Source: Syncephalis plumigaleata
Lineage: Eukaryota > Zoopagomycota > Zoopagomycetes > Zoopagales > Piptocephalidaceae
Assembly: GCA_025201365.1 (NCBI GenBank)
Contig: JAIXMF010000007.1
Span: 248,001 to 312,000, forward strand
DNA length: 64,000 nucleotides
Reading direction: 5' to 3'
Shown here: piece by piece, positions 1 to 64,000 of the stretch
How positions within the stretch are numbered: the stretch's first letter is position 1
Layout of the letters: every line of letters begins with the position of its first letter
Program-made: the position numbers and the translations under genes
The notes under the pieces: generated by a model
The model's input: the letters and a program-made list of their open reading frames with translations, nothing else
Database searches by the model: none
What the model was told of the DNA's origin: nothing

Positions 1-1733
1 CTTGCTTGCATATGCATATCTGCATAATATTTACATCCATGACTTTTGTGTTAACCATTCTATTATGCGATAATGTACACAATTGCTAGTAGTAAACAAG
101 AAATAACTAACAATACAGTCGACTGACACTAGGTCTATGCATGCATCTAACTTGTTCTTTCCTTTTTTCGCTTCTTTCTTTCACCACTTTCTCTTACCAT
201 TTCCTACTACTAGTACTACGGTCGACTTCAACTATGCATATAGCCAATGATACTGCATAAATGATGATGATGATTATTGTCATCATCAGTTCAGTCTACA
301 TGCATAGCGGTCTTTTTCTTTCTATTGATGTGCACACCTCATGGCTTGTCTGTTGCCGTTTAATTTGCCAATCTCTGCATATACTGATAAAGCATCCTGT
401 GCATATTGCTGCATGTACGATTGTGTTTCTTTTTACAAGTCTCGTGGACAAGGCAGCAATAGTAGTAGATGGACTAGTATACGACATAGATAATGCATGC
501 CATTGTACAGATGTAGACCGCAGCATTTTGATAAAACAAGAAGGAAGGAAGAGAGAGCGAGAGAGAAAAAGGAATAAGATCCCGCTGCGGTCTGGCGTGG
601 CATGATATGCAAGCATTGCATTTGCATCTGCATCTACATTACTCATTCTCTACTATGCTATCATGTCATTTTGTTATTTTGTCGCCTAGGATTATCGTAG
701 TACGAGTTGTAACATCGTATTCAATGACAAGTGACAATAGCATTATACACCCTGCAGCATGGCATGAAATCATGCAGGTTTATTCGATGTGTATGTACAA
801 ATGTATGAATGTATGTGTGTCTGTGTGTGTGTGTGTTCATGCATGTAAGTGGCACACACTTACCATTGCTTCACCTTTGCATATGTACCCCTCATTCTGT
901 AACTACTCCTGTTGACCCGTACTTTTTCATACTATACGCTTTTCATTCCAGCTAGCTTGAAACAAAAACAACAACAACACAATGACAACACAATAAGCAA
1001 GCACTACTAGCAGTGAACAAAGTCCGTTCCGCGTGCACATTCATTTACAATGATCAGCTTGATTGAAATGCTCGTTGCACAGCAGCTAAATGCGGATAGG
1101 TTGCATCGTGTCCTTACGGACTCCGCTTTTGCAGAGGAAAGACACTACAATGATTGCTACTGCAACAAGTCGGACAGTGCTGCACTTGAATGGCCGCATC
1201 TCTACTCTTACCACCCTTGGGACTATACTGTCAATTGCTGTTGTCGCTAACCACGCGATTGTCCTAGGGAAGTTACGAGCGTGGTGTTGGCTGCATTTTG
1301 ACTGCAGCTCCTCTGATGTACGACAGAAACACTCTTATCTAAATGCCGCTACTGTTTCTACTCGTTCTTGCTCGCGCGTATATAATTCAGGACGATATTG
1401 ATGCTGACTTTTGATTCTTCACTCACAACCACACGCTCAATCCTATTCACTCACATTTACTGTTTGTTTTCTACTTTTCTTTTCACTTGTCTGAACTCGT
1501 TGTATCTGTACACAACTACATTTGTGTTGTTCAATCGATTGACTAGTATTCTGTTAGTGTTGCTGTAGTTGCTGTTCTTTTTATTTTGTTTTTGTTTTTG
1601 AAATATTCAATAACACACACACAAAAAACATTTTGTGATCGATTATCTACCCAAGGATTGATTATTCAACAACGACAAGACCTACAAGACATACAAGAGT
1701 CACCAATATCAACAGAATTAGTGATATCTCACC
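1..1733. other. Gene-free upstream region
   Basis: No conserved reading frame is recognisable on either strand. The stretch holds T-rich and ATGC-rich low-complexity DNA and a short GT repeat near 815-836. Short open frames here have no domain, signal peptide or splice pattern. The last 150 bases probably contain the promoter and 5' leader of the TPR-like gene that begins at 1734. Confidence 0.55.
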
Positions 1734-3857
1734 ATGGCTACCAGTACACTAAGCGTCAACAATTCAACGGCCCTATTCGCTCATGAGCAATCAATGTCAG
1801 GAGCATCAGCACAAACTTGCCAGGCATGGACAGCTGGTAAGTATTCAGAGACATTAGGAGCATATACACACATACACATATGCACATACATATGTATGGT
1901 GTATGGTGTATAGGATCCCTGACCCGTGTAACCATCGTATATACAAATGAATGGTGTACTAACGCGATTGTTCATTATTTTTTGTTATGTTCCTTAGTGG
2001 CCGTTGCTCTATTGGAGAAAGGTAGGCAGTCGTTTCAAATTAGTAGGCGTTTTAGCGTGAAACGCTATCCGTACGGGGTGCATATTTTGAGACGTTTCAG
2101 TATGGTGGTACAGTTGTTTGATGAGTCTGGTGTCTGTGTGCGTGTATGTGTGCGTGCGTGTATGTGTTTATGTGCGTGCACGGTAATCGCATATGTACAT
2201 GTGCATACATGCATACCTACCTACTTTGCATTCAACATTTCTATATCATGAATGATATACTGCTACTAGTGCTACTAGTACTCATATCACGTGGCGTTCC
2301 CTTTTTCACCTTTTAACTCATCCATACTTGGTACTAATTATCACATTGGTCATTTTATTCTTTTTTCTACTCCACGCTTATCTCATTTATTAGTGCGCAG
2401 CGATAAGTTATCCACGGACAAGTATACGCAGCATTACAACAGGCAGTGGCTGCATGTGAACAAGCACACCGACTTGATCCTGCCGACGTTGACTGTCTTT
2501 ATCGATGGGGACGCGCTAATCTATTGACATTCGAACGGGCGGGTGAACAAGCACATCTAGGATGGCGTTTAGCGCAACTCGCCATGCTATTCGGGTATTC
2601 CAACTGGCATCTACTCGGGATCAACAACACGTCGGTGCATTGCTAGGCTTAGGTCGTGCTCTTTCCGAGCAGGCCAATCTACTATTGCAACAAGCGGATG
2701 ATCCTCAGAACGTCAATGCCACCTCTACTACTAATGCCGCTTATGCGTCACTACAACAATCCATCGTGGTGTATCGTCGTGCCTACATGGCACAAATGAC
2801 TTTCCGCGCCATTTGTGGCCTTAGTCCACCTGGTACACCGACACCAGGTTCTGTCGTCTCACTAGAGGAGGAGGACACGACGAGTACCGATGCACTGATC
2901 AACACGGTCATTTCACTTATCGGTGTATTAGTGCAATTGGCAAACTTGTACGCCGAACAATGGGAGGAAGATGACGAAGATGACGACGATAGTGATGTCA
3001 ATACACGAGTAATGGGTAAGTATCAATTGTTTACGTATTATAACATAATAGATATACTAACTAATCCTTTCTTTCTCTCGCTATTTATCATTTACAGCTA
3101 GTCATGCTGTAACATGTCAGAAACCTTGTATGCCGATGCCATTCACATTCTATCGCAAGCCATTGTGGATGTACCCGATCATCGAGTGGAACTATTAGCG
3201 GAATGGGCCGAGGTACTCGAGACCATGGCCAAGACACGTGCCGACCGAGCTGGCACCTTAGATCCCGCCCTATTCGATGAAGCCATCGTTAAATACGAGG
3301 AAGCCATCGAGGCAGCCATTGCCGTCAACAGCGAACTATTGGCCGATCTCCACTTTGATCATGGACTACTTTGTCACACCATTGCCGATACACGCCTCGT
3401 CGAATTGAACACGCTACACGGCCACGTCTTCTCGGATCCCAGTGCCATCAGCATTCTTCACACGATTATTCGCCCCTATTTCGATCGAGCATGCGCTGCC
3501 TTCCGCAATGCCGTACAAGTAAGCAAGGGCAATGCTGTGATGCAGGAACGACTAGGCGATGCCTGCTTTGTCAATGCCACAATTGCTGCCGACTCCATTT
3601 CAAAGGCACGTCTAATGGCCGAGGCCGAATACTGGTATCGTATGGCGATGACGGCCGATGCCGAGGACGACGAAGTAATCGCTAGACTCGCACAACTATG
3701 CTATCGACAACAACGTATGGGCGAGTGTGTCGCACTACTAGCTCATTGGCAGGCACTCGGTGGTACGGTACAAGATTTAAAGCGTGAAGATCGTGTATTC
3801 TGGCCTGATTTTATCGCTCAAGTACCATTGCTAATGAGTGCCACTCATCAAGCATAA
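1734..3857 (+). CDS. TPR-like helical repeat protein, one apparent frame break
   Basis: The gene has three inferred exons: 1734-1836, 2432-3015 and 3121-3857. The 3' acceptor at 3120 follows a good branch point (CTGTAAC). The product is Ala/Leu-rich with TPR-like helix pairs, such as CEQAHRLDPADVDCLYRWGR and FRNAVQVSKGNAVMQERLGD, and an acidic stretch (EEDDEDDDDSD) at the end of exon 2. TPR repeats normally form scaffold surfaces for protein partners. Within exon 2 the frame with the first repeat (to about 2580) and the frame that continues to 3015 are offset, and no GT-AG pair of reasonable length joins them. This is a sequence error or a real lesion. The 595-bp first intron is long for this locus and could hide an exon. 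I do not recognise the exact family; Ett1/Nro1-like TPR proteins were considered without firm support. Confidence 0.6.
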
Positions 3858-5027
3858 TAAGTGAGGTGGAGATATCATTCATCACCTCCTCATACTATTA
3901 TTACTACTACCATTGTTATTGTTATTTTGTTTGGCAGCTATTACTGCTATGTTCAAATACTGCATATTCGTTTACTTTTCGTTTATTAATCTTTCTCTTT
4001 TCCTTTCGTTCTGTTTCTTTCCTTTGTCTTCATCGTCTTCATCGCCGTTATCCTCTCCTCCTCTTCTCCTTCTCCTCTTCTCCTTCTTATTGACAGGTGT
4101 AGTGTTGCAACTGTATTATTATTATTACTAGTAGTAGTGGTAATAATATGGTTGCCTCACTTACCAAACTATATTATCTGTTGTTTCCTTTCTATTCTTA
4201 TCATGTACACGGTTACTTTTATCGGTTCATTTCATTTCCTGCTCACATACACTTTATCTTCAATCTCCATAATAGGACTATTACCATTGATTACGTTTAT
4301 CTCGATTGATTTTCTTATATTTTTACTATATTATTATATCATCATCATCATTGCTATTACTATTAACTAGATGGCACCTGCTATCTATTAACACCCTTTT
4401 GGTGTATTTCTTCTATTCTAACGATCCTTGTCCCTCATTTATATGGTAATAAGCGCCTATTAGGATATCATCTATGATGGATAGATCATGTTACCTACAT
4501 GCTTGGATGATACTTTATTATTTCATCTAATCCTGTTAACTCGCTCTACTCTTCAATCTAGTCTAGATAGATGTTGATATCGTTTGTATAGGTGCATGTG
4601 TGCGCGTATGTTCCTTTAACAAATAGTATACCTGTGTATTTTGTAGCTATTGCGTTTCTTTCTCTTTTCTTTTTATGATACTTTCTCGTATGTGTGCGCA
4701 CGTCTCTACTCTCTACTCTTCTCTACTCTACTTTTATATCTATTCAACGTAGCATGGTCCTTTTTGACCGCAATATTTATCCTTTTTAACGACGCTTTCT
4801 ACATACTCATTATTCTCGCACACACTTCGACCAAGTTCCTTTTTACTACTATCATTATCACTACTATTTATCGGCTTTGTTTAATAAAAATGACACCTGT
4901 CACTGAACATTGAATAGTCCAGAAAATGTTGTATTATTTACTTGTGTAATCCTCGCCTTTATTTATTTATTTATTTATTGAATCATCGTGTGTTATCCAC
5001 ATCATAGAAAACCATACTCTTTCCTTT
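3858..5027. other. Gene-free, pyrimidine-rich spacer
   Basis: The plus strand is very rich in C and T, with TCT/TTC runs near 3950-4090 and a TTTA microsatellite at 4960-4980. The open frames seen here code only for Leu/Phe/Ser/Tyr-rich low-complexity peptides and are products of base composition. The 3' UTR of the TPR-like gene and the promoter of TEL2 must lie inside. Confidence 0.55.
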
Positions 5028-8000
5028 ATGCATTCTTCTTCGTCACTACGCCAGTGGCTTAGAGAGCTACGTGCTCAACTAGCCAATACGCATACTGATA
5101 TCAATACAGTTCATGCACTGTTAGCTGCTCCTCTAATCTGGTTGGGTATCGATTGTCCTAGTGATAACAGTATCAGTACAGTGGCAACCCACCCGTTGAA
5201 GCTACACTTATCACGCGTATACAACTGGTGGAATCAGCATTCCCTGAACATACTCGCTTTCTACTACGACATGTATGCGTTAATTGGACACTAGCCTTTA
5301 CGAATGAACAACGAAAACAATACTTTGACCCTTACTTCCTATGGATATCTAACAAGGATACTACTACTAGTACTACTACTAGTACTGAAATGCGATTACT
5401 CTTAGGTGCTATTCATGCCAATAGCTTACGCACGCTAACAAACGCACTGTCAGAGGACTGGGCCAATCAGGATCGATTTATTATGTCAACTGTATGGCGA
5501 CTACTCACTAGTTTGATACAGCAATTGGATATTGCTACACTTTATAAAAGCAAATGGATACTACTACGAAAACAACACCAACCTGGCATGATATAGCCAA
5601 TATTCTATGCTCACTACCTACTCGAGTAAGCAATGCAATGGCAGGAGGATCACCAGTAACACCTCTACTAGAAACAACGTATCCTTTATAGTAGATGTTA
5701 TCGTATTAGTTATATGATTTAACCATCTGAACAGCATGTATTTCGTCATATAACTCGATTGATTCATGATGCATTAGAAGTGGAATACATAGAAGGTATA
5801 GCAATTATGATATGCAATATATTAGATGACTAATAGTAGTTTAGATAGTGATACGAATTACGAACTATTCCTTAAGCATATGTCACAGTTTATCGAACGA
5901 TGTATACGATTAGGCTATGGAGGTAGATGCAATCGACTAGTATTGATGTGTATTCACTAATATTGATTAAATGCTTAGAGACTATGACACCTACTCTATT
6001 AGCAACTCATCGAAGATCAGTACATAATGTATGGCCACATCTATTGACACGAATAGCATTACCGCAAAAGCATCAGTTGTTGAAGTTGATATTACAAGAG
6101 TTGATGCATTCCACTCAGGTAATACTAGTGCATATCTATATCTAGTATCTAGTATCTAGTATCTAATTACACTATGATCCTAAGTAGATATTGATTCAGT
6201 AGAACAGACACTCATCAATGCACTAATACAACCTGATTATTTATGTTCAACTAATGAATGGACACAAGAACAAAAGAATATGTATATACATACAATTCAG
6301 CAGTGCTTAATTAATACTCAATGGACAAGCTGGATGGTATATGCATTTATTAAGCATATCATGTCAATATTAGATCAACAAATGGATAAAGGTAAGTGAA
6401 TACTGATGTCATTGATGTAACTGAAATAACCGCGTATGTCACTAGATGATATTCAAGCACAAATACTAAATCAATTGATTGGTCATTGGGGTGAACGTGT
6501 ATTTATTCAGTCAGTGGATAGAGCAGGACAACAAAGTAAGTTGTTACCATAGAGTTATAGTCTACTTACATGTATAATGAATAGGAATAACGCAGATCAT
6601 TCTATTCATGTTGAAGCACGTAACACGTAAAGCAGTGAAGGATGTCGCACATACATCTATTTTCTGGATGCCATTAATAGACGACTAGATAGCATGAATC
6701 ATTTCAATAGAAAGATAGGCATGGTAATTACAAGAGGAAGAGAAATTAGTAATATTGATAAAATTGACTTACTTGTTACATGACAGATTACTGCAGAAGC
6801 ATTCTCAGATATTGCTAGTTCAACAGAGATAAACTTGATTTTGATTTAGATGCAAAAGATGCTGATTCATTTTATTACGCAGTCTTGCCTCTACACCAAA
6901 GTTACCGGAACAATCTACTACTATTGATGATACTCAATTAGTATCGACATTGACACCGAATGATAATGAAGTAGAACAAGAACAAGAACATGGATATGAA
7001 GGCAATGATGATGATGATGATGATCCTGATGCACTTGTTCGACCAATAGATGATTATCGGATCAAGAGGAGGAAGAAGAGGAACAATATAAAGAACTGAA
7101 TAAAATGAAAGGCAAGTACATGACATGTCATCAAATAGACATAATGAATAATGAATGAGAGCAGATGAGAGTACAGAATGGAAAACTCGGAAACCAAGGT
7201 AAATAGTCGAGTGAGATGATGATGCCATCTATTACTTACTAACCATTCAATTAGATATTTACGTGATCTTGTTCAGTATTTGAAATCAGATGATGATATT
7301 GACAAATGGATGGTTGGCATTACAAGTGCAGCAGAGCTTATTGATCTTGTAACTGAAGAAACTTTAGGTATATATATATATAGATATATACAGATTACAC
7401 TATTAATACTATGGTTGTGGTTATTAGCTGTATGGGCAGTATCATTAGCACGACAATTAGTGCACTTACAAGATACATTTGAACAACCGGAATTCATTCC
7501 TGCATTACGTGCTGCATTAATTAGTTTAATGAAGAAGAGTGATGAAGCTACCAGGTAAGTAGCTGTCTATTAATTGTAGATTAGTAAGAGTGGAATGTGA
7601 TTAACCATTCAAAGATATATTATTCAATTTATGAGTGATCGAGATTGTTCATTATCACGACGTGTATTACTACTAGATTGTATACGGCAGTTGACGCATT
7701 ACTTGAATGAATTACCCGCTCCAATTGATAAGGAGGTATGCCATGAATGACTGCATCAATTAATTAATTGTGAATAATACTGACTTGCTAATCAACTAGG
7801 AGGCAAAGATACTACAACCAACTGGCACCGTTGTATGGACATCGTCACGACTTCAATTGGCAACTAGTCAAGGTACAACGAAATGGATGCAACGACATAG
7901 TGCGATTATTCAACAACTACTTGATGCTAGTCTCGATAATGATCCCAGGTAATTGCGTAACATACTCGAGATACTACGTGGAATGATTAACCATTGAAAT

Positions 8001-8520
8001 AGAAGTATTATATTACAAGATGTATTAACACTACGTGCCTATATTACAACACTTGCTGATATGCTTGCATTATCGAGTAAGTTACGTGATGATACCTTAC
8101 TATTTGTGCTAACTAGACATCAATGACTATTAACTAGAAAACTCACCGGATCTATGGCGATTATGTCACCCGTTCATTGAACTATTAATGCCATTACGAT
8201 ATCATCCTAATCCTGAAATAGTTGAGATAGTACTTGTTGGCTTTATTGCCATTGTATCCACATTGAATGCTAATGTGCACACGGAATTCCTAAGTTACAT
8301 ACGACCTATTCATGACTGGCTTACAGGTAAGTGTAGATATACTTATGAATGACGTGTCTATCTATAATAATGATGCTATCAATACTAGGATTATTTACCG
8401 AGTCAGCAGCCGTTCAACTTCAACCACAAATAGTTACACTTGGTTCAGCATTGAGTGCGTTTAGTGAGAAGGCTGAAGTAAATATACATCAAATGCTAGA
8501 TCATTTGGACATTGAATAAC
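5028..8520 (+). CDS. TEL2: TEL2/TELO2 telomere length regulation protein (apparent frame breaks)
   Basis: Tel2/TELO2 is the HEAT-repeat core of the TTT complex (Tel2-Tti1-Tti2), an Hsp90 co-chaperone that matures PIKK kinases such as TOR, ATM and ATR. The family's conserved domain is clear at 7165-7800: TRKPRYLRDLVQYLKSDDD, then LARQLVHLQDTFEQPEF, then SDRDCSLSRRVLLLDCI. Upstream, WHDIANILCSLPTRVSNAM and an acidic linker (DDDDDDPDALVRPIDDY) match its N-terminal solenoid and hinge. About ten small introns separate the exons; the one at 7112 has a GC donor. The start at MHSSSSLRQWLRELRAQL is the first in-frame ATG. The coding sense jumps frame near 5226, 5560, 6655, 6838, 6872 and 7055, while everything after 7100 is intact. 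Because TEL2 is normally essential and single-copy, local sequence errors are as likely as a pseudogene. Confidence 0.8.
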
Positions 8521-8629
8521 AATGATAGTAATAAAAAATAAGAAAATATATTGAATCATTTATTGTGTTTCTCATCCAATTTCATCACTCACATTTCCTA
8601 TTCGCATTTCTCTTTGCCATATACACATT

Positions 8630-9212
8630 ATGGATTCAGAAGCACTTACTTCACCTACATTGCACTCGCCTGCACTGACTGGTCCTTCTGTGTCAACGCC
8701 ATCTGACGGACCAGATACGATCTGGACTACAGCTATGGAGATTGCGCTGTTCCGAGCTATTGCACGACATAAACCGGTTGGTAAGTAATATTGCTGCGCC
8801 ATAACAATTAGTACATATGATCTTACATAGCGACGCCTACTACTATTGCTACTACTATTATACTATTTAGGCTTGCATAAACATTTCCGTATGATGGGTG
8901 TTGTCGAGGAGTATAACCGTCAGTCACCTATTAAACTTAACGCCGACGATATTTGGACGCACTTGTCCACAATGTACGATTTGAATTCACTTGACGAAAT
9001 GGCAAGTAGTCGCGCTATTCAATATACATGTATTGATTACATCACATCATACGCTGACTATATATATATATATATACATGCTGCCTATTGCTATCTTATA
9101 GGAAGAGGAGAATGATCATAGTGAATTGAAGTGGCCAGTACCTGGTACGGATTCATCAGAAGTACTCGACTTTTCATTGCCATCGCGTGATTTTGACGAG
9201 CTATTCAAGTAG
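8630..9212 (+). CDS. EAF7: NuA4 histone acetyltransferase subunit Eaf7 (CT20/MRGBP family)
   Basis: Eaf7 (human MRGBP) is a small subunit of the NuA4/TIP60 acetyltransferase that binds the Eaf3/MRG15 chromodomain protein. Three exons, 8630-8780, 8871-9001 and 9102-9212, give a protein of about 130 residues. The CT20 core is visible: MEIALFRAIARHKPVG joined to LHKHFRMMGVVEEYNR, then DDIWTHLSTMYDLNSLDEM, followed by an acidic/aromatic tail ending FDELFK. The second intron starts with GCAAGT instead of GTAAGT and contains an AT microsatellite near 9060. The ATG lies 110 bases after the TEL2 stop on the same strand, so the promoter is short or shared with the TEL2 3' end. Confidence 0.85.
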
Positions 9213-9394
9213 TAGCAGTAGCAGTAGCAATATTAGTAGTAATCATCAGTATTCGCCTTTTATTATTCAATGGATATTGTATAGACTGTAAAATCTAGCA
9301 TTAATAAACATGATAATCACTTTTTGATATTAACTTGTCGTCTATGTCAAGTCAATTAATACGCGTCTTATTAAGAGTGGAAATGCTAACATTA

Positions 9395-9420
9395 CAGGCT
9401 TTTTCCATCCAATTTGCGTA
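9395..9420 (+). repeat. Left terminal inverted repeat
   Basis: This copy pairs with the inverted copy at 9971-9996 over about 26 bases; the first bases differ (CAGGC against CAGTG) and the core is identical. It is preceded by TA. On the coding (minus) strand it is the 3' end of the Fanzor element. Confidence 0.8.
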
Positions 9421-9495
9421 GTTAGCCTTCTGTCTTTATGAATAAATAATGATGATGTTATCACTTACAAGTATTTCTACTCCGTATTTTGGGGT

Positions 9496-9521
9496 GCCAC
9501 AGTCGTTTGGGCGACAGTGGC
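9496..9521 (-). ncRNA. Hairpin after the Fanzor stop, candidate guide-RNA (omega-RNA-like) scaffold
   Basis: GCCACAGTCG at 9496-9505 pairs with CGACAGTGGC at 9512-9521 around a six-base loop, giving ten pairs with one mismatch in the middle. A short outer pairing (GTAT at 9484-9487 with ATAC at 9531-9534) may extend it. It begins about 20 bases after the Fanzor stop codon on the minus strand, inside the element. In TnpB and Fanzor systems the guide RNA scaffold lies at or just past the end of the nuclease gene and ends at the transposon boundary. The assignment is by position and structure only. Confidence 0.4.
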
Positions 9522-9541
9522 GGGTTGACGATACAACCTGG

Positions 9542-9760
9542 TTAATTTGTTTTTTGATGTTTAGATCCCTCTTGATCTTGATCTTCATTTAGTGAATGCT
9601 TTGCGAATGTACTAGGCTCAGGAGGAGAAACGGCACGTCGTTGGAATTGTGTTGGAATAGGGTTGTCCTCACGAACACTGCGGATAATCTGAATAAAATT
9701 CAGACATGCAGCCATATCCCGATTCCATACACGATAATCAATAGCTACTTGTAAGTACAT
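9542..9760 (-). pseudogene. Fanzor nuclease C-terminal fragment
   Basis: The frame reads YRVWNRDMAACLNFIQIIR and goes on to NPIPTQFQRR, then a polar Glu/Asp/Gln-rich tail. The NRD-x-x-A-x-x-N block is the RuvC-III motif of TnpB/Fanzor proteins, whose Asp is catalytic. The RuvC-I and RuvC-II motifs and the zinc ribbon that should precede it are missing, so this is a remnant and not a working nuclease. The nominal start Met is not meaningful; similarity begins around 9735. Confidence 0.7.
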
Positions 9761-9970
9761 GACATGGCAATATTCAACTATACTAGTACACTTGTATCGT
9801 CTATCTTATAGAATTGATGATGATAGTTATCGCTATCAATCAATGATCCATTACTGAATACTGAATTGTTATTATTATCATGCTGTATCAATTGCCATTT
9901 CTACGGTGATAATGGTGTTAACAATTGTGTAAATCCATTTATTAATGAACTGCAAATGTTAAAGGATAAA

Positions 9971-9996
9971 TGCGCAAATTGGATGGAAAAACACTG
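9971..9996 (-). repeat. Right terminal inverted repeat
   Basis: Reverse complement of the left end; it finishes in CACTG followed by TA. On the minus strand it reads CAGTG followed by the shared TTTTTCCATCCAATTTGCG core, the usual start of Tc1/mariner-like ends, and marks the 5' end of the element. Confidence 0.8.
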
Positions 9997-10119
9997 TATT
10001 GCTGTAAAGTAGGAATTTAAAAAATATTTTTTCTATTTATCGCTTTTTGACGATTCTTGCCATTATTTTACGGATTCTCGTTTTGATTGTTGTCCTCATT
10101 AACTTGATCTAAAGTAATA

Positions 10120-11533
10120 ATGTACACGCGTATTGCTAGTAATGCTATGGGTAGAATTACCTTGAGAAGGTAAGTTATACGCTATATAATATAGTTGAAC
10201 ATGTTTACTTATTTGATATCAACTCTATCAATAATAGCACGGGTCTATCAGCTTTGTCTACACCAATAATTGCTCATAGACAGTCAGTAAGTAGTATTCT
10301 AGTTGTAGTAACATGTATATTTATGTATGTGTATGTATGTATGTATGTATGTACTATAGGCAACACGTATCAATCAGCATGCTCGTCAGCTTTCGTCGTT
10401 CAGTAATACGTGGTCTAAACGACCTTCCACCGGTTTAGCAAGTATCCGCGGTGCTAGTTCTAACTTTGCCGCCATCCACAAGCTAAGCAGTGTTCGTTTC
10501 TCGTCGACGTTTAGCAATCAAACGGAAGCAGTGGGTGTTGCTCCATTGACTGCACCAGTAACACCAGAGATCAGCATTGACACTACTAGTCAAGTGGTAG
10601 ATCCAGTGGCGGCGGATACAGTAGTCAATGCTGCTAATACAGCCCTGCATATCGGTGATTTCAAAGCGATGGGTCTCGCCAATTATACACCAGTTGGTGC
10701 GGTAGAAGCTCTACTGGAGGCCGTTCAAGTATGGACAGGTATGCCATGGTGGTTGACCATTCCCGCCGTTACGGTTATGGTACGTGCTGCAATGGTGCCA
10801 ATTATGGCGGCACAACAGCGTAACACTGTCGCCCTACACAATGTTAGTCCGGAAATGGAGAAGATCAAGAAGAAGTTGGTTCGCGCGCAACAGGATAAGG
10901 ACACGGCCTCTGTTGCTATTCATTCGCAAGAGATACGCGTGTTATTCGAGAAGAATAATGTCAGCCCGATTAGAACGCTATTCCTGTCACTCTCACAATT
11001 CCCGGTGTTTATCTCGTTCTTCCTCGCTCTGCGTAATATGTCGGCCATTCCCGTGCCACAAATGACGGTGGGTGGTCTCGCTTGGTTTGAGAATTTAGCA
11101 GTAGCTGATCCCACCTACATATTTCCCGTTCTGTCGAGTTTAAGTTTCTTGGCCACGTCAGAGGTAGGTTTACTATTCGATACTTGTACCAATACCATCG
11201 ATTGATGACTGAAATACTACCATATAGTTGAACATGCACTTCAATCCTAACACCGCCATGTCATCTCACATGAAATTGGCCATTCGTGTGCTACCCGCAG
11301 CAATGATCGTTTTCACCGCGTCACTTCCAGTGGTAAGTTATTATAGAATAATCGTGTAGATATACAGATATTCATATATTCATCGATGATATTGGTAGTC
11401 TCTTCATATCTACTGGCTCGCATCAAGTCTCTTTTCTATACTCCAGATCATTGCATTCCGTATGCCATTGATACGTAAACTGCTACGAATTCCCGCCTCT
11501 ATCGAGCATCCAAAGGCGTTTATACGTAAATAA
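10120..11533 (+). CDS. OXA1: Mitochondrial inner membrane insertase Oxa1
   Basis: Oxa1 inserts mitochondrially encoded and some imported proteins into the inner membrane (YidC/Oxa1/Alb3 family). Five exons (10120-10169, 10238-10286, 10360-11163, 11228-11332, 11399-11533) give 380 residues. The first 80 residues are rich in Arg, Ser and Ala with almost no acid, as expected of a matrix presequence. The core follows: a first TM around LTIPAVTVMVRAAMVPIM, a charged helix (EMEKIKKKLVRAQQDKD), the FPVFISFFLALRNMS segment, and a last TM (HIYWLASSLFSILQ) that matches the YW-x-x-S-N-x-F-S consensus. The C-terminal tail is short (about 28 residues), while many Oxa1 proteins carry a long ribosome-binding coiled coil. 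Length and all splice phases agree. Confidence 0.93.
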
Positions 11534-11799
11534 CTTAATAGTAAATGAAGCATTAGTACAAGATTTACTATTGACGAATTATGCACGCACATACATATAT
11601 CTATGCTAATATCAAACAAACTAGCTATAATAAAAAGAAAAGAGAATAAATCTTGCACTAATGAATATAAATGTTATGAAATTAGTTTATTAACTGGCTA
11701 ATATAATGTAATCCTCAATAAGAATCAGGATTGAATATTTGCCTATACAGTATATACTAATGAATAGAACAAGGAAGAGCTCTACTGTATAATTGCCAG

Positions 11800-12120
11800 T
11801 TACATTAGATTACTATTGCCTGGTCTGGCACACGTAGGCTTGCCACAGCCTTCTCCTCTTGAGCCTGACTTGACGTAGATGCAGTCATATCCTTTACCGC
11901 ATTTAGATTTGCACACTGGGTTGGCGCATTGAAGACTGGGCGCAGTTGGGACACACTCGGTATCCGGGCATGGATTAGAGACAAAATAACATTTAGTATC
12001 GCCACGACAGTTACACTGGGGCATCACCATAGGACACATAAGCTGGTTCGTTGGAGGGATTCGATAAGCAGTTGTCGTATATGCCAGCATACCGACAACG
12101 ATTAGACTGATGGAACGCAT
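11800..12120 (-). CDS. Small secreted cysteine-rich protein
   Basis: A single-exon frame of 106 residues. It opens with a probable signal peptide (MRSISLIVVGMLAYTTTAYR) and continues with a cysteine-dense mature part containing CNCRGDTKC, CPDTEC and CKSKCGKGYDC. About one residue in six after the signal is Cys, which implies several disulfides and export from the cell. It ends at a TAA at 11800-11802. I recognise no named family; secreted Cys-rich proteins of this size in fungi are often surface or effector-type molecules. The next gene upstream on either strand is far away, so it looks like an isolated accessory gene. Confidence 0.6.
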   Translation of the reverse strand: MRSISLIVVGMLAYTTTAYRIPPTNQLMCPMVMPQCNCRGDTKCYFVSNPCPDTECVPTAPSLQCANPVCKSKCGKGYDCIYVKSGSRGEGCGKPTCARPGNSNLM

Positions 12121-13492
12121 GCTGAGATGATGTTACTTGATAGGTGTTGATTTGATGAATATACTAATTAATGGTTGAAGCAGGCACAATTAGGAATAAG
12201 AAGCGATGAATGTATGGAGTGGCCATTCAACAAGCATGATAACATACGTATATTTATACCTGTGATACCTGTAAGATACTTGTCATAATCCGGTTCATGC
12301 TCACCGGAATCCATTGACGTGCTATACACCATGGTATGGATGTAAACTGGTGGCAAGCGTAGTTATGGTAGTACAATTGCCCCAAAAAGGTTCATATTGC
12401 GGAATGTAAAATTAGCAGTGTTTTAGTATTGTTCTCCGTAGGACACTCCGCAAAGTAGAAGTGGTCAAGTAACCGGTAATACCACTTGGATGTATCAATA
12501 TGTTAGAAATGCGAATCAAACTGGCCTTATTCCAGCACCACAATTAACATTAACAAGTAATGGCACTGGATCGACATTACAAGTCAAGTCAAGTCAATCA
12601 ACCAAGTGATTGCTTGATTGATGTACTTCTCTCGCATTAGTAAAAATTAAAAAAATATCACGGCCTTGTATGGATGATTGTTTTAGCGTCATCATATATC
12701 CATTCATCTCCTGCATACAGCATTCTCTTCCGTAATGGAAGTAGCAGCAGTACTGGTAGTAACAGCAGCAGCAATGCTACTAGTAGTGTAGAATTAGCTC
12801 ACGCTTTGCCCCGATCCACCTCCTGAACACTGTTATGGCCTTTCTTTAATCATGTATTTATTCAATAGTTTGTAGAAGGCATCACATACTAGCAATACAA
12901 CTAAATGATGTGTCAATTTTGATGAACGTTGATTCGTTACTATGCACTTCAATGAAGCTCAATACAGTCTATCATACTAACGTCTGAATGACACTCGCAG
13001 CATGTTCATCCTCACCTTGGTGAACTATCCTAAGCGACACTCGTAGTCAATTCACGACTAGAGCGATTAAACTCCCCCTCTGTATGCCACCCCTTTATGG
13101 TAAACCTTCTATGTGGGGTGTACTACTGCTAGCACTACGGGTAGTAGCAGTATTCTAGCAAGTAAGTAAGCAAGTAAGCAAGCAAACTACACCGTCATGC
13201 GTACCAGTTCTTTCTATACTTCAGGGGTGGTGTCAACAATAAGGGATGGTGTTGCTGACTTGCTGGCCAAGTAGTCCGCTACTTCATCAATGTCATCATC
13301 GTCAACATTAATGAATAAATATAACACGTAATGGTATTTAAGCTTAATCATATTCGTTCTCGCAGCTTCTATCTGTCTTACTTGTTGCATTGTACTCCTA
13401 TCTTAGACTAGGTGCATTCTTATCGATATTCTATGGCCATTCATTGTCATTGGTCATACCCACATCTATATCTACACATTTAGTGCATATCA
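12121..13492. other. Mostly gene-free spacer
   Basis: Contains one possible orphan exon (listed separately at 12443-12609). The rest shows AAGTAAGC-type tandem repeats near 13158-13190 and a weak inverted repeat (CCACCCC near 13088, GGGGTG near 13117). No tRNA or rRNA signature was seen. Confidence 0.45.
12443..12609 (+). other. Possible orphan terminal exon
   Basis: An open stretch follows a plausible acceptor (CCGTAG) and ends in TGA. It reads DTPQSRSGQVTGNTTWMYQ, then ANQTGLIPAPQLTLTSNG, then a Ser/Gln/Lys tail. The composition is protein-like and unlike its surroundings. A small upstream exon around 12361-12390 (SYGSTIAPK) is conceivable, but I could not find a start codon or first exon. 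It may be the end of a small unrecognised gene or a decayed one. Confidence 0.25.
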
Positions 13493-14035
13493 TTGAGTGT
13501 ATTTCTAATTATCATGACTGACAATAGTAATCGTGCTCGTGATATCACTACTACTACTGCTGCTGTTGCTGCTACTTGTCAGCTAGTCAACTGTGAAACT
13601 AGCAATGTATCATGTAGAGCATACGCTAATGCCGATACCGCCTTAACTATTGGACATTCTAGTTTGAAACAAGTCGACGCAAGTTGCAATAACAATGGCA
13701 GTGTCAGTAACCTGTTGCTAGGGACAACACGGGTTCAGCGTGTCAAGCGAGCATGTCTGCCACTAGGCTTGTTTGCAAATCGCTGCACATCACTTGTCGG
13801 TCCATTGGTTGGCATGATTTTATTCATAATAGGCATACGCATGTTTATCACAATACCACCGTCTAATAGCGGTATCAACAAAGATGCACTAGTATCACTG
13901 AGAGCACAAATGAATACAGGCAATTACGACTTGCAACTGTTGAACACACTGATCAAAAAGCAAAGACCAACCGGATTGTTTGACATTTACACCGACTTGT
14001 ACGCTAGACCCATCGATACAACTGATGGAACACGC

Positions 14036-14068
<33 letters not shown>

Positions 14069-14698
14069 AATGATTACATCAAAGAACAAGAATCATCGGC
14101 GGATAAGCGTGCCACATTCAACTACTTAATGGCGATATATGAGACACGATTACGTGCGGATAGATTTGCTTACCAGTTCAAATGCACGATAGGTTGGATC
14201 ATGATTGTAATCGGTGTTATGGCTATGTTCGCGCAAGCATGGTTCGATTGGATGTGTTCACCGTCAGATGGTGACGACAACTACCACGAACGATTGTGTA
14301 TGACATGCGACCATACTGATCCATTCAGATTATTGTCATCATCAGATGATAACATTCGTGATAAACCAGCGGTAATATCAAATGAAGAAAGCGGTAATTC
14401 ATCAAGCAACACTGGTAAATGTGTAAACTCATCTTCTATAACTACTAGTGGCCATATCACTGACACGATAGTAATCATGCCGATATCTGTCGAGCATGAT
14501 GATGCACAAACACAAGATACGTGTACACGTACGAATCAGCCATCAGCTAACGAAGCAACACGCTTGATTGTGGAATCCAGCAGTAGGCAGCATCGTAGTC
14601 TACCAGAGCCACGTCCTATTTGTGCCACATTAGGCACTGGAATTACGTGGACGCCTGCCTGTCTGCATAATCTAAACCACACTACCGATCCTATGTAA
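13493..14698 (+). CDS. Two-TM membrane protein with Asn repeat, unknown function
   Basis: A single-exon frame of 401 residues; translation may instead begin at the second Met (MTDNSN, 13514). The N-terminal 95 residues are Thr/Ser/Asn-rich. A first TM (VGPLVGMILFIIGIRMFI, about 102-120) is followed by a loop of about 115 residues that carries a twelve-Asn run encoded by AAC repeats, then a second TM (IGWIMIVIGVMAMFAQAWF, about 237-255). The last 145 residues are polar, with CMTCDH, SSSDDN and Ser-rich segments. This gives a hairpin topology with both tails on the same side. No catalytic motif or known family was recognised. The frame stays open through an unstable repeat, so the gene is likely real. 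Confidence 0.6.
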
Positions 14699-14819
14699 TT
14701 TATTTATTATTTATCTACTATGTATTTGTTGAAATAGCTGCAATAAATTAAATAGGCCATTGGCCACATTTAAGCAAAAGGATAGTCCAATGATCTTTTA
14801 ATGACACGACATGCAACAT

Positions 14820-16194
14820 CTAACCGAGTGATGGATTGGCCAGTGCTTCGGACAACTTAGTCAATGTCGCATCAGTCTCGGTGGGTGTGCCAACGGTGAT
14901 GCGTAGACAGCCTGCGCATCCCAGTTCATTGCCGCGATAGCGTACGACGACACCTTCATTTGCCATCCATCGGTAGATACGCTCGGCCCGTTGGCTATCA
15001 GGCTCGTTTGTATCGCGTCCACCAATAACGCATAGTACGAAATTGGCATCTTCATGTCCCATCACCCGTACTACACCGGGTAGCGTCACAAGTGTCTCGG
15101 ATAGTCGTTTGCGTTCATTTAGCAGTTGCTGCACGATATTTCGCATCTTGTCGATGCCTTCCGATGATAATGCCTGCTCGGCAAGAGCAATGGTAGGTGC
15201 CGGGATGTTATACGGTGCCTTGATCACATTAAGCCAATGGATGATGCGAGGCGATGCCAATGCAATACCAAGTCTATACGCATCCCATGCTTAGCATGCT
15301 TTCCTTTTTATCAATTCAACATGATCATGTAGACTACTTACCGAATAGCTGCTAAACCAAAGCTTTTACTCAGTGTTTGCATCACAATAAGGTTCGGGTA
15401 ACGCGTAATCCATCGGGCTACACTTCCCTTTGCGTTGTCGTCGTCATCGTCGTCATTCGTATCGGTAGATGATGCATCAACGAAGTCAATATAAGCCTCG
15501 TCGACCACTACTAAGCCGCGATAGTCTGACTCGAGAATACGTCGTATATCTCGTTTGTTCAAACATACACCGGTGGGATTGCCCGGTGAGCACAAGAACA
15601 TGATGCGAATATTCGTGTCTTTCGTCGTTTCCGCTAGAATCTATAAGCGATGTAGAGAGATAGTATGTGTTAACTCCTCCCCTTTTGCATTCATCTATGA
15701 TGGTAACGCCATACCTTATCTACTTGCAACTGGAATCGACCATTTTCAACGTCAAGCGGTACTTTGACAACACCTAGATCATTGGTGGCCGCAGACACAC
15801 TGTACATGCCATAGGTCGGTGGACATATTAGGATCTTGTGCTGACCGGGCACGCCAAATACTCGCATAATAATATCGATAGCCTCGTCGGAACCAACGCC
15901 GAAAAACGCCCATTCCGGTCCTGGTACACGACGCCACTGCGTGTATTTCTCTTTGACGCGTAGATTCAACGGGTCCGGATAGCGGTGATAGCTGGCACGT
16001 GTATCCGCTTTATCAACACTAGTGTCTACGCCACGACTAGGCGGCTGTCCCGATAACATAGCGGGACCATGCGCGTTTTCGTTGGCATCCAGCAGTATAC
16101 CCGTGCTATAGTCATCACGAGCACAACGGTAAGGAGTAAGTGCACGGATATTGGGACGAACTAGTTCGTCTATTAAGAAATCACCGCTAGTCAT
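14820..16194 (-). CDS. HIS5: Histidinol-phosphate aminotransferase
   Basis: This PLP enzyme transfers the amino group of glutamate to imidazole-acetol phosphate in histidine synthesis. Three exons (16194-15715, 15640-15342, 15273-14820) give 410 residues, normal for the family. The fold-I aminotransferase landmarks are present: LLDANENAHGP and YHRYPDP near the N-terminus, GVGSDEAIDIIMRVF, the SPGNPTG loop, VVVDEAYIDF, and the PLP lysine in SKSFGLA. The C-terminal YRGNELGCAGCLRITVGT corresponds to the conserved phosphate/carboxylate-binding Arg region. A poly-Asp insert (NDDDDDDN) sits between the DEAY strand and the lysine and is unlike most homologues; it probably forms a surface loop. The first gene of a long minus-strand block. 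Confidence 0.93.
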
Positions 16195-16414
16195 GCTACA
16201 AATATTTGATTACTACTACTACTGAGAAAGGAGTGAAAAGAAAAGCAATATGCGAAAGGAAACGCCTCCTGTGACTGTGATGTCAGAAAGATCTTTGATT
16301 GTTTTGAATATACACTTGATTAATGATTGGTTTATTTGCTACAAAATTAAAGGAGCGCGCGATAAACAGAATAACATGTATCATTCATGCGATTATACAT
16401 CATTGTAGTCGCGA

Positions 16415-18062
16415 TTATCGCTTGGAATTGAACAGTTGATTACGCTGACCACCGAATAGGAGTGTCGTATGCGAATTTGCTCGGCCTAATGGTGATGAGG
16501 TCAGCTTACGAGTACTGCCGCCCATACCATCGAATGTATAATGACCGGGTGGACGTGTTTTCTAATAAATATAGTATAAGCAACAAATACATGTCTATTA
16601 TAAATAGCTAGGCACTTGTACACCTACCATAATCTGTTTCATGCCTATAATTCTCTTGCTATGAAGATTGTTGGTAATAAGTCTTGAAGTAGGTATGTTA
16701 ACCTTCTTACTACTACTACTACTGCTGCTGCTACCTATTGAATCATTCTGTAGTTCATCTAGTATCTGTATATCTGTATAGGCTTTATCACGCATGTCTA
16801 CAGTAGAAGAACGCTCAGTTGTACTACTACAACTAGTAGTAGTATTATTACTAGTAGTTCGCATTAGTGCAGACGATGAGTTTATCAGGTCCCGTTTCAA
16901 TTCGTCGAGCATTGTACTAATCTTCCGAGTCTACGTCGTGTTATTAGTTTATTATTCCCTATGATATTCCTTGCACTATTTCATCTTACCTTTGCTTGTT
17001 CCTCGCATAATTGAGCCATTGCCACTCGTGCTCGTACCTTAGTGGCATCGTGACTTTTCTTTTCATCTTCAAGTTGCTTCATTGTACTATTCAATTGTCT
17101 ATTGCACAGTATAGTTAGCTCGATTGCAATTACAATTTGTATCATTCCCCTTACTGGCGTGATCCAGATAACTCGAGTAGTAATGCTTTCATCATCGTGT
17201 CTTGATTAGCTACATTCGTCTTTATATAGGTATTCAATAGCGTTTCATCATGCCGATCCAACTTCTGCTCCAGTATGTTCTGCACACTAAACATTGATTA
17301 TCAAAATAGTTATAGACGATCATCCATTGTAACTTACCATACTACACGTTGTAGCTCTTCCACTTGTTTACTTTTCTCTTCCAAGGCGGATTTCAAGGCG
17401 ATTGATTGCGTTTTTAACGATCTATTTGTTACTTCGTAATGATGTACTTGATCACGTAGCTCAACTAGGGCATTCTTATCTTCCGCCATATTCCGATGCA
17501 TTAGACGTAATTGTAACTCGTGTGATGATTTTACTTCAGCTATTTCCTCTATCAGTCCACGTATACGATTATTGATGGCAGCTATCTTTTCCTATAGGTA
17601 ATACCGTTTAACATTCGATATATATGTATATATCACTGTTATATCAGTCAATTACCTCGTTTGCCCCGTTTGCTTGTCCTGTCATTTGAGTACTTGGCGC
17701 TTTACTCGTGCTAGCAGTCATAGTATCATTACTAGTAGGCCAATTACCGTATAATTGAAGCATCTTGAACACTTTACGTTCCACTCGACATATCGGACAG
17801 CGCGGTGATTGTTCTAGCCAGCGTAGTATACTATAATAATTCATAAACTAATTAGAACTGCTGTTTGCATATATGTATACATGTGTATATATTACCATAG
17901 ACTATGAAAGAAGTGTCCACCTTTTAGAGAGAGAAAGATTAGCCGATATTTGGTTAAAACACGTCATTTTCACTCCAATTTCTTACAGGGTAGTGCGGCC
18001 ACAGACGATTCCCTACTACCGCTGTTACCAGTAAATGCGTCATAGCATATAATACACTCCAT
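16415..18062 (-). CDS. TRAIP: TRAIP/NOPO-like RING E3 ubiquitin ligase
   Basis: TRAIP is a RING ubiquitin ligase that acts on replication forks and DNA crosslinks. The RING is assembled from three exons (18062-17987, the 25-nt exon 17920-17896, and 17830-17656) and has the order C-x2-C, C-x-H-x2-H-x2-C, C-x2-C: MECIICYDAF, LPCGHFFHSLC, SPRCPICR. Exon 4 (from 17591) and later exons encode a long coiled coil rich in Glu, Lys and Leu, then a Ser/Thr-rich linker (about 16600-16912). The last exon holds FDGMGGSTRKLTSS, which resembles the DGLGGRTKFIQP block of animal TRAIP, and ends in QRNQLFNSKR. RING at the extreme N-terminus plus coiled coil plus this C-terminal block supports the assignment. 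Exon borders between 16900 and 17340 are approximate. Confidence 0.72.
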
Positions 18063-18338
18063 ACTGGCGTACTAAGTAATAAACGCGAATAAGAAGTAGT
18101 CAAGAAAAGTGATAACAAAGAAATGATAAAATGATTAACAAAGTGACAACAAAAAAAAAACAATAACGCGAACATGATTCCATTTTATAGTGATCCTTAA
18201 TGTCATCTGATGATATCAGTCAATAATTACATGTTCTATTATAAATGATTCGATGCTACATCGCCGAGTATTCAATTGTATCCATTGCAGTTGATCAATC
18301 ACTATATGATGTAGAATATCTTTTTTATTTCAGCCTAT

Positions 18339-19770
18339 CTACGATGGTCGACGACTAGCATCGTCGCTACGTAGAGAATGTTCGGCTTTACCGAGTTTTT
18401 CTCGGCCTTGATCAACTACTTGTTGAGCTTTCTCGCGTCCTTGTTCCACTTTGACTTGGACCCAGTTTGCCGCATCATTACCCTGCTCGTGTATCTGCTT
18501 TACAGCATCATCCAGGGCATGTTGAGCATCTTCAAGCGTGGCTTCAACGCGTTCTCGTAAGGCTTCCGTCTTGGCTCGCACCTGATCGTTTGCCTCGTTC
18601 GCTGCTTTCTCTGCTGCTTTCTCTGCTGCTGGCAGCTTCTCCTTCACTTCTTCGCCGCGTGCTCGTAGCCAGCCCGAGACGTGATCGCCTTGTTGACGCG
18701 CCTCATCCGCTTTCTTCTTTAGTTCCTCTGTTAACTCGCCAGCTCGCTGACTAGCATCTTCGCTGACACCGCCTAGCGAACTACGTACACGATGCTCCAT
18801 GCCGTCCATTTCTTGACGGGCACGTGCCACACCAGTGCTCACCGTTCGTTCGAGATTTTGACGTAGCTGACCAACTTGGTTTACACTCTGAGCGACAGTT
18901 TCACGAGCCTTATCGCTGCCATCCAACACGGCGGGTGCATGTCGACGCACGGTATCACGTATTTCGGGCGAGTCGGCTGTCTCGCGTAGTAAACCAAAGG
19001 TGGATTGCGTGGTTTTTGGCATAAAGTACCAGGCTGCACCAACTGCGGCAGCTGTAGGGTAAAGGAGACGCGCTAGAAATGTGCGACGACTTGCCAAGAT
19101 ACTACCCGCTAGACCCGCCAGTCCAATATACAGTAGATTTGGCATCATTGGCTCATCGGATGCATGCACCTTACGTACCGTACCTGTAGTAGTAGTTACA
19201 TGTTATTCGGTTAATTATCAGGATACATACTAAATGTAACGATAACCTACGCTCCACTTGTTTTTCAGCGTCAATAACCTTATCAACAAAATGTTTGCCC
19301 TGGGTCTATTATGATATAATTAATACGTCATAGTCCGCATATTTTTAGCTTGCCATGGCATTTCTTACCGTAGCGTCATGGGTTACGTTCGTTGCCGTTT
19401 CACGGGCATCACTAAGTAGTATTTGCAATCGACTAGGTGCGGCTGACTGATCGACATTGGTCTCCACTGGTTCGTCATAAATGCCCAACTATAATAGAAA
19501 GCAAAGCAAAAAGAATAAGTTGTTTAGCGTTGCTATTACGAATAGTGAATCTACCCGCTTCGCTCACCTTTTCCTTACGTCCTTGTGCGTGCATAGGTGG
19601 ATTGATCGCGTAGGATAGACCTGCTACGGCCGATACACCACCCACGGCCAGTCCTATGACACGGGAAGTAGAATATTGCTACAAAGAAGGGTAAATACAA
19701 GCAAGTATTAAGGAATTGCTAACTAGCCTACCTGAGTTGCATTTTGCACGGCGCGCGCGAATACCGACAT
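18339..19770 (-). CDS. MIC27: MICOS complex subunit, apolipoprotein O family (MIC26/MIC27), with long helical tail
   Basis: ApoO-family subunits sit in the inner mitochondrial membrane and help form crista junctions. Exon 1 (19770-19732) encodes MSVFARAVQNATQ; four more exons follow. After a first TM (STSRVIGLAVGGVSAVAGLS) comes the family region with IYDEPVE and a second TM (LLYIGLAGLAGSILASRR) followed by LLYPTAAAVGAAWYFMPKTT, which matches the ApoO signature closely. What is odd is the last 210 residues or so: a highly charged Ala/Glu/Lys/Gln amphipathic helix with repeats such as AAEKAAEKAANEAND and QGREKAQQVVDQGREKLG, recalling LEA or apolipoprotein lipid-binding helices. Typical MIC26/27 proteins end soon after the second TM. 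Confidence 0.82.
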
Positions 19771-20244
19771 GGTTTACTTTTGCGTGATTTACCGAATAGT
19801 CAGTCAATGGTAACGGCTGTAGAACGGATACAATTCTAGTGCTTACCGAATATATGAAGGATAGTAATGCAAAGAACGAAAAAGAAAAAAAGAGATAGAT
19901 AGTTACTAGGCGAGTAAACCATTCCACTATGAGACAAGTAAATCCGGATTTTTATACTGATTCACCTAAAATGATGTAATACATTGTCGTTTCTCGTCAT
20001 GCTAATCGTAGTCCATTCTACGTCATGCTCTAGTGTTCCATCTCGATTAATTTAGCCAAAACAGAAATAATTTATTAAACCAGTTGACTCGGATGGTCAA
20101 CCATTTGTATATAGATACGATAAAGAAAGGGAAATATAGTTGTGTATATAAATATTAGATGTATAGGTTCACCATTGAGAAAAGAAAATAGCCCTACTAT
20201 TACTATTACTACTAATAGTTAGTAAATCAGTTAATGATTACAAA

Positions 20245-23200
20245 TCATCGAGATCGACCTGAAGACGCGGTTGATGTTGGTGTTGTCGTCGTTAAATAGT
20301 CGCGCTCCCATTCTTCCTTGAGCGTTTCCAATGTCTCCGGTGTGACTACTTTACCCCAGCTAACTGCTTCTACGATGACTTCATTGACTTGTCGCAATAA
20401 AGCTGCCTCCTCTTCCGCTTCATCTTTGGCGGTATCAGCCGTACCAGCGGCAGTTTCCTCCTTTACAGCACTATTTGTAGCATTACTTGTAGCACTAGTA
20501 GGTGTTGTAGTCGGTGTTGGTTCCATGTGCCATAGTCCACGTGTCAACATGCGAACTAGACTTTCAAAGTCGTTACAACGCATTAGACGACGATGATTAC
20601 GCTCGAGAAGAGCGAGTCCCACGCGTAGCACGGTCTCGGCAACTCCTTCTGCCATAGCAACATCCCATACGCGCAACACAAAAGGCAACGGGTAATTATA
20701 CGCAAAAATGGTAAGGAACCATTGCGAGGCAAAGAGCGGGGTAGGAATGGCGTGTTCCATAAAATGAGCATGAATAACGGGGAGATGCATCTCGATCAAT
20801 CGCGTAAGTTGATGCAAACGTAGATGTAACCCACTCATGGTAGGAGTGAACATCGTACGAAGATTGAACGAGTCAAGTAGACGTACAAAAGTGCAGAATG
20901 CATCGACTTCCGGCATATTCATTAGGAGGGGACCGGCCAAAAAGCCCAATCCTTGACAATAGCCCACTTCCGCGTCGTAGATGGCATAGGCACGTAGTAG
21001 TCGACCGAGTGCGCGTTGTCCCTTGCCGCCCGCCTCACGGAACATCGCCACACCGGGGAAGGTACGTGCTAAATCTCGAACGATAATCTTGTCGAAAGGT
21101 GATCGTTCCGCTAATAGTTTCGGATACACCGGTGCCAAATGCGTAGCAGCCGATCGGGTTAACGCTCGCCAAACACGTCCACGTAGCAATGACGGCACAC
21201 CTTGTCGTAATCGACTAGCCAAAAGATGAGGCGTACGCCTAGCCACTAAGGGATAGGAGCGTGTGACGGCACGCCAGAATGCCGCATCAGGTAGACCAGG
21301 CGTGGAGAAGAGAGCAGATTCCGCATCCGATGTATTATCATCGATCGAGTGAAAGTTCAACTCGGATGGATCAGCGCAGAATGGATCGATCATACGCTTG
21401 ACAGATACCTTTCGTTGCATGCTTGCGTTCAAACTATTCGGTGAAGCAAGCGGTGAAGACGGTAGTTTTATGGCGGATGTCGGTGTAGTTACCGTGCTAG
21501 CACTTTTCGATATCGTTTGCTGATTGATATTCGTGTTGATAGGTGCCAATGGCAGCGCCGAACTAGTACGACGAATGACGGCACCTACCATCGCTAATGG
21601 TGCGCTTATCATGGATGATTTACGCTTAGGTACACGTAGATCGGTGCCACTCGCTAATCGACGTAGTGTCGGTGAAGTAGCTCCACTATTATTAGTTGTT
21701 AACGTGGCTGTCTTTAACTTTACAGCTGCCTTGGGATCACTAGTCAGTTGATTATTTTGTCGTTCCAATTGTTCCAATAGTAGTTGATTCGCCTTCTCCT
21801 CCGATGTTTGTGATTGATCTGCTTGATCAGATTCATCTAATGATTCAGTGCTAATGATTGCCGCATTGTTATTGCTACCATCTAAATTAACCGTTGTCTC
21901 GCTTGATCGAAGTGCCGATGGTTTATGTGGAGCGTGTGGTACTACAAATGCATGTTGCTTCAAGCCATCCGGACTATGAATGATCGTGTCGATCTCTCCT
22001 GAGGTACGATTTCCTGGCAAGTTCATCGGTGTCCTACTATTCGATTCTACAGGTTCGGGCGATTCTATTTCACTAGTTGAACTAGGATCACCCCCCGAAT
22101 GATCAATATCAGTGTCAGTATCCGATAATTGATCAGAAGATGAGGTTATCGATGATATAGACGGATGGCGTGGATGCAAGCGCGTTACCGTAGGCATAGA
22201 TGATGATGGCATAGGTAGCGGTGTAACTGGTGGACGCGCTCTTCGTAGATTACTCTTTCGTCTTGGTCGCATTGATCTAATTGATTTTATTGATCGCGCA
22301 TCGTCGTCATCATCATCGTCGTCGTCATCGTCATCAACATCATCATTGCCACATTCAACTCCACTGTAACTCGGACCATCTACACCGTGTAAATGATGTT
22401 GTTGTCTTCGTCGTCGTCGACGTCGTGTAGTATGACGACCACTCAACACGGCCAATCGATCCACTTCATTGTCATCTCGGTCAGGTGTCCATTCGAATAA
22501 TGAAACGGTACGTGGTTTAGTTGCACTTCGATAATAGCCATCATCCTCATCGAGGCTGTCACTCTCCGATAGAACCATTATAGAATCATCATCTGGACTA
22601 TAGACGTTGTCGTCATTGATCTTTTCATCTGTCATGCTTGTAGTAGTTGTAGTACTAGTTGTCATATCTGTCGAAGGTGCCACCGCCCCTGTATTCATGC
22701 CAAACGAACGAAATCGTCCAAATCCACGACTCATTAAATCGCCAACGTAACTGACCACATTCATGGTGGCAGCTGTCTCTGTTGCAGCATTTGTTTCCGA
22801 TGCTTGTTTAGCCTCTTCCACGTTAATTGTAACATCCTCGACTGTCGATGTTAGTATCATGCTATCTGATACACTCTTCTTCTCTTCCATGTCATTCGTT
22901 GCCGTTGTAGTTGTTGTTGTAGTCCCATCGTCCATCATTTCATTTTCTATTACTATTTCCACTTGTTCACTCTCTACGATAATGGTCGAGTCTGCTTTCG
23001 TCACTGACTCTTGTGAAACTATCTCTTGATGAGCAACGAGCGATGAGCTACGCGTTAATCCATACTGCCTTGAGAATGGTAGTGGTCCGTCATTTTGTCG
23101 TGAAACGGTACGAGGTGGTATGCGACGTGGCTCATAATCGGCAGTTGTACTTCGTCGCATTAGTCGCGCCTGGTTCTTACCGATATCGCGTACTAGTGCG

Positions 23201-23943
23201 GCCTCACCCTTGCCCGCCAATTCTAAACTAAGCTTAATCGGTGCCGCGGATAGTCGTCTCGTCATTTCCGCTGATTTCGCATTTGGCAAGGGAGGTTGCG
23301 GCAATGGTTTACGCTCACGATGTCGACGCTGTTCCAATCGATTGGTCAATAGATTCGAGTCCACCTTATCGCTTAGTTCGTCATTGAGTTGCTCCATATC
23401 CTGCATAATCGCTTCAGTGTTCATCGAGAATGTCGAAGCCATCGAGGCAATCGAGGTAACCGAGGCGATAGAAGAAATGGAACTAGGCCGATGGTATCGA
23501 TCACGTGTGAAACGACCTGTCCCGCCTACGGTACTCGATCGTCGAAGTGGATTTGCCGAAGATGGGCTAAGACAATCTGGATCCTCGTTAAGCGTATCAT
23601 TGCTATGATCTACATAGTTGAATGTTATTTATGACTATCATTGTATAACTCGCTAATGCATACCTGATATTTGATCGTCTATCTTTTCTTCTCCCTCACT
23701 TTGCTCCTCCTCGTCTTCGTCGTCGTCTTCTTCCTCTGAACAAGATGATGCACGTTTATACATGTCCTGCTCATCAGGATCACTAAAGCCAGTCATACAG
23801 GCATCCTCCACCGCGTGTATCTGATTGGCGTAGGCATACTCCGTGTCGGACACATCGCTTGTCCCACCACCTAGTGCAAGTTCCTCGGTGGATGGTAGTT
23901 GTAGATTTGAAATGGACGTTGTTGCCATGACTATGTCTACCAT
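20245..23943 (-). CDS. GYP5: TBC-domain Rab GTPase-activating protein, Gyp5-like
   Basis: TBC proteins speed GTP hydrolysis by Rab GTPases; Gyp5 acts on Ypt1/Sec4 in secretion. Two exons (23943-23664 and 23609-20245) give about 1214 residues. The C-terminal TBC domain (about 21280-20560) has both finger motifs: the arginine finger in IIVRDLARTFPG and the glutamine finger in DAEVGYCQGLGF. Further landmarks are PSLLRGRVWRALT and FASQWFLTIFAYNYPLPF, which point to the Gyp5/EVI5 branch. The N-terminal 750 residues are disordered: acidic runs near the start (SCSEEEDDDEDEEEQSEG), long Ser/Thr/Pro stretches, a poly-Asp run near 22300-22330 and a basic RRRRRRR stretch near 22400. The catalytic residues are intact, so the enzyme should work. 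Confidence 0.9.
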
Positions 23944-26024
23944 TTTATGCTAATAAAAATGCCAATAGGAAATACTCGGCACTACTGACTAATTATATCG
24001 TGGTGGATCTTCTATCAATATGATGATATCCTATATTATTCGAGTAACACTATTGCTTACCATGTAATGAAAAAGTTAAAAATATCGCACAAACGATGAC
24101 TATCCTCTTAAGAGAATAATCAATTCACCGGGCAACGGTCACGACAATAAGCTGTGACCGCCGAATATCCTACAGTATATTTGATAAACAATGGAATAGT
24201 CAAGTTAGCTAACCTTTATATTGATAATAATACGAGTAATAGTACGAGTAATAGAATAGCCATTAAACTATCCTAGCAATATTTCACTTGTCTATAAAGA
24301 AATAGAGATATAGTTGACTACAAGCGTAGGCCTTCTGTAGACGCACTATCTATCACCTATAAGGTATGTCCTTATAGTAACAAGACGCATAACTAGCTGA
24401 CATGTTCCGTCATAGTCGTGTCCCTTTTCTCTCCCAACTTCATCTTACGCTTACCCGTGACTATTACTTATAAACCGAATGAATGCTACTGCTACTTAAT
24501 GCGTAGAAAGACGTATTGAAAATGATATAAACCAACTGAATATAGGAAAGAAAAGGGAATTCCGTTGTAAAAGACAACTAGATGAGAGATGCTCATCAAT
24601 GAGACAATAACGGTAACAGCAACTACCGTAAGCCACAATAGAAAGGATAACAACGAGGAACCGTGCTAAATAGAACAAAGTGATACCAAATAATGATGAA
24701 CTAGTATGTAACAACCAGTATGGATACGTTTCAGGTGTATAGCTTTTCCCTTTACTACATCAAACACTCCTCTGCAATACTAAACGTAGCCTAGACCCAT
24801 TTTCATTCCTACTTGTATACATACTAGTAAGAGTAAGAATAAACAAAAGCATTATTCTTGCAGTATTGTTACTATCATACATACATACATACAAGCAGCA
24901 ATATTAATAGTATACGTGTAACAACAAGCGTAATATCATAAATTAACGGAGATGATATGTGGCACCATTCCCTGTTACCCGATTCATTCATTCAATCTAC
25001 GGAGATATAAATTCGTATTGCCAAAATAAAATATGTAAAAGTCCGGAAATATCATCATCATCATTATCATCATCATCCTGTTGAAACACATCGACTGGTT
25101 TTCTCCCTCTCTTTCAGGAGAAGAATAAATAAATACAAGTAAGCGAGAGAAGGGGAAATAGTACGATGTGACGATGTATTGCTAGTACAATTCAACATCA
25201 TTTTATTACTTACTAGAATAATAATATACCACAAGAGTAAAAGGATGAATCTACAAAGGATAAATACACACTATAAGAGGAATAAAGCAAAATAGAGTAG
25301 AGTGAGAAGAGAAGAGAGTTAAAGTAAACAAGTCAGCAAAACAAGAAGAAACAAGTAAATAGGAGAGGAAGAGGAGAAGGAAGAGGAGGATAGAAAAAAA
25401 CACGGAGCGGTAGCCAATAAACCGGATGAACGAAATGTCAACAAGCTAGAACGTGCACACTTGTACATTCATGCATATACTAACGTAGCCTGTCTAGCAA
25501 AGTGTAGAGAGCAAATATTGCACTGTTAATGTAGTATAAAAGTGTATGTAGGTGGATATGTGTGTGTATGTGTATACGAGTAGTGTGGCACATTCTATTC
25601 TACTAATGATTTGACTGTATATTTCCGCAAAGAGACGTCTTGTCCAGTCACCACGTGGTATATCGAAATAACATCGTGGATTGGTTCAGTCATGTCACCA
25701 ATGATAGTGCGATGAATAGCATGATGGAGAACAGACCTAGAGAACTTATAGTACTAGATTATTATACAAATATCTAGTTACTGCCAAGCATCATTTGATA
25801 TTGATAGTAATTGTTGTCAAGTGTTACGATTGATACATCAAGTGCCACTTGTATTTATCCACTTTAATCAATACAGCCATAACAAATACAACTACTCATT
25901 AAGGAGTATTTAGATTATTATTACAAAGTAAACATTTACTGTATCAACCCTTAGATCGTTTTATTACTATTGTTATCAGTTACAAATGGTAAATGGACGA
26001 TAATGAATAATGTTATACGTGTTA
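23944..26024. other. Gene-free AT-rich spacer
   Basis: About 2 kb without a supportable gene. It holds a 7-bp palindrome (CGGTCAC at 24136-24142, GTGACCG at 24154-24160) about 190 bases upstream of the TBC gene, a CATA microsatellite near 24875-24895, and purine-rich DNA near 25100-25400. Short open frames in it have no conserved feature. Confidence 0.55.
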
Positions 26025-26590
26025 CTAGCAGCACCATTCACAACAGCAGCATAGACATGCACCTAGCGCACTATTATATGGTAAATGCAATACAATAGTA
26101 GAGTTAATAATGATCATGAATGAGTACTTTTGCTAGTCTTTCCCCCTTTAAACTTACCAGCCTAAGCAAAGGCCATCGTTATTCTTTTGAGGTGGTGCCT
26201 GTTGTACGATAACTGGTGGTGGTGGTGGTTGTCCGTAACCTATAAACACGCGATAGATGTTGCATAACAACAATAGAATAGAAGCAATGACATTAGTTTT
26301 TATATATAGATACAGATAGATAGATATATCACTTACCATAGGCTGGTTGACCATAACCTATCAATATCAATTGATACAAATACGTCAACACTTGTCAATA
26401 CAAACACTTTTTATACAAGTAGTATCTCAAACTTACCTGGTTGTGGTGGAGGAGGAGACTGATTGTAATAACCGGCTGCTTGTCCATAAGCCATAGCAGG
26501 CTGTTGAGGATAACCACCATACGGAGCTGGTTGACCATAGCCTGGGTAGCCACGGTCGGTGCTTTCGGCGTTATGTTTGGAATCTGCCAT
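26025..26590 (-). CDS. CYSTM-type Gly/Tyr/Pro/Gln-rich membrane-associated protein (A)
   Basis: Four exons (26590-26437, 26357-26337, 26239-26158, 26070-26025) give 100 residues. The body is a low-complexity repeat of YGQPA/PPPP units; the 21-nt second exon encodes one repeat unit. The C-terminus, CALGACLCCCCEWCC, is a cysteine-rich transmembrane module (CYSTM), a tail-anchored, probably palmitoylated segment linked to stress tolerance in fungi and plants. The last 46-nt exon supplies this module and has the same length, splice phase and CALGACLCCC/VALGACLCCC core as the last exon of the divergent gene at 27631-28220, so the two are paralogues. Confidence 0.75.
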
Positions 26591-27630
26591 TATGAATAAT
26601 TATCTGCAAAGATGACTTTTATTACAGAAGTTAAAAGCGAACGATATCTCGTGGAGGTGTACGTGTACGTGTATGTATTCACCAACGTGTAGACTGAATA
26701 GAGATGGTTGGAATAAAGAAAGTGAGAGTGAGAGCAAGGAAAGGAAAGGGAAGGGAAGGAAAAAGGGCCGCCCTAATAAAATGTAAAAAAAGGAACAAGG
26801 CAGTGAAAATCAATTGCAAATCGCCGCACTTACTGCCAAGAAAAGAGTACGAACGAGTGGAAGATATGGTGATGATATCGATAGAAAGCTGAGTGTCATT
26901 CGATCGATTTATACGTGAACCGTATGTGAGAGAGTGTGTGTTTATAAAAGACCATACACATGGTCACTACAAAGTTCACTATAGATAAATCATCATCATC
27001 ATTATCATCATCATCATAATAGTGAGTACTTGACATACATATACGATAGGCAAATCTCGTATCGTTAATGATTTATCCGATATTGATGAACAGCCTCGCA
27101 CAAGTCTGCTGCTGCTGCTGCCGCTGACATGTTGCATCGTACTATATCATAACCTGTACATGAGCATTGCCGATGAAACAGACCATTGCATGCAATGAAA
27201 TGACATCAACCACGGTGACACACATACATCTATTTTTAAGTGTATAATCAACTTGAACTTTTGACATGCAAATCGTATAATTGCAATAAGGAAGCGCGTA
27301 TTATCTCGTTGCATCAAATAGTCATTACATGATACCTTTGATATACATAATAAACATATAATATTCTATCTTCTCTACACGTGAGTATCAGTGTGAGTGT
27401 GAGTGTGGCACAGGTAATTCCATTGTATTTGAAAGAAATACAGTCGGAGAAATTCCATAATAGAATTCGCCAAGAATGGGTTATTTCTAATGGAATGAGA
27501 AATGGCGTTCTTTTTTACGCACAGAATGTGCATGTGTGTGTGCTGTGACTCTTCACTCTTTCTTTCCACTCTTCTCCTTACTTATTTGTTAGTTTTCAAA
27601 TTCAATTCCTTATTATCTCATAATATAACC
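26591..27630. other. Shared intergenic region of the divergent CYSTM pair
   Basis: About 1 kb between two head-to-head genes and so probably a bidirectional promoter region. It holds purine-rich DNA at 26715-26770, an ATC repeat at 26990-27017 and a GCTGCTGCTG run near 27110. The frame at 26704-26892 encodes only Lys/Arg-rich low-complexity peptide and was not called. Confidence 0.5.
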
Positions 27631-28220
27631 ATGTCTATGCCAGATCCAACTACGTACGGTGGACGTACAGAAAAGAACCACGGCTATTATACGACAGAGG
27701 GAGCACAACCACCACCACCACCTGCTTATACTCAGAGTTCCTCGTCAGGGCATCAACCCTATGGCGTTCCTCCTCCTAGTCAACAGGGTAGTGTTGGTTA
27801 TAGCGGACAACCACCCATGACATATGGCCAGCAAGCAACAACATCCAATGCGCAACCTGCCGCAGGAGAGAACGCCTCTTTCTACAACAGTAGTGGCAGT
27901 AATGATCCAGCCAAACAACATTACGGATATGCCGCACCCGCGGCTTATCCTGCTAATGGTGGACCGGCCTATGGTATGCCACCACCACCAGGTCAAGCCT
28001 ATCAGTCAGGCTATCAGGCATCACCTCAACCAGGCTATGGTTATGGTGCACCGCCTCCACCTCCACCACAGCAACAGCAACAAGGAAAAGATCATGGTCT
28101 ATTGTATGGAGTGTAAGTTGATAAGCATTTACCACGTATGACAATTTATAACTAATACTTAATGATACGTATAGTGCATTGGGCGCATGTCTATGCTGTT
28201 GTTTGAATAAGATTTGCTAG
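27631..28220 (+). CDS. CYSTM-type Pro/Gly/Tyr/Gln-rich membrane-associated protein (B)
   Basis: Two exons (27631-28112 and 28175-28220) give 175 residues. I start at MSMPDPTTYGG because the upstream extension in this frame is hydrophobic low-complexity leader sequence. The body is rich in Pro, Gly, Gln, Tyr and Ser (PPPPPAYTQSSSSG, GYGYGAPPPPPPQQQQQG), and the C-terminus is the CYSTM module VALGACLCCCLNKIC. CYSTM proteins anchor in membranes through this Cys-rich helix; the prion-like body may promote assembly. It is paralogous to the gene at 26025-26590, with matching final-exon length and phase. Its stop codon lies 68 bases before a transposon end fragment. Confidence 0.78.
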
Positions 28221-28288
28221 AATCTCGTCGTAAGCTGTCGTATTATTGCGCGTATAACATATCATTTTATATACTGTGTGCTATCCTA

Positions 28289-28344
28289 CAGGCTTTTTCC
28301 ATCCAATTTGCGCAGTTAACTTTCTGTCTTTACAAATAAATAAT
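28289..28344. mobile_element. Terminal fragment of the same transposon family as 9395-9996
   Basis: These 56 bases match 9395-9450 with five differences (about 91 percent) and are also preceded by TA. They comprise the TIR core (TTTTTCCATCCAATTTGCG) and the adjacent subterminal sequence (TTCTGTCTTTA...AATAAATAAT). No matching opposite end was found downstream, so this is a solo end or a strongly truncated copy. Confidence 0.7.
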
Positions 28345-28461
28345 AGCTTTACTAATGCTTCCATTAGCAATTTCTTTTTAACTGTTTGTTAACACTTTAT
28401 TAACTGTCATTAATGATGTACTAATCCATTCCAAGTATCCATTTCATTGTTATTTCCCTTC

Positions 28462-28553
28462 ATTAAACAGCAAGTGCCTTCTTCGTGTCAACTACATTCC
28501 ACTTGTCATTAAATAGTAAATGCCTTCTTTGTGTCAACTACATTCCACTTGTC
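28462..28553 (+). repeat. Two-copy 46-bp tandem repeat
   Basis: 28462-28507 is repeated at 28508-28553 with four differences; both copies contain GTGTCAACTACATTCCACTT. It lies in the spacer between the CYSTM gene and DPM3, and no coding sense was seen. The rest of 28221-28818 is gene-free. Confidence 0.75.
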
Positions 28554-28818
28554 AGTAAACAACACACGTCCACTTCCTCTTAACTATATGCTAGTTATTC
28601 CTTTTCTTTTATTTAAAGAAGTCCTTACCCGTCTATTTACTAATACCTGTCATTATTTATCATTTACGTGACAACAATAGTAACAATAGCAATAAACAAC
28701 ACATAATAAATTCGCTTTATTGATATGTTGCCATTGGGCCATGTTCTAACTAGCTAACTAATGAGATATCCGTTCATTCTTGATTAGAATAGTGTAGCTT
28801 CTTAGTTGTTTGTTTAGC

Positions 28819-29094
28819 TTAGGATAAATCAACTTTGTCACGTAGATCGGCTTTCGCTTCGGCAATCTCCCCCATAAGTTCCTCATAGGCACCGAAACAC
28901 TCGGGGAATGTCATTAAACTCCAACCGACTGATCCCAACGAGTAGGCACCGAACCACACGAGTGCCACTAACGGCAGACAAGGCACTATTTGAGCCTGAA
29001 TCTTCTGGTCAATAGGAAGTTGAACGTAGAATAACGAGGTCCAAATACTCGCAAAGAGTACGAGACCGGTCAAGGCTTCAGTTGCTTTAGTCAT
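28819..29094 (-). CDS. DPM3: Dolichol-phosphate mannosyltransferase subunit 3
   Basis: DPM3 is the small ER membrane subunit that tethers and stabilises the catalytic DPM1 in dolichol-phosphate-mannose synthase, which feeds N-glycosylation, O-mannosylation and GPI anchors. The frame encodes 91 residues from MTKATEALTGLVLF, close to the family's normal size. Two TM segments (LTGLVLFASIWTSLFYV and IVPCLPLVALVWFGAYSLG) are followed by VGWSLMTFPECFGAYEELM, which matches the DPM3 signature, and a charged DPM1-binding coil (EIAEAKADLRDK). A start six codons upstream (29112) is possible but less family-like. Confidence 0.9.
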   Translation of the reverse strand: MTKATEALTGLVLFASIWTSLFYVQLPIDQKIQAQIVPCLPLVALVWFGAYSLGSVGWSLMTFPECFGAYEELMGEIAEAKADLRDKVDLS

Positions 29095-29097
29095 TGA

Positions 29098-29145
29098 TAA
29101 ATAGATGGACAAACAAATAGATGGACAAACAAATAGATGGACAAA
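29098..29145 (+). repeat. 16-bp tandem repeat
   Basis: AAATAGATGGACAAAC is repeated three times and followed by GATA/GGTA microsatellite to about 29165. It lies immediately upstream of DPM3 (minus strand), in its 5' leader or promoter. Confidence 0.75.
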
Positions 29146-29358
29146 TAGATAGATAGATAGGTAGGTAGAGATTGGTAAACAATAACAACTAGGAAACTTG
29201 AGGTATGAGTGAGTAAAATAACAACAAGTTAGAAAGCGTCCTCCATTGTACTTTTTACTTGTTCACTCACTTTGGTAGAACACCAACTATTTCACTAATC
29301 ATTTTTCTTTTCTCTCTCTCTCTCGCTTACTTTACTTTTATCAAATAGTTAATACAAG

Positions 29359-30840
29359 ATGCGACCACGTATTAATCGTGATGTATTTACCGCTGACAGT
29401 GATAATGATGCAGTGGACACACCAGCCACTGACGATCACGTAGATATTGACGACGACGACGACGACGAACTAGACGACGAAGAACTAGACGAAGATACTC
29501 AGATATCGATGCTGTCAACCGAGACTAATACACCATTTGATATTGATGAGGGTGACGATTCAATGGCTATCGATACTATGGATGATGACGACGATGATGA
29601 CGATGATGAATTCGACGAGGATATCGATGTACAATTGACTAGTACACCGCCAGCATCAACTAATCGTAATAGTGCAAGGAATATCAGTTCACCGTCAAGG
29701 AATAAGACACGAGGGAGCAATGGACGATATGGACAGGCATCATCGTCATCATCGATGACATCAGCATCACTTAAACGATCTGTAGTAGAACGTGCAGCTA
29801 ACACGCGAAAAGCAGCCAATGGTTAGATGATAAATGATAGAATAGCAGATGATCCCATTTATTAATAATAATACATGACGTATATCTAGAGAAGAAGACA
29901 CGAGAATCCGGTACAGGCAATGATAGTGATTTCTCTTTGTTTACAGCTGAAGAGATTGCAGAATTAAGGCAAGTCATTCATTAGGAACAGTAATAATATC
30001 ATTATTGACTATGATCATTAGTGGCAGTGAAGAAGAGTATGCACCTCAGCGTAATGATCTTTCCTCTATGACGAAACGACAACGTGCGAAATATCTAGAG
30101 GAAGAACAGAATGATTTAATGGAATTGCCAGTTGGTAAGCTATAGAATGAATGGATGATATCAAGACATGATAACTGATGATATAATGTGGTAGAAACAA
30201 AGAAGAGAAAGCTGACTCAAGAGGAAGTGGCACTTCGTCGTACGGAAGTATTGAGGAAGCGTGAGCAACAACGTAAAAAGAAAATGGAGGATATTCACGT
30301 AAGTGCTTACTAATACGCATAAGAATAGCAGTAACGCTTATTATCTCAATGATTGATTAGCGTGAGACCATCGATAAATTATTGAAAAAACCATCAGCGC
30401 GTAAGAATAAGAAACCTGATGAAGATGAGGTAAGTAGATTAATAATAATAATAATAATAATATACACGATAAGGAATAGTCTATTAATGATTATTTGCAA
30501 TGATAATGCATTAGTTGGTAGTCGATGAAGAAGCGGCAGACATACCATTAGCCACACATGTGCACTATGTAGCGAATGATAAAGGTGCAACACTATCATT
30601 ACCAGTAGGTGCTGATTTCCCTGGTGCCGGTCAACATACAAGGTAATGATGAGATGCTATTTCGTATAATATTGTTATCGTTATTAACTCATTATGCTGT
30701 ATTATATTTTGACTAGTTATCCACCATCTACACCGAATTGTACTGCACCTGGATGTGGTCAACCACGAAAGTACAAGCATCCTCAGCAGCAATGGCTTGC
30801 GTGTAGTTTGGAGCATTATCGTATGCAATTGAAGGCATAA
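29359..30840 (+). CDS. IES2: INO80 complex subunit B (Ies2; PAPA-1 and HIT zinc finger)
   Basis: Ies2/INO80B is an activator subunit of the INO80 nucleosome remodeller. About seven exons give roughly 300 residues. The N-terminal third is disordered and strongly acidic (runs of Asp near residues 31-48 and 76-90), followed by a Ser-rich segment. The PAPA-1 region is plain: RNDLSSMTKRQRAKYLEE, ELPVETKKRKLTQEEVALRR and KREQQRKKKMEDI. The C-terminus holds the HIT-type zinc finger: CTAPGCGQPRKYKHPQQQWL then ACSLEHY. The intron beginning at 29969 has a GC donor (AAG|GCAAGT). Convergent with the sulfate permease gene, with 166 bases between the stops. Confidence 0.88.
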
Positions 30841-31006
30841 TTATTGTTTGTATAAAATACTAGGTTTTCTTCCAATATGATTAGTAAAGATAAAGAAGGA
30901 ATGTAATGAATGAAGAATAGTTCATTTATTATAGTAATAGTAATAGTAATTAGCATAGGTAGTTAATGATAAGTAATAGAAGAAAAAGAAGAAACAATTT
31001 GATCAA

Positions 31007-33660
31007 TTAAGTGGACGACGTGTGATTTACGCGTTGTACGGCGTGAACAGCATCCGCCACACTATAGTGCACGAAACGATTACGTCCATTGACCAGTGGA
31101 GACATTGACATTCTATGCATGATGCCAGATGTGTTGGCATGTGCACCATACGTGAACGCAGATTGACCTTCCATCTGACGTAGATCACCGCCGATATTAG
31201 TGTTATATCCATTAGTGCCATTATTATGGTCGAGTTTATTGAATGTGCTCGATTCCTCATAAGCATCTAGACCGGGTACCGTCGTGCCAGCAATACCCGA
31301 GTGTTCTAGTACACCAAGTACTTGTCGTTTCACATTAACGAAATGCATCTCGAATGGATGATCAGAACCACCGACGAAATCGATTAGTTCCGCTTTGACA
31401 TCGAGTAGCATCTGTAGGCCACTTGCATCAATATGGCTCATTGCACCACAATCGATGATAAGTGCACGGATGGCGGGTAATTCGGAACTCGACGCTTGTT
31501 GCTTATCATCCGGTGATGATTTCTTCGTTGTATCGGTATTAGTTATGATATTAGTGGATGTAGATGAACCAGTCGTATGGTAATGTGATGATACCTCCGA
31601 CTTGCTATAATTATTACCAGTTGATTCCGAGGTAATAATGTCATTATTAAATGGGTTGATCTCGCGAATTTCCGCATGCGAGTTAGAATTAGGATTAATG
31701 GGAGAGTGACGACGACCACGACGGAATAATCGTTGGAAGAATGATGTAGTTGTAGAGGATGTTGTCGTCGTTGTCGATATATGATGACGATTGCTGTGTT
31801 TACCAGCATTACACCATAGATCATCGCGTGGATCGATGGGTGGACGTCCCGAGGCACATCGCTTATTAATGGCGTGTAGGATCGTTTGTCGAATGTAATG
31901 TGCATTAGGGAAGATGAGCGCCTCTTCCGGGCGAAATACAATAATACCACGTGGTGCAGGAGTAGTTTTTACATCGGGTAGGGCTGGATCCACGTAGATA
32001 TGAGGATTGTCAGCCCGTGGTTCAAGGAATATACAATCTGGACGAGCAATTTTGTACAGTATAATAATGAGGGTTAAAGCAACGGCAACACCGATACCAA
32101 CCTAGAGATGATACATGATCAGTTAGCGGATAGGTCATATGTATTTAGCGATTACTTACTGCAATATTAAATAGAACAGTGAATATTAAAGCGGCGAAAC
32201 AGCTCACGGAATCCAGTGCTATTTACGAGGTTAGCCTTGATTGAAGCGGGATACGATCAATAATGCATTATTGTTACTCACGATTGATACGCCATAGTTT
32301 GATGAATGTCTTGGGACCACGCATTAAACGGAACACACTGGTAACAATGACGGCAGCCAAGCAAGCATCGGGTATGTAGTAGAATGCGGGCGGCAAGAAG
32401 ATAAGAGCGCAGCACACGACTAACGAGGCGAACAGTCCGCTTAACGGGGATCGAACGCCACTTTGCGACAATACCATGCCACGAGTCATGGCACCGGTAC
32501 CGCAGAATCCGGAGAAGAATGACGTGGCAATGTTAGATGCACCGAGTGCAAGTAGCTCTTGACTATTATTAGTGTGATAGTGTCCGATACGACCTAATCA
32601 TCATCATCGATGGGTTAATCAGTGATAAATGATGTTACATTTGTATAAGCTTACCGAGTGCTTTGGATATAGTTACATGTTCGACTACCGTTTGCAATAA
32701 AGGCAATAATGAAGCGAGAAACAGTTTCTGTAGAATAGATGTGGTAAGTGGAGGTAATTGCGGCTGTGGTATACCGCGAGGTACATTGCGTAGAATATTA
32801 AGTGGATGCTTGCGACCAGTATCGGGGTCATCGCCCTGACCGCCTACTGCGACTAGGAACGACACGAGCGTGTAGAATACCACAACGATAGGTACACGTG
32901 CGGTAGCCAGTGTGTTTGCAAACTTCCAGCGTTGACCGAATTTGGTCTTCACCATTTGTAGCAGTATCAACATGATAACCGCACTGATACCGACGGCCAA
33001 GTTGGGCAAGGATACACGACCGAACTTGCGTAGCATGTCCCAGAACGTGGCGTAGGCAGCATGAGTACTATCGACCTTTGGCACACCGAATAGTTTCGGT
33101 AGTTGTGCCACCATAATATCAACGGCGGCACCGAACGTGAAACCAACCACCACGGGCGTGGAGATGAAATCGATAATAATCCCGAGACGTAGTATGCCCA
33201 TCACCGCTACCATACAACCGATAAGCAATGCCATGGCACTGGCGAGAGCGGCAAGATGCGAGTTATCCTGCTCGATACCGTGGTGTTTCGCCACCTCACG
33301 TATACCCTGACCGATGTACATGGCCAGTACCGAGGTGGGACCCACGCTAATATCCTTGCTAGTGCCGAAGATTGCGTAGATGGACACGCCCACCAAGGCG
33401 CTGTATAGACCGTATTCCGCCGGTAGACCAGCGAGTCTAGCATAGGCGATACCTTGTGGCACGAGCATGACACCGATGGTTAAACCGGCGCTAAGATCAT
33501 TGACCAGCCATCGACGATTATAATGGGGTAGCCAGCCGATAATGGGGAACAATTCCCGTAGATATTCCTTGATTATGGTGCCGGTATTGGCCAACTTTGC
33601 TTTTGGGATATGCATTTTTTTGAATGAGAATAATAAATACTGCGAGACTAAGGATTGCAA
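31007..33660 (-). CDS. SUL1: SulP family sulfate permease with STAS domain
   Basis: SLC26/SulP proteins carry sulfate across the plasma membrane. The first exon (to about 32655) holds the signature AGLTIGVMLVPQGIAYARLA, the following GLYSALVGVSIYAIFGTSKD and ISVGPTSVLAM, and about eight of the TM segments. Two short exons give SGFCGTGAMTRGMVLSQSGV and AALIFTVLFNIA, and the last exon ends the membrane part (VGIGVAVALTLIIILYKIA) and encodes the cytosolic STAS domain (APRGIIVFRPEEALIFPNA, IRALIIDCGAMSHIDASGLQ). The STAS domain is split by a long Ser/Thr/Asn-rich insert of about 90 residues, as in other fungal permeases. Translation may begin at MQSLV (33660) or at MHIPK (33615). Confidence 0.88.
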
Positions 33661-35225
33661 CAGCAGCTAGAATGAGGTAACGAAGTAATTATCAATGGTT
33701 ATTTGGTGAATAAGTGAATTGGATGGCTCGATGCTGCTTCAATTCTTGGCTGTATTCTATGACTGTTTATATACTAGCGAGATTAATGGCCATTTACACA
33801 GTGAATATAGTATAATGGTTTTAGGGTGAGTGAGGGGGGACTGACGTGTTCCTGATGTTTGGTCTACAATACTATTGCTGTTACTACTATTACTGTTACT
33901 AATATTGGTATTATTATTATTATTAAGAGAAAAAGGAGTAGCGGGAGAGGTAGTAATAGGAGTAATAGGAGAAGTAGTATGAAAATGAAGAATGAAAAAT
34001 AGTACAAGGTTAACGTAGCGTGAGTTTCTTTGATCTCTCGTACATTCATATAGTGCCGTCCTACCTGATGTAAACCTGTTTCTTCAGCATTACTGATAGA
34101 GCATGGTCAAAAAACTTGATCCACTGAAATAGTCATATGTATTCACGCGTGCACCATTCAACGCAGGTTTCTCCCATTGACAACCAGTTGTATGCAACAT
34201 TTATGGTAAAATGGTGTACGCACTTGTGATATTAACGTGTACTACTAGCAGAATCATAGTGTATCGCTAGTAGCAATTACGCTCGATTTAATTAGTAAGA
34301 TCATGCTAATGGGTAGTTGTACCTGTTTGCGTCACCAAACGCTGTGGTAATTAATTTAGCCAGAGTAAGATCCAGTTTCAATACTCTGTTAGACATCAAA
34401 GCACAGACCTCTCCGTTTATTTCATGTTATTATATACACGTAAACAGCGCTAATGTTTCACTGGTATCAGGAGCTACATTATTATTGATAGTATTATTAT
34501 TGATTATGTTGGATGTGGATGTGGATGCTGCTGATGCTGCTGATGATGATGATGGTAACACGAAAATACATATGATAGTCAGGTCTATCCAACTGTCACT
34601 TTGTTTGAAGGGCTGCCTTCTCAGTTATGCTTCAAACCAATAATATAGAAAAGTAACAGGCTATTTTTATAAACAAGAACGCTTTACATGATATACTAAT
34701 AATAGCTAATACCAATTGGCATGATGCTTATAGATGCTATTGCTTTGATGCTGGAGCTGGTATGTTTTAGCATTTCATATTCTATCCTTGACATTTCACG
34801 CGCTACATTAGCCACATCTCTTTGTCATCATGTTTTAGCTGTTTTCAATGAATTGTTACATTTCCGTATATCACATTTAGTTGTATTGTGTTATTTCCAA
34901 CTCGCTGACACCTTGGATTACCGCTCATTCCACGTGATTAGTGATAGAAATCATCATTCATTCAATAACTATTGGAATCGTACATGTCAATAGTTTGCAC
35001 TAATCGGAATGACATACTATATTGATTAGTTATTACATAGTGCGTGCTTGTAGACATTGTTTATACTATTTTATTCGCATAGTTATGCAATCTATTATCT
35101 CGATGAACTCGTCTGCCTGAATAACAGCGGTTTAGCAAGTAGCAAGCATAAGAAAAAGAAGATAGAATCAATCGCATTCCATTTCACGTTAAATGACTCT
35201 CCTTTTCCTCTCTCTCATGGATAGT
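33661..35225. other. Gene-free spacer
   Basis: AT-rich DNA with TTATTA/GTAATA microsatellite-like runs at 33870-33970 and a GATGCTGAT repeat near 34520-34555. Open frames at 34317-34643 and 34721-34993 are hydrophobic low-complexity peptides without domains or splice context. Confidence 0.5.
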
Positions 35226-36197
35226 CTATAGAGTAGGAGATTGAGGAGGCATAGGAGGTAAAAGCGCAAGCGAACCCTGCTTTAGCATCACGGGATTGTC
35301 TTCAGGAAGCTTATGGATAGAGAAGAACGCATCAAAGAACTGGTCCGCATAATACATATGGCCTCCAATCTTCTGAGCTTTGGTAGGAGTTGTTGTACCT
35401 TCCTTGTTGGGAGGATTAAGGTTAAAGCCACGGTCCATACGGTAAAATTCACTATTAATGAAAAGATGCAAGTCTTCGGCATTCACATCATCCACAAAGT
35501 ATTCTAAATGGCAAAAAGTGCAATGAGTAAGCTAGGCGTGATTGTACATAAGCATTAATGCGACTTACTGTTATAGTTCCAGGTCAAATACCATCCCATA
35601 TCGAATGCAAGCTTATGAGCTGTAGAGATACAACAAATGTTAGCCGTGTATTTTTATTACATAGTTAGATGTCATACCTCTAATAATCTTAGATAGGATG
35701 TCAGCTCGTAAACCTTGGGTCTTTGGGATTTTCTCGTGCACGCTGACAGCCGTAATAGAAGACTTGCCTATAGATGTTTCCGTGACGAAGCAAGTGTTCT
35801 TCTGCTCATTTGGATAGCTAGCAAGAGGACATCCAATAGTGGACATTAGAGGTGCCTCGGCCAGAGTTGGCTTGTGTCTGGCGCAGGACAAGTAGAATTG
35901 AGTATTTGTAAACTCGGTGCTCATGGCTTGCTTATAGGCCTTCTGTTCCCTTTCAAGATTGAAGCACTTGACTTTGACGTTCTTTACACCAGCAGGCGTG
36001 GTGTAAGTGCCATATTGTGTATCCCCTGGCTTAGACCTGGTGACAGTTAATACGAGGCCAGGTACAGCGGGAACTTGAACTTCATTGATTGGAGTGGCCT
36101 CAACAGGATCAAAGATGCCAGACGCTAGCATCAATGTGGCGATAACGGCAACGGTGGTAGTCTTGATTCCGAATGTCATTTTGCTATAGTTGTCCAA
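35226..36197 (-). CDS. Secreted kinase-fold-like protein A (probable pseudokinase)
   Basis: Three exons (36197-35678, 35619-35569, 35503-35226) give 282 residues; a start at 36179 (MTFGIK) leaves a clean signal peptide, TTTVAVIATLMLASGIFDPVEA. The mature part resembles a kinase N-lobe: a beta-3-like strand (VKNVKVKCFN), a helix with Glu (LEREQKAYKQAM), a hinge-like CFVTETS, and an alpha-E-like segment (AHKLAFDMGWYLTWNYN) followed by FVDDVNAEDLHLFIN, where an active kinase would carry HRD and DFG. Neither motif is present. The C-terminus is short and Pro-rich. Assignment to the kinase fold is inference; it rests partly on architecture shared with the genes at 44465-45823 and 50800-52083. Confidence 0.5.
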
Positions 36198-36990
36198 CCG
36201 GTTATTCTAGGTAGTATAAAAGCAATGAATGTAGAGAGTGTATTCGTTAAGTGGTAGGTGAGTAAGAGCTAGGTGGAAAAGTAAAGAACAATGGATTGTA
36301 TTGAGCAAATTGTGCTCATTTTTATAGCTTCTTAACGCGTACTCTACTTGTTGTCATCGATTACCCAGTTGAGAAAGCAGCCATAGTCGTGTTCGAGCAT
36401 GGCGTGTATACAAACTAACTTGGCAATACATGGCCAAAATGAGTCAATAGAATGACAACCGAACTACACGTGCATTACTCCAATATTCGCTTTATTTATC
36501 CATGATATATCCATTAAGTAGTGCTGGTGTTAAAAGGACTACTAAAATGGAGTGATCATACAAAAATAGTACATAAAACATGTCATGGTATTTCAATGCT
36601 TATTATAGTGATGCCAACGTGATGTTCTCCGTACAATGCTTTTCTTTCAGAGATGCTATCCTATTACGCATTTTGTATAATGATTATTCAATTAGTTTCA
36701 AAATATGTTGCACGTATTGCATTGTCATCATTCACTACGTATCCTCAATACAAGAGCAGCATGCTTTAATAGCTCAATATTTAGATGGCAATTGGCACTA
36801 ATCCAACGTAATAGACGCGAATACATCTGTTAGCAAGTTGCTAGTTTACTAGAAATGGAAGAAATGGAAAGAAACGAGCACATGTACGAGCACGCGTTAA
36901 ATCGTTCTATTTCCGAGATGTTTGCATGCTATTCTTAACCGAACAATAATAGTAAGCTTTACTTTAATTCGTGTTATTATTCCAATAAGA
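36198..36990. other. Gene-free spacer
   Basis: Promoter side of secreted protein A and 3' side of the saccharopine dehydrogenase-like gene. No supportable coding sequence; the frame at 36580-36801 has no conserved feature. Confidence 0.5.
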
Positions 36991-38772
36991 TTACGTGCTA
37001 AATTCGATGCCATTCTCATGCAATCGATCCAATAGATTCGTCTTCCAGAATGCCGCTCCCGGTGTTAGTACACCGGATGGCACCAGTTTCTTTTCCTTAC
37101 GATCAAGTAGCACGTAGGCCGATTGAACGAGACAAATGGCCGTTGCCGGATAGCCAGGATTCGGTCCACTTACGGTGACCGCGGCTTCTAGCGTGTCCGA
37201 CGAGGTTTCCGCGGATAAACGACGACCATGCCCGATCATTCGTTGCTGGAAACCAGATGTGGCAATCGATTCTAGTGAGGGACCATTGGACGACACGAAG
37301 CCAGCGGTGAATAAGCGAGGATATCGAACGAGAAGACGACGTGTTAACGGGATTTGCGCCAATAACGTGATCCAGACAGCCCATCCCAGTGTAATCATGG
37401 CGAGTGGTAACGCGTAGAATGGCAGTAATAGACGAGGCGTGTAGTGTACAGCGGGTGGTGGTGTCTTACGACGATGCGAGATTGCTTTCTTCTTTTGTTG
37501 TTTCTTCTTTAACAACGAGGTAATGTTGTCCTCTCCTTCTCCTTCTCCTTCTCCTTCTTCTGACTCATCCTCGCTACTACTGGGAAACACGGAAGTAAGT
37601 GTGGCCCATACACCAGTTCCACTCGATGTCGACGACGACGATGCTTCCATGTCGAGTATCAGTTTCTGCTGTGCAATAATTCGACGTGATATCGCCGTGA
37701 TACTTCCATCTGTTAATGGATATGGTGCCGTCCAATGGAAGGGGAATAGTCGAGAGAAAAAGCCACGATTGTTTTCATTACCAATAAATCGTCGTTCAAG
37801 TCGTATCGGTAGCAGTGGTGATGGATTAGGTGTGGCATAGGCTACCGGATACTTTTTATCTGCCGCTTGTTCCAACTCGATAATCTCACGTAGATTACTC
37901 ATTTCATTCACTGTGTATACACATAATAACAATGTAATCATTAGTCTAATGACTCGCTATACTACTAATGATATACTTGCCTAATGATTCGTAGGTTCCC
38001 TTGTTAACAGCGGCACCTATGCCTTTACTATGGAACGTATAGAATGACTCAATCCAAGTGGGCTCGGCATTTTGTTTCTCTAGCATTTGAATTAGCTTAA
38101 GAATGCCCATTTCCGCTGGAATCTACATTAGTTGAACGTTATTATTATTATTAGTAGTGTATACATCATATAAAATGGTCACTACAATCGGTGGAGTACA
38201 CTTACGCTGTCATAACCACAAGCATGTACAATGGAAACGCCATTCGCCATTGCCTGTTCGTTATACGTCTCGAGTGAGCGTAAAATAAACGCTGGCTCAC
38301 CCGTGATATCGAGATAATGCGCTTGTTGCTCGACACACGCCTTAAGTACCGGTATACCGTACAATCGATAGGGACCAACACAAGTGGCCACTACTCGGGC
38401 TCGTTTCGCCATACTGGTCAACGAGGCAGTTGATGCTACATCCGCCACTAAAAGGTGAGGCCATTTATAGTCTGCATCTTGCTTCTCACTTGTAGCAGTA
38501 GTAGTAGATGAGGACGACGACGACGACGCGAACACTTGCTGCTTCAAACACGTCAACACTTGACGTAATTTCTCCTCGGAACGTCCCGCTATCGCCCAGC
38601 GTAGTGGTCGCTTTAGCGTTTTTTCAATTTGTGCCCTAGTACGCCACACTTCCTTGGCAACAAATTCACCGGTGAAGCCAGTGGCGCCAAATATCACTAA
38701 ATCCAAGTCTTTCTTCTCATTCCGACTATTGTCGCGTTCTCCATGTAAACGTGCACTTAAATCTTCAAACAT
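36991..38772 (-). CDS. SCCPDH: Saccharopine dehydrogenase-like oxidoreductase (SCCPDH family)
   Basis: Three exons encode about 555 residues. The N-terminus carries the Rossmann signature LDLVIFGATGFTGEFVAKEV, then RWAIAGRSEEKL and RVVATCVGPYRLYG with HYLDITGEPAF, all hallmarks of the SCCPDH/trans-acting enoyl reductase group. The second exon gives IPAEMGI and the third the C-terminal domain with a hydrophobic segment (LLLPFYALPLAMITLGWAVW) and the closing GVLTPGAAF. Family members localise to lipid droplets or mitochondria; the exact reaction is uncertain and it is not the lysine-pathway enzyme. Two disordered inserts are unusual: a Ser run in exon 1 and an acidic EEGEGEGEGED plus KKKQQKKK stretch in exon 3. 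Confidence 0.88.
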
Positions 38773-38948
38773 AACGAATAAATTGCTAATAAACTTTGAG
38801 GAAACGTAAAAGTGGAAGCAATGATACTCGTAGCAAGTCAGTGCAAAACACCAACATCTTTATTATGGTCAATTACCATTCAGATGGTGGTACAACGGCA
38901 TTCGCTAGATCCGAGATACTAGCACTATTACGAAAATGCAGCAGATCA

Positions 38949-40350
38949 TTTATAATTCATCGTGTTCTTGCTCGCCTTGCTTCTTCTGTTCCTCTTGCTT
39001 GCCTTGCTTCTCCTGTTCCTTTTGTTCTTCCTCTTCCTCTTGCTTGTTGAGCTTAGTAAGCACCTCCTCTACCTCCTCCCAAGCGCGTTTTAAATTAGCT
39101 TCACGCATTTTCTCGAAATCGATTTCCTCATCATCCGCCTTTTCACCACTATCGTCAGCGGTCTCTTTGCTCTCCTTCTTTGCCTTCTTCTTCTTTGCCT
39201 TCTCACTCTTCTTCGCTTTCTTCTCCTTCTTTTCCTTCTTTTCCTTCTTTGATTCCTTGGTGGTTTGTGTTTTTGTATCACTCTTGGCTTCATTTTCCTC
39301 CTCCTTTCCCTCCTATTGATTTAATAATTAATTAAGCATTGCATGCTGTTTTGGTATATGTCTCTTTCTTTCTTCGTCAACGTTACCTTTTCATCCATAA
39401 TCGATTCAATATGTTCGATGGCCTTATCGATTATTTCTTCACTAACTACTCCGCCTCGAACACCATTGATCTCCAGTAGTTCCACATCAAATTTTAATGC
39501 CGCATTGGCTAATAATCATTAAGCATTTCCATTTACTAGACTGTCGAGTTAATTGATAATCATTTCTACTTACCTGGAATAGTTGGTGGACTGCCTAAGC
39601 TGCCATAACCTAATAAACAAACAAACAAATAAATGTCATTGATTACGTGTATACAATTATTATTATTACTATTACTACTAACCATACTCGGCAGGGAAAA
39701 CTAGCTTACGCTTTTCTCCTATGCACATGCTAATGCAAGGTTAGTTAATATCATTATTAGATCAGCATATGTATATGTATTACCCAACAATGCCTTGATC
39801 CCAGCCTAGGTAACAGTTGTACGTTAATTTACTGGTTTAATTATTACATTTTAAATAGTTTACCTTTAATTACTTGGCCCATACCTAATAATCATTAATA
39901 ATATTAGTATTATGTACATCATCCAAGTGTATCAACAAACCTAGAGTAAACTCAAAGGGAACACCGCGTGTAATCGATGAATCAAATACGGTGTCATCAT
40001 CAAATAGTTTGCCCGTATAATGCATCTTAAGCACATCTCTAATCATTGACAAAGAGATCGAACGAGCGAGTAAGTCATTAATTTACAGTGTTATCTTGAT
40101 GTACCATGCGAAAAGCAACAACATACCCTTTCTTGGCCTTTTGTAAGCAATCCTCATCTGAAATCTTCTTCATAATACCTATTGTATATTCATAGGTATT
40201 GTAATATTAGCGAAGAAGATAAACAATAAATATATCATAATTACCAATACGTAGTTCAGTGGGTGCTTCCTTCTTCTTTTTTGCCATTGCTACCGCGGGT
40301 ATCATAGCCCCGGCCACGGCCAAGAGAGTAACTAGCTTAGTAAGTTGCAT
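38949..40350 (-). CDS. FPR2: ER FKBP-type peptidyl-prolyl isomerase with Lys/Glu-rich tail and HDEL
   Basis: FKBPs speed cis-trans isomerisation of prolyl bonds; this one is directed to the ER lumen. A signal peptide ([20 protein letters not shown]) is followed by [14 protein letters not shown] and a full FKBP domain: [55 protein letters not shown] and [16 protein letters not shown]. The expected pocket residues (Tyr, Phe, Asp, Trp, Tyr) are present. After the domain comes a tail of about 140 residues dominated by Lys and Glu ([20 protein letters not shown]) that ends EQEHDEL, a classical HDEL retrieval signal. About nine exons, several near 20 nt, build the protein. Ordinary FKBP2 lacks this tail. 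Confidence 0.9.
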
Positions 40351-40695
40351 AGTAATTCGACGCGTTTACTAATAAATGAGAATAAAGTAAAGTTAACGAG
40401 ATAAGGAAGAAGAAATAGAAGAAGAGGATAGACCAGTGTGTGCGTGTGTGTGTGTGTAGCTTCTTCCTCGGTAGTATTCTTCGCCAATGGAATGGTATTA
40501 AAGATGTTTACGATACAAGAAAGCACGAGTGATGAAAACACATTAACGAATGCCACGTCAACCCTTCATATTGATAGTTACAACCCGAGTGCATTATCCA
40601 ATAAGATCAAACCATTCTAGTCTTTCTTTTTTCATACTGATTCGTTGTTGTTATTCGTGTTTGATTCCCCTTGCTTATAACTTTCTCTTTACAAT

Positions 40696-41483
40696 ATGTC
40701 GAGTAACATTATGTCGCGTGCAGTACAAAAGCTGCAAAGCAAGGAATTCCGCGAGTATCTTTGCAGGTAAGAAGAATATTGGACCATAACGACAACAATA
40801 CAGTGTTAATAACAATGGTGCACTCGTCTGTTAATCGATTACCGTCCCGTACACTTGTCAAATAGCACGGTAGGTCATTTACGCTTATGAACAATCTACG
40901 TAGCTGACTATTGATTATTAGCATTTCTGGGGTCCAGGCAAGTATATTGATATGCGTCTATGAATCAACATTAAACGATAACTAACCTATTACCACCTCT
41001 TGTTTATCTATTTGTTTGTTTATCTATTTATTCAGTGGCTAATTGGGGTTTGCCTTTAGCAGCTATCACTGATATGAAAAAGGATCCCGAGATCATTAGT
41101 GGACCCATGACAGCTGGTAATAGAGACATTGATGATGCACTAATCTATTGGATTATTAAACGGCATCACTAACATGAGTGTCACATTAGCATTGTCGCTT
41201 TACTCGCTGTTATTTATGCGATTTGCCTGGGTAGTCATACCGCGTAATCATCTTTTATTGGCTTGTCATGCCACTAACGAGACATGCCAGTTGATTCAAG
41301 GTTATCGATTTATCAAGTATAACTAGTACGTGGCAATCATTGTGACATGAACCAATTACATCTAATAGCTTATACGATGATGATTATATTTATGAATGTT
41401 ATGTTTATTATTATAGTATGGGTGGTAAAGAAGAGCATATGAAAGCAAACGCTGAATCAACAGAGGTCGTGAAGAATGAATAG
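40696..41483 (+). CDS. MPC1: Mitochondrial pyruvate carrier subunit 1
   Basis: Mpc1 pairs with Mpc2/3 to import pyruvate across the inner mitochondrial membrane. Six inferred exons (40696-40766, 40866-40869, 40922-40937, 41036-41116, 41190-41325, 41417-41483) sum to 375 nt, exactly 124 codons plus stop. The family sequence is unmistakable: [54 protein letters not shown] and [19 protein letters not shown]. The four-base exon CACG (40866-40869) is needed to write the conserved S-T-H step before FWGPV; without it the frame and the residues fail. The intron at 40938 has a GC donor (GCAAGT). Convergent with UBP8, stops 55 bases apart. Confidence 0.92.
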
Positions 41484-41538
41484 GAACAATAGTAGCACTA
41501 ATAAAAATGCACACAGTTGTTTTGTTCTACAAAAATGA

Positions 41539-44108
41539 TTACATGTTCTTCTCGTCATTAATGGCACGCTGTGTGTAATCCAGGCGTGCTTGCGTGTAGA
41601 AGCACATGTAGCTAGATTTAAGAATACGTAGTAATCAGTCATATATTCTTATATATTCTTACATTCTTATATATCATTGATACTTACGCCTTACTGCCCA
41701 ATACTTGCACTCGATCTGCAAGTGTAATCATTGTATCATCGAAATAGAACCACTAATCATTATATTAATTGTTTGCAATTATATATATGTATATTACTAC
41801 TAGTGATTATTATTTACCTGATCACGGCATCGTGCATAGGATGTATAATGGCCATTGTCAAGCTTACCCTGATGGCATACTACAGCGTACAATCGATACT
41901 GACAAGCTGGTGATGATCTAGCAGTAAAATAGATGAATATATACATATCTATATACATACGCATATACACCTGTAAACGTAGTAGAAATTCCACTTACAC
42001 TGGTGGCACCTTACTCGCGTTATTTCCCCGAGCACGAGATGTGAATTGCGTCATATCCAATAGTTCCGGGAATCGAATGTGTGACTCTATTTTACTAGCA
42101 TTTTGACTATGTTCAAATCGCTAATAATAATAAATGTGTATCAACATTGTTAATAGCTATGTCATCACTTTTCCTTCTAAATGACGCGTGTTCAATTCAA
42201 TCACCTTAAACTGAAAGCTTAACACTGGCGGTAAACGACGAATTGACATTTGCTTAGTGGCAGCCTATAGTCATGTTAATTAGTATTCACATCGAATGAC
42301 ATGAATACAAGGCTTAATCTACGCTACCTGCGAGTTATTACCGCATTTGCCGCAGGTGTATTCAGCGGGATCTAGTTTCTCGGCTTGTGTAAATCTACAC
42401 ATTACAATCGTAATATTAGCTATTGTTATGCTGACTATCGCTTATTATTATCATGCATGTATCATTTGCTATTTACCGTTCTAGACAGCCTAGCAATGAA
42501 TTGGCCTGATCGTCACTCGATAGTTTATCCGTTGTGCCATTAGCATTTTGCGAGTTGCCCGCTTTAGACGAACGACCCTGTGCGCGTGGTGTCGTGTTGA
42601 GGTCAAGCGATATATCGAGCATTGGATCAACGACGGTCGTGACATTATCGCATGCCAAACAAGTAACGTCCGATTGTAGTTCACCGGCAAATGTTGTATG
42701 GACGACACATCGACAAGAATCCATGGCACTACCTAGACAGTAGAATTACATAGAAGCACACACACACACATATATATATAGATATAGATATATGCTAGTT
42801 ATTAAGCAAGTTGTCAATGGTAATGGACCTATAGTTGCTCATACCTTCTAGACTACCATGTAATTGATTGAGTGCAGAGATGAAGAATTCATGAGCATCT
42901 TGTTGCGCATAGCCAGCCAACTCTGCTGAAGATCGCCAAATCACTTGTAGGAAATTGCCCGGATTATATGGTTCTTTACGTCCAGAGTAAAACTAACATA
43001 TACATACATATTAATAATCATTCTGATGCTGTGTTTATACATACATACCTCGGAGAATAAACGATCCAACTCGCATGACAAACAGTTCTCTCGTCGACAC
43101 TCGTGACGTGGATGACGATCACTTAGAAAGTAGGTGCGCAACAATGGATTGTGGATAAACGACTGAAGAATAACGCTCATGAAGCAGGTGTTGCCCATGT
43201 TACGTAGCCCGCGTAGACCTACAATAATAATACGATTGTCAATATGGCATGATGCTATATACTAATGCTTGACATCTTTTGTCATTATTACCGCCACAAG
43301 CTTGAATACGCGTACGAGCACGAATCAATCCGGCTTCTTCCTCGCTAGGACGCCAGTCAACGTAGCGTGCCCGTTTCAATCCAGGTTCTATTGAGCATGT
43401 ATCAGCTTAGAAGGAAAGAAGACAAAAGCCCATTTGCTCAATCAAATTTACTTGCCATAAACTTGCATAAGCATATCGTGAATGCGACGTGATTCGACAG
43501 CATAAGCTTTATCTAGTTCATGACTATAAATGAAATCGTTGCAAAGTCGACAGTGAACGAGACAGCGTTCAAAGTCAACCGCTATCATCGCAAAGAAACG
43601 TATTAGTCTCGCTATATAGATGCGCATACGTGCGCGTGATTCGCCAGTGTTAGCATACCGAAAATATGATCACGCTGCGTGAGATGCGATTGGATATGTC
43701 CACCGCGCCAGCATCCAATATAGACGCAGTGGATGCATGCGTAAAGACGACCAAGTGGATTAAGGCATGCTAGACAGAATGCACGCGGCAGTTTCTACAC
43801 AGCAATCAGGTAAACTATCCTGTCAGCACCATGACGCCATCGTTCATAGGGATAATGCCTATTTCCATGGCACTACAGATGGAATAACTGACCTTGCCTC
43901 GTTTACGCTTACCGGCCTCCGGTGCAACAGGGGCGCCCAACTCCAACGCGAATTCAATACGGTGCCGATAGAGTAGAGCATAGCGAACAATCATACGAAA
44001 TGAATCTAGAAGATCCCGTTTTCGAGAACGCATATGCTCGCAACCCTCGCTGGGTGCCGAGGTGGCGTTGGTGGTGGGAACAGTGGACGACGTCGTAGAT
44101 GCGCTCAT
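41539..44108 (-). CDS. UBP8: Ubiquitin C-terminal hydrolase Ubp8/USP22 (SAGA deubiquitinase module)
   Basis: Ubp8/USP22 removes ubiquitin from histone H2B within SAGA. About eleven exons encode an N-terminal zinc finger UBP domain (FCLACLNPLGRLYACIHCVY, IGCWRGGHIQSHL, LVHCRLCNDFIY) and the USP catalytic domain. The Cys box is GLRNMGNTCFMSVILQSFIH, with catalytic Cys in NTC; the middle contains AGYAQQDAHEFF (QQD box) and zinc-binding CLACDN and CGKCGN pairs; the His box is LDNGHYTSYARC followed by WFYFDDTMIT. The Zn-UBP plus short USP arrangement is that of Ubp8/USP22/USP27 rather than of other USPs. The ATG starts MSASTTSSTVPTT; the first 20 residues are Ser/Thr-rich. Confidence 0.92.
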
Positions 44109-44464
44109 AATAGCTCAACGGTGAATTACAGTAGTTAACAGGTAGCAGACGTAGTTGTCGTTGTAGTGGTAACGTAGACTAGACCACACTAGTGGTATAC
44201 AACGTTAATCAAGTCACACAGAGGAATAAAAAGAATCAAAGGAATGAATGAACGAACGAATGAATTGAGAGCAACTTGTTTAAAAATGATAGAAGTAAAA
44301 TATCACAGATTCAAATGAATGTCCACTATCGGAAATCAATTTAATTTACACAAGTCATACCATATATAATAGTAACATATTACTAATATTCATTGATGAA
44401 TGATAACTAGATCGAATGCATAACTCGTTATAGATTTATTCAACGATAACTGACTGATGACAGC

Positions 44465-45823
44465 TTATTTCGAAATGCCTAGCTTAGCACCATAGGTGAC
44501 GATAACATCATATAGCAGAGGACGCGCTCGTATGTTAGGCAGCATCAACTCGTCCATTAGTTGAACGAGATCTTCAAGCTTCCCTTGCGCATCCTTAAAA
44601 GCGGCGCTAAGAGTGGATTGCGCCTTAGCATGAACATCAGCACGATTAGTGAGTCCATTGTTCAAGTTAGTTTCAGCCAAAAGCGAGCCAATCTCTGGTG
44701 ACTGGTAAAGGTATTCAGGCGCCAATGCCTTGGAATTCGTGTACTCTTTCTTTGCATCCCTTCCTGAAAGCATCTTGTAGAGTACGGCACCGACAGCCCA
44801 GGTTAGCTTCTTTCGTCGCTCCTCCGCTGTGTCTGCCATAGCTGGTCGACCTGGTTCGGCAACATTGTAATCACTCTGATCGGGAGGAAGAACGAAAAGG
44901 GTTGGCACTGATCCATTAGGACCTTTGTTTAAGCAAATATCTAGATGATAATGATCAACGGATATTAATACAAATGTATTTAATTAGTTTGTGTTTCTAC
45001 GAGATAACTTACAATTAGGCCCAAAGTTCTTGTAGATAATACTGGCACGAGCCATGAAAGCAACACCTGATATCATAATATATACACGAATATTACGGTA
45101 TACTCGTTAATATGTAATCATCACATAGAAATGTACACCGATAATGACTTACCTTGTATTATTTTACCAATATACAATGGAAGCATGGCTTTCTTTTGGT
45201 CGATGGACATTAAATTCGTCGCATCAATGAGTTTTTGAGCACAACTATTACGCATGATATAACATTCATGCGATTTATCTGGCGTGTCAAACACATTGAT
45301 CAACCCGGTAATAAACTCTTGTCCCTTGTACGGAGCTAGGTCTGCATTAAGATTTTTCGCAAGAAGCTGTTTGCGTGCTTCTTGATGCCTATGGACGCGC
45401 TAAATGACTATACGTTAGATAAGATGGAAAGGAAAAGCCACACAGGCCAGGTCAACTTACCTGGAGTATAACGTAGATGGGAGGCAAAGGAGTTAACGCT
45501 CTGGGGATGCATCGCATTTCACCCTGGATGCCTTTATGCTTCACAATAGCTCGTGGCACCTTAAAAGAATCAGGTGGTAGATGCTTGATAATTTGTAGAT
45601 TAAATTGACCAAGCGTAAATGGATCGTGCAAAGGAAGCGAGCCAAGTAGATCGTTGCCTGGTTGCGTGGCACTTTGTTGAGCGGGAGACAGTTTAGGCGA
45701 GACGGGAGGAGTAAACGGAGGGATAGGCGCGGTGGTAGCGGCAGAGCCATGTTGCACATTGATGGATACACCAGCGAGGCATACCATCAGAGTAAGAAGG
45801 TTGCTGCGTTTATTCAAAATCAT
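44465..45823 (-). CDS. Secreted kinase-fold-like protein B (probable pseudokinase)
   Basis: A signal peptide (NLLTLMVCLAGVSINVQHGS after MILNKR) leads to a Pro-rich linker and a degenerate kinase-like domain spread over about five exons. Visible elements: an alpha-C-like helix (RHQEARKQLLAKNL), a strand-hinge-like part (SHECYIMRNSC), an alpha-E-like helix (AMLPLYIGKIIQGVAFMARA) where HRD should follow but reads ARASIIYKNFGP, and an alpha-F-like segment (KKLTWAVGAVLYKMLSGRDA). A C-terminal helical region with MDELMLPNIRARP resembles the end of the C-lobe. HRD and DFG are not recognisable, so catalysis is unlikely. The overall layout matches the genes at 35226 and 50800; the kinase-fold assignment is inference. 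Confidence 0.55.
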
Positions 45824-46578
45824 AATGATAATCTATTGGGTTAGCGTTAAAGAGAACGATGCGTTTCAAGCTGGTTACTAGCACCAATGGAGAGAGAGAG
45901 AGGGAAAGAGAGAGGGAAAGAGAGAGAGAGAAATAGAAAATGATGATATAAGGATATAATAAGTGGAATGATACTCATGGATACTCGTGTCTATTTAAAT
46001 ATTAAAATGTAACAACGATATACGGGTCATACCAAATAAATCTATTCGAAGCACGATGAGCGGTGTATAAGAAAAGCACTTCCAAATGGAACACATATCC
46101 ATTGACAATGCTTAATTATGGAATAACCAAATGGGTAAGCATATCCAGTTTACTCCTAGGTGCCTAAAAGATGATGGCGGATTATCAACCTGAATCAAAT
46201 GCCACCAGATTGAGGCATTCATTAGTTCGCGATTGGAATGGAGAAAACATGAAGCATAAACACGTTTACTCGTTAAGGATACGCGTGTTGGCCCATTATA
46301 CACATACGAAACTGGATGCTACTTGATTTAGACACTAATTAGTGGATAGCTTAATGGAGACAAGCAAACTTACAAGTTACCTATTGATTAGTAGAGATGA
46401 TCACCATTATCTACGGATATCTGTCAACTATCCTTCAATGGCAATGATTTGCTATGGAATACGAATTATACGCTGTTTATTGCTCGTAAACTCATACAAA
46501 AAAGGCGATGTGTATGATTTGCCATCATGATCACCATCATCATCATTCTCCATTCCCATATCCATTTCTTCGTAAACT
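45824..46578. other. Gene-free spacer with GA repeat
   Basis: A GAGAGAGG(G)AAA microsatellite at 45890-45931 sits upstream of secreted protein B (minus strand). The remainder up to the hydrolase start shows no supportable gene. Confidence 0.55.
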
Positions 46579-47930
46579 ATGCCTGATTTCAACTCTGCAA
46601 TACAAGGTTTCTTTGCGCTATTCGCAGTTGTGGCCGGATCTGGTATTGCGCTGGCCTACTGGTTCCAGTGTAGTCTAATCTATTTGGCACGATTTCCCGA
46701 GGGATCACGTACTGCAGTAAGTAGGAGTATAGGTTAACAGGGCAAGCAAGATGTAAACAAAAAGCAAACGCCGTTTTTCTTCCTTTATGCTTTGCCATCC
46801 TCTAGGTGGATAAACCGTCCGACTACGACCTACCTTATGAGGAGGTGTGGCTTCGCTCAGCAGATGGCGTACGACTGCAGGCTTACCTGATTACACGGGC
46901 AACACCGAGTGAGACGGCACGAGCACCAACCGTGTTCTACTGTCAGGTATATTTGCTATATAACTAATGGTATTTCATACGAAATTTACTAAAGCAGCAG
47001 TATTCAATAGGCCAACGCAGGAAATATCGGTCATCGATTGCCTATTGCCGAAAAGATATATCGACGCTGCGGCTGCAATGTATTTATGCTATCATATCGA
47101 GGGTAACTACATTGATGGATGTACAGATAGATGGCATTATTGCATTCATACTAATCTACTACATAACTGTTTGTATCAATCATCATATTAGCTATGGATT
47201 GAGCGAGGGTGTTGCCAATGAGAAGGGCATCAAATTGGATACGGAAGCAAGTATCATCATTTATACTGCTAATTGTTAGTATTATTATTATTGTTAACCA
47301 TATGTGTAATAGGCTGCTTTGTCTTTTATTAAAAATCATGATCTACTCAAGGATACACGTATCGTTCTATTCGGACAGTCAATCGGAGGAGCGATAGCCA
47401 TTGATCTAGCTGCTCGTAATGAGGACAAGGTATGCAGTTGTAGTGAATTATCAGATATTTACACGATCTAATCTTCATTTGCATTCATTAGATTCAAGCA
47501 ATTATTCTTGAGAACACATTCCTTAGTGTGGTAAGTCATTATGGAATGATGCCATTGCAATTCAACTATTTACGCTAAACGATACGATTGATTCTCTACA
47601 TTGCAGCCAAAACTTATTCCGCATGTTATGCCATTTCTCTCATCCGTGACTTTCCTATGCCATCAGCAGTGGTCATCAGAGGAATCGATTAAACGATTGC
47701 GCCGAGTACCCGTCCTATTTCTGGCGTCTGAACGTGACGAACTAGTACCGCCCTCTCATATGACCATGCTCTACGACCTGTGTAATACTAGCGGTGGATC
47801 CATGTGGCAATCATTTCCCGACGGCACACACAACGATGCTTGTGTACAACCGGGCTATTTCGAAACTATTGAAAGTTTCTGGCATCAGCATATCTCCATG
47901 CCAAGTACAACAGTTTCATCATCATCGTAA
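46579..47930 (+). CDS. bem46: Bem46/ABHD13-type alpha/beta hydrolase
   Basis: Bem46/ABHD13 proteins are membrane-anchored serine hydrolases of the ER and cell periphery with roles in polarity. A TM anchor lies at the N-terminus (IQGFFALFAVVAGSGIALAY), followed by YWFQCSLIYLARFPEGSR and the entry strand EVWLRSADGVRLQAYL. Later exons give NAGNIGHRLPIAEKIY and SYRGYGLSEG (the family's oxyanion region), the nucleophile elbow IVLFGQSIGGAIAIDLA, the acid in LASERDELVPP and the histidine in FPDGTHNDAC. All three catalytic residues are therefore present. Seven or so short introns interrupt the gene; the splice at 47088-47192 uses CGAGG|GTAACT and restores GYG. The C-terminus is a Ser/Thr tail. Confidence 0.88.
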
Positions 47931-49152
47931 TAATAATAATAAAGAGGAGTGATATTATTATTGTGTGTCGTCATTAGTCAATCTACATTTGTGCTAATTC
48001 AAGTTTAATAGAACCGGTATTGTTTTGTTAGCCGTTCTTTCACGCATTCCTCTTCGCCTCCTTCTTCTTTCCCCCGCTATTCTAATTACTGTTGTCTGCA
48101 ACACGATTATCACATGTACTTCAATTACAAGTAAACTTGTTTTTTATTAACCTTTCCGTTCACCTCCAACATCACGCTTTATTCCGTGCTATTTGCCAAT
48201 ACAATCGCCTTGTACACATTGATCTTGCATCTCGGTGTAATCAACATTATAGTGATCTAATTACGGTTTGTTAATGCAAAAGAAAGAAAGAAAGAAAGAA
48301 AGAAGTGTAAACAATGGTTTTTGGTTTTGTCTTTGTAAACAATCAATGTTCATCTAACATACATGATGGAACCTTACCTCTTTATGGATAATATCCCGTA
48401 GCACACTCGGATTCATACTGTTAACATTCAACAGACGTGAAAGCGTCACACCATTTCATATAAATATAGATACAGATATCAAAACCGTTTGTACTACCAC
48501 CACTACTACTACATCACATGCTCACATGTACGATGGGACCATTTCCATTTCCCCGTACTCCTTAATACAATATTACCGACTCATACCTACATCAGTATAG
48601 GCATTATCCGTTTCAGGTCGCCTTATCATGGCTAGTATACTCGAACGCTAGTCCGCATGATCAGTTTCAAGTAACAATGCGAAGGAAACAGTCCATAAAC
48701 CGTTCACCTTAGTTGTTGTTGTTGTTGTTGTTGACGCTCTTCCCTTGAAGCTGGTTTGTTGTCCAAGTGTCCGCGTGTTCATGCCAATTCCTAGTATAAA
48801 CCACCTGTATATTTTACTTTGTTTTAACTTCATCCTACTTTCTTATTCGTATTCGTATTCGTTAATATCATTTTCTTTTGTTTGTCGTCCTTATCATTTG
48901 TTCGATTAATTCTTACTGCATTAGCATTTCCCTATCTTGTTTCTTTTCTTGTTATCTAGTCAACAATCGTCTCTACTCATTTCCTTTACTTTCTTCTCTT
49001 TCCTTCATTCTTTCTTTTCCATAGCCACGGATTAGTCAATCATGCTAGGTACAGCTGTTTGACCTAACCTACTTAGATATTATTGGAACCATTTTTGTCA
49101 CTGCACTACTGGCTAGTGTTATCACTATTAGCGTATACTATTTATCTACGTG
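47931..49152. other. Gene-free spacer
   Basis: Contains a GAAA microsatellite at 48277-48304 and a GTT repeat near 48715-48735. No coding feature recognised. Confidence 0.5.
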
Positions 49153-50539
49153 ATGGCTTCACTTTACTCTGCGAACATTGAAGCAATACTGCTCAATTCC
49201 GGCATCATCCTGGGAATTATTACGTATGCTGGCCTTGGCGTATTGCATTATTTGCGATATTACGAAAAGTTAACCAAAGGTCATGGTGCCTTATTTATGG
49301 TTGCATTGTGTAGGTATTCTCATTAGTAATTGTTACACTACAGTGGAAACTAATATGTGTATTGTTGTGCTACGTGATATCGATTTCTACGATCAACAGT
49401 CCAATGTTTTCAATGGGTTACCCTAATCGTAGGACGATTGTCGCCGCACTACTCGAACCCCGTCAATTTCTGTATTATGGCCATCATACCCACCTATTAT
49501 TCGATCAAATGGTAAATAAATGAAAACAGTAATAATGAAGCTCATTACTAACTAATGGGAACAGGATTGGATCAGTGAAGCAGCATATAAGCTCACGTAT
49601 ATCCAAACTACTTATTATTGTCATATATTTTTGGTTGGCCATCTTCTTGCTAATGGGACTAGTTCAAGTCATACTGATTGGATTAATCGATTTTGCCCTA
49701 GGATCGATCTCGATCTATATCACGCTAATCGCGAGTAATGCCATCACTGGCACGGGATTAGTAATGCTTGTCTTGCTCATTATATGGTTTCATACATTGC
49801 TACCAAAGAACATGGTCAAAGATAGCAAGACAAGTCGTATGGTGAGTATTTCAATGAATGTAACAACATTTGTATACCAATGAACTAACATGCTTTCATC
49901 CTTACTTTCACGTAGCTGTATCGTCTTATGCTTTTTCTAATATTGACACTATTATGCATTATATCTACTATGTATCTCAAATACTTTATACACCCATTTA
50001 TCATGATGTTCTACCATCTTATCGCATTGATACCTTCTGATTCACTTGATGAGTTTGAAGAACTGTCGAAAATCTACATTCCACAAAAGCATGACAAAAC
50101 GCTAGCCTATCCGTTTGCTCATCATGGCATTCTTCCCTCGACCGTGCATCTTCCGACAATTGGTCGTGTCTCGACACTACGTATTCCCGTACCAAATGCT
50201 AATAAATCCATGAATAATACCAGTGCCAAGATCGACACAAGCCTTGCTGGTGATCATGTCAACTCTATGTCGATTGCCAACAACAACAGCAACAGCAACA
50301 GCAACAGCAATGATCAGTTTGAATCCGATAATAGCACATTGGTTTTGAGTATCGAGGATCTACACGAGAATTACACGGTTATCACTGGATACGAGGCAAT
50401 GGAGAGTGACGAGGACGAGATTGCTCAGATTAGCCCGGTTGAATCGATCGAGATTACCATTGCTCGACCAATTGTCACCATTAATACGAACCCTTCCGAT
50501 ACCTCAATTAATTGCAACGTTGAATCATTGCATTCGTAA
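49153..50539 (+). CDS. Seven-transmembrane protein, receptor-like topology
   Basis: Four exons (49153-49309, 49400-49511, 49565-49841, 49916-50539) give 389 residues, with all phases consistent. About seven hydrophobic segments occur in the first 240 residues: GIILGIITYAGLGVLHY, LFMVALFQCFQWVTLIVG, NPVNFCIMAIIPTYYSI, LLIIVIYFWLAIFLLMG, ISIYITLIASNAITGTGL, LMLFLILTLLCIISTMYL and FIMMFYHLIALIP. The remaining 150 residues form a hydrophilic tail with an Asn/Ser repeat and acidic stretches (GYEAMESDEDEIAQ). A short N-terminus, seven TMs and a long phosphorylatable tail resemble a GPCR, but I see no class-defining motif. The function is unknown. Confidence 0.6.
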
Positions 50540-50799
50540 ATGGTATAACTAGGATTAGCCTTGAAGAATTACGATAATGATACGCTGTCCCATTTCTATC
50601 CAGTTACTAACGAATACCATTACTAACTATAATACATGCCATCAATGCATCTATCAATATACACATATACATACACACACATATATATACGACATATTTT
50701 TCTAATCAAACAAGCAAACATAACATAAAATAAAGGTATCAGGAAGTTCAAATATAAATGCAGGGAAATCTAGTTTATTCCACAAAAAGAACAATGCTG

Positions 50800-52083
50800 C
50801 TACATTGAAATTAAAGCATTCGCTTTCTTCTCGCGACTATGATTCTCCATAGTCAGTAGTGCATCCATCATATTGACTAGTTTCTTGAATTCTTGATTCG
50901 ATTTATACCGAGCGTATCTCTTACTTAGGAAGCCTTCTTCATGCCTAATATTTACCATAATCACGCGTAATCTAGGAGTAATATGCTGAGTGTATTGCGT
51001 GTCTATAAGGTCCTGCAAGGGAGCCTTGTTAAATAAAAGCTGATGAATGGTAACACCAGTCGCCCATACATCCTGCGAGAACCCGGTAACTCGTTTCGAG
51101 AATGCTTCCGGTGAACGATAATAGGCCGCACTCTTTGGATAGTCATCCTCTAGCACATTCATAACACCTTTGTACAACGGCTTCATCCGACTAAAATCGG
51201 CCAGATATACCCATGGCTTCTTGGATTCGCTATGATGATCGATAAAGATGCCTATTATCATTATTATTAGTATTAAATCATACTGCCATCTACTCTATTT
51301 ACCTGTGGGATAAATTCCATTAATAAAAATATTGTTTCTTCTGGCGAAATCAGCCGCTAAAAAGCAACGATTAGTATACGTGTCATCTCTAATATAACGT
51401 ACAGCATACCAATAAGAATCTTTCTGAGGAGTAGGACAGTCATATCGCCCCTATGCTTTGGTGATAGGCCTCTGAAATATTCCAAGAGAGTCGGCGAGCT
51501 TAGGATCGGTTTATTGTAACATTCGATCATGCCATCCATATAAATAATTATACTCTGGGCGAAATAGTCTAAACCGCGATTTTGAAGAGTACTCGATGCA
51601 TCTTTATGCTTGTAGTGCAACTATTATATTGGTAGCATAACAATCAAGTCAGTAAATGAGATGAGATGAATGATAATGATGATACACAGTTTACATACTT
51701 CTTGCATTAGTCTTTCTCCGCCATGAGTTTCCGTCTGACTACTACACACTATTCTTATATGTGGATTGTTAAGTTGGCCTTTCAAATAGACCATTCCTTC
51801 CTTTTCACCAGCTATTACAAAACTGTCTAGAGGAGTATTGGTTGCCAATGCAATCTTCTCTATAATATCCGAAAAGCCAGGATCACTTGCTTCATTCCCT
51901 AATAAATAATATATATAAAAGAATTCACAGGTTATTCAATGTTGTTCACACTCCAACGAGAAGTATCAACCTACTCATAACTGGTTTCATATCGAATGGC
52001 AATATCTCCCCCAATACAACACTTGACATAATGGCAGAGAGTGCGCAGGTGACGACACCCAACTTTAAAGCAAGACTACGCAT
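50800..52083 (-). CDS. Secreted kinase-fold-like protein C (probable pseudokinase)
   Basis: The clearest of the three secreted kinase-like genes. It begins MRSLALKLGVVTCALSAIMS, a typical signal peptide. Five exons then give an N-lobe (MVYLKGQLNNPHIRIVC), a hinge-like SIIIYMDGMIECYN, an alpha-E helix (VLLLRKILIAADFARRNN), and a C-lobe with VYLADFSRMKP (DFG position, Gly replaced by Ser), AAYYRSPEAF (APE-like) and SQDVWATGVTIHQLLFNKAP (alpha-F D-W-A-x-G). The catalytic loop reads FINGIYPTGIFIDH, lacking HRD and the Asn, so phosphotransfer is unlikely. The exon join at the alpha-E helix uses donor G|GTATGC. The protein is probably exported; its role may be binding or regulation outside the cell. 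Confidence 0.65.
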
Positions 52084-52972
52084 GATATAGACGTGAAAGT
52101 GAATGGATAAGCGTATCGTTAATTGTAGGGAATAAAGTCGTAACGAGCGATCAACACAACGGTAACGATACTTGCGGAGAGGGACAAGGAGCTGAAAAGA
52201 AAAGCTGGCAAGAATTCTAGATCAATTTTATAATGTTTTTTGCCGAGCGCTGTTTCCAGAAGTACATTGAATGGCGCACTATGTGTCGTTAATCAGTAAA
52301 CAACGTGGTCTAGTACCATCTATAATAGTCCTCAAAAAAAGAAAAAAACAATGGGTCTACACCGTTTACGATAATCGGATGGTAAAAACAAGTTAACCGC
52401 GCTTTAAATGGAAGTGACAATGGAAACGGCGCTTGAAACAAATTTATGGCCATTTATATGGCTATACCAACTCTAAACGTAGATCCTCGCCATTCTGCTT
52501 ACCATTCTAGTACGATCGTTATCTAAGCTCTATCAGCATTACAATCAAATGGTATCGCGATAGGAAGAAGTGCACGACACAAGTAACACGGTTGTTTTTG
52601 TATTGTTCGTTCTGCACGACTGGATGTTGCTGTTTTCGTATTTATTCCTCATAAACTACCCCAAAGCAATGCCAAAATAACTTGGTAATGCTTAATCGTA
52701 ACAAACTTTGCTTGAAACATTTCACGGTCACATTCATTCATCTAATTACAGCGATGTATGCGCCAGTAGAATATAAAGAGAAGCATTGATTAGAAAATGA
52801 ATGAATAAACAACATGTACCACGGTTCAGCCGATTTCCTATTATACATGGATAGGTTGAACTTGACAAGCAAATGACACAAAAGATCATCGTTAGCATGT
52901 TCTTCTTTCCATTAATAACAGCCTTTATGTAAAATAGACAGTCTGAAAAATAATAAGTTCCCGTTTAAGCGT
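52084..52972. other. Gene-free spacer
   Basis: Promoter of secreted protein C and 3' flank of LCB1. No conserved open frame, repeat or RNA signature was seen. Confidence 0.5.
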
Positions 52973-55001
52973 TTAGATCGCTGCTTGCATTTCAATATCA
53001 CTAACAACATGTAGCATCTTGGCCGCCTCACATAATTGCTCGGTGGTGTGACCAGCCGTCACGCATAAACGAAGACTTGGTGGTGGTAGTGCACGTTCTT
53101 GTTTCTCCACGTATAGCGCGCGTCTCACTAAGAAGCCATTATCGCTCATCTACAAAGTGTATATCATTTAATATAATCATAACATATGTATGTATTGTAT
53201 ACTCATTCCTCTTACCTTCTCTTCAATATTATATAAAATGTATTTTGTTGATCACGATCCATGGTATTACCAGTGGTTTGTCGCATACGCATATGCATAA
53301 TGGGTGATTGCTTATCTCCAATGAGTTCAAAGAATGTAGATTCACCAAATGCTTCGCGGAATACTTGGATCTTGCGATAAGCTGTTCGAATCGTTCCGGT
53401 TCAGATTGTGCTCGTTGAATAGCCATAATTGCTGCCTTGGTCATAATGGCGGGTAAAGACGCCGAGTAACAATAGGCTGTTGCACCCAGTCGCTACAATA
53501 AATGTTAGTATGCTATAGGCAGTGAGATCATTGTTCACCATACGTACTTGATGATCGATAATCTCTATGGAACCAGCGCAGAAACCACCGGCAGAGCAAA
53601 AGCTATTAGCCATGCTGCCAGCTAGCATATCAACATCCGATGCCTAAATTAGGATAATCAACTAGTTAGACGCACGTTTACAAGATATACCAGCGATAAG
53701 CTTACGGGAATGTTGAAATGTTCCGTAAGACCACGACCATGCTTGCCTAATACGCCAACGGACAAAGATTCATCGAGAATCAATCGATATTTGTATTGTT
53801 TCTTTAAACGAACCTACTCATATACAACAGGGTTAGAACTCATTAGTATTTTATATTTGTATATAACTAACCAATTCAGGCAATGGTGCAATATCGCCAT
53901 AATTTTGAGAGATACCCTCGGCAATTACGAAACGACGTGTAAGTGGTCGATTTTTCTAACATATATCAATTAATACATGGCAAATAATAATAATAACAGC
54001 AGCAATACCTTTCTTGATTCAGCATCCACTTCTTTCATAATACGTTCGAGATCTGCCATGTCATTATGCTTGAAGTACTTTACGTGACTACGCGACAATT
54101 GGATACCGCGTTGAACAGAGAATGCAGCACCATCATCACTAAAGATATCGCAAGCTTAATGACAATAGCAATATGGTAATCGTGTATCTACTCACCAAAT
54201 AATAACGTCACCTCGTTTAGAAAAGGCCGGGATCAAACTGACCACAGTGCTGAATCCTTGTGCGTAGATGATAGCCGCTTCAGTGCCAAAGAACGTAGCC
54301 AGATCCTTTTCCAATTGTTGATGAAGATCTACAAGAATAGTAGTAGTAGCAGTAGCAGTAGTAGCAGTATCGCATTAGTAATCGACTATACTCTATTCAT
54401 TCTACTATTTACCAATAGTGCCATAGAAACCAGCGGGACCACATGTGCCCACACCATAGGTACGCAAGATTCGCTTAGACTCTTCCTTGATCTCATTATC
54501 GCCTAGTAAACCCATAAAATCGAAGAGTGCCAAATTAATTTGACTTCCTTTGCCTTGCACTTCAACACGCGGTCCATTGGGTCTACCGTGAAGCTAGGTT
54601 AGTACGGGGGACAGATATACGCCATAAGAGATGAGAGTAGCATGCGCGCGGCTTATTTACCCGACAATAACGCGCGTCTCGTCAAGATCACGTCGTTTCT
54701 CCGCGGTAAGTGATGGCACTAAGGGTTCCGGCTCCCATTCGTTGACCAGTTCGTCGACTTCTTTATCCGACAACTCGATAGTCTTGTGATTAATCGAGTA
54801 GCTTGACTGAACCATATAACGAATGGCGAAGAAAACGAGGAATAGCTCGAGTATAATGCGTACCGGATCATTTTGATAGGAATTACGAATGTATCTGAAG
54901 ACTATACTAGAACCAGGTATATAACTGATCCAGCTCAACAGTGCCAGTACGATGCCGTTAGCCTGATGGGCAATATCTAGAAAGGGAGTGGCTAGTGTCA
55001 T
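52973..55001 (-). CDS. LCB1: Serine palmitoyltransferase subunit 1
   Basis: Lcb1 and Lcb2 form the ER enzyme that condenses serine with palmitoyl-CoA, the first step of sphingolipid synthesis. The first exon carries the N-terminal membrane segment ([19 protein letters not shown]) and [13 protein letters not shown]. Further exons give [64 protein letters not shown] and [18 protein letters not shown]. At the position where Lcb2 has its PLP lysine this protein reads [20 protein letters not shown], with no Lys, as expected of the non-catalytic Lcb1; Cys in YGVGTCGP matches the residue mutated in human SPTLC1 neuropathy. About ten exons. I start at MTLATPF; an upstream in-frame Met exists at 55052. 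Confidence 0.92.
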
Positions 55002-55497
55002 TGCGTCTGCTACAGCACTATATATATATATAAGTATATATGTATATATCAAAGATAAAGACTAGAAGCTGAGCCTAATAGATGAAAAAGTGGATTAACG
55101 GATATGTAGTAGAAAGTAGTTTAAGGATGAGTGAGTAAGAGAGTGAGAGAGAACAAGAGGCACGTGTGAAAGACGAAATAAAGAGAGAACAAGACAATGT
55201 TAATGCAAGTGTAATAGTATAATAGGCAATGGAATAGAAGGGACACATCTTCTACACGTGTGTACACCAACCACATCATCATCATTGCTAGGAATCCGCT
55301 TGATATCCATGCATAGCATGATGCTCAACAATCAATACATGCTTATGACTTTCCGTTATTCACGCGGATACTTCATCTCGTATTAATTCATGCCTATTTA
55401 TAACATGGCACTTGCACATGTAGCATGGAAGTGCAATACATGAACATAGAGTGGTTAACATAGTTTATTGCCAATGACATATATATATATATATGAA
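55002..55497. other. Gene-free spacer
   Basis: LCB1 promoter side and UBA4 3' side. AT microsatellites occur at 55018-55048 and 55479-55494; nothing else recognised. Confidence 0.5.
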
Positions 55498-57456
55498 TTA
55501 ATAGATAGGAAAGTTAGTGTCGATGGTACGTGACCAGCGGTATAACCCTCCTTGAATATCGAATGCTTGCAAGTTTGTCGTCTCGTAAAGTCGTTTCACC
55601 GCTAACTGGGAGTCATTGCCTAAACGACAAACAACGTAAACTGATGTCATGATGATACAGTTATTACTACTACATACTAATACAGTAAATGAACATGACA
55701 TACCTGGTCGATCAGCTGCTGCCTCTATTATCCAATCCAGTTGTTTATCCAATTGCTTAAGCGGGATATCTATTAGTTATATGGCAAACAATGTGTTAGA
55801 CAATCCGTCCTATGAATATATACTCTACTCTCTCATTCATTAATGATGTTCATCACTTACTAAGTGAATTAGGCAGTGAACAAATATCAAACTGAATTGA
55901 TTCGCGTACATCCAGCAACAAATGATCCTCCACTAGTCGTTTCTCATTATATTCCTATTCAAATGATGTTTACATAAATTAATAGAGATGAATCACAGGT
56001 AAACTCATAACCTACTAGACATGATATTTGTTTCGATACATCCAATGCTTTGATCATCGTAGTCTATTATTATCAAATAATTATAAATTTCATTAACTTG
56101 ACATTCAATCTAAACACTTACCGTGTCAGTAGCAGGTGCACCACAAAACTGTACATAATCAATGGGCGCACGAATAGTGGGTGTGTCACCACATACCGCA
56201 CAGTCAATACGTCGACCACGCAGTTTAATAGAGCGGAAGGTGGGTACAGGTGCACCATTGAATAGTAGCATCGATGGCTTATACGCTAGTCATCGAGGGT
56301 AAGCGTAATTATACGTATATATATATATATATATTAGTAGATTACCATAGACTGGATCCAATACAATCTGCATGGCTAACAATGCTTGTAGACATCCAAT
56401 AACACCAGGAACTATAAGATACACGCTCACTATATAAATATACAATTGAATAAAGACATAGCTATCATCATTATACTTGCCTACACCTAGTACACCACCA
56501 TCCGCACAGTTTGTCACCGTTTCTGGTGGTGGTGGCACCGGATAAAGACATCGATAACAAGGCCCATCTTGATAATGATACAGAATTAACTAGTTCACAT
56601 CAATTAGCGTTAATAGACTACTCGATATCACGTATAAATCTGTGACCATTTACCTGTCCATCCATTCTTAATGCGCTACCAGATACCAATGGTTTGTTGT
56701 TGAGCACGCAAACATCATTGAGTAAATATCGAGTGGCTACATTATCCGTACAATCTAGCACTACATCATAGCTATGGTTGTTTAGCTTATATACTATTAT
56801 ATATATACACTAGTAACACTTACTCTGCCACTATATTCATCGCATTATCTGATGATAGTGCAGTATTGTAGATTTGAACTGAACAATGACGATTTAATCT
56901 AGTCATACCGATAGAATCAATCCACTAATAAATGATATCTCTCGCTAAAAACTTACTGTCGAATTGTTTCTGCTGCTGATTTCGCCTTGGATTCACCAAC
57001 ACGTCCTTCAGTATGGATAACTTGTCGATGCAGATTACCTATATCCACTGTGTCATGATCGATAATACCTAAATGACCGATACCTGCTGCACTCAAGTAG
57101 AGTAAGGCAGGTGCCCCTAGACCACCGGCTCCTACCACCAGTATACGTGCTTTCTTTAAGCGTAATTGTCCTACCATAAGAGTTATATAATCACTATGAA
57201 TCTAATCAGGCTCTCTTTCTTTCTTTCTTTCTTAGTTACCAGCAACACCGATATTAGGTAGAATAAGTTGTCTGCCATAACGTCGTATCTCCCCGTTGGT
57301 CAGTGGTGTTTGCTCGTTGTAGACTAGTTCGTCTGTCGATTCTGAATTAGCAGTTGCAGTTGTAGCAGCAAGCCTCGATTCTAATTGTTGAATGCGCTTC
57401 TTTAAGCAAGCATTCTCAGTGCGTAATTGTTCTAATTCTTGTTCCATTGTCAACAT
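55498..57456 (-). CDS. UBA4: Adenylyltransferase and sulfurtransferase Uba4/MOCS3
   Basis: Uba4 activates the ubiquitin-like Urm1 by adenylation and thiocarboxylation for tRNA wobble thiolation and urmylation. After a short coiled coil ([20 protein letters not shown]), the E1-like domain shows [34 protein letters not shown] and [19 protein letters not shown], then [27 protein letters not shown] and a later CAVCG provide the zinc ligands, and [10 protein letters not shown] carries the thioester Cys. The C-terminal rhodanese domain has [14 protein letters not shown] and its active loop [14 protein letters not shown], formed by an exon join near 55621. About nine exons. The LINE at 57567 sits about 110 bases upstream of this start. 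Confidence 0.92.
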
Positions 57457-57550
57457 AAGACGAAGAAAAATATCAACATTTTTATTGTTTTAAATTTGAA
57501 ATAATGCATTAATAAATGAATCAAACTCGTCATACAGTGCTTTTTTCGTT

Positions 57551-57566
57551 AATTCCTCTTTCTCTA
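57551..57566. repeat. Target-site duplication, left copy
   Basis: AATTCCTCTTTCTCTA lies directly before the LINE and is repeated without change at 59435-59450 after its A-rich tail. Confidence 0.9.
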
Positions 57567-59434
57567 GATATTCGAAAAATGTCTCTTACGTCATCTGCAA
57601 GCACAGAGTCCACCTCCGTCGTTACTCCAAGGCGGCTTCCAACCGGAACGTGGCACCCTAGAGCAAATCGCCGCCCTCCTGGAGCTACAGAGGATCCAGC
57701 GCGACAAACGTCAGCCCACATGCCTAGTATTCCTAGATATCAAAGGAGCCTACGACTCAGTAACCAGAAACAGGCTATGGTACAAATGCGCTACTCACGG
57801 AGTCGGAAAGCAGGAAATTCATCTGCTAAGAAGCCTCTTCGACCTACCCAAGATATCAGTCCTGGTGGGCGCCAGCAGAACGCGGGAATTCACCGGGCAA
57901 GAGGGAATACAGCAAGGATCGTCGTTGTCGCCATGGCTGTATACTATCTTCATGAATGACTTAATTCTGGAGCTCAAAGCGTCAGGCTACGGTGTGCACC
58001 TACAAGGGCCGGAAAGAAATATTCCATGTCTATTCTTCGCGGACGATATAGTTCTTGTAGGGAAGGATTGGGAAGAAGTAAGCGCTTTGCTACGGATCTG
58101 CGAGCAGCACGCGAAATCCAATAGATACGAGTTTGGCATTGCAAAATGCGAGGCGTTGTACACAAGAGGATTCCCTCCGAGCATGAGACCAAACCTACAG
58201 ATTAACGGCTGTCCTCTGCCGTGCACAGACTCCTTCGTGTATCTAGGTCTACCCATCTGTACGGACGGAATAGATATTGAAGCATGGAAGAGGAGAGCAA
58301 TAGAGAAAGGCAGAAGAGCCATAGCTGGCCTGAGACGATTGGGCCTCCATCAGAAAGGCTTCAGCTGGCAAACGACAATACGACTGTACAAGACATTCAT
58401 TCGGCCAACTATGGAGTATGGAATGGCGCTGATATGTCCCACCGACAAAACCTTTAAGGATCTGGAGAAGATACAGCTCAAGGTACTTAGGGAAGCGGCT
58501 AAAGGAAGGAGCAATACTAGTCATGGAACGTTGTACAGAATCTCCAACTGTGTGGACTTACAGCACAGAGCGAAAGAACTTGCAGCCAAATGGCTAGCGA
58601 GAACTGAACTGGCCGACAGGAAGAAGCTGATCTACTGGATTAGAAAGAGAGCGGAAGAAGACAGCAGAAGCAGCCCGATCTTCAAAAGGCTTGAAGAAGA
58701 AAACAGCGTAATGAAACACCATAGAGCCGAAGAAGACGCAGTAGTGATTACGTCAAAGGCATTACAGAATGCCAAGAACGAGTGGTGGGAGAAGAGGAAA
58801 AATGTGGGGAAAATAAAAGCGAGAAGAGAGGGAAGAGATACGACGTTGATGGAAGCTTTTAAGACTACTCGCCCTATCCCACTCTTACGGTTTGACGGGC
58901 CCAGGTGGATAACCAGCCTACTTATCCGATGGTGGACAGGAAGGCTCCCTGGGTACAACAAAAACAAACCATGCAGTAGATGCAGCGAAGGTCATAGATC
59001 CAGGCAACACATAATTGCGTGTCATAACGTAATACACCGACTGGAGACAGCAAGCAGAAACAGAACCGCTACACCCAACGGTAACGAAGTGAGCCACCCA
59101 ATCGATAGAGCGCTACAGAATATCAAAGTCTACACACTGAACGACCCCATATTCGCGTCGGTCTTGGAGATTTTGAAAGAGATAGCGGAAGCGGATCGTG
59201 GAAGCAACTCCAGTCAAACCACACAGGTTACCCATAGCAATCAATTACTTGGTTGAACGTTTCATTTTATTATTAATTACCATTTACATATTATTACCCC
59301 CACTCTCGAATTTCATAACGTACTTTTTTCCCAGTACTCTGGGTTTTTTTCAGTATACAGCTTCCCAAACGTCCCGACGGAGGACAATGGTGGTTCAGCC
59401 CAAGCTGATTGGCAAAAATAAAAAAAAAATAAAA
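57567..59434 (+). mobile_element. 5'-truncated non-LTR (LINE) retrotransposon
   Basis: A 1.87-kb LINE fragment is bounded by a perfect 16-bp target-site duplication (57551-57566 and 59435-59450). It opens inside the reverse transcriptase domain at IFEKCLLRHLQ, so the 5' part (any ORF1, endonuclease and the start of RT) was lost during insertion, as is usual for target-primed reverse transcription. The surviving ORF is open to its stop at 59256. A 3' UTR of about 150 bases ends in an A-rich tail (59416-59434). The intact duplication and intact frame argue for a recent insertion. Its Arg codons are mostly AGA/AGG, whereas the host genes here favour CGT and CGA. Confidence 0.92.
57568..59256 (+). 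CDS. LINE reverse transcriptase, truncated N-terminus, zinc knuckle at C-terminus
   Basis: The frame is open for 562 codons with no start codon of its own at the truncated end. RT blocks in order: LLQGGFQPERGTLEQI, CLVFLDIKGAYDSVTRNRLW (first catalytic Asp), QGSSLSPWLYTIFMNDL, and PCLFFADDIVLVG (the F/YxDD motif, intact), followed by the thumb region FVYLGLPICTDG and LYKTFIRPTMEYGMAL. A C-terminal segment has WWTGRLPGYNKNKPCSRC then HRSRQHIIAC, a C-x2-C-x8-H-x3-C knuckle common in LINE ORF2 proteins. The copy lacks the upstream endonuclease, so it cannot move alone. The overlapping frame at 57516-57959 is not coding. Confidence 0.88.
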   Translation: MFEKCLLRHLQAQSPPPSLLQGGFQPERGTLEQIAALLELQRIQRDKRQPTCLVFLDIKGAYDSVTRNRLWYKCATHGVGKQEIHLLRSLFDLPKISVLVGASRTREFTGQEGIQQGSSLSPWLYTIFMNDLILELKASGYGVHLQGPERNIPCLFFADDIVLVGKDWEEVSALLRICEQHAKSNRYEFGIAKCEALYTRGFPPSMRPNLQINGCPLPCTDSFVYLGLPICTDGIDIEAWKRRAIEKGRRAIAGLRRLGLHQKGFSWQTTIRLYKTFIRPTMEYGMALICPTDKTFKDLEKIQLKVLREAAKGRSNTSHGTLYRISNCVDLQHRAKELAAKWLARTELADRKKLIYWIRKRAEEDSRSSPIFKRLEEENSVMKHHRAEEDAVVITSKALQNAKNEWWEKRKNVGKIKARREGRDTTLMEAFKTTRPIPLLRFDGPRWITSLLIRWWTGRLPGYNKNKPCSRCSEGHRSRQHIIACHNVIHRLETASRNRTATPNGNEVSHPIDRALQNIKVYTLNDPIFASVLEILKEIAEADRGSNSSQTTQVTHSNQLLG

Positions 59435-59450
59435 AATTCCTCTTTCTCTA
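59435..59450. repeat. Target-site duplication, right copy
   Basis: Identical to 57551-57566. It is followed by TTCTCTA repeats, which belong to the pre-insertion sequence upstream of the recyclin-1 gene. Confidence 0.9.
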
Positions 59451-59538
59451 TTCTCTATTCTCTATTCTCTCGCTGTTATTATTGGTGAATGACCGATAGT
59501 GAGCACATCTCTTCCTCTCTCTTTCGCCTTTTGACTCT

Positions 59539-62500
59539 ATGCTATTTAACGGCACAAGCAGTGCTGACAGAAGAAGCAGCGCTGCCACAACGGCAGAAGC
59601 AGAGCGACGAGATTCGCAGTCGTCAATATTTAGCGTTATGAGCGGACGTACAAGTATCACATCCATATCCAATTCTAATAAGCATACTAGTCTTACAAGT
59701 GGTCATCGTTCGTCGATAGACCAGTCAATAGCGAGTAATGTAGTAAGCGGTAAGAGTGTGTCAACATCAGCCGGGAGGATTCAATCTTCATCAGGTACAA
59801 CGGTCACAGCTGCCACACCTAGTGCAACTAGTAATACACGTACAACAACAACAACGACAACAACGACAACAAGTAGTAATAATCAACATGGTAGAAAGTC
59901 AACTACAATATCACTAGCATTGCTACCACCGGATGTAACTGTGCGTATCCTGCATCATTTACCAATACCGGCATTGGCGACTATGGCTCAAGTCTCCCGT
60001 CGCTTTAAAGTTCTCGTCAATAATGAGGAGATATATATTCGTAAATTAAAGCAAATGGGGCTATGGCAAGATTTAAGTAATGCCGCGCAATACAACGGCG
60101 GCCTACTAGATGCACCAGTGGCACCCATCTACATCTCTAGCGATCTAACATCGAATCAATCGCTCATGCCTACACTACAGCGTGGTAACAATCTGTTGAC
60201 AGATGAAAGCGCAACGTTGGATGTACATCGTGCACGAGATCAGTTCAAACACATTTATCGTGAACTCATCCCGTACTACGTCGACTTGCGACATCGACAT
60301 CGTGAGCCTCGTATTCAATCGGAGTTTCCCGATCCCATTGAACGTGCTCGAATCATTGCTCGTCTACGTCGATTGATGCCGGTTAAAGTGGTGGATGACT
60401 ACAAAGCGGTAGGTTACCAGTTTGTCATTTGTATGCCTATCTTTCTCATTCTGTGATCGCATTATTACGCTAGATTAATTTGGCCCTAGAAACAACTACT
60501 CAGCTACTGGAGAGTCGCTCTCTACAACAGTTTGAACAAGCATATCATGCAGATGATACGGAAGCAATGAAGGTAAGCTGGATAGATTAGCAACTTATGT
60601 GTATATTCACTAATTATCATTCGCATCTAGTATCACGCGCTAGTGCTGTTTGAACTCAATGGTGGACAGTCATGCGTGCAAATGTATATTCAAATGAATC
60701 AACTCTTTTTCGATAACGAACACACTCCTTTAGACAACTTGGCGTAAGTGGCAAATGTAGTCTATATCATTATTAATTGGCATCTAGTCCATTGGCTGTC
60801 AATGAACAGGGAGAGCATACGCCGTTGATCGATTTCGCGGAACATCTCAAGAATGAACTCGAACGACAAGCCAAGATGATCTCGGAAATATTCTCCGAGG
60901 AAGACGATGTACTATTTGCATTTACCGAACGAGTATACGAGGATGTTGTAAGTTATATGCATGACTGCAATCATGACGTATATTGATGGTTTATTTGTAT
61001 TTAAATAACAATAATATAATATAATATATATACTAGATTGCAGACTATGTTAACGAGTTAATGGCCGGTGCACTGCAGCGTTCGTTACCCGATTACTTGA
61101 ATCTAACTGTGGAGGCATATCGTCGATTCTCTACCTTTACCGTAGGTCTAACACAAATGCGTCCTCGAGCATTAGACCCGGAACGGGCACATCGTTGCTT
61201 ATACGCAGTCTTCAGTCCACTGATGGAGCCGTATATCGAGCGTGAAATACGTGCACTACGCGAGATGTACGATCGTGAAATTCGTCGATGGGATCGTCAA
61301 ATGGAGGAGATGCGTCATCGTGCCGAAGCAGAACGTACTCGTCGATTGATGGGTGCGGCCGAGCGTGAGGCATACAAGAAGGGATTCCTTCGTCGATTGA
61401 AACGAGGCCTCACTCGGAGTAAAGACGATGAGAAAACTGGAGCATCGACTAATGCCAAGGATGATAGCAGTTCATTCGAGATTGTACAAGAGCTAAGCGG
61501 ACTACTATCGCTTGAAATGTCACTTCAAATGATCCATGTGAATAAGCAAGCGCTGCATCGTGTGTTACGATTCGCCAATCTAGGTGGACGAGCTGGTACT
61601 GACGTGTAGGTCATGCCTTTCTTTCCCTCATTGTATACGACAATGCTAACTAGAATGATGCCTAATCGTATAATATACCTATAGGGAACGTGGTCTAGAG
61701 CGTATATTTGTATCTTTACTCCATATACTTGGTCAACGACATGTGAAACCAGCCTTTGAAACGTAACTACATTGAGAATTATATCTAGCACGAGTAGTAC
61801 GCTTACATTATGACATTATAGGGCTGTTGAACGATTGAGTTCCTATAAGACCACGCAAACGACAGCTAGTGATGCACAAGTGCAGCCTATTTTACGCTTT
61901 TTCGAATTAATCCATTTGGCCGATCTTGTTCATCAAATGATATTCGTCTATTATAAAGAGGAGATTGTAAGTAATAATGGAAATATTAGTGTTTCCTTAT
62001 TCATTTGACTGATCTTTGTGTAGTGTCGATTTGTCGATGAACATGACTTTACCAATGGATGTAATGCGGAGAAGAAAGCATTCGAACGTAATTTAGATGA
62101 TGTTGTAGCAGCTGGATTAGATCGAAGTATTGAGGTAATACATGGGATATGTTCATATCGTCTCTTGTTATAATCATCTAATGCATATCATTAGGTATTA
62201 ATGAGTCATGTGGAGTACATACTGGAGAATGAACAACGAGCAACGGATTATGATCCCGAAACTGATATAATTGATCTTAGACCGACGAAGGTGCGTATCG
62301 ATTTACTTGTACGATATATATATATGCTGCATTCTAATGAAAAGCAATTATTTTCTCTTCTCTTCTCTTCTCTAGGCATGCCGCGATGTGGTTCGATGTT
62401 TGTACACGCATACGCAAATGGTCAGTGGTGCCACGGAGAAACCTATGCTTGAAGTGTTCTACACCGAGTTAGGATTACGTTTCTTCAAGTAAGGATACAA

Positions 62501-62923
62501 TTATCGAATACAATACGCTTATTAATCAATCATCGTATGCTTAGTATTCTATCGAAACATTTGAAAACTAATCAAATTAGCGAGGCAGGAGGCTTCCAAG
62601 TGATTAGGTAACGATAGATGAAATATATTCTACGTAATAAGGCAAGATACTAATTGTTTTCATGATGATGCAGTGATCTTAATCATTATCACGAATGGGC
62701 CGTGTCATTAAACGCTCCCGAGGCATTACGCTACTTCCACGCACTTAAGGAACTAGGACACATCTACATTGTGTCACCGCAGGATTTACGCGAACTTATG
62801 CACGATCGACGTCGTTATCAAGGCGCGCTACGAGAAGAGGAGATTTATGAATTTGTTCAACTTCGCAAAGATTACCGTCGCATCCAGAAAGTAGTAGAGT
62901 CGGAGAAATGCTACGTTATGTAA
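59539..62923 (+). CDS. RCY1: Recyclin-1 F-box protein with Sec10-like domain and CaaX box
   Basis: Rcy1 is a fungal F-box protein that recycles plasma-membrane cargo such as SNAREs through endosomes. The first exon (59539-60408) has a Ser/Thr-rich N-terminus and the F-box: LPPDVTVRILHHLPIPALAT, MAQVSRRFKVLVNNEEIYIR. About ten later exons encode the long helical exocyst Sec10-like region, including DYVNELMAGALQRSLPDYLN, EREIRALREMYDREIRRWDR and, near the end, NAPEALRYFHALKELGHIYI. The protein ends EKCYVM, a CaaX farnesylation signal as in yeast Rcy1. The order F-box, Sec10-like, CaaX identifies the gene. The LINE ends about 105 bases before the ATG, within its promoter or 5' leader. Confidence 0.88.
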
Positions 62924-63168
62924 TTGTTTCCGCTGTTATATATATTAGTATTGACCAAATTAATTAAAATTGATTACTTGAAACATAATAGAAATGGAAA
63001 TCATCTAGATGAAAGGTCATTAATAATGACTTTTATGTTATTGGCTGTTGGAATATCAGCAAGCAATGACGCGTTATTTCCTACTATTTCGACGATCTAT
63101 ACCATGAGACATGCTACACTTTACTTTTATCAAATATAATATTAAACCCCGTTTATTAATTATGGAAA

Positions 63169-64000
63169 CTAATACTCATTGTCGCTGCTTTTAGCTGGCT
63201 TGCTATGCTTCTTGTTGGGTGGCTTCTCGGTAGTACCTTCAGAGTAAGCGCCGTCCGACTTTTCCTGTTTATCTGATTTCTCGCCCTTCGATCCCTTATT
63301 GTTCGATCCCTTTTTGTTCTTTCCAGGTGTTTTCTCCGGTTCACCCATACTATCGCCATAAGAGTCTTTCTTGTCCGTCTGTGTCTTTGACTCCTTCTCG
63401 CCTTCCTCATCCATAATACCATAGGAATCGTTGTTATTCGACGGCTTAGCGGTAGACTTCTTATTGCCACTAGCAGGAGGACTAGGACAGCTCTTGCCTT
63501 TATCGCCACCGGGGCATCCACGAGGATGATCGGAAGTGGCAACGTAGAATGTCTTCCATTCGCCGAACTCACCAAGTCCGTCGACCATCTGGCTGCCCTT
63601 CGCGTATGACACGAATTTACTGGCGATAAAGTTCTTCCATGGAATAACAGCTGGTGGCTTCTCAACACCTTCTTTGCCGCCTCCCCATTCACCCACCACC
63701 ATGCCATCATCGGATTTCTCGGCACCCACTGGAATGGTGACGATCTTACGGTCGGCAAAGTGTTTACGGCCATCGAGTTTCGTGGCATCCCTATTGGCCC
63801 AGCGTGGCATATCGATCGTACCGGGTAAGCGTGCCACCAACAATTCCGGACCAGTCAAGCTGCCCTGTTCATTGCCTTCGGATATCTCAATATCTGCACA
63901 ATTCATGTAGTACTCCACGTTACCACCGGCATTGATGAACGTCCAGCCAAATAGGGCACGACCATTGCGAGCACCTTGTGGTAGGGCAACCGAGTATTGA
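63169..64000 (-). CDS. AA11-like lytic polysaccharide monooxygenase, C-terminal part
   Basis: The frame enters from beyond the window end and stops at 63169. It reads QYSVALPQGARNGRALFGW, then FINAGGNVEYYMNCADIEI, the conserved end of the AA11 chitin-active LPMO core (W-x-x-x-x-x-x-G-N-x-E-x-Y-M-N-C-A). LPMOs are secreted copper enzymes that cut crystalline chitin by oxidation. The N-terminal His brace would lie outside the window. After the core come a middle region with IPWKNFIASKFV and a long Lys/Ser/Asp/Gly-rich disordered tail (KKGSNNKGSKGEKSDKQEKS) to the C-terminus. In a predatory or mycoparasitic fungus this would attack host or own cell-wall chitin. Confidence 0.75.
   Translation of the reverse strand, partial: QYSVALPQGARNGRALFGWTFINAGGNVEYYMNCADIEISEGNEQGSLTGPELLVARLPGTIDMPRWANRDATKLDGRKHFADRKIVTIPVGAEKSDDGMVVGEWGGGKEGVEKPPAVIPWKNFIASKFVSYAKGSQMVDGLGEFGEWKTFYVATSDHPRGCPGGDKGKSCPSPPASGNKKSTAKPSNNNDSYGIMDEEGEKESKTQTDKKDSYGDSMGEPEKTPGKNKKGSNNKGSKGEKSDKQEKSDGAYSEGTTEKPPNKKHSKPAKSSDNEY

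What the first reader, a model, noticed from the sequence alone, without database searches (positions are those of the whole stretch)
9395..9996. TA-flanked transposon remnant carrying a Fanzor (eukaryotic RNA-guided nuclease) C-terminus
Sequence shows a 602-bp unit with about 26-bp inverted ends, TA on both sides, and on the minus strand the RuvC-III-like block NRDMAACLNF of TnpB/Fanzor proteins. Fanzors are known to ride on mariner-like elements; here the N-terminal part is missing, so the copy is a non-autonomous derivative. Its presence implies that full Fanzor elements exist or existed in this genome, in a lineage where they are little described.
Basis: partly seen in the sequence, partly recalled or inferred. 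Interest (0 to 1): 0.8.

Follow-up and report, generated by a model that had tools for sequence, protein, structure and literature searches.

The report
Fanzor "ghost" transposon in a mycoparasite
A short mobile DNA element in a parasitic fungus carries the tail end of a gene for an RNA-guided DNA-cutting protein and the region expected to make its guide RNA; it is one of hundreds of copies, and their insertion sites look as if such a protein may help decide where they stay.

Summary
9395-9996 is a 602-bp element with 26-bp inverted ends (23 of 26 identical) and TA on both sides; its minus strand carries the last exon of a Fanzor1 gene with RuvC-III (NRDMAACLNF). The genome is Syncephalis plumigaleata (Zoopagomycota, a mycoparasite). 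It holds 41 loci of the long Fanzor exon (protein E 7.6e-107 to Parasitella Fanzor1) and 896 copies of the inverted end.

The unit is an internal deletion of the full ~4-kb element: left ~250 bp plus right end (last exon, hairpin-bearing 3' region, right TIR). This is the kind called "ghost" Spu-1 elements in Spizellomyces (Saito 2023). Two further results. (1) The base before the left TA is A in 40 of 59 insertions, before the right TA in 17 of 63; this fits the measured ATN TAM of Parasitella Fanzor1. (2) At this insertion site two contigs differ by 8.8% inside the element but 1.6% in the flanks (29 of 48 differences shared with other copies): copies exchange sequence in place. Four of eight site pairs show this; one shows the reverse.

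Most likely a transposon mobilised in trans whose right-end RNA can guide Fanzor made elsewhere. That the RNA is made and used is inferred; no transposase partner was found.

The parts
9393..9394 (.). TA target-site duplication, right-end side
   Evidence: read directly
9997..9998 (.). TA target-site duplication, left-end side
   Evidence: read directly
9395..9996 (-). 602-bp Fanzor ghost element (internal-deletion derivative); left end at 9996, right end at 9395
9395..9420 (-). right-end terminal inverted repeat (CAGGC form); its AGCC can pair with the GGCT just inside it
9971..9996 (-). left-end terminal inverted repeat (CAGTG form)
9745..9997 (-). left segment, 93.3% identical to bases 1-253 of full-length element L056 (non-coding 5' part)
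9394..9739 (-). right segment, 85.6% identical to the last 348 bases of full-length element L056; about 3.5 kb lies between the two segments there
9542..9760 (-). ORF of 72 aa: remnant of the last Fanzor1 exon fused to left-end sequence
9695..9724 (-). NRDMAACLNF, RuvC-III block with the third catalytic Asp
9523..9538 (-). hairpin P1 (GGTTG-TATCGT-CAACC) just after the stop codon; one pair is GC/AU/GU across copies
9496..9521 (-). hairpin P2 (GCCAC.GTCG/CGAC.GTGGC); replaced by an unrelated hairpin or absent in other copies
9466..9486 (-). possible hairpin P3 (TACGGAGTA...TACTTGTA), seen in several single folds, not in the consensus fold
9997..9999 (-). ATA outside the left end: candidate TAM (A plus the TA duplication)
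   Evidence: family-wide bias
9375..9394 (-). flank outside the right end, where the guide part of a right-end RNA would be copied from (inferred by analogy with SpuFz1)
   Evidence: inference; PMC10432273 section 7
28288..28609 (-). second, rearranged fragment of the family: 57-59 bp of right end plus scattered pieces of the full-length 5' region

Best explanation
The unit is a non-autonomous 'ghost' of a Fanzor1-carrying, TA-inserting DNA transposon of Syncephalis plumigaleata. A deletion removed about 3.5 kb (most of the 5' region and all of the gene but its last exon) and kept both transposon ends, the last Fanzor exon and the 3' region to the right end. The deleted form was then multiplied by a transposase supplied in trans. 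The kept right end has the position of the omega (right-end) RNA of other Fanzors: its transcript would carry the flanking genomic sequence as guide, and Fanzor protein from intact copies could load it and cut the empty site next to an ATA motif, so that the element is restored or kept there by repair. Shown: identity, deletion anatomy, copy number, Fanzor genes with open frames, hairpins in the kept 3' region of many copies with limited covariation, one-sided A before the left TA, in-place sequence exchange at some sites. Inferred: that the RNA is made, that Fanzor uses it, that cutting causes the bias and the exchange, and that a transposase acts in trans.
For: Long-exon protein P0001: PpFz1 9cf0 E 7.6e-107, SpuFz1 2.2e-35, GtFz1 3.5e-4. 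41 genomic loci by my merging of the table, haplotigs and fragments included; 18 of 41 have an open frame of 600 codons or more and no stop inside any match. In 16 of 20 regions read both ends were recognised; 15 span 3986-4381 bp, one (L054) 5872. Left segment 93.3% and right segment 85.6% identical to full-length L056. Species identified from protein names and from contig lengths equal to this genome's: 3046566, 1947659, 1545695, 992476, 48072. Left-end bias: exact-pattern counts LE A 138 vs other 78, RE A 54 vs other 170 (haplotigs included; Fisher 2e-17); large contigs up to C288 only, 52 of 84 vs 27 of 86 (p 1e-4); 81 paired insertions, A at LE only 42, at RE only 14 (p 2e-4); 64 de-duplicated insertions, ends without a TA left out, LE 40 of 59, RE 17 of 63, position -1 permutation p 0.0005 on the 58 with both ends. 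Measured TAMs: PpFz1 ATN, SpuFz1 CATA. RNA: pair 48/61 is GC 21, AU 9, GU 4 of 34 distinct rows; cells changed on both sides 11 vs 3.6 shuffled, 0 of 500. The 75 bases before the AATAC block fold with z < -2 in 28 of 49 copies: 12 of 19 A, 11 of 15 full-length, 3 of 9 B, 2 of 6 C (mononucleotide shuffles; the 5 smallest copies and duplicates left out).
Against: No transcript data. Whole 150-nt right ends fold only slightly better than dinucleotide shuffles: z -2.15 for the window copy, between -1.79 and +0.31 for 7 others. RNAalifold's covariation term is small (-0.39) and only 1 of 13 predicted pairs has a both-sides change; the +3 slide control for P1 has a higher covariation score, 0.242 vs 0.154; column pair 46/63 is unpaired in 26 of 33 rows. 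In one search one B copy (L083) missed the anchor and was folded whole (z +0.8). The P1 core TTG-TATCRT-CAA is present in 35 of 54 copies; B and C copies mostly have another hairpin, and the smallest class (212-240 bp) lacks P1 and P2 and is still multi-copy. B copies fetched show A at LE in 2 of 7. By class the right end is not free of A either: 11 of 27 in the 0.55-0.6-kb pairs. The exchange is clear in 4 of 8 site pairs only and reversed in one. No transposase partner was identified.
Confidence: 0.7

Rival explanations
1. An ordinary MITE: a deletion derivative in which the Fanzor exon and 3' hairpins are passive baggage. Only the TIRs matter; copies spread by transposase, and the one-sided A comes from the transposase reading unlike ends (CAGTG versus CAGGC), not from Fanzor.
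For: A size class of 212-240 bp keeps only about 55 bp of the right end and still has several copies (5 read; 8 exact pairs). LE and RE differ at TIR positions 4-5 in most ends read, so a transposase could orient itself. pN/pS of the kept exon piece is 0.54 in A (16 of 19 copies usable), 0.63 in B (9 of 9, two frameshifted, 21 of 36 pairs usable) and 0.73 in full-length copies (15 of 15, one frameshifted, 91 of 105 pairs), so the ghost peptide shows no selection of its own beyond the full-length copies.
Against: The biased base is the one predicted by the measured TAM of the nearest characterised Fanzor, and the left end shows it far more than the right. Saito et al. report the same kind of left-side motif (CA) at both Fanzor and ghost loci in Spizellomyces, and ghost RNAs active in human cells.
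Confidence: 0.3
2. A dead remnant with no current activity, diverging by mutation.
For: 14 of 150 peptide matches carry an in-frame stop (my count). Some copies have damaged termini, e.g. L015 at the right and L019 at the left end.
Against: Hundreds of copies with near-identical TIRs; 18 of 41 Fanzor loci still open; at four ghost sites 71 of 112 differences between the two contigs have both variants in other copies, which points to exchange rather than decay.
Confidence: 0.12
3. The peptide resembles Fanzor by chance and belongs to another transposon protein.
For: 72 aa alone: Pfam none, PDB E 0.01. PF07282 is hit below its cut-off in the full protein.
Against: It is the last exon of a gene whose long exon matches a solved Fanzor1 at E 7.6e-107, with the catalytic residues and zinc ribbon conserved.
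Confidence: 0.01

Closest known systems
"Ghost" Spu-1 elements of Spizellomyces punctatus (Saito et al. 2023, PMC10432273; section 7 and passages read)
   Same: Two inverted ends of a TA-flanked Fanzor1 element around a region of about 550 nt, Fanzor ORF lost, right-end RNA region kept, high copy (134 loci there), a preferred motif outside the left end (CA there), no transposase found inside the elements.
   Different: Here the last Fanzor exon with RuvC-III is still present; ghost and full-length TIRs are nearly identical rather than different at seven positions; several size classes (about 0.23, 0.55-0.6, 1.0-1.3 kb); exchangeable 3' hairpins; different phylum.
Fanzor1 of Parasitella parasitica, PpFz1 (PDB 9cf0; PMC11423790, passages read)
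   Same: Best match among solved structures; TAM ATN fits the ATA seen here.
   Different: P0001 aligns in two blocks (31-529 and 544-655); about 110 residues of the PpFz1 chain between them have no counterpart. They may be the FRI domain described in that paper; not tested.
Fanzor elements in DNA transposons (Bao and Jurka 2013, PMC3627910; passages read)
   Same: Fanzor1 as passenger of TIR elements in fungi, including TA-flanked SPu-1 with 33-bp TIRs and no transposase.
   Different: The passages read name no Syncephalis and no high-copy deletion derivatives of SPu-1.
TnpB-driven retention and gene drive of IS200/IS605 (PMC11870625, passages read)
   Same: Proposed logic: the right-end guide records the insertion site and the nuclease cuts empty sites.
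   Different: Tested there in bacteria with TnpB; only inferred here.

Membership tests
Fanzor1 (protein of the parent element) | Sequence relationship to characterised Fanzor1 proteins | tested here: met
   E 7.6e-107 PpFz1, 2.2e-35 SpuFz1, 3.5e-4 GtFz1
Fanzor1 (protein of the parent element) | RuvC D-E-D with DPG signature, plus zinc ribbon | tested here: met
   VDPGRR, IDEHKTS, CCPAC, WNRDMAACLN in the alignment of 11 sequences, some of them partial; the DPG signature of Fanzors is described in PMC10711439 (passage). PF07282 is hit only below its cut-off.
Fanzor1 (protein of the parent element) | RNA-guided DNA cleavage | not testable with these tools
   no bench data
Window element as an intact Fanzor gene | RuvC-I, RuvC glutamate and zinc ribbon present in the unit | tested here: not met
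   only the last exon with RuvC-III remains; 602 bp
Fanzor ghost element | Both ends of a Fanzor element, gene lost | tested here: met
   93.3% and 85.6% to the two ends of L056 with about 3.5 kb missing
Fanzor ghost element | Right-end RNA region kept | tested here: inconclusive
   region kept and hairpins present, controls mixed; the RNA itself not shown
Fanzor ghost element | TAM-like motif outside the left end | tested here: met
   window copy ATA; A before left TA in 40 of 59, before right TA in 17 of 63; 138 of 216 vs 54 of 224 by whole-genome exact patterns, haplotigs included
Tc1/mariner transposon | TA target-site duplication and TIRs | tested here: met
   TA at 46 of 47 left and 50 of 51 right ends in the first set
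Tc1/mariner transposon | DDE transposase encoded by the element or by a partner with the same TIRs | tested here: inconclusive
   no long ORF besides Fanzor in L056. Of 26 DDE_3 loci none has listed TIR places within 5 kb on both sides, but the TIR lists are exact-match and cut off, so a partner is not excluded. One DDE_3 locus, C1:572852, lies inside an interrupted Fanzor exon.

The most novel reading that the evidence does not exclude
The ghosts are RNA-only homing elements. Each copy makes a guide RNA from its own insertion site, borrows Fanzor from intact copies, and is kept or rewritten in place through double-strand break repair from other copies. The ATA bias and the patchwork alleles would then be a genomic footprint of what Fanzor does for its transposon in a eukaryote, and would show that it serves its gene-less relatives in trans.
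Probability: 0.3. Interest if true: 0.85.

Novelty: new member of a known kind. Interest (0 to 1): 0.56.

Why it matters
The biological role of Fanzor nucleases is stated to be unknown (PMC10432273 discussion, passage). This genome offers hundreds of insertions of gene-bearing and gene-less relatives with the same ends, Fanzor genes with open frames and two versions of several insertion sites, so the retention or homing idea can be tested by counting: TAM bias with and without the RNA region, empty against filled alleles, and conversion tracts. It also adds a phylum (Zoopagomycota) and a mycoparasite whose Fanzors, among the named proteins found, are nearest to those of Mucorales.

Tried and rejected
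Long-range pairing of the stop-codon region (CAGGTT) with the terminal AGCCTG: suggested by minimum-energy folds, and L049 changes both sides, but other copies with CAGATT (L018, L051, L053, L062) keep AGCCTG; rejected. Selection on the ghost peptide: pN/pS gives no support beyond the full-length copies. Cytosine-deamination-type decay (RIP) as the cause of the divergent alleles: 21 of 48 window-copy differences are transversions and only 1 of the 112 differences at four sites has neither variant in at least 2 other copies; rejected as main cause. PF03184 (DDE_1): nothing found, but the control genomes also gave nothing, so no conclusion. Rfam: no match at gathering scores in the window. Ploidy from a 10-kb query: uninformative because candidate scoring was filled by repeats. 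'Two haplotypes' rests on small contigs pairing with large ones at about 97-99.7% in the flanks and on a paper reporting that three of four Zoopagomycota studied were not haploid (PMC6784888, passages; it studied another Syncephalis species); recent duplications are not excluded. Structure prediction was not run because settled the family.

Full report
What is there. The window lies in G000:C351:248001-312000, a 32.6-Mb assembly of 383 contigs. Proteins of this genome are named Syncephalis plumigaleata in the protein search, and five contig lengths there equal contig lengths here; the species is a zoopagalean fungus. The unit 9395-9996 is flanked by TA on both sides and has 26-bp inverted ends, 23 of 26 identical, with CAGGC at the right and CAGTG at the left end. 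The nearest long ORF is at 10531-11205 (OXA1-like; name by recall).

Family. A 631-bp query gave 40 of 40 scored candidates at 84-100%, one of them the window itself (996 candidates). The TIR occurs 454 + 442 times with up to 2 mismatches, control 0. The 72-aa peptide gave 150 scored matches of 418 candidates; by my count 18 belong to the full-length loci fetched and 14 have an in-frame stop. By pairing exact ends on contigs C1-C288, 81 pairs fall at 231-244 bp (8), 539-608 (27), 975-1329 (36), 4001-4365 (5) and other sizes (5) (sizes include the TA and one flanking base on each side; ends with any mismatch are not in this set).

Parent element. 20 regions around weak zinc-ribbon hits (PF07282: 25 matches, none over the cut-off) were read. 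In the intact ones a frame of roughly 610-670 codons is followed, after an intron, by the last exon with NRDMAACLNF, between the same TIRs. Both ends were recognised in 16 of the 20; 15 of these span 3986-4381 bp and L054 5872. The long exon (P0001) matches PpFz1 at 7.6e-107. Genome-wide, 80 matches merge by my count into 41 loci, haplotigs and fragments included, 18 of them with an open frame of at least 600 codons and no stop inside any match. The 1.6 kb before the gene has no ORF above 75 aa in L056.

The deletion. Window 9997-9745 aligns to bases 1-253 of L056 at 93.3%, and 9739-9394 to its last 348 bases at 85.6%. The majority sequences of 18 A and 9 B copies share this junction, pointing to one founding deletion. 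The 1.1-kb copies keep other pieces.

RNA region. 38 right ends (full-length and A ghosts, 34 distinct rows) were aligned. All rows carry the P1 loop region; one P1 pair is GC 21, AU 9, GU 4 of 34, two never-failing neighbours do not vary, and the outermost tested pair, columns 46/63, is unpaired in 26 of 33. Over all classes the core TTG-TATCRT-CAA is in 35 of 54 copies; B and C copies mostly carry another hairpin in its place. A second hairpin exists in two unrelated forms or is missing. This suggests a constrained RNA, but the controls are mixed: 150-nt folds have z from -2.15 to +0.31 in 8 copies, and sliding P1 by 3 columns gives a higher covariation score.

Insertion sites. In the first set of 51 insertions A precedes the left TA in 30 of 46 and the right TA in 14 of 50. 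With the added ends, 64 insertions give 40 of 59 and 17 of 63; positions -2 and -4 are weakly asymmetric (p 0.03, 0.02), -7 nearly so (0.05), -3, -5, -6 and -8 not. Ends without a TA were left out of these tables. Whole-genome exact patterns, haplotigs included, give 138 of 216 and 54 of 224. By class in the paired list the A counts, left then right, are 20 and 11 of 27 (0.55-0.6 kb), 25 and 10 of 36 (1.1 kb), 4 and 1 of 8 (0.23 kb), 3 and 3 of 5 (4 kb), 2 and 1 of 5 (others). B copies read in full show 2 of 7 on the left. A transposase that treats both sides of TA alike would not give this; Fanzor retention with an ATN TAM would; so might a transposase that reads its two ends differently. No unrelated TA-inserting family was available as control.

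Exchange in place. Eight site pairs on two contigs were compared (exact counts, which replace the rounded ones). Element divergence clearly exceeds flank divergence in four: window copy L001/L007 53/599 vs 19/1185 (p 2e-12), L012/L025 34/557 vs 5/1120 (2e-12), L057/L061 120/4219 vs 5/1197 (2e-8), L010/L054 20/373 vs 15/1299 (7e-6; BLAST pieces, only the right flank matches). It does not in L014/L017 (18/582 vs 20/1184, p 0.08), L018/L026 (11/572 vs 11/1192, 0.11) and L051/L052 (37/3749 vs 14/982, 0.23), and is reversed in L060/L059 (1/2331 vs 18/1326, 1e-7). In a joint alignment of 32 ghosts, 48 + 34 + 18 + 12 columns differ in four ghost pairs; 71 of 112 have both variants in at least two other copies, 40 one of them, 1 neither. 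In L014/L017 all 18 differences lie in the first 302 bases. Among the 32, the nearest relative of the window copy is L002 (0.938), not its counterpart L007, which is not in its six nearest (0.920 as listed for L007).

Literature. Saito et al. describe ghost Spu-1 loci and propose help in trans (section 7 and passages). In the library, 'Fanzor' with 'ghost' gives only that paper and 'Fanzor' with 'Syncephalis' none; most subscription papers and bioRxiv's own holdings are outside it. Relatives of the protein in two searches are from Syncephalis and Mucorales, plus two unnamed entries (P0017, P0020) (only about 7990 best word-sharing candidates were scored each time), so a wider distribution is not excluded.

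Verdict. The thing is a Fanzor ghost transposon, a known kind in another phylum, with two population signals that make Fanzor's role testable.

Noticed in passing
window 28288-28609: A second fragment of the same family: TA plus right end, followed by scattered pieces of the full-length 5' region in rearranged order.
   Followed up: partly
window 11607-16000: A 4.4-kb stretch with copies at 95-96% in C351:226273-230642 and C82:6314-10695, and partial copies elsewhere; reading frames in it include an aminotransferase-like protein (by eye). Looks like a segmental duplication.
   Followed up: no
G000:C28:3205-5194 and C112:994942-996986: Two TIR pairs about 2.0 kb apart, a size unlike the other classes; candidates for a transposase-bearing partner.
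   Followed up: no
G000:C1:570359-573974: A Fanzor long exon in two pieces with a DDE_3 transposase frame (C1:572852-573292, opposite strand) between them; similar DDE_3 frames occur at four other places. Looks like a Tc1-like element nested in the gene; a TIR of the Fanzor family lies 3 kb to the left.
   Followed up: partly
L054 (C318) and L010 (C156): Same right flank (98.8% over 1.3 kb) but a 5.9-kb Fanzor-bearing element on one contig and a ghost-like, left-truncated one on the other; the left flanks do not match.
   Followed up: partly
L054 between the two Fanzor exons: The intron is about 1.7 kb instead of about 70 bases, so something is inserted in it.
   Followed up: no
Named relatives outside Syncephalis are Mucorales, hosts of such mycoparasites (by recall); horizontal transfer was not tested.
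   Followed up: no
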